From assembly GCA_030633885.1 (NCBI GenBank), contig DAOWBV010000006.1, positions 1 through 32,023 of the forward strand: a stretch of 32,023 bases of DNA. Reading direction: 5' to 3'. The number at the start of each line of letters is the position of its first letter. Position 1 is the first letter of the stretch. Source of the DNA: Planctomycetota bacterium (GTDB lineage Bacteria; Planctomycetota; MHYJ01; JACQXL01; CAKKQI01). Under the pieces are notes generated by a model. It ran no database searches. It was not told the DNA's origin and was given only the letters and a program-made list of their open reading frames with translations. The position numbers and the translations under genes were made by a program. Shown here one piece after another: positions 1-32,023 of this stretch.

Positions 1-270
1 ACAAAAGTTTCGAGATTGGATTCCTGTGAAAAGGTTTGGAACGCCCGAGGAGATAACTCATGCTGTAAAATTACAAAGTGTCCGGTAAATTTAGCCAGAG
101 TACCGGCTGATTGGGGGGCGCAGCGCTTGTTGAATCTTATGGCCGCCTGGCGTGATCAATTATTGGAAATCTTAAGCGCCATGGGTATCCGCGAAGTCCG
201 TCGTCTGCGCGGCGAGACCGGCCGGGCGATCTTTCAGGAAGAGATGGAAAAAGAATTAAAACAGGGTTAA
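1..270 (+). CDS. C-terminal fragment of a glutamate synthase-related (FMN-binding domain) protein; 5' end outside window
   Basis: Frame is open to base 1 (TKVSRLDSCEKVWNARGDN...). C-terminal WGAQRLLNLMAAWRDQLLEILSAMGIREVRRLRG parallels WGAQRIINMYAAWRKYWVRLLKKLGLKSFKELRG at the end of the next gene. Confidence 0.7.
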   Translation, partial: TKVSRLDSCEKVWNARGDNSCCKITKCPVNLARVPADWGAQRLLNLMAAWRDQLLEILSAMGIREVRRLRGETGRAIFQEEMEKELKQG

Positions 271-272
271 AC

Positions 273-1784
273 ATGGGATTTATGTTACCGAAAATAAAAA
301 AAGTGTCGGGAATTTTCAGGACCAAATTATCAAAATTCCTGGTATGCCGCGATCATCATTGCATTAATTGCGGGACTTGTATGGCCGTTTGTCCAACCGG
401 GGTCCACCAACGCCCGGATGGATACAAGCGGACGAAACCACCCGAGCATGACAAATGCATTGGATTTGACTGTTTAAAGACAGATACTTGTTGCGTCCGG
501 CATTGCCCGAGGGGTGCTTTAAAACTAGAGTTGGATCCACTCTGGGAAACACTGGGCGACGCCCGCTGGCCGGCGGATTTGATCAAGGCGACCTGGCACC
601 AGGGTGGGACCGGTGAATTACCACCTTCATATTATAATTATGAAACCGGTCAATCAGAAGGTGGTTTTGATTGCTTGCACTTTAAATATCCGGAATTATC
701 ATCCGAATCAAGTATTAATAATGATGAGATTGATACTTCTCTTGAGTTGAATAAACGTTCATTCGGCCCTAAAATTACCCTTCCGATCCCAATCTACGGC
801 GGCGGGATGTCTTTTGGTTCGATCGGTTTATCGGTTATGTTAGCCCGGGCCAAAGCGGCCCAGGCCTGGCAGACTTTTTTCAGTACCGGCGAAGGCGGTT
901 ATCCGGAAGAACTGGCCCCCTATGATGATTATATTATTACACAGGTAGCTACCGGTCTTTTTGGGGTGAGTGAAGAGACATTGCAACGGGTACGGTTCAT
1001 GGAATTCAAATATGCTCAGGGCGCCAAACCCGGGTTGGGTGGCCATCTTTTAGGTGATAAGAATACTTCCCTGGTGGCTAAACTGCGGGAAGCCGTTCCC
1101 GGCACCAGTTTGTTTTCGCCTTTTCCGTTCCACAGTGTTTATTCGGTAGAAGATCACAAAAAACATGTTGATTGGATCAAAGCGATCAATCCGAATATCC
1201 TGGTTGCGGTCAAAGTTTCCACACCGACGGATATTGATATGGTGGCGGTGGGTAGTTATTACGCCGGAGCGCATATTATTAATTTAGACGGTGGTTACGG
1301 CGGGACCGGAGCGGCGCCGGAGATTGCCAAGAAAAATATTGCCATGCCGATCGAATACGCAATTCCTAAGGTGCATAAGTTTCTGTCTGCCGAAGGGATC
1401 CGCGATGATATTACTTTAATTGCCAGCGGCGGCATCCGTTCAGCGTTAGATGTGGCTAAATCGATCGCGCTCGGAGCGGACGGGGTGGTGATCGGCACGG
1501 CCGAATTAATTGCGTTGGGTTGTGTCCGGTGCGGTAATTGCGAAAGAGGGCGCGGCTGCCCCCGCGGGATTGCGACCACTGATCCGGAATTATCGCCCTT
1601 GATTAATTCTGAATGGGGAGCTCAACGAATAATTAATATGTACGCGGCCTGGCGTAAGTACTGGGTTCGCCTTCTGAAAAAATTAGGGCTGAAAAGTTTT
1701 AAGGAATTACGCGGTCGAATGGATTTGTTGGACTATGTTAATTCCAATAATCAGGAAATTAAAAACAAAAGCTGTAAAGTTTAA
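273..1784 (+). CDS. Glutamate synthase FMN-binding subunit with N-terminal 4Fe-4S ferredoxin motif (archaeal-type GltB2)
   Basis: CINCGTCMAVCP ferredoxin motif; PIYGGGMSFGSIGLSVMLARAKAA, GEGGYPEEL, KPGLGGHLLGDK, DGGYGGTGAAPE, ASGGIRSALDVAKSIALGADGV and CVRCGNCERGRGCPRGI are typical of the glutamate synthase FMN domain. Confidence 0.9.
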   Translation: MGFMLPKIKKVSGIFRTKLSKFLVCRDHHCINCGTCMAVCPTGVHQRPDGYKRTKPPEHDKCIGFDCLKTDTCCVRHCPRGALKLELDPLWETLGDARWPADLIKATWHQGGTGELPPSYYNYETGQSEGGFDCLHFKYPELSSESSINNDEIDTSLELNKRSFGPKITLPIPIYGGGMSFGSIGLSVMLARAKAAQAWQTFFSTGEGGYPEELAPYDDYIITQVATGLFGVSEETLQRVRFMEFKYAQGAKPGLGGHLLGDKNTSLVAKLREAVPGTSLFSPFPFHSVYSVEDHKKHVDWIKAINPNILVAVKVSTPTDIDMVAVGSYYAGAHIINLDGGYGGTGAAPEIAKKNIAMPIEYAIPKVHKFLSAEGIRDDITLIASGGIRSALDVAKSIALGADGVVIGTAELIALGCVRCGNCERGRGCPRGIATTDPELSPLINSEWGAQRIINMYAAWRKYWVRLLKKLGLKSFKELRGRMDLLDYVNSNNQEIKNKSCKV

Positions 1785-1789
1785 AAATC

Positions 1790-4465
1790 ATGAAAGATAA
1801 TCTGATCAAGCAAATACTTGACCAACGCAGGAATACTTTACCCCGGCTGTCCACACAGATGGTTTCCGATGCAGCCGAAGGCGGTTGCGGAGTTATCGGA
1901 TTTATCTCTTCGGAAAAGATCAAAGGGAAGCATGTTCTTCAAGCCTCCGAACAGATGCATAACCGGGGTAACGGTAAGGGCGGCGGGATCGCCGCGGTTG
2001 GACTAAACGCTGAACAGTTAGGCGTGCCTGAAGAGATCCTGCAGGATAATTATTTGTTGCAGATCGCTTATCTGGACCCGTCGGTCCGCGAAACGGTTGA
2101 AAATGAGTTTATTCTTCCGTATTTTACGGTTAATCATACGGCGCTGATCGCGGCGGTGTCGGATTACCGGGAAATTAAAGGGTTGGCAGTGAAGCCGCCG
2201 GATGTCTGGCGTTATTTTGTTCGGGTGAAACCGGAAACGCTGAAAGAATTTGAAACAAAATATGATAATCTGACGGGACGCGCCAGCGAAGATGAATTTA
2301 TTTATCAGAATACTTACCGGCTCAATCATAAATTTTATGCCTCGCTGGGCGAAAAACGGGCTTTTGTCGTTTCTCACGGTCGGAATATGATGGTCTTGAA
2401 GATCGTTGGTTACGCGGAAGAGGTGATTAAATATTATCAGTTGGAGGATTTGCAATCGCATCTTTGGATTGCCCATCAACGCTACCCGACTAAAGGCCGG
2501 GTTTGGCACCCGGGTGGCGCTCATCCGTTTATCGGACTTAACGAGGCCCTGATTCATAATGGTGATTTTGCTAATTATCATTCCGTTTCTGAATGTCTCA
2601 AACAGCACGGTATTGCCCCATTATTTTTGACTGACACCGAAGTCGCCGTCCTGCTTTTTGATCTCTGGAGCCGGACATATAAATATCCACTGGAATATAT
2701 TATTGAAGCCTTGGCCCCGACTACGGAACGTGATTTTGATCTGTTGCCGCTGGATAAGCAAAAGATTTACCGGGCGATCCAGGCGACGCATATTCACGGC
2801 TCACCTGATGGCCCGTGGTTTTTTATTATCGGTCGGACCGTTCCCGAAGAAAATAAAATCCAAATGATCGGCATTACGGATACATCCATGTTGCGGCCCC
2901 AGGTTTTTGCTTTAAGCGATTGGGATAATGCCCAACGTCAGATCGGGTTAATCGCTTCGGAAAAACAGGCAATCGATACGACGCTCCAGAGTTTAAAAGA
3001 AGATTATCCTGACATCTGCCCGGTAGCGGATAAATACTGGAATGCCCGGGGAGGAAGTCATACTGACGGAGGATCTTTTGTTTATACATTAAGTCAGGCT
3101 AATGGTTCGATAAAATTAAGTTGTGCTGATAAGTTCGGGCAAGAAGTTCCTTATGTGTCCGGAACCAGACCAAACAATAATGGGCGACCACTCGCCAAAG
3201 GACGAGTCCGTCCTGAGGCGGACAAAGGGTCGCAGCTACAACATTCTAAGGTAGCTGCGGGGGTTGTCCCCGCCTCAATACAAGATTTTCAATCTATCAT
3301 TAAAGACTCAGATTACCCCGCTTTATATAATGCCTTAACCCAATTAATTCAATCCGCCAAACAAGACGGGCAACAATTTACCCGGACAATCGAGACGTTA
3401 ACTTGGTTGCGGGATCATTTTTATCCGACCGGGAATAAAAAAAGAAGTTCAATCGTCGCCCTGATGGATAATTATTTAACTAACCTGTTTCAATCAATTG
3501 CCGAAATCAAGCAGAATATTAATTTGCCTTATACGTTAGTGACTCGATCTGAGGTATATGGAGACCTAAAGGTCTCCGCTACATCATCTGAGCGTGTAGC
3601 GGAAGCCTTCAGGCTTCCACTGCCGGGGTCACTGGAGGAAACCCTGGTTATCCAGGCCGATGGTTTTCCGTCGGAAGGCGATGACGGCATGTCCCGTGTC
3701 ATCGTTGAAGCGTACCGGAAAGGCTGGAAGAAATTTATTGTTTTTGGTTTAACCGGCCAGCGTTTTTGCGGCAACGGGCTCGGAACGGGTTCTGACGGTG
3801 TTCGAATAGATCTTTATGGCAGTTCCGGCGATTATACCGCTTCAGGTTTAGACGGCGCGGAAGTATATATCCATAATGCCGCGCAGGACCAGATAGGCCA
3901 GATCTTAAAACGCGGTAAGGTCGTGATCTTCGGGGATGTCGGGCAGACTTTTATGTATGGGGCCAAGGGAGGAGAAGTTTACGTGCTGGGCAACGCGGCC
4001 GGACGTCCGCTGATCGATGGGGTCGGACAACCGCGGGTATTGATCAATGGCACTTGTCTGGATTACCTGGCCGAATCTTTTATGGCTGGCGATCCGTTGG
4101 ACGACGGTGGTTTCGTGATCCTTAACGGGATAAGATTTGATGATAACGGGAAGGTTGTCGACTTGGCAACGCCCTACCCGGGCGGTAATTTGTTTTCTTT
4201 GGCGACCGGCGGAGCTATTTATGTGCGCGACCCGGAACATCAGGTGGATCAAACCCAATTACACGGTGGTCAATTTGAGCCGCTGACCGCGCAAGACTGG
4301 CAATTGATCAAACCATATCTGGAAGAAAACGAACGGTTATTCGGTATTTCGATAAACGAACATTTATTAAACGTGAATGGAGAACAAAAAAAACCCGAAG
4401 AGGTTTATCGAAAAATCACGCCGGAATTGGTTGAAATCTTACAATCGTTTACTGAGGATATGTAA
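1790..4465 (+). CDS. Fused class II glutamine amidotransferase + GXGXG (glutamate synthase alpha domain 3) protein
   Basis: GGCGVIGFISSEKIKGKHVLQASEQMHNRG and HQRYPTKGRVWHPGGAHPFIGLNEALIHNGDFANY (GATase II); C-terminal GLTGQRFCGNGLGTGSDGVRIDLYGSSGDYTASGLDGAEVYI...GDVGQTFMYGAKGGEVYVLGNAAGRPLI (GXGXG beta helix). Confidence 0.88.
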   Translation: MKDNLIKQILDQRRNTLPRLSTQMVSDAAEGGCGVIGFISSEKIKGKHVLQASEQMHNRGNGKGGGIAAVGLNAEQLGVPEEILQDNYLLQIAYLDPSVRETVENEFILPYFTVNHTALIAAVSDYREIKGLAVKPPDVWRYFVRVKPETLKEFETKYDNLTGRASEDEFIYQNTYRLNHKFYASLGEKRAFVVSHGRNMMVLKIVGYAEEVIKYYQLEDLQSHLWIAHQRYPTKGRVWHPGGAHPFIGLNEALIHNGDFANYHSVSECLKQHGIAPLFLTDTEVAVLLFDLWSRTYKYPLEYIIEALAPTTERDFDLLPLDKQKIYRAIQATHIHGSPDGPWFFIIGRTVPEENKIQMIGITDTSMLRPQVFALSDWDNAQRQIGLIASEKQAIDTTLQSLKEDYPDICPVADKYWNARGGSHTDGGSFVYTLSQANGSIKLSCADKFGQEVPYVSGTRPNNNGRPLAKGRVRPEADKGSQLQHSKVAAGVVPASIQDFQSIIKDSDYPALYNALTQLIQSAKQDGQQFTRTIETLTWLRDHFYPTGNKKRSSIVALMDNYLTNLFQSIAEIKQNINLPYTLVTRSEVYGDLKVSATSSERVAEAFRLPLPGSLEETLVIQADGFPSEGDDGMSRVIVEAYRKGWKKFIVFGLTGQRFCGNGLGTGSDGVRIDLYGSSGDYTASGLDGAEVYIHNAAQDQIGQILKRGKVVIFGDVGQTFMYGAKGGEVYVLGNAAGRPLIDGVGQPRVLINGTCLDYLAESFMAGDPLDDGGFVILNGIRFDDNGKVVDLATPYPGGNLFSLATGGAIYVRDPEHQVDQTQLHGGQFEPLTAQDWQLIKPYLEENERLFGISINEHLLNVNGEQKKPEEVYRKITPELVEILQSFTEDM
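3182..3276. repeat. Palindromic repeat element inside gltB-like CDS: two hairpin modules joined by CGCAGCTAC-N11-GTAGCTGCG, with a nested 33-nt element at 3192-3224
   Basis: GGGCGACCAC[33 nt]AAGGGTCGCAGCTAC aacattctaag GTAGCTGCGGGGGTTGTCCCCGCCTC. The outer sequences recur (inverted) at 31032-31056 and 31083-31107. Confidence 0.88.
3560..3618. repeat. Second palindromic element inside gltB-like CDS
   Basis: GGAGACCTAAAGGTCTCC GCTACA...TGTAGC GGAAGCCTTCAGGCTTCC: two perfect hairpins flanking a GCTAC/GTAGC inverted core, translated as YGDLKVSATSSERVAEAFRLP. Confidence 0.85.
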
Positions 4466-4498
4466 TTAAAAACCCGGCGACGGGATCGTGATTTGAAC

Positions 4499-4527
4499 TT
4501 GACGAAAATTTAAAAAAATGCTATGAT
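4499..4527 (+). promoter_or_regulatory. Sigma70-like promoter for the small Cys-rich ORF
   Basis: TTGACG - 17 nt - TATGAT. Confidence 0.6.
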
Positions 4528-4574
4528 GATGTTAATTAGATAAAAATATACATTCATTAAAGGGGGTGAATCTT

Positions 4575-4733
4575 ATGGGTTGCGAAACTTGTGGACCGAA
4601 TGAAGCTAAAAAAGTAACTTACGTATGTAGCGCTGGTGCTGATAAGTGTCCTCCGAAAGAAGTCGCTGAAAACACGCCAGCTCCGGAATGCTGCGGCAAA
4701 CCGATGGTTAAAAAAACCGGTTGTTGCGGATAA
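4575..4733 (+). CDS. 52-aa cysteine-rich putative metal-binding protein (rubredoxin/desulforedoxin-like knuckles)
   Basis: Not in the ORF track because of its length. ATG preceded by AAAGGGGGTGAAT (RBS). Translation MGCETCGPNEAKKVTYVCSAGADKCPPKEVAENTPAPECCGKPMVKKTGCCG*; 8 Cys. Flanked by promoter and terminator. Confidence 0.75.
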   Translation: MGCETCGPNEAKKVTYVCSAGADKCPPKEVAENTPAPECCGKPMVKKTGCCG

Positions 4734-4746
4734 GAAACGATGAATA

Positions 4747-4802
4747 AAACCCGTATCATTCAGTAGTCAAACAACTATTATGAATTGATACGGGTTTTTT
4801 TA
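4747..4802 (+). terminator. Rho-independent terminator
   Basis: AAACCCGTATCA ... TGATACGGGTTT followed by a T tract (12-bp stem). Confidence 0.85.
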
Positions 4803-4827
4803 TTCAATTTCCAGTGAAAAACTTAAC

Positions 4828-6093
4828 ATGGCTAAAAAAAATAAATATTGTGTCGGGATAGTTGTCGGCGGCGGCCCGGCTCCGGGTATTAACGGGGTGA
4901 TCAGCGCCGCGACGATCGAAGCGATCAAACAGGGATGGTCGGTTATCGGCATTATGGATGGTTTTCAATGGCTGGCCCGTGGCGGTAAAGTGCCGATCAT
5001 GCGTTTGAAAATTAATGACGTTTCCCGCGTGCATTTACAGGGCGGCTCGATCTTAAGAACTTCCCGGGAAAATCCGACCACTGACCGGAAAAAAATGGCC
5101 CAGGTAGTAAAATCACTTGATAAACTGGGGGTTAATCGATTGGTGACAATCGGTGGAGATGATACCGCTTATACGGCCAGTCGGGTGGAAAAAGAAGCGC
5201 GGGGCCGGATTAAAGTCGCCCATGTTCCTAAAACCATTGATAATGATTTGCCGTTACCAAATTATCTTTCTACTTTTGGTTATCAAACTGCCCGGCACGT
5301 AGGGGTTGGTATCGTGAAATCATTGATGGAAGATTCCGCAACGACTAATCGCTGGTATTTTGTCGTGACCATGGGTCGAAAAGCCGGTCACCTGGCCTTA
5401 GGGATCGGCAAGGCGGCCGGGGTGACGTTGACCATCATTCCGGAAGAGTTTTCCCGGTCCAAAATCACCCTTGCCCGAATTGCTGATATTTTAGAGGGGG
5501 CGATCATTAAACGTCTGGCCATGGGCAAGAAACACGGGGTGGCCATTCTGGCTGAGGGTTTGGGCGAAAGACTGAGCGGCGCCGATGCCAACTTGGTAAA
5601 AAATGTGGAAAAAGACGCTCATGGGCATATCCGGTTGGCGGAAATTGACCTGGGCAAGTTTTTAAAAGACGAAGTTAAACAACGTTTAAAGACAAGAAAT
5701 CTCGATATTACGGTGGTTGACAAGAACATTGGGTATGAACTTCGCTGTGCCGCTCCGATCCCTTTTGACAATGAATACACGCGTGATCTGGGTTACGGGG
5801 TAATTAAATTTTTACAGAAAGGCGGCAGCGGAGCCCTGATCACACTTTTTTCCAAGCGGATTACCCCGCTTTATTTTTCAGATATCATTAATCCAAAAAC
5901 CGGCCGGACTCGAATTCGGACGGTTGACATTAATACTGAGTCATACGAAGTGGCCCGTCATTACATGATTCGGCTCGAACCCAAAGATTTTAATGATTCC
6001 AAACAATTGAAAAAATTGATTCGGGTTAGTCGTTTGAGCCGTCAAGAGTTCCTGAAGAAATTTGCTCATTTGCGGGTAAGCGAAAAAGATTGA
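4828..6093 (+). CDS. 6-phosphofructokinase, probably PPi-dependent type
   Basis: VGGGPAPGINGVISAA, GGDDTAYTA, PKTIDNDLP and MGRKAGHLALGIGKAAG motifs; GGDD plus PKTIDND favour PPi as phosphoryl donor. Confidence 0.85.
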   Translation: MAKKNKYCVGIVVGGGPAPGINGVISAATIEAIKQGWSVIGIMDGFQWLARGGKVPIMRLKINDVSRVHLQGGSILRTSRENPTTDRKKMAQVVKSLDKLGVNRLVTIGGDDTAYTASRVEKEARGRIKVAHVPKTIDNDLPLPNYLSTFGYQTARHVGVGIVKSLMEDSATTNRWYFVVTMGRKAGHLALGIGKAAGVTLTIIPEEFSRSKITLARIADILEGAIIKRLAMGKKHGVAILAEGLGERLSGADANLVKNVEKDAHGHIRLAEIDLGKFLKDEVKQRLKTRNLDITVVDKNIGYELRCAAPIPFDNEYTRDLGYGVIKFLQKGGSGALITLFSKRITPLYFSDIINPKTGRTRIRTVDINTESYEVARHYMIRLEPKDFNDSKQLKKLIRVSRLSRQEFLKKFAHLRVSEKD

Positions 6094-6679
6094 TGAAGTT
6101 GATCAGGAAATGAGTGATGATCGGGGCGACTAAACTACCTGTTGTCAGATATAACCCGCCTAACAGAAATCCCATCCCAACCGCAAAAACAGTCCAGGGA
6201 ATTAATTTTTTATTGACCGGGAAATGTAACAAGCCGAATAACAAACTGGTTATGATCAATCCCAGATGAGGTTGAATCGCTCCTCGAAAGAAGATTTCCT
6301 CTCCAACTGCGCTGAAGCCGGCCAGAATAAAGATTTGCCAGAAGGTGAGCGATCCCAGGATTTTTGCGAATTCTTCTTCCAGTAATCGGACAACCCGCAA
6401 TAATTTTGCGCTAAGCGCGGAGCAAATAACCACCCCAATTGCCGCCATGACGGCCCAGCCGAATATTCGAACGGTCTGTGGCGCAATTCGAAAAGAATCA
6501 TTTAAGGCGGTCGAACCCTGAAAAAAATAAATTCCCAGAACGCCCAGAAGGGTTAAGGTTGAATAAACGGTGATGACCAGTGGTAATAGTGAAGGAGCGG
6601 ATTTTTCCGACGGGGCTCTGTACCGATCGCTGGTACAGGGCGGGGGATCAGAAATGTGATTGTTTTCTTGGTTTTCCAA
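6026..6679 (-). CDS. CPBP family intramembrane metalloprotease
   Basis: Multi-TM; GEEIFFRGAIQ (EExxxR), LLFGLLHF and LVAPIITHFLINF motifs. 3' end overlaps the convergent pfk gene by 68 bp. Confidence 0.83.
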   Translation of the reverse strand: MENQENNHISDPPPCTSDRYRAPSEKSAPSLLPLVITVYSTLTLLGVLGIYFFQGSTALNDSFRIAPQTVRIFGWAVMAAIGVVICSALSAKLLRVVRLLEEEFAKILGSLTFWQIFILAGFSAVGEEIFFRGAIQPHLGLIITSLLFGLLHFPVNKKLIPWTVFAVGMGFLLGGLYLTTGSLVAPIITHFLINFINLFRLPANEQISSGTLDGSND

Positions 6680-6688
6680 GGCGATTAG

Positions 6689-7666
6689 TTATTTTTGTTT
6701 CTTTTTCTGATACTTATTTTTTGATTCGTAAGCATCAACGATCGCTTGCACCAGCGAATGGCGGACAATATCAGTTTTAGTCAGATAACAAAAAGCAATC
6801 CCCGGAATATGACTTAAAAAGGTTTTTACTTCCACCAATCCGGAGATTTTATCCGGTGGCAGATCAATCTGGGTGATATCACCGGTAATGACGATTTTAG
6901 AGTGGGTACCCATCCGGGTGAGAAACATTTTCATCTGACTGGACGTAGTATTTTGCGCTTCATCCAGGATGATAAAAGCGTTAGCCAGGTTACGACCGCG
7001 CATATAAGCCAAAGGAATAACTTCGATTATATCGGTTTCGATCAGCCGTCTTAATTGTTGAGATTCCAGAAGGCTTTCCAGGGCATCGTAAAGCGGCCGG
7101 AGATAAGGGTTAACTTTTTCTTCATAGCTACCGGGTAAAAACCCCAGTCGCTCTCCCGCCTCGACCGCCGGTCGGGCCAGAACGATCTTTTTTATCCCGC
7201 CATTACGCAAGGCCACCAAAGCCCGGGCCACGGCCAGATAAGTTTTGCCGGTCCCGGCCGGCCCGATACTGAAAACGATATCGTGTTTTTCCAATGTTTC
7301 CATATAACGGGCCTGACCTTCTGTTCGCGGCTTAACTTTAAGTAAATTGTTTGTCTCCCGAGGCTGGGCGGCGGTTAGATCAGTTAACCGGTTTGCTTCT
7401 GAACCAGGAGGTTGACCAATTAATTTTAATACATCAGCTTCCGCGACCGGGTGGCCATTTTCCTGGGCCATGGTCACTAAATATTTTAAAATTCGTTCCG
7501 CCTGATTAACCGGTTCTTTTTCGCCGGATAATTTTAAAGTATTATGTTTCAGGCTGACTTTAACGTTTAATTGCTGCCGAATTAACTTTAAGTAGCGGTC
7601 ATAAGGACCAAATACGTGTAACAGATCAGATGAATTTCCCAGTATTATTTTTTTGTGAACTTTCAC
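6689..7666 (-). CDS. phoH: PhoH-like ATPase
   Basis: N-terminal KH-like region; IGPAGTGKTYLAVARAL Walker A, ARPAVEAGERLGFLPG, FIILDEAQNTTSSQMKMFLTRMG. Confidence 0.92.
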   Translation of the reverse strand: MKVHKKIILGNSSDLLHVFGPYDRYLKLIRQQLNVKVSLKHNTLKLSGEKEPVNQAERILKYLVTMAQENGHPVAEADVLKLIGQPPGSEANRLTDLTAAQPRETNNLLKVKPRTEGQARYMETLEKHDIVFSIGPAGTGKTYLAVARALVALRNGGIKKIVLARPAVEAGERLGFLPGSYEEKVNPYLRPLYDALESLLESQQLRRLIETDIIEVIPLAYMRGRNLANAFIILDEAQNTTSSQMKMFLTRMGTHSKIVITGDITQIDLPPDKISGLVEVKTFLSHIPGIAFCYLTKTDIVRHSLVQAIVDAYESKNKYQKKKQK

Positions 7667-7688
7667 GTAAGACTCCTTAGTTGAAACT

Positions 7689-8543
7689 TCAGCTCAAACC
7701 AAATAGTATTAAATAATAGGTAACCGGCGCGCTGAGTAATAAAGAATCGACCATATCCAATGCGCCGCCCAAAGCGGGGACTAAGGATTGAGAGTCTTTG
7801 ACCCGGCAATGCCTCTTAAACATTGATTCCAACAGATCGCCCAGTTGACCGGCGGCCACGATGGCGAAATTGATCAGAATCAGATATTCCCAGGAAATAC
7901 GCTGGAAGGCCTCGGCGTGTAATAAGGATAATAAAAATACCCCGCTGATCGATCCCAGTACTAAAGCGCCGATCAAGCCCTCAACGGTTTTTTTCGGACT
8001 GATTTTTGGTGCCAGCCGGGTCCGGCCGAAAAGTCGGCCGCAAAAATAAGCAAAAGTATCAGCCAGCTTATTTAAAGCGACAAAATAAATTAAAAAATAA
8101 AAACCCCAATTTGCCGGCAGTAAATCATTGTAACGGATTAAATACATATAATAGAACCCCAAGCCGACATACACAAATCCCGCCGTTAGAATGAAGAAGT
8201 CGCTTGTTTTTGAGATATCATTGTTGAAAATGTAATAGATAACCGCGCCGGCCAGAAATAAGATTAATATAAAATCAAAAGAAAAAAGAACTTCGGGATA
8301 TTTCAGGGGGGAAAAAATACCGTTCGCGATACTCCAGCTAACAATCAGAGCAATCGGAAATAATTTAGGTAGTCGCACGCCGATGTTTTCATGCATCTTG
8401 TAAAATTCGTATAAACTCAAGCCGATCACGAAAGTAAAAATAATCGTGAACCCAATATTATTGGCCGTTGAATGATCCCACCAGAACAATAAAGTGATCA
8501 GACCGATTATTAAGGATCCCCAGATCAATCTTTTTAATAGCAT
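7689..8543 (-). CDS. cdsA: Phosphatidate cytidylyltransferase
   Basis: Multi-TM; KLADTFAYFCGRLFGRTRLAPKISPKKTVEGLIGAL and C-terminal GDLLESMFKRHCRVKDSQSLVPALGGALDMVDSLLLSAP. Confidence 0.92.
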   Translation of the reverse strand: MLLKRLIWGSLIIGLITLLFWWDHSTANNIGFTIIFTFVIGLSLYEFYKMHENIGVRLPKLFPIALIVSWSIANGIFSPLKYPEVLFSFDFILILFLAGAVIYYIFNNDISKTSDFFILTAGFVYVGLGFYYMYLIRYNDLLPANWGFYFLIYFVALNKLADTFAYFCGRLFGRTRLAPKISPKKTVEGLIGALVLGSISGVFLLSLLHAEAFQRISWEYLILINFAIVAAGQLGDLLESMFKRHCRVKDSQSLVPALGGALDMVDSLLLSAPVTYYLILFGLS

Positions 8544-8549
8544 GTTGAT

Positions 8550-9263
8550 TTATAATCCTCCGAAACGACGTTCCCGTTGCGCATAATCCCGGATAGCGCG
8601 AGATAAATCTTCCGGTTTAAAGTCCGGCCACAAAGTCGGGGTGACCCAGAGTTCCGCGTAAGAGATCTGCCAGAGTAAAAAATTACTGACCCGCATGTTG
8701 CCGCCGGTGCGAATCAACAGGTCCGGATCGGACATGGACGGATCGTAAAGACACCGGGCGAATTTTTTTTCAGAGATCTGATTGATTTTCAAATTATTTT
8801 TTTTGACTTCGGTAGCCAAACGACGGGCGGCGTCGACGATTTCCGTTCGGCTGCCATAATTAAGGGCCAGCCGCAGAGTTAACCCGGTATGCCGGGCCGT
8901 TAACCGGATATTCTCCTGTATTTCTTTCCGGACTCCGGCCGGGAGTTCGTCGATCCGGCCGATAGTTTTAAAAATAATATTATTTTTCATTAATTCCGCG
9001 CGTTCTTTGACCAGGTATTTTTTTAATAAACTCATAAGAAAAAGAATTTCCAGGCGCGGGCGTTTCCAGTTTTCCCGGGAAAAAGCGTAAAGGGTTAATT
9101 CCTTGACCCCGATCCGGGCGCAGGTGCGGACAATAGTTCGAACGGTTTGAGCGCCTTTTTCATGGCCTTTGATGCGGGACAGTTTGCGTTGGGCCGCCCA
9201 CCGTCCGTTGCCATCCATAATGATCGCAATGTGGCGGGGTAAGTTTTTGGGGAGATTCATCAT
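8550..9263 (-). CDS. uppS: Isoprenyl transferase (undecaprenyl diphosphate synthase family)
   Basis: HIAIIMDGNGRWAAQRKLSRIKGHEKG, YAFSRENWKRP, DLLIRTGGNMRVSNFLLWQISYAELWVTPTLWPDF. Confidence 0.95.
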   Translation of the reverse strand: MMNLPKNLPRHIAIIMDGNGRWAAQRKLSRIKGHEKGAQTVRTIVRTCARIGVKELTLYAFSRENWKRPRLEILFLMSLLKKYLVKERAELMKNNIIFKTIGRIDELPAGVRKEIQENIRLTARHTGLTLRLALNYGSRTEIVDAARRLATEVKKNNLKINQISEKKFARCLYDPSMSDPDLLIRTGGNMRVSNFLLWQISYAELWVTPTLWPDFKPEDLSRAIRDYAQRERRFGGL

Positions 9264-9268
9264 TGATT

Positions 9269-10543
9269 CTATAAAACGATCGTCTGGTTGCGTTCGGAGC
9301 CGACGGAAACCATTTTTATTTTAACGCCCAGCGATGTGGTAATAAAATTTAAATAACGACGCGCTTTTAACGGTAGTTGTTGATATTTTCTGATCGTGGT
9401 CACATCTTCATTCCAGCCCAAAAATTCTTTGTAAACCGGTTGACAGTTTTCCAGAACCGACGCGTTGCCGGGAAAATGTTTATAAGTTTTATTTTTGTAT
9501 TTGTAGGCCACGCAGACCTTTATTTTTTTTAGCTGACTCAACACATCAAGTTTCATGATAGAAAGATCTGTCACGCCATTAATCTCAATCGCGTATTTTG
9601 CGCTCACTAAATCTAACCAGCCGCAACGACGAGCTCGGCCGGTTGTCGCGCCAAATTCCCCGCCGATCCGCCGGAGACGCTCTTCCATTTCACCTGATAG
9701 TTCTGTTGGGAACGGTCCGCTCCCGACACGGGTGGCGTAAGCTTTTATAATCCCAATCACGCGGTTTATTTTTTGCGGGGCGATGCCCGTGCCGGCGCAG
9801 ACCCCGGAAATATCAGAGTTGGATGAAGTAACAAAGGGATAGGTTCCGAAATCGACATTGAGTAATGTTCCCTGGGCGCCTTCGAATAAAATGCGCTGAT
9901 TCTTTTCCAGGGCTTCTTGAATTAAGACCCGGGTATCACAAACATATGATGCAAGTTTCCGGGCATAATTCTGATAATCGCGATAAACTTTTTCCAGTTT
10001 GAACGATTTGTATGGGGATAAATTAGTAATCAGCCAGTTTTTTTCATCCAAGTTTTGTTTTAAACATTTTTTGAAATAATCCGGCTGATAAAGATCACCC
10101 ATTCGTAGTCCCAGCCGGGAACATTTGTCAACGTAGGCCGGTCCGATACCAAGGCCGGTGGTGCCGATTTTGGCATCTCCTTTTCTGATTTCAGCTAAAT
10201 TATCAAGAACTTTATGATAAGGCATAACTAAGTGCGCCCGATCACTTATGAATAAACGATTTTTAACAGCAATGCCGCGCATGGTTAATTCTTTGATTTC
10301 TTTTAATACTTGTGCCGGATCAATGACAACGCCGTTGCCAATAACGCATTTGACGCCCTTGTGGAAAATGCCCGAGGGAATCAGATGTAAAATAAATTTC
10401 TGGCTGCCCCAGATAACGGTGTGTCCGGCATTACTGCCGCCCTGGAAACGGACGACTAAATCGTGATGTTTTGATAACCAGTCAACTATTTTTCCTTTGC
10501 CTTCATCACCCCACTGGATACCGATAACACAGGTCAGACTCAT
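9269..10543 (-). CDS. purA: Adenylosuccinate synthetase; start taken at MSLTCVIGIQWGDEGKGK, not the longer ORF
   Basis: IGIQWGDEGKGKIVDWLS, RFQGGSNAGHTVIW, GIGPAYVDK, FEGAQGTLLNVDFGTYPFVTSSN. Start overlaps the thiC stop (ATGA at 10540-10543). Confidence 0.93.
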   Translation of the reverse strand: MSLTCVIGIQWGDEGKGKIVDWLSKHHDLVVRFQGGSNAGHTVIWGSQKFILHLIPSGIFHKGVKCVIGNGVVIDPAQVLKEIKELTMRGIAVKNRLFISDRAHLVMPYHKVLDNLAEIRKGDAKIGTTGLGIGPAYVDKCSRLGLRMGDLYQPDYFKKCLKQNLDEKNWLITNLSPYKSFKLEKVYRDYQNYARKLASYVCDTRVLIQEALEKNQRILFEGAQGTLLNVDFGTYPFVTSSNSDISGVCAGTGIAPQKINRVIGIIKAYATRVGSGPFPTELSGEMEERLRRIGGEFGATTGRARRCGWLDLVSAKYAIEINGVTDLSIMKLDVLSQLKKIKVCVAYKYKNKTYKHFPGNASVLENCQPVYKEFLGWNEDVTTIRKYQQLPLKARRYLNFITTSLGVKIKMVSVGSERNQTIVL

Positions 10544-11844
10544 TTTTTTTCTTTCATTAAAGCGTAGACGCAGATATTTCCGCACATGGAGCAAACATCA
10601 TCCTGAGCCGGTTGGCGACTCTGGCGTAATTCGCGGGCGCGTTGCGGGTCCAGGCATTCACTGAGTTGATGCGACCAATCCTGCCGGCGGCGAAATTCAG
10701 AAAAACGCTTATCTGATTCCCAGGCACCGGGGACGCCCTTGGCGATATCGGCCGCGTGACCGGCGATCCGGGCCGCGATCACCCCTTCGCGGACGTGTTC
10801 CGCACGGGGCAGGCCAAGATGTTCCATGGGGGTAACGTAACAGATAAAATCGGCTCCGGCCCAGGCGGCCAGGGCTCCACCGATGGCGGAAGTAATATGA
10901 TCGTAACCCGGCGCTCGGTCCGTGACGATCGGGCCGAGGACATAAAAAGGAGCACCGTCACAAAGTTGTTTTTGTAATTGAACCTGGGCTTTGATCTGGT
11001 TCATCGGGACATGGCCGGGTCCTTCGATCATTACCTGGACATCCGCCGCGCGGGCCCGGCGGCTCAGGGCCGCTAAGAGTATTAATTCGTGAACCTGGGC
11101 CTGGTCAAAAGAATCCGCCAGCGCGCCCGGCCTGAGACCATCACCTAAACTTAAAGTGACATCATATTCCCGGGCGATCTCCAGGATCCGGTCGAATTTT
11201 TCATAAAACGGGTTTTCCTGACCTGTTTGGCGCATCCACTCCGCGATGATCATGCCGCCCCGACTGACGATTCCGGCGACCCGTTGCTGATCCTGGATAC
11301 CCTTGATGACATCGCGAGTCACCCCACTGTGGATGGTCATGAAGTCCACTCCGGCTTTTGCCTGGGATTCGATAACTTGCAAGATAGTTTCAGCGGTCAG
11401 GTTTTTAATAAAAGAATGTTTTTTATCAGTCGGCGAAGAGTTTTTCAAAACAGCTTCGTAAATTGGGACTGTACCAAAAGGAATTTGTGATTTAGCCAGC
11501 AGGATTTTTCTGATTCCGGGTATGTCGCCGCCGGTTGAAAGGTCCATGACCGCGTCGGCGCCGGCTTCTTCGGCGACGCGGAGTTTCTCCAATTCTTCCT
11601 GAGTGTCAGTATAATCCGAAGACGTACCCAGGTTAGCGTTGACTTTAGTTCGTAACCCGACGCCAATGGCACGGACCTGCTGAATTCGGGAAAGTTTTTC
11701 CCGGCGCCGGCGATTAACCGGAATGACGACCTTTCCTCGGGCAACCATTTCGCGGATATAAGACGGGGTTACCTTTTCCTGGCGGGCGACTAATTCCATT
11801 TCAGGACTGATATTGCCGGCTCGAGCTGTTTTTAACTGCGTCAT
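10540..11844 (-). CDS. thiC: Phosphomethylpyrimidine synthase ThiC (radical SAM); BzaF-type paralog not excluded
   Basis: TDTQEELEKLRVAEEAGADAVMDLSTGGDIPGIR, MTIHSGVTRD, SRGGMIIAEWM, LSLGDGLRPGALADSFDQAQ, IEGPGHVPMNQI, C-terminal CSMCGNIC cluster motif. Confidence 0.88.
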   Translation of the reverse strand: MTQLKTARAGNISPEMELVARQEKVTPSYIREMVARGKVVIPVNRRRREKLSRIQQVRAIGVGLRTKVNANLGTSSDYTDTQEELEKLRVAEEAGADAVMDLSTGGDIPGIRKILLAKSQIPFGTVPIYEAVLKNSSPTDKKHSFIKNLTAETILQVIESQAKAGVDFMTIHSGVTRDVIKGIQDQQRVAGIVSRGGMIIAEWMRQTGQENPFYEKFDRILEIAREYDVTLSLGDGLRPGALADSFDQAQVHELILLAALSRRARAADVQVMIEGPGHVPMNQIKAQVQLQKQLCDGAPFYVLGPIVTDRAPGYDHITSAIGGALAAWAGADFICYVTPMEHLGLPRAEHVREGVIAARIAGHAADIAKGVPGAWESDKRFSEFRRRQDWSHQLSECLDPQRARELRQSRQPAQDDVCSMCGNICVYALMKEKK

Positions 11845-11929
11845 GATTATTAATTCTAAAACTTATTGAGGAATCGGAAAGTTTCCTGACTACTCAACCT
11901 GAATACCTGTCTGCCTTTGGTGGAAAGCG

Positions 11930-12015
11930 AAGAACCCCGGGATCCTTCGTCCGCTTTCGGCGAACTTCCGCCGAAGGACGGGCCTGTCCTTAGGCAGGCG
12001 GGATGACCCCTCGGC
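11930..12015. repeat. Composite palindromic intergenic repeat in the thiC leader
   Basis: AAGCGAAGAACCCCGGGATCCTTCGTCC...GGCGAACTTCCGCCGAAGGACGGGCCTGTCCTTAGGCAGGCGGGATGACC; several dyads; shares sub-motifs with 3192-3224, 19181-19260 and 25782-25812. Confidence 0.7.
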
Positions 12016-12046
12016 AAAACCAGAAATTTTTTTGAGGAGTCAACTA

Positions 12047-12074
12047 ATTATAGAAAAGTAACCCTGACTGTCAA
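12047..12074 (-). promoter_or_regulatory. Consensus sigma70-like promoter for the thiC operon
   Basis: On the minus strand: TTGACA - 16 nt - TATAAT. Confidence 0.7.
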
Positions 12075-12122
12075 GTCTTATCTTGTTCTGACCGCTTCTC
12101 TTTTTTGGATTGCCAGATACAG

Positions 12123-12150
12123 TTGACCCCGTTAGAGATTATGATATAAT
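12123..12150 (+). promoter_or_regulatory. Sigma70-like promoter
   Basis: TTGACC - 16 nt - TATAAT. Confidence 0.5.
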
Positions 12151-12219
12151 ATTAATAAAAGTTTATTTGACTAACAGAATCTAAAAGGACCATAGAGTGA
12201 ACTAATAACCTATTTTGAC

Positions 12220-12280
12220 GGTCGCCTGCCCGTTTCGGCGAGCGAAACGAGACCGGGAAGGCGACCTGCCCCTAACGGGG
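12220..12280. repeat. Nested palindromic element directly upstream of a promoter
   Basis: GGTCGCCT...AGGCGACC outer arms, CGTTTCG gcgag CGAAACG inner arms, then CCCC taac GGGG; abuts TTGACA at 12281. Confidence 0.75.
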
Positions 12281-12309
12281 TTGACAACCGCGGTAAAATT
12301 TAGTATAAA
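12281..12309 (+). promoter_or_regulatory. Near-consensus sigma70-like promoter for the GH99-like gene
   Basis: TTGACA - 17 nt - TATAAA. Confidence 0.65.
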
Positions 12310-12374
12310 AGTTGGTAATAAAGAGTATAAAAAGTGAAAATACCCAATGGAAAACGGGAAATAAGAAACGAATA

Positions 12375-13553
12375 ATGACGACCAGAAAAATATTTACCTG
12401 CATTTTCATTACGATAGTATTGGGCGGAGTCAACTTCGGTTGTCCGGAGAAGCCCGAAGACTCAGCTGTCGGCAAATTAAAATTCGGGGCCTATTATTCT
12501 CCCCGGTATGATCAGGCCGGGAAACATTGGCAAAAGAAAAATTTACGGTTGCAGCTTATTCCGGCTCAGGAACCGAAATTAGGAAGATATGATTGCCGGG
12601 ATGAATCAGTGATCAAACAGCATGTGGCCTGGGCCCAGGAGGCCGGCATTGATTTTTTCGCCCTGAACTGGTGGGGTTCGAACACATCGACCGATATTAC
12701 TATCAAAAAACATTTTGCTCCTTATTTGGATCAGAACCAAAGTGATTTTAAATTTTGTCTTGTTTATTTGACACCTTTTTTCCTTAAAGTCAAACGGGAT
12801 GGAACTTTACCGGTTAATCTGGATGCCCAGACGAGATTATTGAAAGATTTTCTTTACCTTAGCCGTAATTATTTCAAGCACCCGAATTATTTGAAGATAA
12901 ATGGCCGACCGGTGTTGATCATGTATTTAAGCCGACTGTTAACCGGAGATTATGAAAAAATTATTCCGCGGGTCAAAGCGGTGGTGAGGCAACAGACTAA
13001 GCAGGATATATTTCTGGTCGGCGATGAGGTTTTCTGGGATGAGCCCAACCAGAAAAGAATCGGTATTTTTGACGGAATCACATCCTATAATATGTATGGT
13101 CGCCCTCTTCGTTACGACGGTTACGCGCAATCGAACGGCTTTTTTTCCGATCTGGGACAAACTTATAATGAATATCGAAAAATTGCCGGGGATAAAAAGG
13201 TGAAATTTATTCCAAACGTTATGCCCGGATATAACAACCGGGCCGCGACGCCGAAAGAAAAACGCGTTATCTGGCCGCGAGAAGTGAATCATCTGACAAC
13301 CGAAAAAGGCACTTTTTACCAGGAATATTTCCAGGTGGCCCGTCAACATCTTGATCCGGACCTGCCGATGGTATTGATCACTTCCTGGAATTTTTGGCGT
13401 GATGATACCCAGATCGAGCCGGTGAAGAAATCACGAACGCCGATTAAACATCCGTTTGCCTTGACCGGGGAATATGGTTATTTTGGATATGATGATTTGT
13501 ACTTAAGGATCACGCGAAAAGCGAAATCAGTGCTGGCCCGACCGGTTGATTAG
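12375..13553 (+). CDS. GH99-like (WbsX/endo-alpha-mannosidase-like) glycan-active lipoprotein
   Basis: Signal peptide with lipobox-like VNFGC; FGAYYSPRYDQAGKHW...PKLGRYDCRDESVIKQHVAWAQEAGIDFFALNWWGSN; C-terminal WNFWRDDTQIEP. ATG at 12375 preferred over the ORF start at 12312. Confidence 0.75.
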   Translation: MTTRKIFTCIFITIVLGGVNFGCPEKPEDSAVGKLKFGAYYSPRYDQAGKHWQKKNLRLQLIPAQEPKLGRYDCRDESVIKQHVAWAQEAGIDFFALNWWGSNTSTDITIKKHFAPYLDQNQSDFKFCLVYLTPFFLKVKRDGTLPVNLDAQTRLLKDFLYLSRNYFKHPNYLKINGRPVLIMYLSRLLTGDYEKIIPRVKAVVRQQTKQDIFLVGDEVFWDEPNQKRIGIFDGITSYNMYGRPLRYDGYAQSNGFFSDLGQTYNEYRKIAGDKKVKFIPNVMPGYNNRAATPKEKRVIWPREVNHLTTEKGTFYQEYFQVARQHLDPDLPMVLITSWNFWRDDTQIEPVKKSRTPIKHPFALTGEYGYFGYDDLYLRITRKAKSVLARPVD

Positions 13554-13569
13554 CTGAACTTACTTAGTG

Positions 13570-13662
13570 GTAATTATTTAGCCGAATGAAGTAAAAGGGG
13601 GAATTTAACACACCCCTTAATCCCCTCTTATTAGAGGGGACTTCAGACGACTAAATAATTAC
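13570..13662. repeat. 93-bp inverted-repeat element between convergent genes
   Basis: GTAATTATTTAG...CTAAATAATTAC 12-bp perfect terminal arms with internal CCCCTCttattaGAGGGG hairpin. Confidence 0.8.
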
Positions 13663-13664
13663 AC

Positions 13665-15548
13665 TTATTGTAAATATTTCTTCTTATTGGCATCCCACCA
13701 TCTTTGAATTACTTTGATCTCTTGCTTCCTGATGCTTTCCGAAGCGTGTGGCGTGAACTTAAATGACGTTTGTGTGATTTCCCACAAGGCGCCAATAGAT
13801 TTTTCCCGTACTTCTTTTTCATTATCAGCTAAAGCCAGGATTATCGTTTCAATAGACTCGGGTCGCTTTAGATAACCTAGCGAACTAATAGCTTCACCGC
13901 GAATTGATGGATTTTTATCTGTAGCTAAATTTATCAAGGCCTCGATAACCGTGCTATCATTAATATATTTTAATGTGGCCACAACCTGTCGTTTTAATTT
14001 CAGGTCATCAGATTTTAACAGTTTAAGCAACGTAGGCTTTAAAGCCGGTATTTCATCCTTAAAAGAACATATTGCTCGTAAGAAAATAGTCGTTGTTGAA
14101 TCGTCAGCTTGAGCTAATTCCTGTTTTAAATACGGTATTACCGACGGCCCAATCGAGAGTAATCGCCTCAAGTTCATAGTCCGTCTTATTTTGTCGGTAC
14201 TTTCTTTGAGTAATTGTATTTGCCTTTCAATAAGTTTTTTAGTTTCTTCAGGAGACCTTTTTTCCGGGCTCACTGTATTTTCATCCGGCGGTGATAGTTT
14301 TCCGATCAATAAACGTGGAAACCTTAACCAGGTTAAAAAGCGATAAAAATCACCGGCAAAAGTATTTTGCGCGGAAGCGATGTTTTCTTCTAATCGTTTT
14401 TCGTCGGGACTTTGATGCGTAATATGACGGGTATAAAGCCGATGCAGTCGAGCTAAACTGTCGGTTAAATTCCCCAAGTCCTGATAAAAATCGTTTAACT
14501 GCGGGGCGGAGTTACTTGACTGCAAGGATGTCAGCTGATTTTTTAATTTAGTTTCTTTTTCCGGCCAGCTTTGCGAAAATACTTCCCATGTTTCCGGGGT
14601 AATATTTCGGGCCAGGCCTTTTTGGTAACCGGCGGTCAAATCCCGATAGCACTTTTCCAGTTGCCGAAAATGATCAAGGATGATATTTTCGTCGCCGATT
14701 TGTTCTTTGAATTGAATATCGGCTTGCAAAGAAGGATAATAAAAATTAAATGCGCTGTCTATTTGAGCGACCACGCTTTCGGTTTTTATTTTTTTGCCCG
14801 TGTGAACATCCACCGTGCCACCGCGTCTCAGGTCTTTCGTCACTTGCTCGTAAATACGATAAGTCTGATAAATAAAGTCAAGGGCTAGAAAGGTCAACTC
14901 GGGGAAAAACGGGGTTAAATAATTTTCCTGTTGCGCGAGCAGGATTTTTTCGTGTTGCTTAAGATCTTTGATCATTGATTTATGAGCTTTTTTCCATGAG
15001 CGTAAATTAAATTGATAGTCTTCGCCGGCCTTGATTTTTAAATAGTTCCTCCGCAGGCCGTCATAAAAATATTTGCCGTCACCCAGGACTTCTTTTAAAA
15101 AGTCGATATTTTTCGTTCGCTCCTTTGTTATTTTTTGCGGAGTGCCGACTCGAACCGAATCAAAAATGGTTTCCGGGGGAAGCGACTGAAGTTTTTTCCT
15201 TAACGAAGCCGGCTGGCGTTTGGGATAGAAAGCAACTTCAATGTCATAGTAAGACGCCAATAACTTTTCCTTTATCCGGATTTCGGCTTCGAATTTTCCC
15301 TGCTCAACCGAAGCGCTTTTTCGGGCTAATTGCCGGCTGCGGTAACTTAATTTAATATATAATTTTGTCTTATTGGGGTAGCGCGTCCAACCGGAGATCT
15401 TGAATCCCTGGTGGCTTTCGTTTTGAAAATGAATGGTTTTTGTTTGTTTGATATAGACCGTCGCCGGGGCGAACCCGGATTCTCCGCGAACGGCGAGCAT
15501 GGTCATAAATAGAATAAGGAAACCGGTCAAAACGCGCGGTAAATTCAT
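13665..15548 (-). CDS. Exported protein with C-terminal HEAT repeats, function unknown
   Basis: N-terminal signal peptide (MNLPRVLTGFLILFMTMLAVRG); C-terminal ~35-aa helical repeats (LLKLLKSDDLKLKRQVVATLKYINDSTVIEALINLATDKNPSIRGEAISSLGYLKRPESIETIILALADNEKEVREKSIGALWEI). Confidence 0.7.
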   Translation of the reverse strand: MNLPRVLTGFLILFMTMLAVRGESGFAPATVYIKQTKTIHFQNESHQGFKISGWTRYPNKTKLYIKLSYRSRQLARKSASVEQGKFEAEIRIKEKLLASYYDIEVAFYPKRQPASLRKKLQSLPPETIFDSVRVGTPQKITKERTKNIDFLKEVLGDGKYFYDGLRRNYLKIKAGEDYQFNLRSWKKAHKSMIKDLKQHEKILLAQQENYLTPFFPELTFLALDFIYQTYRIYEQVTKDLRRGGTVDVHTGKKIKTESVVAQIDSAFNFYYPSLQADIQFKEQIGDENIILDHFRQLEKCYRDLTAGYQKGLARNITPETWEVFSQSWPEKETKLKNQLTSLQSSNSAPQLNDFYQDLGNLTDSLARLHRLYTRHITHQSPDEKRLEENIASAQNTFAGDFYRFLTWLRFPRLLIGKLSPPDENTVSPEKRSPEETKKLIERQIQLLKESTDKIRRTMNLRRLLSIGPSVIPYLKQELAQADDSTTTIFLRAICSFKDEIPALKPTLLKLLKSDDLKLKRQVVATLKYINDSTVIEALINLATDKNPSIRGEAISSLGYLKRPESIETIILALADNEKEVREKSIGALWEITQTSFKFTPHASESIRKQEIKVIQRWWDANKKKYLQ

Positions 15549-15566
15549 TTCAGGCCTCTTTATATT

Positions 15567-17183
15567 TTAATTGATAAAATAGGAAATAATTTTTGGAGAA
15601 CCGATCAAGGTTATCGTGACATCGTCCAGAATAGGCGTATCATCAATAAATCCATAAGTATTTTCTCCCGGTGGGATTAATCGGAACTGGTAATCGACCG
15701 GTGATGTTTCCGGGGCCAAGTCTATGTTTAAAGGCATTGGATCGCCGGGTTCCCAGCTTTCGTCGGCTGGTACATCAACTGGCTTCCCGTTAACCAATAG
15801 TAATTCTATTCCGCCGGTTCCATCGCTTGAATCATAATTAATTGAATTATAACTTGTCCAGTAAATATGACCCAGGCGTCTGGTTTCCTGGCTTGTCGGG
15901 TAGTCAATATTTTCCGAAAAAGTACCGGTAAATGTTCGGGGTGTATCTACATAACGATGTGGTAGAGGAAGGATTTCTGCTGCCGAAGTAAATGCTTTAT
16001 TGTATATCCGAAGGTTATCAATAGTGCCGTCGGCCGGCATGGGAAACTTATTGGTAACCGCTTCGTTTATTATTCCGGCTGCGTTTAATTTATCCGAAAA
16101 TCTATTATTCCCGATAAACATGCTCCATTCAGACTTTATTCCTTCTTGAAATGGTTTAGTGCCAACCAGCAATGGATTGCCTTCGGCTGGGAATCCGTCC
16201 ACGAAAAGTCGCAGTTCGGTTGATTCGTTCGTTACATTTTCCGACCACGTTTCCCCCGTTATTAGATTCGTCACTGTCCACGTGTCTGTCCAGGGAAGTG
16301 TTGGTTTCCAGGATAAGACAATATGATGCCAGGTGCCGGCTTGCCATTGGCCGGCTCGATCATATTTAACCACCGCGTAATCATTATAAGTAGGATGCCA
16401 CATTGCTTGGATAAATTTTTGGTACATTTCTTTTTTGTGTTTATCGGTCACAGCCATATTTGAGAATTTAAACCATCCATCATCTGTAAGCTCCTTTGGT
16501 TTAGCTGATTTATCCGTACGGGCCGAGGCCAAAAAAGCGCAGAGGGATTGTTCTCGTGCCATCAGGACGATGCGTTGAACCCCACCGTGATCTTGATAGT
16601 TTTCATCTCCTTCCCCGGCCCACCAATCTTCATTGCTTTTCTTCGTCGTATGCTTTTCGCCCGGGCCCAGACTGAACAATACCCGGCTGTCCTTTGCAAA
16701 CCATCGGTCAATCTCCCTCCCATCCCAGGTCGGTTTGAACCACATTTCTAAAGAACCGGTTAATTCAAAATTGCCCTCAGCTTTATAGCGTAAAAATTCA
16801 TCCTGACTCATATCGGTCTTATCTTCGTTATAAGTGGTTTCATGGCAAAAAACACCATCCGGGAATAATTCACTGGGATCATCATAATCGATCACCGAAC
16901 GGTCGCAATCCGCGCGTCCATAAGCTTTTTTACTATCATCAACACTGGAAGCGATCTGCGCGTCGAAAGCCTCATCATAATTTGCCTCAAAAATAACATT
17001 ACTTTTATCCGGATCAATATCCTGAGTGGCCAGAGCCAGATAGCCATCATAACAAAGCTGATGCTCGCAAACATCTTCGGTTTTGTCAATGCAATTGTTT
17101 TTAATGATTGGCCAAAGCGTATTTGTTTTTAAATCATTTGTCTTTAAATCATTAATAGATTCGGGAAAAGTTGTTAGTCCCAA
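15567..17183 (-). CDS. LamG-like (concanavalin A-type) domain region; probably the 3' part of the upstream GspK-like gene in a -1 frame
   Basis: GSLEMWFKPTW, WHHIVLSWKP, LRLFVDGFPAEGN, ADGTIDNLRIYNKAFTSAAEI. The frame stays open upstream to about 17310 and encodes pilin-K-like sequence STVVKIYDVLRHTTQKDFLQIENG. Confidence 0.7.
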   Translation of the reverse strand: MGLTTFPESINDLKTNDLKTNTLWPIIKNNCIDKTEDVCEHQLCYDGYLALATQDIDPDKSNVIFEANYDEAFDAQIASSVDDSKKAYGRADCDRSVIDYDDPSELFPDGVFCHETTYNEDKTDMSQDEFLRYKAEGNFELTGSLEMWFKPTWDGREIDRWFAKDSRVLFSLGPGEKHTTKKSNEDWWAGEGDENYQDHGGVQRIVLMAREQSLCAFLASARTDKSAKPKELTDDGWFKFSNMAVTDKHKKEMYQKFIQAMWHPTYNDYAVVKYDRAGQWQAGTWHHIVLSWKPTLPWTDTWTVTNLITGETWSENVTNESTELRLFVDGFPAEGNPLLVGTKPFQEGIKSEWSMFIGNNRFSDKLNAAGIINEAVTNKFPMPADGTIDNLRIYNKAFTSAAEILPLPHRYVDTPRTFTGTFSENIDYPTSQETRRLGHIYWTSYNSINYDSSDGTGGIELLLVNGKPVDVPADESWEPGDPMPLNIDLAPETSPVDYQFRLIPPGENTYGFIDDTPILDDVTITLIGSPKIISYFIN

Positions 17184-19045
17184 TGATTTCGGCTCATATT
17201 CACCATTTTCAATTTGGAGAAAATCTTTCTGGGTGGTATGGCGCAGAACATCATAAATTTTAACAACAGTGCTGATCTTGCTTCGGGCCAGTAATTGATG
17301 GCCGCCTTTTTGGTGACGGGACCCCAGACCCGGCCCAGAGATTCGATTTCATAGTAACCCATAGAAGAAAAACAGAACTCGGTAGTCCAGCCACAGTCTC
17401 CACTCCCTCCCGGCACCCAGTCACCGAGATCACTTTTATCGGTATCGCCGTATCTGGCTCCGAATGCTTTATTAGGATTAAATTTAGTCAAACGGGAATT
17501 CGGATTAGCGTTAACTTTAATAGCTGCTTTTTTATAGTTGGTTAAACCGACGTTCAATTCATCAATAAACTTATTAAAATCCGACCAGGAGCGAAATTGT
17601 CCCTTGTTTTTGTCTCCCCGTCTTTTTATGATTTCATCAGCAATCTTTCCGGCAATAGCAGGGCTTATAGGTCCAGTATTGCTGGTACCCCAAACACGCT
17701 TCCCGGGCCGGGTATCATTTTTGAGGTCCCGCTTTAAGTGATAACTTTGGATCTTGGTCAAAACCGCGCGCAGGACCTCCTTGGGCGCGGTATTAATATT
17801 TATTGGCGCCCGGGGCTGTAAGAGTGGAGCCGGAGTGGAGTCTGATGTAGAGGGAAGTGCTTCATCGCAAAGCTTTGGTGTAATTGGTGGCGCAGTGTCT
17901 GATTTCCAATTAGTATCCTCAAATTTAGCTGATCCAATATGCTGAAAAGTATTAATAGGATCATCGCCGCAACAGGGATAAAAAGGGATTTTGAATGAAA
18001 AGCAGTAAGGGGTGCCTCCGGTCAAAAAACCACCCGGTAAAATCGGTTGATGAGAGGCCAGTAAAACAGAGGTTTTGCCGGGTCGAGGCTCGGCCGGCAA
18101 TAGTTGAGAACGCTTATTTCTGATGTTATCGCTATGAAATGGTCGGAGCGCGCCGGGTAAAAATGTTTTCTGGTCTACCCAGGCGTGACAGGTAATAAAA
18201 TCTTTGACCCGATTATAGGCTTTTTCGGTGTAACCTTTCTTTAGTAACGCCTCTTTTACTTCTTCCCGGTTAAAAAAATTACGCCCCAGCTTAGCCCGGG
18301 CGTTACTTAAAATCTCACCGAATTTATTAATTTTGATAGACCAAATATTACCCAGATTATTTAACATGTTGACGGCATTCGGAGCTAAAGACCAATCGTC
18401 GGCTGAAACACCTGGCCCATTAATATAGATCATACTGGCGCAGTCACGTATTTTAAGGGAATAAGTATTAACACCGCCGGGATAAGCCGAAGGTAATCGG
18501 GTCGTGTAACCGATTGTATCAGGGATTTTGTCATGATTGACATCTTCAACGACCAATTCAGCGTTGTTAATATTAATTGCTTGTCCCCAGCCCTTGAGAG
18601 ATGGATAACGCATTTCTTCTAAAGGCACAAAAGATGGATAACGTGTCGTGTCGGCTGAAGGGACCTTGGGTTTAATCTTTTTGATGGCATCATTTGTTCC
18701 GGGATCAAACCGTCCGTTACTATTACTATCGGTAAACTCCAAGCCATAGAGATAAGGCGGCAGTTCGTTTTGCATTGATTCTAAATCAGGTATGTTGATT
18801 AAGCCCATTTCAACGCCGCTTTGGGCCAGGAAACGAGCGCGGGTGCTATCAACATAATTGCGGGCGACGGTTCGTTCGACCTTCGACAACGAAGCGAAAA
18901 TAACACCGAGAATGGTGAGAACAGTCAGAACAGCTAAAACCATGAGTAACACAACGCCCCGTTTTTGTTTAACCGAAACCAGCCGGGATGATGTCTGACG
19001 AAATGATTTTAATTGATTGAAAAAATTAGAGTTAAACATTTGCAT
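17174..19045 (-). CDS. GspK/PilX-like minor pseudopilin, N-terminal part (frame disrupted near 17307-17311)
   Basis: KQKRGVVLLMVLAVLTVLTILGVIFASLSKVERTVARNYVDSTRARFLAQSGVEMG; helix-hairpin-helix-like APININTAPKEVLRAVL; C-terminal YYEIESLGRVWGPVTKK then out-of-frame residues. Confidence 0.8.
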   Translation of the reverse strand: MQMFNSNFFNQLKSFRQTSSRLVSVKQKRGVVLLMVLAVLTVLTILGVIFASLSKVERTVARNYVDSTRARFLAQSGVEMGLINIPDLESMQNELPPYLYGLEFTDSNSNGRFDPGTNDAIKKIKPKVPSADTTRYPSFVPLEEMRYPSLKGWGQAININNAELVVEDVNHDKIPDTIGYTTRLPSAYPGGVNTYSLKIRDCASMIYINGPGVSADDWSLAPNAVNMLNNLGNIWSIKINKFGEILSNARAKLGRNFFNREEVKEALLKKGYTEKAYNRVKDFITCHAWVDQKTFLPGALRPFHSDNIRNKRSQLLPAEPRPGKTSVLLASHQPILPGGFLTGGTPYCFSFKIPFYPCCGDDPINTFQHIGSAKFEDTNWKSDTAPPITPKLCDEALPSTSDSTPAPLLQPRAPININTAPKEVLRAVLTKIQSYHLKRDLKNDTRPGKRVWGTSNTGPISPAIAGKIADEIIKRRGDKNKGQFRSWSDFNKFIDELNVGLTNYKKAAIKVNANPNSRLTKFNPNKAFGARYGDTDKSDLGDWVPGGSGDCGWTTEFCFSSMGYYEIESLGRVWGPVTKKAAINYWPEARSALLLKFMMFCAIPPRKIFSKLKMVNMSRNHWD

Positions 19046-19180
19046 TGATGCTGTTACATGGAATAATCTAAATTATATTTATTTGAATCCTCGATGGGGT
19101 TTCTCTGCTTTTTCCAGTGGGGATGTCCTGATTCGCCTGAGGAAGAGCAAGATTTCATGAGACTCTTCGTTATTTTGTTT

Positions 19181-19260
19181 CTCCCGCCAGAGGCGAGGCT
19201 CGCTATAGGCGGCCCGCCGAAGGACCTGTCTGCCGTCCCGGCACAGGCAGGCAGGATGAT
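19181..19260. repeat. Palindromic intergenic repeat between pseudopilin genes
   Basis: CTCCCGCCAGAGGCGAGGCTCGCTATAGGCGGCCCGCCGAAGGACCTGTCTGCCGtccCGGCACAGGCAGGCAGG. Confidence 0.7.
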
Positions 19261-19288
19261 AGATTGTAAAAGCACCTCGATCCCTCAT

Positions 19289-20671
19289 TTATTCAGGGTC
19301 GATTATACCTGTGCCGTTACATTCAGCGCAATTAACATCACCCTGGCCGTTACAAGTTGGGCAAATGACTGTAAGTTCTTTAGTGCCGTCGCACTCCGGG
19401 CAGTTTATTCGTCCGGTCCCCTGGCACGCGTGGTCTTCTACTTTACCGTCTCCCTGACAAGAGGGGCATTCCTGTTGTTTGTCGCCATTACAGGTAGGGC
19501 AAGTTTGAGTAACCTGGCCGGTTGCGGCACAGATGGGACAACTTTTTGATAGCTGGCCTTGGCCGTTACAGGTGGGGCACTTTGTTTTTCGGCGAGTAGC
19601 AAAGTTTAAAGTGTGCCCTGCTCCCATACAATCAGGGCAGTCTTCAATCTGGGTGCCGGTACCGCTACAATCAGCACAGGCTTCTGTCGTTGTGCCAGTA
19701 CCCCCACAGTCCGTACAAGAAACATCTCCGTCGCCGCCACATCTCCCGCAAGTTATTTCGCCGGTGGTATCACAGTTACTGTGGTCAACAACGCCGTTTT
19801 CATCGCAATTTTCACACGGTTCGATCAGTTCACCGTCGCCTTCGCACTCTTCACAAGAGACAACGCCGTTGCCTGTGCATACAGGGCAATCAGCGGCCGG
19901 GTCCGGGTCCGGGTCCGGGTCTGGATCTGGATCCGGGCTTGGGCCTAGGTCTGGGTCCGGGTCTGGGTCTGGGTCCGGATCCGGGTCTGGGTTATTTAGT
20001 GGGGGTTGGAACGGATCAGGCGGCGGTGGTGGCGGCGGTGGCGGTGGTGGCGGCGGTGGTGGCGGGGGCGGAGCCAGTTTTAGCGGTATCTCATTAAATT
20101 TCCAATTATTAATATCATCATCTTTAGAACTATAATCTCTGTTAGCTACTGTATTCGGACCAAAGGACTCCAGATCAAAGGAAAATGTATTATTACGTCC
20201 ATGGGGTTCCCTCCAAAGCGGGTCCCCACCGGTCATAACTGTATAGTCAGCCCCGGGATTTTTATAAACGATTCGTTGATCCCAGGAATCGATCACGTAT
20301 TTTTGGTCATCAAGGTTTTTTCTTTGCAGAGTAAGAGGGGCGGTGAACTTTTTACCGACTGAATTTTTGACCAGGGAAAGTTCATCAAATCCTGTTTTTG
20401 ATCCGGTGTCCAGTTTTCGCGATAAAAAATAATAAAGATTTTGCGAACCATTATATTTGCCTTCACTGGGAGGATAAACTAGAAACTCGGCCTTGTAACT
20501 GTTAAGCGCGATTTCAAGTTTATGGATCAAAATACGAGTGGCTTTACTTTTGGCGTTGTCAGTGAATGAAGTCAAAGCAACCACGGTAATCGTGGCTAAA
20601 ATCAAAATAACGGCAAAGACGACTAACAATTCAAGCAGGGTAAAACCGGATGATTTTCGAGTAGTATTCAT
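19289..20671 (-). CDS. GspG-like prepilin/pseudopilin with poly-Pro/(PD)n stalk and CxxCxGxG zinc-finger-like repeat tail
   Basis: Prepilin N-terminus SSGFTLLELLVVFAVILILATITVVAL; pseudopilin core (SWDQRIVYKNPGADYTVMTGG); P x18; (PD)n; 14 CxxC plus 2 degenerate units with G-x-G spacing. Confidence 0.88.
   Translation of the reverse strand: MNTTRKSSGFTLLELLVVFAVILILATITVVALTSFTDNAKSKATRILIHKLEIALNSYKAEFLVYPPSEGKYNGSQNLYYFLSRKLDTGSKTGFDELSLVKNSVGKKFTAPLTLQRKNLDDQKYVIDSWDQRIVYKNPGADYTVMTGGDPLWREPHGRNNTFSFDLESFGPNTVANRDYSSKDDDINNWKFNEIPLKLAPPPPPPPPPPPPPPPPPPDPFQPPLNNPDPDPDPDPDPDPDLGPSPDPDPDPDPDPDPAADCPVCTGNGVVSCEECEGDGELIEPCENCDENGVVDHSNCDTTGEITCGRCGGDGDVSCTDCGGTGTTTEACADCSGTGTQIEDCPDCMGAGHTLNFATRRKTKCPTCNGQGQLSKSCPICAATGQVTQTCPTCNGDKQQECPSCQGDGKVEDHACQGTGRINCPECDGTKELTVICPTCNGQGDVNCAECNGTGIIDPE
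19899..19992. repeat. Hexanucleotide (GGGTCY) tandem repeat encoding (Pro-Asp)n
   Basis: Tandem gggtcc/gggtct/ggatcc units on + strand. Confidence 0.85.
20018..20071. repeat. Trinucleotide tract encoding 18 consecutive prolines (minus strand)
   Basis: 18 CCN codons read on the minus strand, mixed CCG/CCA/CCC/CCT. Confidence 0.9.
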
Positions 20672-20736
20672 GGGGTGTCCTTTCCTGTAACTGACTATGA
20701 TATCGATGGTTATATTTTAATCCCCACGCCACCTTA

Positions 20737-20764
20737 AGTATAACTGGTTTTCGGTTAAAATCAA
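20737..20764 (-). promoter_or_regulatory. Sigma70-like promoter for the pseudopilin cluster
   Basis: On the minus strand TTGATT - 16 nt - TATACT. Confidence 0.5.
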
Positions 20765-20853
20765 GGGAAATTAAGGTGATTCCGTTATAAAAACCAGCTG
20801 AAAATCAGTGCGTTATTAAAGGATATTTAATATTAAAACGACGTGTTGAACGG

Positions 20854-21324
20854 TTATTTCTTGGCCAGAGCCGCGGCTAAGTTTTTTACCAGAGTGATCT
20901 TTCGGCCGCCTTCGGCGAAGTGAACTTCATCAACGCATTTTCTAATCAAACCAATGCCTAATCCACCGATTTCGCCTTTGCTGGCTTTCTGGATCAAGAC
21001 TTGGGGGTGAAACTGTTCGATTGGTTTGTCGAGCCGGGGCTTATAATCAAACCCTTCTCCCTCATCGGTGATGCTGCAGGTGATTTTATCGGACCCGACC
21101 ATACATTCGATATGAATAAATTTATCCTTGTTGAGTTTATTGCCGTGAGTAATTGCGTTATCCAGCGCTTCCCCTAACCCGATAATAAATTCATTGCGGT
21201 TTTCTTTATTCAGGACCACGATATCCAGTAATTCTTCGATAATGTCAAAAATTTTATGAGTATATTCCGGACTGGTGGAAAATTTTATTTTTAATTCCTG
21301 TTGGTGCAACTTGTGTTTTGACAT
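20854..21324 (-). CDS. Anti-sigma regulatory factor / serine-threonine kinase (RsbW-like HATPase)
   Basis: IGLGEALDNAITHGNKLNKDKFIHIE (N box), ITDEGEGFDYKPRLD (G1), GGLGIGLIRKCVDEVHF (G2). Confidence 0.85.
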   Translation of the reverse strand: MSKHKLHQQELKIKFSTSPEYTHKIFDIIEELLDIVVLNKENRNEFIIGLGEALDNAITHGNKLNKDKFIHIECMVGSDKITCSITDEGEGFDYKPRLDKPIEQFHPQVLIQKASKGEIGGLGIGLIRKCVDEVHFAEGGRKITLVKNLAAALAKK

Positions 21325-21518
21325 ATATTACTTGCGGGTCGATCCTTAAAAACAGAGCCAATGGTCTGTGAAATTTTTCTCTAACCCAACTTACGTATTA
21401 TATTACGTTTTTTTTGAGAATAGTCAAGAAAAAATAAGTGCCAACCAGCGATAAATTTGATATACTATCACGGTATTTATTTATCGGAAAATTAAAACGA
21501 CAGTTAGACTATAAATGC

Positions 21519-21944
21519 ATGAAAATGCTGGGTATTGATTACGGTGAAAAAAGAATCGGGTTGGCCGTCAGCGATGAGCTTGGTTTGATGGCTCACGGCC
21601 ATGGTATTATCAATAATACCGGCGAGCAGGAAGTATTGGCGCAAATCGCCCGATTGATTCAACAGGAAAATATCACCACGATTGTTGTCGGCCTGCCGAA
21701 AAACATGAATGATACTATCGGGGCTAAGGCTAAAGAGGTCTTGGATTTTGTTGGACGCCTGCAGACCCAGTTAAAAATTTCCGTTGTTACCTGGGATGAA
21801 CGATTGACCACCCATCAGGCGGAAATGATGTTGCGCGAAATGAATTTGAGCCGTCAAAAAAAAAGAAAGCAGTTGAACGTGGTCGCGGCGCAATTGATTC
21901 TGCAGGAGTATCTGGAGGCGAACAGAAAGCCGGAATCAAAATGA
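21519..21944 (+). CDS. ruvX: Putative pre-16S rRNA nuclease RuvX/YqgF
   Basis: MKMLGIDYGEKRIGLAVSDELGLMAHG, VVGLPKNMNDTIGAKA, TWDERLTTHQAE, KKRKQLNVVAAQLILQEYL. ATG at 21519 preferred. Confidence 0.9.
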   Translation: MKMLGIDYGEKRIGLAVSDELGLMAHGHGIINNTGEQEVLAQIARLIQQENITTIVVGLPKNMNDTIGAKAKEVLDFVGRLQTQLKISVVTWDERLTTHQAEMMLREMNLSRQKKRKQLNVVAAQLILQEYLEANRKPESK

Positions 21945-23513
21945 TTATTTCCCTACCTGGATCCGGTTAACCGGACCGAATTCGCTTAACGGCGCGTCAA
22001 AATTCTTTTCATCGCCGACAACCAGATAGATCAAATCATCCGGTTTAATATATTCTTGAGCGACACGCTGGATGTCTTCTTTCGTAACGTTAAGAACCTG
22101 CTCGCGATAAGTTTCCAGGTAGTTAGAAGGCAACCCGAGCAATTCAATGTAAATATAAATATTTACGATTTGGTCCGGGTTGGTAAACTTGAACACAAAT
22201 TGGTTGATAATTGCTTCTTTTGTTCCTTCCAATTCTTTGTCAGCGACCGGCTCTGCTCTGATTTTTTTCAGTTCCTCTTTGACGATCTTAAGCGCTTTGG
22301 CGGTGCTGGCGTTTTTTGTTTTGAACTCGACAATGAACATCCCCAGGTCATTCGGCATCGTAAAATAACCCCAAACGCCGTAAACCAAGCCTTCCCGTTC
22401 CCGGAGTCGTTGATAAAGCCGTGAGACATAACCCCGACCCAAAATACCGTTCATCATGCGGAGCGGGAAAAAGTCTTTGGTCGTTCGATTAACGCCGATA
22501 TGGCCGACCATAATTGAAGCTTGATTTATTTTCTTAGATATTAAATTAACCGATTTTTTATATTCTCGTTTCAACGGCTCCGGTCGCGGAAGCGGTTTCC
22601 CTTGAACCATCCAACCTTGAGTTGTTTGCGTGATCAATTTAATCAGTTCGTCTGTTTTAAAATCACCGGATACCCCCAGAAAAAGATTGTCCGGCGTAAA
22701 ATATTCTTTGTGAAACTTGATAATATCTTCCCGGGTAATTGATTCCAAAGTAGCCGGGTCACCCGCGACGCGTTGGCCGTAAGGATGCGCTGGATAAATT
22801 AATTTTTTGAATTCCCGGCTGGCAATAATGCCGGGATTATCATTTTCCCGGCGTAATTGTTCCTGCAATTGCGATTTTTCAAACTCGATTTTTTTCGCGT
22901 CAAAAACCGGTCGTTGCAGGATTTCCGATAGTATTTCTAATCCCCGGATCAGATCTTCCTTGAGTAAGGACATCCGAAAGGTGATTTCTTCGTAATCAGT
23001 GAAAACGCTTAATGAGGCAGCCATGTTTTCTAATTCTTCATCCAGTTGCGCCGCGGTCAACGAAGTCGACCCGCCGTTCCGGATTAATAAGGCCGTCAGG
23101 TTGGCCAGGCCCAATTTGTCCGGCGGGTCGTAGATCGAACCAATGCGAAAACGGGCAATGATGTCAATTAACGGTAATTCATGATCCTCTAAAACATATA
23201 AAATAATTTTGTTACTTAATTCGTGTCTTTCGGCCCGGGGGATAATAACTTTTAATGGTTGATAAGAGAGTTGATCCGGATGGTTAGGACAATTAAAAGT
23301 TTCGCTTTGGCCTGATGTCGCCGTTGCCGGTTGGTCATCGGTCATGGGTTGAAATGACGCGGGCGAGCTGGTTGGCCGGGCCTGGTTTTCAGGGGCGATT
23401 GATCTTGAGTCCGGATCTTGAGAAACGTAAGAATCCAGACAGGCGACAGAGCAAAAAGTCAGGCAAATTAAAATGAACAGAAGAATTTTAATCCGGTTTG
23501 GCATAAAGGTCAC
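21945..23513 (-). CDS. M16 family peptidase-like lipoprotein, probable non-catalytic partner
   Basis: M16 fold motifs including SRLYQRLREREGLVYGVWGYF, but the HxxEH position reads NLTALLIRNGG. Lipobox-like FCSVAC. Confidence 0.83.
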   Translation of the reverse strand: MTFMPNRIKILLFILICLTFCSVACLDSYVSQDPDSRSIAPENQARPTSSPASFQPMTDDQPATATSGQSETFNCPNHPDQLSYQPLKVIIPRAERHELSNKIILYVLEDHELPLIDIIARFRIGSIYDPPDKLGLANLTALLIRNGGSTSLTAAQLDEELENMAASLSVFTDYEEITFRMSLLKEDLIRGLEILSEILQRPVFDAKKIEFEKSQLQEQLRRENDNPGIIASREFKKLIYPAHPYGQRVAGDPATLESITREDIIKFHKEYFTPDNLFLGVSGDFKTDELIKLITQTTQGWMVQGKPLPRPEPLKREYKKSVNLISKKINQASIMVGHIGVNRTTKDFFPLRMMNGILGRGYVSRLYQRLREREGLVYGVWGYFTMPNDLGMFIVEFKTKNASTAKALKIVKEELKKIRAEPVADKELEGTKEAIINQFVFKFTNPDQIVNIYIYIELLGLPSNYLETYREQVLNVTKEDIQRVAQEYIKPDDLIYLVVGDEKNFDAPLSEFGPVNRIQVGK

Positions 23514-25045
23514 TCCTCTTTATTATTTTCGGCCGGCTTTTCTTTTTTTACCAGAATAGCGACTGTTCGATTACCGGGGACCAAATATTTTTTTGCCGCG
23601 GCCATGATATCTTCAGGGGTAATCGTGTGATAATTGTTAAGAATGCTTAAAATGTAACGCCAGGAAATCATGACTTCGCAATGGCCCAAACGGGCGGCCA
23701 TGCCGCTATTAGAACGAAGCGCTCTTAAAGAATAGCCTTCTAATTGTTTCTTGGCCCGATTGATTTCTTGGGGTGTTACCGGTTCTTTTTTCAATAGATC
23801 TAATTCAGCATAAATCGCCGCCTCAACTTCTTCGGTCGTATGGGGATGTTTGGGGCTTGCGCTGATAGTAAATTCACCCGCATACTTACCGGCACCATTA
23901 CCAGTGTTAACATTCAGGCATAACTGTTGCTCCAGGACCAATTTTTTGTACAGACGTGAGGTGCGGCCAGATGACATAATACCGCTGATCAAATCAAATA
24001 CATAATCATCTTTATCTCCTATCTTAACAGTATGAAACCCAATTAATATTCGCGGTTCGGCATCAAACTCCAGAAAAACACGACGCTCGCCTTTTTGAAC
24101 CGACTCAAAAGTGGTTAATGGCGGTGGTGGTTCCTGGGCCGGGATCGGTTCAAAATACTTACGCATTAAGCCCACCACCTCATCGGCCTTAACATTACCG
24201 ACGATAACGACGACTGCGTTATTGGGCGCGTAATAACGCCGAAAGTACTGATAAGCTTGATCTTTTTTGAGGAATTGAATGTCACTACGCCAGCCGATAA
24301 CCGGCCAGCGTAAGGGATGCGCTTGATAAATCGTAGATTGAAACAAAGCATAAAGAGAGCCGCCGGGGTTGTCTTCCAGGCGCTGTCGACGTTCTTCCAA
24401 TATGACATCTCGTTCCTGGTAGAATCCCCGTAAAACCGGATTAGACATGCGGTCTGATTCCAACCAGGCCCAAAGCTCCAGTTTATGCGAAGGTAAATCG
24501 CAATAATAACCGGTCATAGAAGTTGATGTGCTGGCGTTAAGCCCCTGCGCGCCGTGGCGTTGATAGATCTGAGAAATTTCTTTGACCACCGCGTATTGCC
24601 GTTGTAATTTGACCAGATCTTCAAATTCGGCTTTTAAACCTTTAACTTCTTCCGCTTCCGTGGGTAAATAATCTCTGCCGCGCTGCATTTTTTTTATTTT
24701 GAAAGAATCTAATCGCGTGACGATTTCATCGATTTTATCCAGTAAGGGTTTTTCCTTTTCATAATCCCTGGTCCCGATAGTTTTAGTGCCTTTAAAAAGC
24801 ATGTGTTCCAGAAGATGAGATAAGCCGGTAATACCCGGATGTTCATTGACCGACCCGACCTTGAAGCATATTTTAACGGCCACCGTTTGGGAAGTGTCTC
24901 GCTCCAGGATCAATACTTTCAGGCCGTTTTTCAAGACGTATTCTTTGACGTCCAGGTTCATTTCGGCGTGATTGGTCAGAGGTAAAAAGATCAGGTAAAA
25001 GGTCAACAGGATCGGGAGACAAAGGAAAGTATTACGGCGGATCAT
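23510..25045 (-). CDS. Zinc-dependent M16 family peptidase, catalytic
   Basis: GLSHLLEHMLFKGT (HxxEH) with downstream VILEERRQRLEDNPGG; signal peptide. Overlaps the next gene by 4 bp. Confidence 0.9.
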   Translation of the reverse strand: MIRRNTFLCLPILLTFYLIFLPLTNHAEMNLDVKEYVLKNGLKVLILERDTSQTVAVKICFKVGSVNEHPGITGLSHLLEHMLFKGTKTIGTRDYEKEKPLLDKIDEIVTRLDSFKIKKMQRGRDYLPTEAEEVKGLKAEFEDLVKLQRQYAVVKEISQIYQRHGAQGLNASTSTSMTGYYCDLPSHKLELWAWLESDRMSNPVLRGFYQERDVILEERRQRLEDNPGGSLYALFQSTIYQAHPLRWPVIGWRSDIQFLKKDQAYQYFRRYYAPNNAVVVIVGNVKADEVVGLMRKYFEPIPAQEPPPPLTTFESVQKGERRVFLEFDAEPRILIGFHTVKIGDKDDYVFDLISGIMSSGRTSRLYKKLVLEQQLCLNVNTGNGAGKYAGEFTISASPKHPHTTEEVEAAIYAELDLLKKEPVTPQEINRAKKQLEGYSLRALRSNSGMAARLGHCEVMISWRYILSILNNYHTITPEDIMAAAKKYLVPGNRTVAILVKKEKPAENNKEE

Positions 25046-25129
25046 TTATTTTCCCCTTTAAAAAGGATGAATTTTGATTTATTCTAAATAAATCATTTTT
25101 TAAAGCAAGGTTTATTCATGCTTTTATCC

Positions 25130-25158
25130 TTGACCCTTGTCGTTGTTAGAGATATACT
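25130..25158 (+). promoter_or_regulatory. Sigma70-like promoter
   Basis: TTGACC - 17 nt - TATACT upstream of the 25192 ORF. Confidence 0.6.
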
Positions 25159-25191
25159 TTTAGAGTAAATAATATTTTCGGTAATTGAATT

Positions 25192-26832
25192 ATGATCAGA
25201 CAACGCGTCCGAAGTTATAAAGTTATTCTTTTAATCGCTGATGCCCTGGGGATCGGCCTGTCTTATTTTGCGGCTTTTTGGATCAGTGTTGATTTTCTAG
25301 GGAAAAGCCTCGGGCCGGATCGATATCTGGATGTTTTTCCATGGGTGCTGATCGGCTGGTTGGTGGTTTTCCGTTTCAGCAATCTTTATAATATCCAGTT
25401 GCGGGGTTCGGAAGAATTATTAGCTCTGGTTAAAGGCGTACTGATCGCGGTCCTGGTCACTCTCGGCGTTGCCTTTTTTTATCGCCCGACCCTTGAGGAC
25501 CAGGGTTACTTCACCTTTTCCCGGACATTATTGGTTTTGCTGGCTTTTCTGACGATACCGACCAGTTTTATTTTCCGAAAAATGTTACGCTGGGGCCGCT
25601 ATCGACTTTTCAAAAGCACCCGCCATTTTAACCGTTTGATTATTATTGGTCGTAATAACGTGGGTTTTATGCTGGCGAATGAATTACAGAAACATGACCT
25701 GGGTTATGAATTGGTCGGTTTTGTGGAAGACGATTCTCCGGCCAATAATCTTGGCGGTGTGAATCAAACCTGCACTGCACCCGAAGGGACCCTGCCTGAC
25801 CGGCAAGCAGGCGCGGTAGCCAACCCGCTTGGGTTAACTGGGAGCGAATGCTGGGACCGCTCACCGGCGGCTGAGATTTCAGACGGCGAGACCCGGCCGG
25901 AAAATGCCGATCGCGACACGTCAGCAAACGCGTGGGAACAAGCCGTATCGCAATTCCCGGTCGTCGGCCGGATCGATCAGGTCAAGCAAATTATTTCCGA
26001 TCGGGATGTCAGCGATGTTTGGATCGCCCTGCCTTCAGCGCCGCGGGATAAACTGATGAAATTGGTGGAGCTTTGCCTGAAAACAAAAGTTTCCTGGAAG
26101 ATCGTGCCGGATCTTTATGAGGTCATGCTCGATTGGGTCCGGATCGATAGTCTCAGCGGTGTGCCTTTGATCGGGATTAAAAGGTCGAATATTACCGGGC
26201 TAAATGTCGTTATCAAGCGGGCCATGGATATGGTTTTTTCTTCGATCCTGATTGTGCTCACCGCCCTGCCGATGCTGCTGGCCGTTGTTCTGGTGAAACT
26301 GACTTCGCCGGGCCCGGTCCTATTTAAACAAAAGCGGGTCGGTCAGAACGGTCGCCGTTTTGTTTTTCTGAAATTCCGTTCCATGTACCATAAAAGTAAA
26401 AGAGGTGATCACAAAGATTTTACCAGGGAATGGATCACTCAAAAATCCGCCCCGGCGCGAAATAATTCCGGCGAAAAGCAGGTTTATAAAATAACCAATG
26501 ATTCCCGGATAACACCCGTCGGTAAATTTTTGCGCAAGACCAGTATTGATGAGTTACCTCAAATTTTCAGTGTGTTAAAAGGTGACATGAGTTTGATCGG
26601 GCCCCGGCCGCCCCTGGCTTATGAAGTCGAACATTACCGGGAGTGGCACAAACGCCGATTGGAAGTAAAGCCCGGCATTACCGGCCTCTGGCAGATCAGT
26701 GGTCGCAACCTTTTATCTTTCGAAGAAATGGTCAAACTGGATATTTATTACATTGAAAACTGGTCCGTCCGGTTCGATCTGAAAATAATTTTCAAGACCG
26801 TTTTTACGGTATTATTCGGTAAAGCTTACTAA
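25192..26832 (+). CDS. Exopolysaccharide biosynthesis polyprenyl glycosylphosphotransferase (WcaJ/WbaP-like)
   Basis: Multi-TM N-terminus; FKQKRVGQNGRRFVFLKFRSMY, RKTSIDELPQIFSVLKGDMSLIGPRPPLAYEVEHY, KPGITGLWQISGRN. Confidence 0.92.
   Translation: MIRQRVRSYKVILLIADALGIGLSYFAAFWISVDFLGKSLGPDRYLDVFPWVLIGWLVVFRFSNLYNIQLRGSEELLALVKGVLIAVLVTLGVAFFYRPTLEDQGYFTFSRTLLVLLAFLTIPTSFIFRKMLRWGRYRLFKSTRHFNRLIIIGRNNVGFMLANELQKHDLGYELVGFVEDDSPANNLGGVNQTCTAPEGTLPDRQAGAVANPLGLTGSECWDRSPAAEISDGETRPENADRDTSANAWEQAVSQFPVVGRIDQVKQIISDRDVSDVWIALPSAPRDKLMKLVELCLKTKVSWKIVPDLYEVMLDWVRIDSLSGVPLIGIKRSNITGLNVVIKRAMDMVFSSILIVLTALPMLLAVVLVKLTSPGPVLFKQKRVGQNGRRFVFLKFRSMYHKSKRGDHKDFTREWITQKSAPARNNSGEKQVYKITNDSRITPVGKFLRKTSIDELPQIFSVLKGDMSLIGPRPPLAYEVEHYREWHKRRLEVKPGITGLWQISGRNLLSFEEMVKLDIYYIENWSVRFDLKIIFKTVFTVLFGKAY
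25770..25945. repeat. Probable in-frame repeat-derived insertion in the glycosylphosphotransferase
   Basis: Encodes CTAPEGTLPDRQAGAVANPLGLTGSECWDRSPAAEISDGETRPENADRDTSANAWEQ between GFVEDD and FPVVGRID; contains imperfect dyad CCTGCCTGACCGGCAAGCAGG (25791-25811). Confidence 0.6.
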
Positions 26833-26859
26833 GACGAATGTTACCGGGAGAGAAATTTT

Positions 26860-27417
26860 ATGGACCTGAAAAAAATAGAAAAATCCGTTAAGTTATTTCT
26901 GGAAGGTATCGGCGAAAATCCTGATCGGGACGGACTAAAAGAAACACCCCGGCGGGTAGCCCGGATGTGTCAGGAGCTGTACGCGGGCCTGAAGGGTGAC
27001 CCGAAACAGGTGATCAAAGCGCTTGTCGGACACGATCACGATGAGATCGTTCTGGTTAAAGACATCCCCTTTTTTTCCGTTTGCGAACACCATCTTTTGC
27101 CTTTTGTCGGTAAAGCCCACGTGGCCTATTTGCCGAAAGGCGGCCGGGTCAGCGGTATCAGTAAATTAGCCCGGGTGGTTGAAATGCATTCTAAAAGACC
27201 GCAGGTTCAGGAAAGGCTTAGTACCGGTATCGCGGAAACCATTATGACGGCCTTAAAACCTCAGGGGGTAATGGTGGTGATCGAGGCCGAACATCTTTGC
27301 ATGACTATTCGAGGTGTCAAAAGACCCGGGACGAAGATCGTTACTTCCGTGGTCCGCGGTATTTTCCGTCGTAACCCGGCAACCCGGGCCGAAGCCATGT
27401 CATTGCTTTATCATTGA
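26860..27417 (+). CDS. folE: GTP cyclohydrolase I
   Basis: [89 protein letters not shown]. Confidence 0.95.
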
Positions 27418-27979
27418 TCCAGATATTTTTTTAACAGATTTCTTAATCGCCGGATGGCTTTGACCATACGCGTTTTGACGGTTACTTCAGCGATATCCAA
27501 AATTTCGGCGATCTCGCGATATTTCAGATCTTGATATTCACTTAAAACAAAAACGATCCTTTCTTTTTCCGGTAAGGATTAGATGGCTTTCCGCACTTCC
27601 TGAATTTGTTCTCTTTTTAATAAATTTTTCGACGCCTCTCCGGTCGGATCAGTCGTAATATCCGAGACCGGCTGACTGTCTGTTTTTTGGTCTAAAACAC
27701 TGAAAGTCACCGGTTTTTTCTTTAATCGTTTAGCTTCATTAAACCAATGATTTTTCGCGATCGTGAAAAGATACGTTAAAAATTTAGCGGTTGGTTGATA
27801 TGACGCGCGTTTCTGCCAGATCCGGAGGAATACTTCATGAACAGCATCTTCAACCAAGCTGGGTTGACCGCTCAAGCGGTAAAAAAATTCGCCAGCGGGT
27901 TCTTATAGTGATCATATAATTTTTTAAAAGCACTGTGATCACCGGTTTTGACTTGAAGTATTAATTCCTGGTCATTCAT
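27411..27979 (-). pseudogene. ECF-type RNA polymerase sigma factor gene, disrupted by a frameshift and an in-frame stop
   Basis: MNDQELILQVKTGDHSAFKKLYDHYKNPLANFF / (frameshift at T7) / YRLSGQPSLVEDAVHEVFLRIWQKRASY...[61 protein letters not shown]. Confidence 0.85.
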
Positions 27980-27987
27980 TGGATCGC

Positions 27988-29355
27988 TTAACCCACCTCA
28001 TTATAAACCCGGGCTCGGAAATCGATTCCCAGGTCCCGGGCGAGCTGGCGGCATTTTTCCAAATCGACATTCGGGTAGGTGACCGTTGTTATCTGAACGC
28101 AAGGAATGTTTTCTTTGGCTTCTTTAATGAATTGAATGACTTGATTAAAAGTATCCGGGCCGAACTTGGGCCGGCAGATCTGCTGGTATTGTTCCGCCGT
28201 CGGGGCGTTCAGACTGACAACGATCTCGTCGACTAATCCTTTTAATTCCGGAAGGATCGAACGCTGATTGATCAAATTACCGTGTCCGTTAGTATTTAAA
28301 CGGACGTGGATATTTTTCTTCTTTAGATAACCGGCGATTTCTTTAATGATATCCAGGCGCAAAGTCGGTTCTCCGTAACCGCAAAAGACTACTTCTTTAT
28401 ACGGGCTGAGATCGCTGATTGCTTGAATAATTTCCTCTTTACTTGGATCCTGCGCCAGGCGAAGGTTGTGTCCCTTAACATAATCGGTTGATTGCCTGAT
28501 GCAAAAAGTGCAGGTGGCGGTGCACTGATTGGTGATGTTAAGATAGAGGGAATCGCGGATATTATAAGCGATCTGGCCCTGGTTGGGTATTTTACCCAGG
28601 CCGAACAAACGACGGGCATTAAGAGTGGTGATCCGTTTAATATCGTCAACTGACAGGTCGTAAAGGTCCGCGAAAGCTTGTACAGAATAAGTCAAATAAG
28701 CCGGTTCATTACGTTGACCACGTTTAGCCTGGGGGGTCAGAAAAGGGCAGTCGGTTTCCAGCATCAGGTTTTCGACTTTGATACTTTTGATCGTTTTCCG
28801 TAATTGATCGGCTTTGGGGAAAGTTATCGGTCCGCCCGCCGAAATCAAAAAACCTAATTTTAAATACTGTCGGGCTGTTTCAGCGGTACCGGAAAAACAA
28901 TGGGCAACGCCTTTAACCTTCGAACCCATCACTTTTTTGATGATGGCCAGGCAATCTTCGTGTGCTTCCCGGCTATGGATAACGATCGGTTTGTTTTTTC
29001 GGCGGGCGATTTCGAGTTGTTTAATAAAAACTTTTTTTTGGTCCTCACGGGGGCTGATATTTTTGTAAAAATCAAGTCCGATCTCGCCGACGGCGACGAC
29101 TTTATCTTCGTCAACCAGTTTTTCCAATTCCGTCCAGTCAGATTCTTTGATATTAGCCGCGTCATGGGGATGAATGCCGACGGCGGCGTAAATATGATCG
29201 TAACGGCGGGCCAACTCGATGGATTCCCGGCTGGTGGCTAAACTGGTCCCGATGTTAATAATGGTTCCTACCCCGGCTTGGGTTGCCCGTTCTAACACGG
29301 CGGGCAGATCATTTTTGTAATCAGGAAAATTAAGATGGGCGTGGGTGTCGATCAT
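27988..29355 (-). CDS. TatD family hydrolase fused to a TatD-associated radical SAM domain
   Basis: N-term MIDTHAHLNFPDY, VGIHPHDA, VGEIGLDFYKN, PIVIHSREA, HCFSG, LETDCPFLTP (TatD); C-term SLYLNITNQCTATCTFCIRQ (CxxxCxxC), VVFCGYGEPTLR (radical SAM). Confidence 0.92.
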   Translation of the reverse strand: MIDTHAHLNFPDYKNDLPAVLERATQAGVGTIINIGTSLATSRESIELARRYDHIYAAVGIHPHDAANIKESDWTELEKLVDEDKVVAVGEIGLDFYKNISPREDQKKVFIKQLEIARRKNKPIVIHSREAHEDCLAIIKKVMGSKVKGVAHCFSGTAETARQYLKLGFLISAGGPITFPKADQLRKTIKSIKVENLMLETDCPFLTPQAKRGQRNEPAYLTYSVQAFADLYDLSVDDIKRITTLNARRLFGLGKIPNQGQIAYNIRDSLYLNITNQCTATCTFCIRQSTDYVKGHNLRLAQDPSKEEIIQAISDLSPYKEVVFCGYGEPTLRLDIIKEIAGYLKKKNIHVRLNTNGHGNLINQRSILPELKGLVDEIVVSLNAPTAEQYQQICRPKFGPDTFNQVIQFIKEAKENIPCVQITTVTYPNVDLEKCRQLARDLGIDFRARVYNEVG

Positions 29356-29429
29356 GACAATTATGAACTATGAATAAGGATTAGTCGAGGTGAGTCCCGC
29401 AAAAACTGCCGGGGCGCTCTCCTAAGTTA

Positions 29430-29505
29430 TGGTGGAGGTGAGGGGGATCGAACCCCTGACCTTATGAATGCCATTCATACGCTCTCCCAGCTGAGCTACA
29501 CCCCC
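29430..29505 (-). tRNA. tRNA-Ala(GGC), CCA encoded
   Basis: GGGGGTGTAGCTCAGCTGGGAGAGCGTATGAATGGCATTCATAAGGTCAGGGGTTCGATCCCCCTCACCTCCACCA; cloverleaf closes with G3:U70; anticodon loop ATGGCAT. Confidence 0.96.
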
Positions 29506-29606
29506 ACGTTTTGCGGAATCAGCCACTCAATATATTTTTTACTTTTCTTTTTATATCACATCAATTATTTAAAGTCAATTAATTTTAAAAATTTAAATTT
29601 TCTTTG

Positions 29607-29634
29607 TTGACAAATGATAATTAACAGGTATACT
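29607..29634 (+). promoter_or_regulatory. Sigma70-like promoter
   Basis: TTGACA - 16 nt - TATACT upstream of the 29686 ORF. Confidence 0.6.
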
Positions 29635-29685
29635 TAAAAACGAATCGTCCATTCAGATAATAAGTTCCTCGAAAAAGGATTCCAC

Positions 29686-30987
29686 ATGAAGTTCATTGCT
29701 GACTTTCATGTTCATTCAAAATACAGTCGCGCGACCAGCCCGGACATGAACGTGGAAGCCCTGGCTTCCTGGGCCGAACGAAAAGGCATCAACCTGCTCG
29801 GCACGTCTGATTTCACCCACCCCAATTATTTCGCTGAATTACGATTGCGCTTGAAACCCGCCGGCAATGGGTTATTTCAGTTGAAAAAAGGTAATTCCCC
29901 TACCCGTTTTATGTTAACGACTGAGATCAGCAACGTGTTCACGGCCCGGGGCCGCGGCCGCCGGATTCACACCCTGATTTTCGCGCCGAGTTTCGAAGTC
30001 GTCAGCAAGCTAAATACTAAATTAAAAAGGATCGGTAACGTTTCTTCAGATGGCCGGCCGATCTTCGGTCGGCACGTTAAAGATATGGTTAAGCTGGTGC
30101 TGGATACCTCGCCTGATTGTTTGCTTGTCCCGGCTCACGCCTGGACCCCCTGGTTTTCGCTTTACGGCTCTAATTCCGGTTTCGATTCCATTGAAGAATG
30201 CTTTGAAGAGGAAGCCAAGAATATTTATTGTATTGAAACCGGTTTATCTTCCGATCCGGCCATGAATTGGCGACTGAGCGCTCTGGATAAAATCACCCTG
30301 ATCTCTAATTCTGACGCTCATTCACCCCGGAAAATCGGCCGCGAAGCGAATATTTTTGATTGCGAAATGTCCTATCCGGAAATTATCGATGTTTTGAAAA
30401 AGAAAGATCCAAAACGTTTTTTGTCAACAGTGGAATTTTTTCCGGAAGAAGGAAAATATCATTTCGACGGACATCGTAGTTGTAATATTCTTTTTTCACC
30501 CTCCGAATCCAAAAAACATAAAAACATGTGTCCGGTCTGCAAAAAACCGTTAACCCTGGGCGTTATGCACCGGGTTGAGGCGCTGGCTGACCGACCTGAA
30601 GGTTATCAACCGCCGAATGCTATCCCCTGTAAGCATCTCATTCCGTTGGAAGAGATCATCGCCGACGCGCTGGGCCAGAAACCGGGCACGGCCGCGGTTA
30701 ACAGCGAATATAACAGTTTAGTCGAAAAAGGCGGCAATGAATTCCGGGTTCTGTTAGACCTGACGCCGGAAGAATTATCCCGTTGCACGACTGACCGGAT
30801 CGCTGAAGGGATAAACTTAGTGCGGGAAGAAAAATTGAAAATAATTCCCGGGCATGACGGTGTTTTCGGGCAGATCAAGATTTTTGACAAGTCCAAAAAG
30901 AAAACGGTTCCGGCCGCGGTTAGTGATCAGGTCAAAAAATATCAGGCGCCGACCAAAGCCAAATCCATTCAGATGCGTCTTTTCTAA
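29686..30987 (+). CDS. Endonuclease Q-like PHP-domain DNA repair nuclease
   Basis: FIADFHVHSKYSRATSPDMNVEALASWAERKGINLLGTSDFTHPNY, LISNSDAHSPRKIGREANIF, CPVCKKPLTLGVMHRVEALADRPEGYQP (zinc-finger region). Confidence 0.85.
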   Translation: MKFIADFHVHSKYSRATSPDMNVEALASWAERKGINLLGTSDFTHPNYFAELRLRLKPAGNGLFQLKKGNSPTRFMLTTEISNVFTARGRGRRIHTLIFAPSFEVVSKLNTKLKRIGNVSSDGRPIFGRHVKDMVKLVLDTSPDCLLVPAHAWTPWFSLYGSNSGFDSIEECFEEEAKNIYCIETGLSSDPAMNWRLSALDKITLISNSDAHSPRKIGREANIFDCEMSYPEIIDVLKKKDPKRFLSTVEFFPEEGKYHFDGHRSCNILFSPSESKKHKNMCPVCKKPLTLGVMHRVEALADRPEGYQPPNAIPCKHLIPLEEIIADALGQKPGTAAVNSEYNSLVEKGGNEFRVLLDLTPEELSRCTTDRIAEGINLVREEKLKIIPGHDGVFGQIKIFDKSKKKTVPAAVSDQVKKYQAPTKAKSIQMRLF

Positions 30988-31031
30988 AACCTCTCTGATT
31001 TTATCTTAAGAACGGCTAATAAAAAATACCA

Positions 31032-31107
31032 GTAGCTGCGACCCTTGTGGTCGCCCTACCAGGTTGATAGACATAGGGATTAAAGGCGGGGCAAGCCCCG
31101 CAGCTAC
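31032..31107. repeat. Intergenic palindromic element, GTAGCTGCG...CGCAGCTAC with two internal hairpins
   Basis: GTAGCTGCGACCCTTGTGGTCGCCC ... GGCGGGGCAAGCCCCGCAGCTAC; 'empty' counterpart of the gltB-borne element at 3182-3276. Confidence 0.88.
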
Positions 31108-31123
31108 ACCAATCGAATTGTAT

Positions 31124-32023
31124 TCAAAACGCTTCCCGTAACGCCTCGAGTAACCTATCCAAATCCTGCTTTTGATGCATGGCGGTAATACTGATCCGGA
31201 GTCTACTTTGACCGGGCGGAACTGTGGGCGGTCGAATGGCGGGAACAAAAAATCCTTTTTTCCAGAGATGATCAGCGATCTTCAATGTTTTTTTGGCATC
31301 ACCGATCATGACCGGGATAATGGGGGTAACCGATCCCCTTAAATCGAAACCCATTGCCTGTAATTTATTTTTAAAATAATCGGTGTTTCGCCAGAGGCGC
31401 CGCCGGAGTGATAATTGGGTTTTCATTATTTTTAACGCGGCCAGGTTCGCAGCGCAGGTCCCCGGTGGCAGGGCCGTGGTAAAGATAAAAGGCCTTGATT
31501 TACTCCGCAGATAACTGATCAGATTTTGGGAACCGGAAACAAAACCGCCGACTCCGCCCAGGGCTTTGCTGAAAGTTCCGATAATGATATCGATCTTTTT
31601 TTCCAGGCTCAGGTGTTCCACTAACCCTCGGCCGTTTTTTCCCAGCACGCCGGTGCCGTGGGCTTCATCAACAATCGTGGTTGCCCGATATTTATGGGCC
31701 AGGCGGATTATTTCTTTTAACGGCGCCGGATCGCCATCCATACTGAAGATGGTGTCGGTGACTATAAAGACGCGGGATGCGCCGCCCAACGAAGTTGGGC
31801 GAGCCTCGCCCCTTTGGGGCGGGCGATCCGAGATACGCGATAATTTTTTCTTGTTCCTTCTAACCTGTCTCTTGTATCTTGTGAGACATTCTTCCAGGTG
31901 CCTTACATTACGATGCTTATATATGTAAAGCCGGGCAGTGGTCAACCGGCTGGCGTCAACCAGGCTGGCGTGGTTTAGCTCATCGCAGAAAATGATATCA
32001 TTTTTGGTGATGCAAGTGGTCAG
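31124..32023 (-). CDS. 8-amino-7-oxononanoate synthase / glycine C-acetyltransferase family (BioF/KBL-like), 5' end beyond window
   Basis: Frame open to the window end: LTTCITKNDIIFCDELNHASLVDASRLTTARLYIYKHRNVRHLEECL...VFIVTDTIFSMDGDPAPLKEI, TTIVDEAHGTGVLGKNGRG, IIIGTFSKALGGVGGFVSGS (PLP Lys). Confidence 0.9.
   Translation of the reverse strand: MTTCITKNDIIFCDELNHASLVDASRLTTARLYIYKHRNVRHLEECLTRYKRQVRRNKKKLSRISDRPPQRGEARPTSLGGASRVFIVTDTIFSMDGDPAPLKEIIRLAHKYRATTIVDEAHGTGVLGKNGRGLVEHLSLEKKIDIIIGTFSKALGGVGGFVSGSQNLISYLRSKSRPFIFTTALPPGTCAANLAALKIMKTQLSLRRRLWRNTDYFKNKLQAMGFDLRGSVTPIIPVMIGDAKKTLKIADHLWKKGFFVPAIRPPTVPPGQSRLRISITAMHQKQDLDRLLEALREAF
31781..31833. repeat. Palindromic element inside bioF-like CDS
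   Basis: GCCCAACgaaGTTGGGC GAGCCTC GCCCCtttGGGGC: two hairpins, in frame, between helix HLEECLTRYK and strand VFIVTD of the PLP enzyme. Confidence 0.8.

Follow-up and report, generated by a model that had tools for sequence, protein, structure and literature searches.

Within the 32,023-nt stretch of DNA analysed here (the window), a glutamate-synthase-like gltB open reading frame (ORF) at 1790-4465 runs without a frame break through a long-loop palindromic repeat of the GTAG-tagged REP type. This repeat forms one half of the first of two in-frame REP dimers in the gene, a REP-a (filled)/REP-b dimer at 3183-3274 and a REP-c dimer at 3560-3618, and in both dimers the GTAG tags face inside (Table 1). 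The reverse complement of 3183-3239 consists of GTAGCTGCGACCCTT, an additional 33 nt (3192-3224) and GTGGTCGCC. An earlier note on this DNA had described a palindrome within a palindrome, in frame in gltB and placed between the GATase and GXGXG domains. The sequences that it quoted for the gltB element and for the copy at 31032 are exact, both palindromes prove to be multi-copy repeat families, and the placement is right, since the two domains span residues 224-294 and 654-821, respectively, with the first dimer between them. The REP-b partner at 3251-3274 and the whole of the second dimer had been missed.

Table 1. Position, strand and description of the gltB-like gene and of the repeats and module copies in the window.
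Feature	Position	Strand	Description
gltB-like gene	1790..4465	+	891 aa; GATase_6 and GXGXG domains; ORF open across both REP dimers
REP-a, filled (long-loop) form	3183..3239	-	GTAG tag; 6-bp outer stem GCGACC/GGTCGC; nested double hairpin in loop
Insert relative to 31032	3192..3224	-	33-nt double-hairpin module; 32 nt in six other filled copies
REP-b partner	3251..3274	+	GTAGCTGCGGGGGTTGTCCCCGCC; inverted heterodimer with 3183-3239, GTAG tags inside
REP-c	3560..3582	-	GTAGCGGAGACCTTTAGGTCTCC; first half of second in-frame gltB dimer
REP-c'	3596..3618	+	GTAGCGGAAGCCTTCAGGCTTCC; second half of second gltB dimer
Double-hairpin module copy, variant second hairpin	11967..11998	+	No REP around
REP-a, empty (short) form	31032..31055	+	GTAGCTGCGACCCTTGTGGTCGCC; without the 33 nt
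REP-b partner of the 31032 copy	31086..31107	-	Intergenic dimer, GTAG tags outside

The segment lengths of GltB were compared with those of 80 ortholog sequences. Judged from these sequences, the first dimer occupies a hypervariable linker that most orthologs fill otherwise and that some do without, and a net lengthening of GltB by this dimer is not shown, as the linker, at 98 residues, is close to the ortholog median of 95. The segment that contains the REP-c dimer measures 73 residues against a median of 56, a difference of 17, and one ortholog reaches 72. The AlphaFold model has very low confidence at residues 465-491 and 595-599, within the two REP-encoded stretches, as would be expected for disordered inserts, and further short segments of the model are also of low confidence. 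In the related genome G001, of the same family, gltB is present as its first 81 residues only, at a contig end. The linker region of gltB is missing from all close relatives, which leaves no direct view of the sequence in which events took place there.

REP families and RAYT-like genes

REP-a, REP-b (of the form GTAGCTGCGGGG..CCCCGC) and REP-c all consist of a GTAG tag, or a variant of it, followed by an imperfect palindrome, and are dispersed and often arranged as inverted dimers, as is the case for GTAG-tagged REPs. Counts of REP-a and of the module described below come from pattern searches of the whole 2.04-Mb genome, and counts of REPs per class from 577 kb of it. The short form of REP-a has about 50 copies in the genome and the filled form 7, with no match for reversed control patterns of either form; the recurrence of filled and short REP-a is not a matter of chance. 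When all 256 tetranucleotides were ranked by the fraction followed by a palindrome, in 325 kb of sampled sequence, GTAG came first. Pairing is the rule, with 60 of 75 REPs found in pairs and 29 of the 30 pairs joining a with b, in opposite orientation and mostly with the GTAG tags outside. Variants of REP-a occur in a few more genomes of the class, and a search of genome contigs (a set that possibly lacks the window's own genome) gave no match to the filled-REP pattern. In-frame REP-a/b dimers are present in three other large ORFs, which encode an AddB-like nuclease (contig C174), a leucyl-tRNA synthetase (C80) and a beta-propeller protein (C86). In locus coordinates, in-frame dimers of this kind were recorded at L095 11612-11677, L097 3894-3952 and L098 5259-5313, in genes for a beta-propeller protein, an AddB-like nuclease and a leucyl-tRNA synthetase.

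The earlier note had suggested looking for a REP-type transposase, and the genome does contain five Y1_Tnp (RAYT-like) genes, one of which, on contig C125, is flanked by REP-a and REP-b, and another, on C167, by REP-c repeats. The C125 protein scores 67.8 bits against the NCBIfam model REP_Tyr_transpos (REP-associated tyrosine transposase), which is under the cut-off of 80, and G001 holds a copy of the C125 REP-a/RAYT/REP-b unit in which the alignment runs from REP end to REP end and no further. The C167 gene, flanked by the same repeats that make up the second gltB dimer, is probably the RAYT of that dimer.

Taken as a host, the repeat fits a known kind, GTAG-tagged REPs with RAYT genes, and the gltB feature is a REP dimer, REPIN-like, which occupies part of the linker and keeps the frame. 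Di Nocera et al. (2013) described in-frame intragenic dimers of GTAG-tagged REPs, including dimers in recBCD genes and tRNA synthetases, and their paper (PMC3733652) shows the same combination as seen here of a GTAG tag, a short GC-rich stem, inverted heterodimers, a REP-flanked RAYT gene and in-frame dimers in recBCD-type nucleases and tRNA synthetases. The host repeat is therefore not of an unfamiliar kind, and it has nearer counterparts than the Rickettsia palindromic elements (RPE) with which the earlier note compared it. RPEs are likewise palindromic repeats that lie in frame within genes, but that paper places RPE-4 and RPE-6 among the CGTC REPs, whereas the repeats here are of the GTAG type.

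A 32-nt double hairpin with filled and empty sites

The insert in the REP-a loop is 32 nt long in six of the seven filled copies and 33 nt in gltB, where it has one extra T (CCCTTT|GTCC), so that the 33 nt of the earlier note hold for the gltB copy relative to 31032 and not as a unit length. Only the gltB copy, among the seven, lies within an ORF of at least 150 aa. The inserted module is an inverted doublet, in which a 16-nt hairpin, TCNGCCNNAGGACNGA, is followed by its reverse complement, and the family numbers about 57 copies in the genome; the pattern TCCGCCNNAGGACGGR, searched across the whole genome with 1 mismatch, yields 60 matches, compared with 2 for a control. The second unit scores at least 13 of 16 in 30 of 59 copies, as against 0.2% of random sequence, and in other module variants the second hairpin is maintained with different bases. 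The module pattern matched 2 of 59 relatives and, in a phylum-wide sample of 392 genomes, again 2; both searches gave the same two genomes, which belong to one family.

Strong hairpins are predicted for the insert region. Across 30 distinct 32-mers from the two genomes, the double-hairpin fold has 98% paired cells, with 34 cells changed on both sides, and none of 500 shuffles scored as high; these rows are related, so that the shuffle result is not a probability, though the contrast between folds on the same rows is clear. The signal is abolished when partners are slid against each other. Both hairpins are maintained through compensatory changes. A single long hairpin, the minimum-energy fold, was also considered as the conserved fold and was rejected, its covariation on the same rows being at chance.

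A genome-wide search for filled and empty sites, as the earlier note had proposed, found both. For this, the 10-nt flanks of 57 module copies were joined and searched for in the sampled genome, allowing at most 1 mismatch in 20; a limit of 3 mismatches had been uninformative, as 36 of 60 random sites were then matched. An empty counterpart was obtained for 24 of the 57 copies, compared with none of 100 random excisions, although many of the 24 fall in the same few families, so that independent events number fewer, and in a few cases one module adjoins or lies within another. The insert is 32 nt long in 16 of these 24 copies. At clean filled and empty sites no target duplication was seen, and the target sites of the module yielded no clear consensus.

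The hosts of the module are diverse. One is the REP-a loop, which occurs both filled and empty in the genome and which on C148 and C178 accommodates a variant module turned the opposite way. Other hairpins that serve as hosts are CCTCCCCC/GGGGGAGG, of which several copies are filled, GGTCGTCTT/AAGACGACC and CGCCCC. Modules also occupy a CAGGGACTTT|TAAGAGACTG site and other copies of the module and, with a match at 2 mismatches, REP-c-like and AACGACC stems. When flanks were scored for complementarity, an outer stem of at least 6 bp was found around 27 of 57 copies, a modest excess over the 7-10 or so expected. In G001, the usual location of modules is an ATCTGTG|TAATC repeat, with two more at a REP tag, and one pair of loci, L324 (filled) and L335 (empty), matches over more than 50 nt of left flank. 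The hairpin loop is thus a common host of the module and not its sole one.

Several further repeats were noted in passing. In G001, ATCTGTGTAATC repeats are found across L321-L338, several of them directly upstream of ATG codons and several with a double-hairpin module. A palindrome of the form CTCTGTACC..GGTACAGGG (window 6616-6640; L085 5590-5663) has a near-identical copy within a REP-b loop on C120, which means that nesting is not confined to the 32-nt module. At 13570-13662 of the window, two inverted arms of 23 nt enclose a CCCCTCTTATTAGAGGGG hairpin, and the arrangement looks similar to an empty form of the filled CCCCTCTT/AGAGGGG site on C229. Tandem 12-nt and 9-12-nt G-rich repeats at 19888-20071 are likely to be Gly-rich or to represent the opposite strand of a coding repeat.

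Origin of the nested repeat

Taking these data together, we consider it probable that gltB contains a REP dimer whose REP-a loop holds a smaller mobile repeat, and that this arose through the placement of dimers by RAYTs followed by a Y1-type insertion of the module. The REP dimers would have been placed and spread by the RAYTs with which they are associated, and the double hairpin would have been added later through a single-strand reaction of the IS200/IS605-like (Y1) kind, with DNA exposed in hairpin loops or in other repeats as its presumed landing sites. In gltB, the extra T would bring the insert to 33 nt and so keep the frame; such a restoration after a 32-nt insertion fits selection, in what is one case of seven. 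Tolerance of the REP-derived peptide in GltB may be due to the flexible and hypervariable nature of the linker in which it lies.

The 32-nt double hairpin itself appears to have entered several other hairpin-shaped repeats across the genome, within their loops, as a tiny mobile unit inside another. It has no tag on its unit and no RAYT that could be linked to it, which sets it apart from REPINs, and clean filled and empty sites differ by the insert alone, without the target-site duplication of a DDE-type MITE. A hairpin at each end and the absence of target duplication, which are traits of IS200/IS605-like elements, are both present, and from these end hairpins and duplication-free junctions the double hairpin looks like a non-autonomous single-strand (Y1) element. 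No enzyme could be linked to the module, and no transposase gene was found between two module halves; Y1 genes are present on five contigs, and of these C125 alone shows a match to the module, located outside the REP-flanked unit. More tentatively, the double hairpin may define a class of bacterial mobile DNA of its own, 32 nt long and without a tag, which is moved by a single-strand transposase and inserts preferentially in the exposed loops of other palindromic repeats, where it forms nested palindromes, also within coding genes.

A serious rival to insertion by a transposase, which we regard as somewhat unlikely, is that modules were swapped between palindromes by recombination or by template switching at replication. 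Hairpins promote template switching, modules often lie near or within other palindromes, some sites are compound palindromes with no simple history, and no dedicated enzyme was found; yet the junctions are clean, at about 32 nt, with no host bases lost, and the hosts share no sequence. Less probable by our estimate is a simpler account in which the long loop is a variant of the REP-a loop that arose once and was amplified together with its REP, with no separate mobile module. It would explain why the seven CTCG-type copies all sit at the same REP-a position, and GTAG REP families with loop variants of differing length are reported (PMC3733652). This account is already weakened by module copies outside REP-a, because several unrelated palindromes hold related 32-nt modules in their loops and, in G001, modules occur in a repeat that is not a hairpin; in addition, two REP-a copies hold a module in opposite orientation.

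The remaining explanations concern gltB itself. It is very unlikely that the nested structure was selected there as an RNA or DNA signal, such as an attenuator or an mRNA stabiliser, given its position in the middle of the gene, in a linker of low model confidence, the similar dimers in unrelated genes (AddB-like, LeuRS, beta-propeller protein) and the location of most copies outside ORFs, even if the predicted hairpins are strong and REPs elsewhere are reported to affect mRNA (PMC3733652). That the peptide is an ancestral GltB linker with a coincidental match to repeats agrees with the similar linker length of most orthologs (median 95 against 98 residues), but is refuted by the orthologs and by the genomic copies: the first-dimer peptide is absent from every ortholog inspected, the linker is hypervariable and short in some of them, and at the DNA level there are matches to two repeat families, which number dozens of copies. 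The same two results bear on the earlier note, which would have been contradicted by the peptide in distant orthologs or by a want of other genomic copies.

Having set out these alternatives, we return to the reading of a REP dimer that was entered by a smaller mobile module, and to its relation to known systems. The portions of PMC3733652 available to us describe loop variants of GTAG REPs and no independent nested module, whereas here several loops hold a 32-nt repeat that has other hosts too. REPINs and their RAYTs (Bertels and Rainey 2011, PMC3116915; Nunvar et al. 2010, PMC2817692) share with the present system a unit built as an inverted REP doublet and a Y1 transposase flanked by the same repeats, but the module lacks a GTAG tag and could be linked to no transposase gene. 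The insertion sequences IS1397, ISPpu9 and IS621 likewise place mobile DNA at a fixed REP position (PMC1525189); they carry genes, whereas the module is 32 nt long and has none, and ISPpu9 and ISPpu10 leave a 2-bp duplication (PMC1525189), which was not seen here. Mitochondrial double-hairpin elements, as cited in PMC2800124, likewise consist of paired hairpins, are very short and mobile-looking, and are tolerated within genes; their likeness to the module is one of form only, with no known sequence relation.

The REP part of the gltB feature is thus of the GTAG type already described, in-frame dimers included, and the nested double hairpin is its less familiar part. In open-licence papers we found no direct precedent for nested palindromes or for insertion into hairpin loops in bacteria, and no earlier description of a nested double hairpin with several hosts both filled and empty in one genome. 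Should the double hairpin prove to move by itself, few mobile DNA units proposed in bacteria would be as small, and the precision of its junctions within other hairpins, free of duplication, would point to single-strand targeting. With several hosts present in both states, filled and empty, in a single 2-Mb genome, the spread of REP-like repeats becomes directly testable, and nesting, if true, would explain both the origin of compound palindromes and their entry into a conserved enzyme without breaking it.

Follow-up and report, generated by a model that had tools for sequence, protein, structure and literature searches.

PilC of Streptococcus sanguinis is a modular type IV pilin whose ConA-like lectin module binds glycans, and PF13385 is listed among the common modules grafted on pilins (PMC8179133, PMC9934059). 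A pseudopilin with a ConA/LamG-like end is an already known design. The locus described here lies in a window of 32,023 nucleotides, the whole stretch of DNA analysed, which corresponds to the whole of contig C240 in a draft genome of 241 contigs (2.04 Mb, 94% complete). Like PilC, it encodes a probable pilin-type N-terminus joined to a module of the ConA/LamG type (PF13385 class) for filament display. Unlike the PilC type, which is a small pilin with an N-methylation motif, the carrier here is a large GspK/PilX-like half of about 580 codons, full-length proteins reach about 1,000–1,200 residues, and binding is putative. The locus resembles GspK, the minor pseudopilin of type II secretion systems (3ci0_K), in having helical regions and a weak match at sequence level (PF03934, NF037980), but its product is much longer, has an added LamG-like half, and all of its matches fall under curated cut-offs. 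Verru_Chthon cassette protein A (TIGR02600), also giant at 1,296 positions, is similar over the first 51 residues; however, the match involves only the N-terminal helix, at 27.5 bits where the cut-off is 332.

In the assembly, the two halves occupy separate reading frames (Table 1). They very probably form a single modular pseudopilin gene of about 1,160 codons, with an unprogrammed break caused by the loss of one A (A6 to A5), either as an error or as a private deletion. The minus strand at the tract reads GGT CCC GTC ACC AAA AAG GCG GCC ATC, and the -1 frame at this point produces KGGHQLLARSKISTVVKIYDVLRHTTQKDF. An ORF check of the window finds the tail frame open upstream up to and beyond the tract. 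VKIYDVLRHTTQKDF, read from the -1 frame, matches the orthologs in the two nearest relatives, G001 and G007, letter for letter, whereas the 44 original-frame codons 3' of the tract diverge from these orthologs, which keep the other frame. Judged from these alignments, the off-frame 44-codon end is not part of the ancestral protein. A coding-potential frame-switch scan of 484 kb (63 stretches, window included) gave the junction a gain of 33.3; chance is excluded, since this is among the two strongest switches that lack a start codon in the downstream frame.

Table 1. Coordinates of the split pseudopilin gene, its neighbours and related loci. Positions without a locus label refer to the window.
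Feature	Position	Strand	Size or remark
Head ORF, GspK/PilX-like pseudopilin	17174-19045	minus	623 aa
Tail ORF, LamG-like	15567-17183	minus	538 aa counted from TTG
Head of gene: probable N-terminal pilin-type helix and GspK-like helical (SAM-like) region	17306..19045	minus	580 codons, A5 tract included
A5 tract, site of frame break	17307..17311	minus	DNA alignment with G001, which has A6
Off-frame 3' end of head ORF	17174..17305	minus	44 codons including stop; low coding potential in frame
Tail of gene, -1 frame: linker and ConA/LamG-like (Laminin_G_3) region	15567..17306	minus	stop at 15567
Upstream gene, GspG-like pilin	19289..20671	minus	N_methyl and DnaJ_CXXCXGXG over Pfam cut-offs
Downstream partner gene: secreted-looking N-terminus and HEAT repeats	13665..15548	minus	HEAT_2
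HEAT-partner phmmer match	L036 8249-9085
HEAT-partner phmmer match	L037 11229-13394
HEAT-partner phmmer match	L040 7825-9747
HEAT-partner phmmer match	L039 8002-10821
Paralogous giant pseudopilin with finger pairs	L007:6786-9929
Paralogous giant pseudopilin with finger pairs	L041:4434-7496

Comparison with relatives locates the break. G001, a member of the same family and the nearest relative among the genomes compared (contig titled 'Candidatus Brocadiaceae bacterium', Hainich groundwater), carries the ortholog as a single unbroken ORF of 1075 codons (G001:C365, L035), with 61% identity in the head over 525 codons and 55% in the tail. Its site reads GTG ACT AAA AAA GGC GGA against GTC ACC AAA AAG GCG GCC in the window, and aligning the DNA on either side leaves one internal one-base gap, at the A run. 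An earlier note, made from the window alone, had proposed that the GspK-like and LamG-like ORFs are one gene with a -1 shift at this very tract and that the downstream frame is the ancestral one; the unbroken ortholog, with one A more in the same tract, and the frame kept in both relatives bear this out. The note had also suggested checking by ortholog alignment whether A5 is conserved. It is not: G001 has A6, and the ortholog in G007, also unbroken (1020 codons), has ACG GCG CAA GGG TTT and no A run at the site, a judgement drawn from few close sequences, namely one close ortholog (61% in the head) and the next at 52%.

The unbroken form is widespread. Two paralogs in the same genome, on contig C85, are intact (970 and 1048 codons), and head and tail HMM matches lie in one frame in 29 of 39 homologous ORFs, most of the others ending at a locus, contig or fetched-stretch boundary. 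A contig search using the head alone found no relatives; an alignment-based search returned ten loci, and further matches are mostly to Planctomycetota groundwater MAGs. Within this planctomycete class, relatives carry several giant pseudopilins of the GspK-like type that end in LamG-like regions. Both halves are constrained to a similar degree: pN/pS against G001 is 0.38 for the head, 0.42 for the tail and 0.33 for the first 100 tail codons, and in each half substitutions fall mostly on third codon positions. This equality indicates that the gene was broken recently or is not truly broken. From the substitution pattern, a tail that had long been dead would not look so, and a recent death would be invisible at dS near 1.8.

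The earlier note had left three explanations for the break: a real indel, a homopolymer error, or programmed recoding at C_AAA_AAG (-1 ribosomal frameshifting or transcriptional slippage), by which a short pseudopilin would be made alongside a long form tipped with LamG. The last is extremely improbable. As in dnaX, IS911 and IS1222, the direction is -1 and A_AAG lies at the switch; IS1222 uses this tetramer for its -1 shift (PMC5009743). It is a minimal -1 shift tetramer (Z_ZZN), so some background shifting is possible at the site, and the open tail frame spans the tract. However, C_AAA_AAG falls outside the highly shifty heptamers (A_AAA_AAG, C_CCA_AAG, G_GGA_AAG), which leaves only the tetramer on offer, and the site has neither an X_XXY_YYZ heptamer nor a tetramer with a stimulator, whether SD-like or a 3' structure. 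The fold downstream is not unusually stable (z -0.13), and its first stem begins without a spacer. For RNA polymerase, efficient slippage has been described at runs of 9 A or T; at T5C5 it is undetectable without context features (PMC5009743). A tRNA pattern search for the lysine set saw only tRNA-Asn among the loci checked. Unlike the three known systems, this one offers no conserved site, strong heptamer or stimulator, and its relatives are in frame: neither a conserved shift site nor a split frame recurs across orthologs, and G001, G007, both paralogs and the 29 homologs need no shift. On these comparisons programmed frameshifting or slippage has no support and is refuted by the unbroken orthologs, the outcome that the earlier note had itself named as decisive; a real indel or a homopolymer/consensus error stands as the remaining choice.

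Two further rival readings can be weighed. The ORFs could be separate genes, a complete 623-residue pseudopilin and an independent LamG protein starting from TTG 17183, given that both are long and that this TTG overlaps the end of the first ORF in a layout that could allow translational coupling. The reading is almost certainly wrong: the tail frame is conserved upstream of the TTG right to the tract, no in-frame start lies close to the switch, the tail alone would begin without a pilin helix or signal peptide, and the orthologs are single ORFs. Alternatively, the locus could be phase variable, with the A5/A6 run switching production of the LamG end within the population. In the closest pair the run does differ in length by a single A, and other family members bear lesions (a G001 paralog has an in-frame TAA, and homologs in G004 and G022 have stops), but those lesions lie elsewhere and are not slippage-type changes, and the run is short and is not conserved in G007. 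Such a contingency locus is very unlikely. Taken more broadly, a slippage switch at the A5/A6 run, acting through phase variation or low-level recoding so that pseudopilin tips are made both with the LamG end and without it, in a lineage that has several tip proteins of this kind, is likewise very unlikely. An accidental break in a single gene remains the preferred reading.

Whether the lost A is an artefact or a real mutation is more evenly balanced. The scan returned two strong start-less switches in 484 kb, the pseudopilin junction and one in a PAS-domain gene (L117:8351). The PAS-domain gene, on the minus strand of L117 near 8351, shows an apparent one-base loss near GAAAATTACTGGG. An ECF sigma factor gene in the window (27411-27997, minus strand) is broken twice, by an apparent one-base loss at a T7 run (27881-27887) and by an in-frame TAA (27579-27581), and its homologs stay open over 197 codons in G003 and 190 codons in G005. 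Of simulated deletions, the scan recovered between 36% (at a gain above 20) and 59% (at a gain above 8); therefore, perhaps five to eight of some 500 genes are truly affected, and about 1% of the genes in this assembly look frameshifted. In Illumina metagenome contigs, homopolymer errors have been reported in 0.32–1.02% of genes, and any single-base error in about 3% (PMC3277595). The lesion rate here is in line with the published consensus-error rate, which is for Illumina and may not be this assembly's platform. Consensus error thus suffices as an explanation, and the nonsense codon in the sigma gene suggests that some lesions may be real. The A5/A6 run is short for either sequencing or replication slippage. 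On balance, consensus error is slightly favoured over deletion, and a real recent deletion private to the lineage or strain is the somewhat less probable choice; in that event the LamG end would not be made. The break itself is of little consequence. It removes a candidate recoding site and illustrates that draft assemblies of this kind have about 1% of their genes split, and the intact form is worth annotating as one protein.

At the sequence level, the N-terminal half resembles PilX/GspK, with matches under the curated cut-offs. In Pfam the head scores 25.4 bits against a cut-off of 25.5 for PilX_N and 18.7 against 24.2 for T2SSK (PF03934), and it reaches 31.3 against 130 for the GspK model NF037980; the G001 ortholog is also below threshold for T2SSK (23.2 against 24.2). 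A PDB sequence search with the head profile gave no match. The AlphaFold models are of low confidence (mean pLDDT 45 for the head and 44 for the tail). The head model, of low confidence overall, shows one long helix at residues 27-75, and its only PDB fold match is GspK 3ci0_K (E=1.2). In the tail, Laminin_G_3 matches with E=4.6e-5 and 24.0 bits, under the cut-off of 27.6. The G001 ortholog exceeds this cut-off, at 37.7 bits, in the same ORF as the head, and the domain is present in all six of the unbroken homologs scanned with Pfam. A ConA/LamG-like domain and the head thereby share one polypeptide in the orthologs, whereas in the window the frames are split. The best fold matches of the tail are clostridial neurotoxin binding domains and laminin G, at query TM <=0.25, and are used here only as far as 'jelly-roll, ConA-like'.

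These features suggest how the intact protein may work. After processing, the GspK/PilX-like N-terminal half would become part of a type II secretion or type IV-type filament, probably at its tip, and the C-terminal ConA/LamG-like half would be displayed outside, where it most likely binds a glycan or other surface ligand; in this assembly, the frame would have been broken by one A lost from a six-A run. Giant GspK-like pseudopilins with LamG-like ends are likely a large, poorly described set of filament-tip adhesins.

The genomic setting includes further pilus-type components. The genome has 10 PilB/GspE-type ATPase matches and 6 secretin matches. The downstream partner gene has phmmer homologs directly downstream of the giant ORF in relatives (Table 1). 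The upstream GspG-like pilin continues into polyproline and DP-repeat linkers and then numerous DnaJ-type CxxCxGxG zinc-finger motifs. In G001, a homolog that matches this finger region sits beside the giant ORF (G001:C365 3336-4595), with the gene order of the window. DnaJ-type zinc fingers are an odd module for an exported pilin. In both G000 and G001, a paralogous giant pseudopilin also carries CxxCxGxG-type finger pairs (CFYCQGRGKV...CPRCDG), placed inside its LamG-like half; in the G001 copy, an in-frame TAA lies upstream of them. Elsewhere in the window, a TatD-type DNase and a radical SAM domain are fused in one minus-strand ORF (27988-29355).
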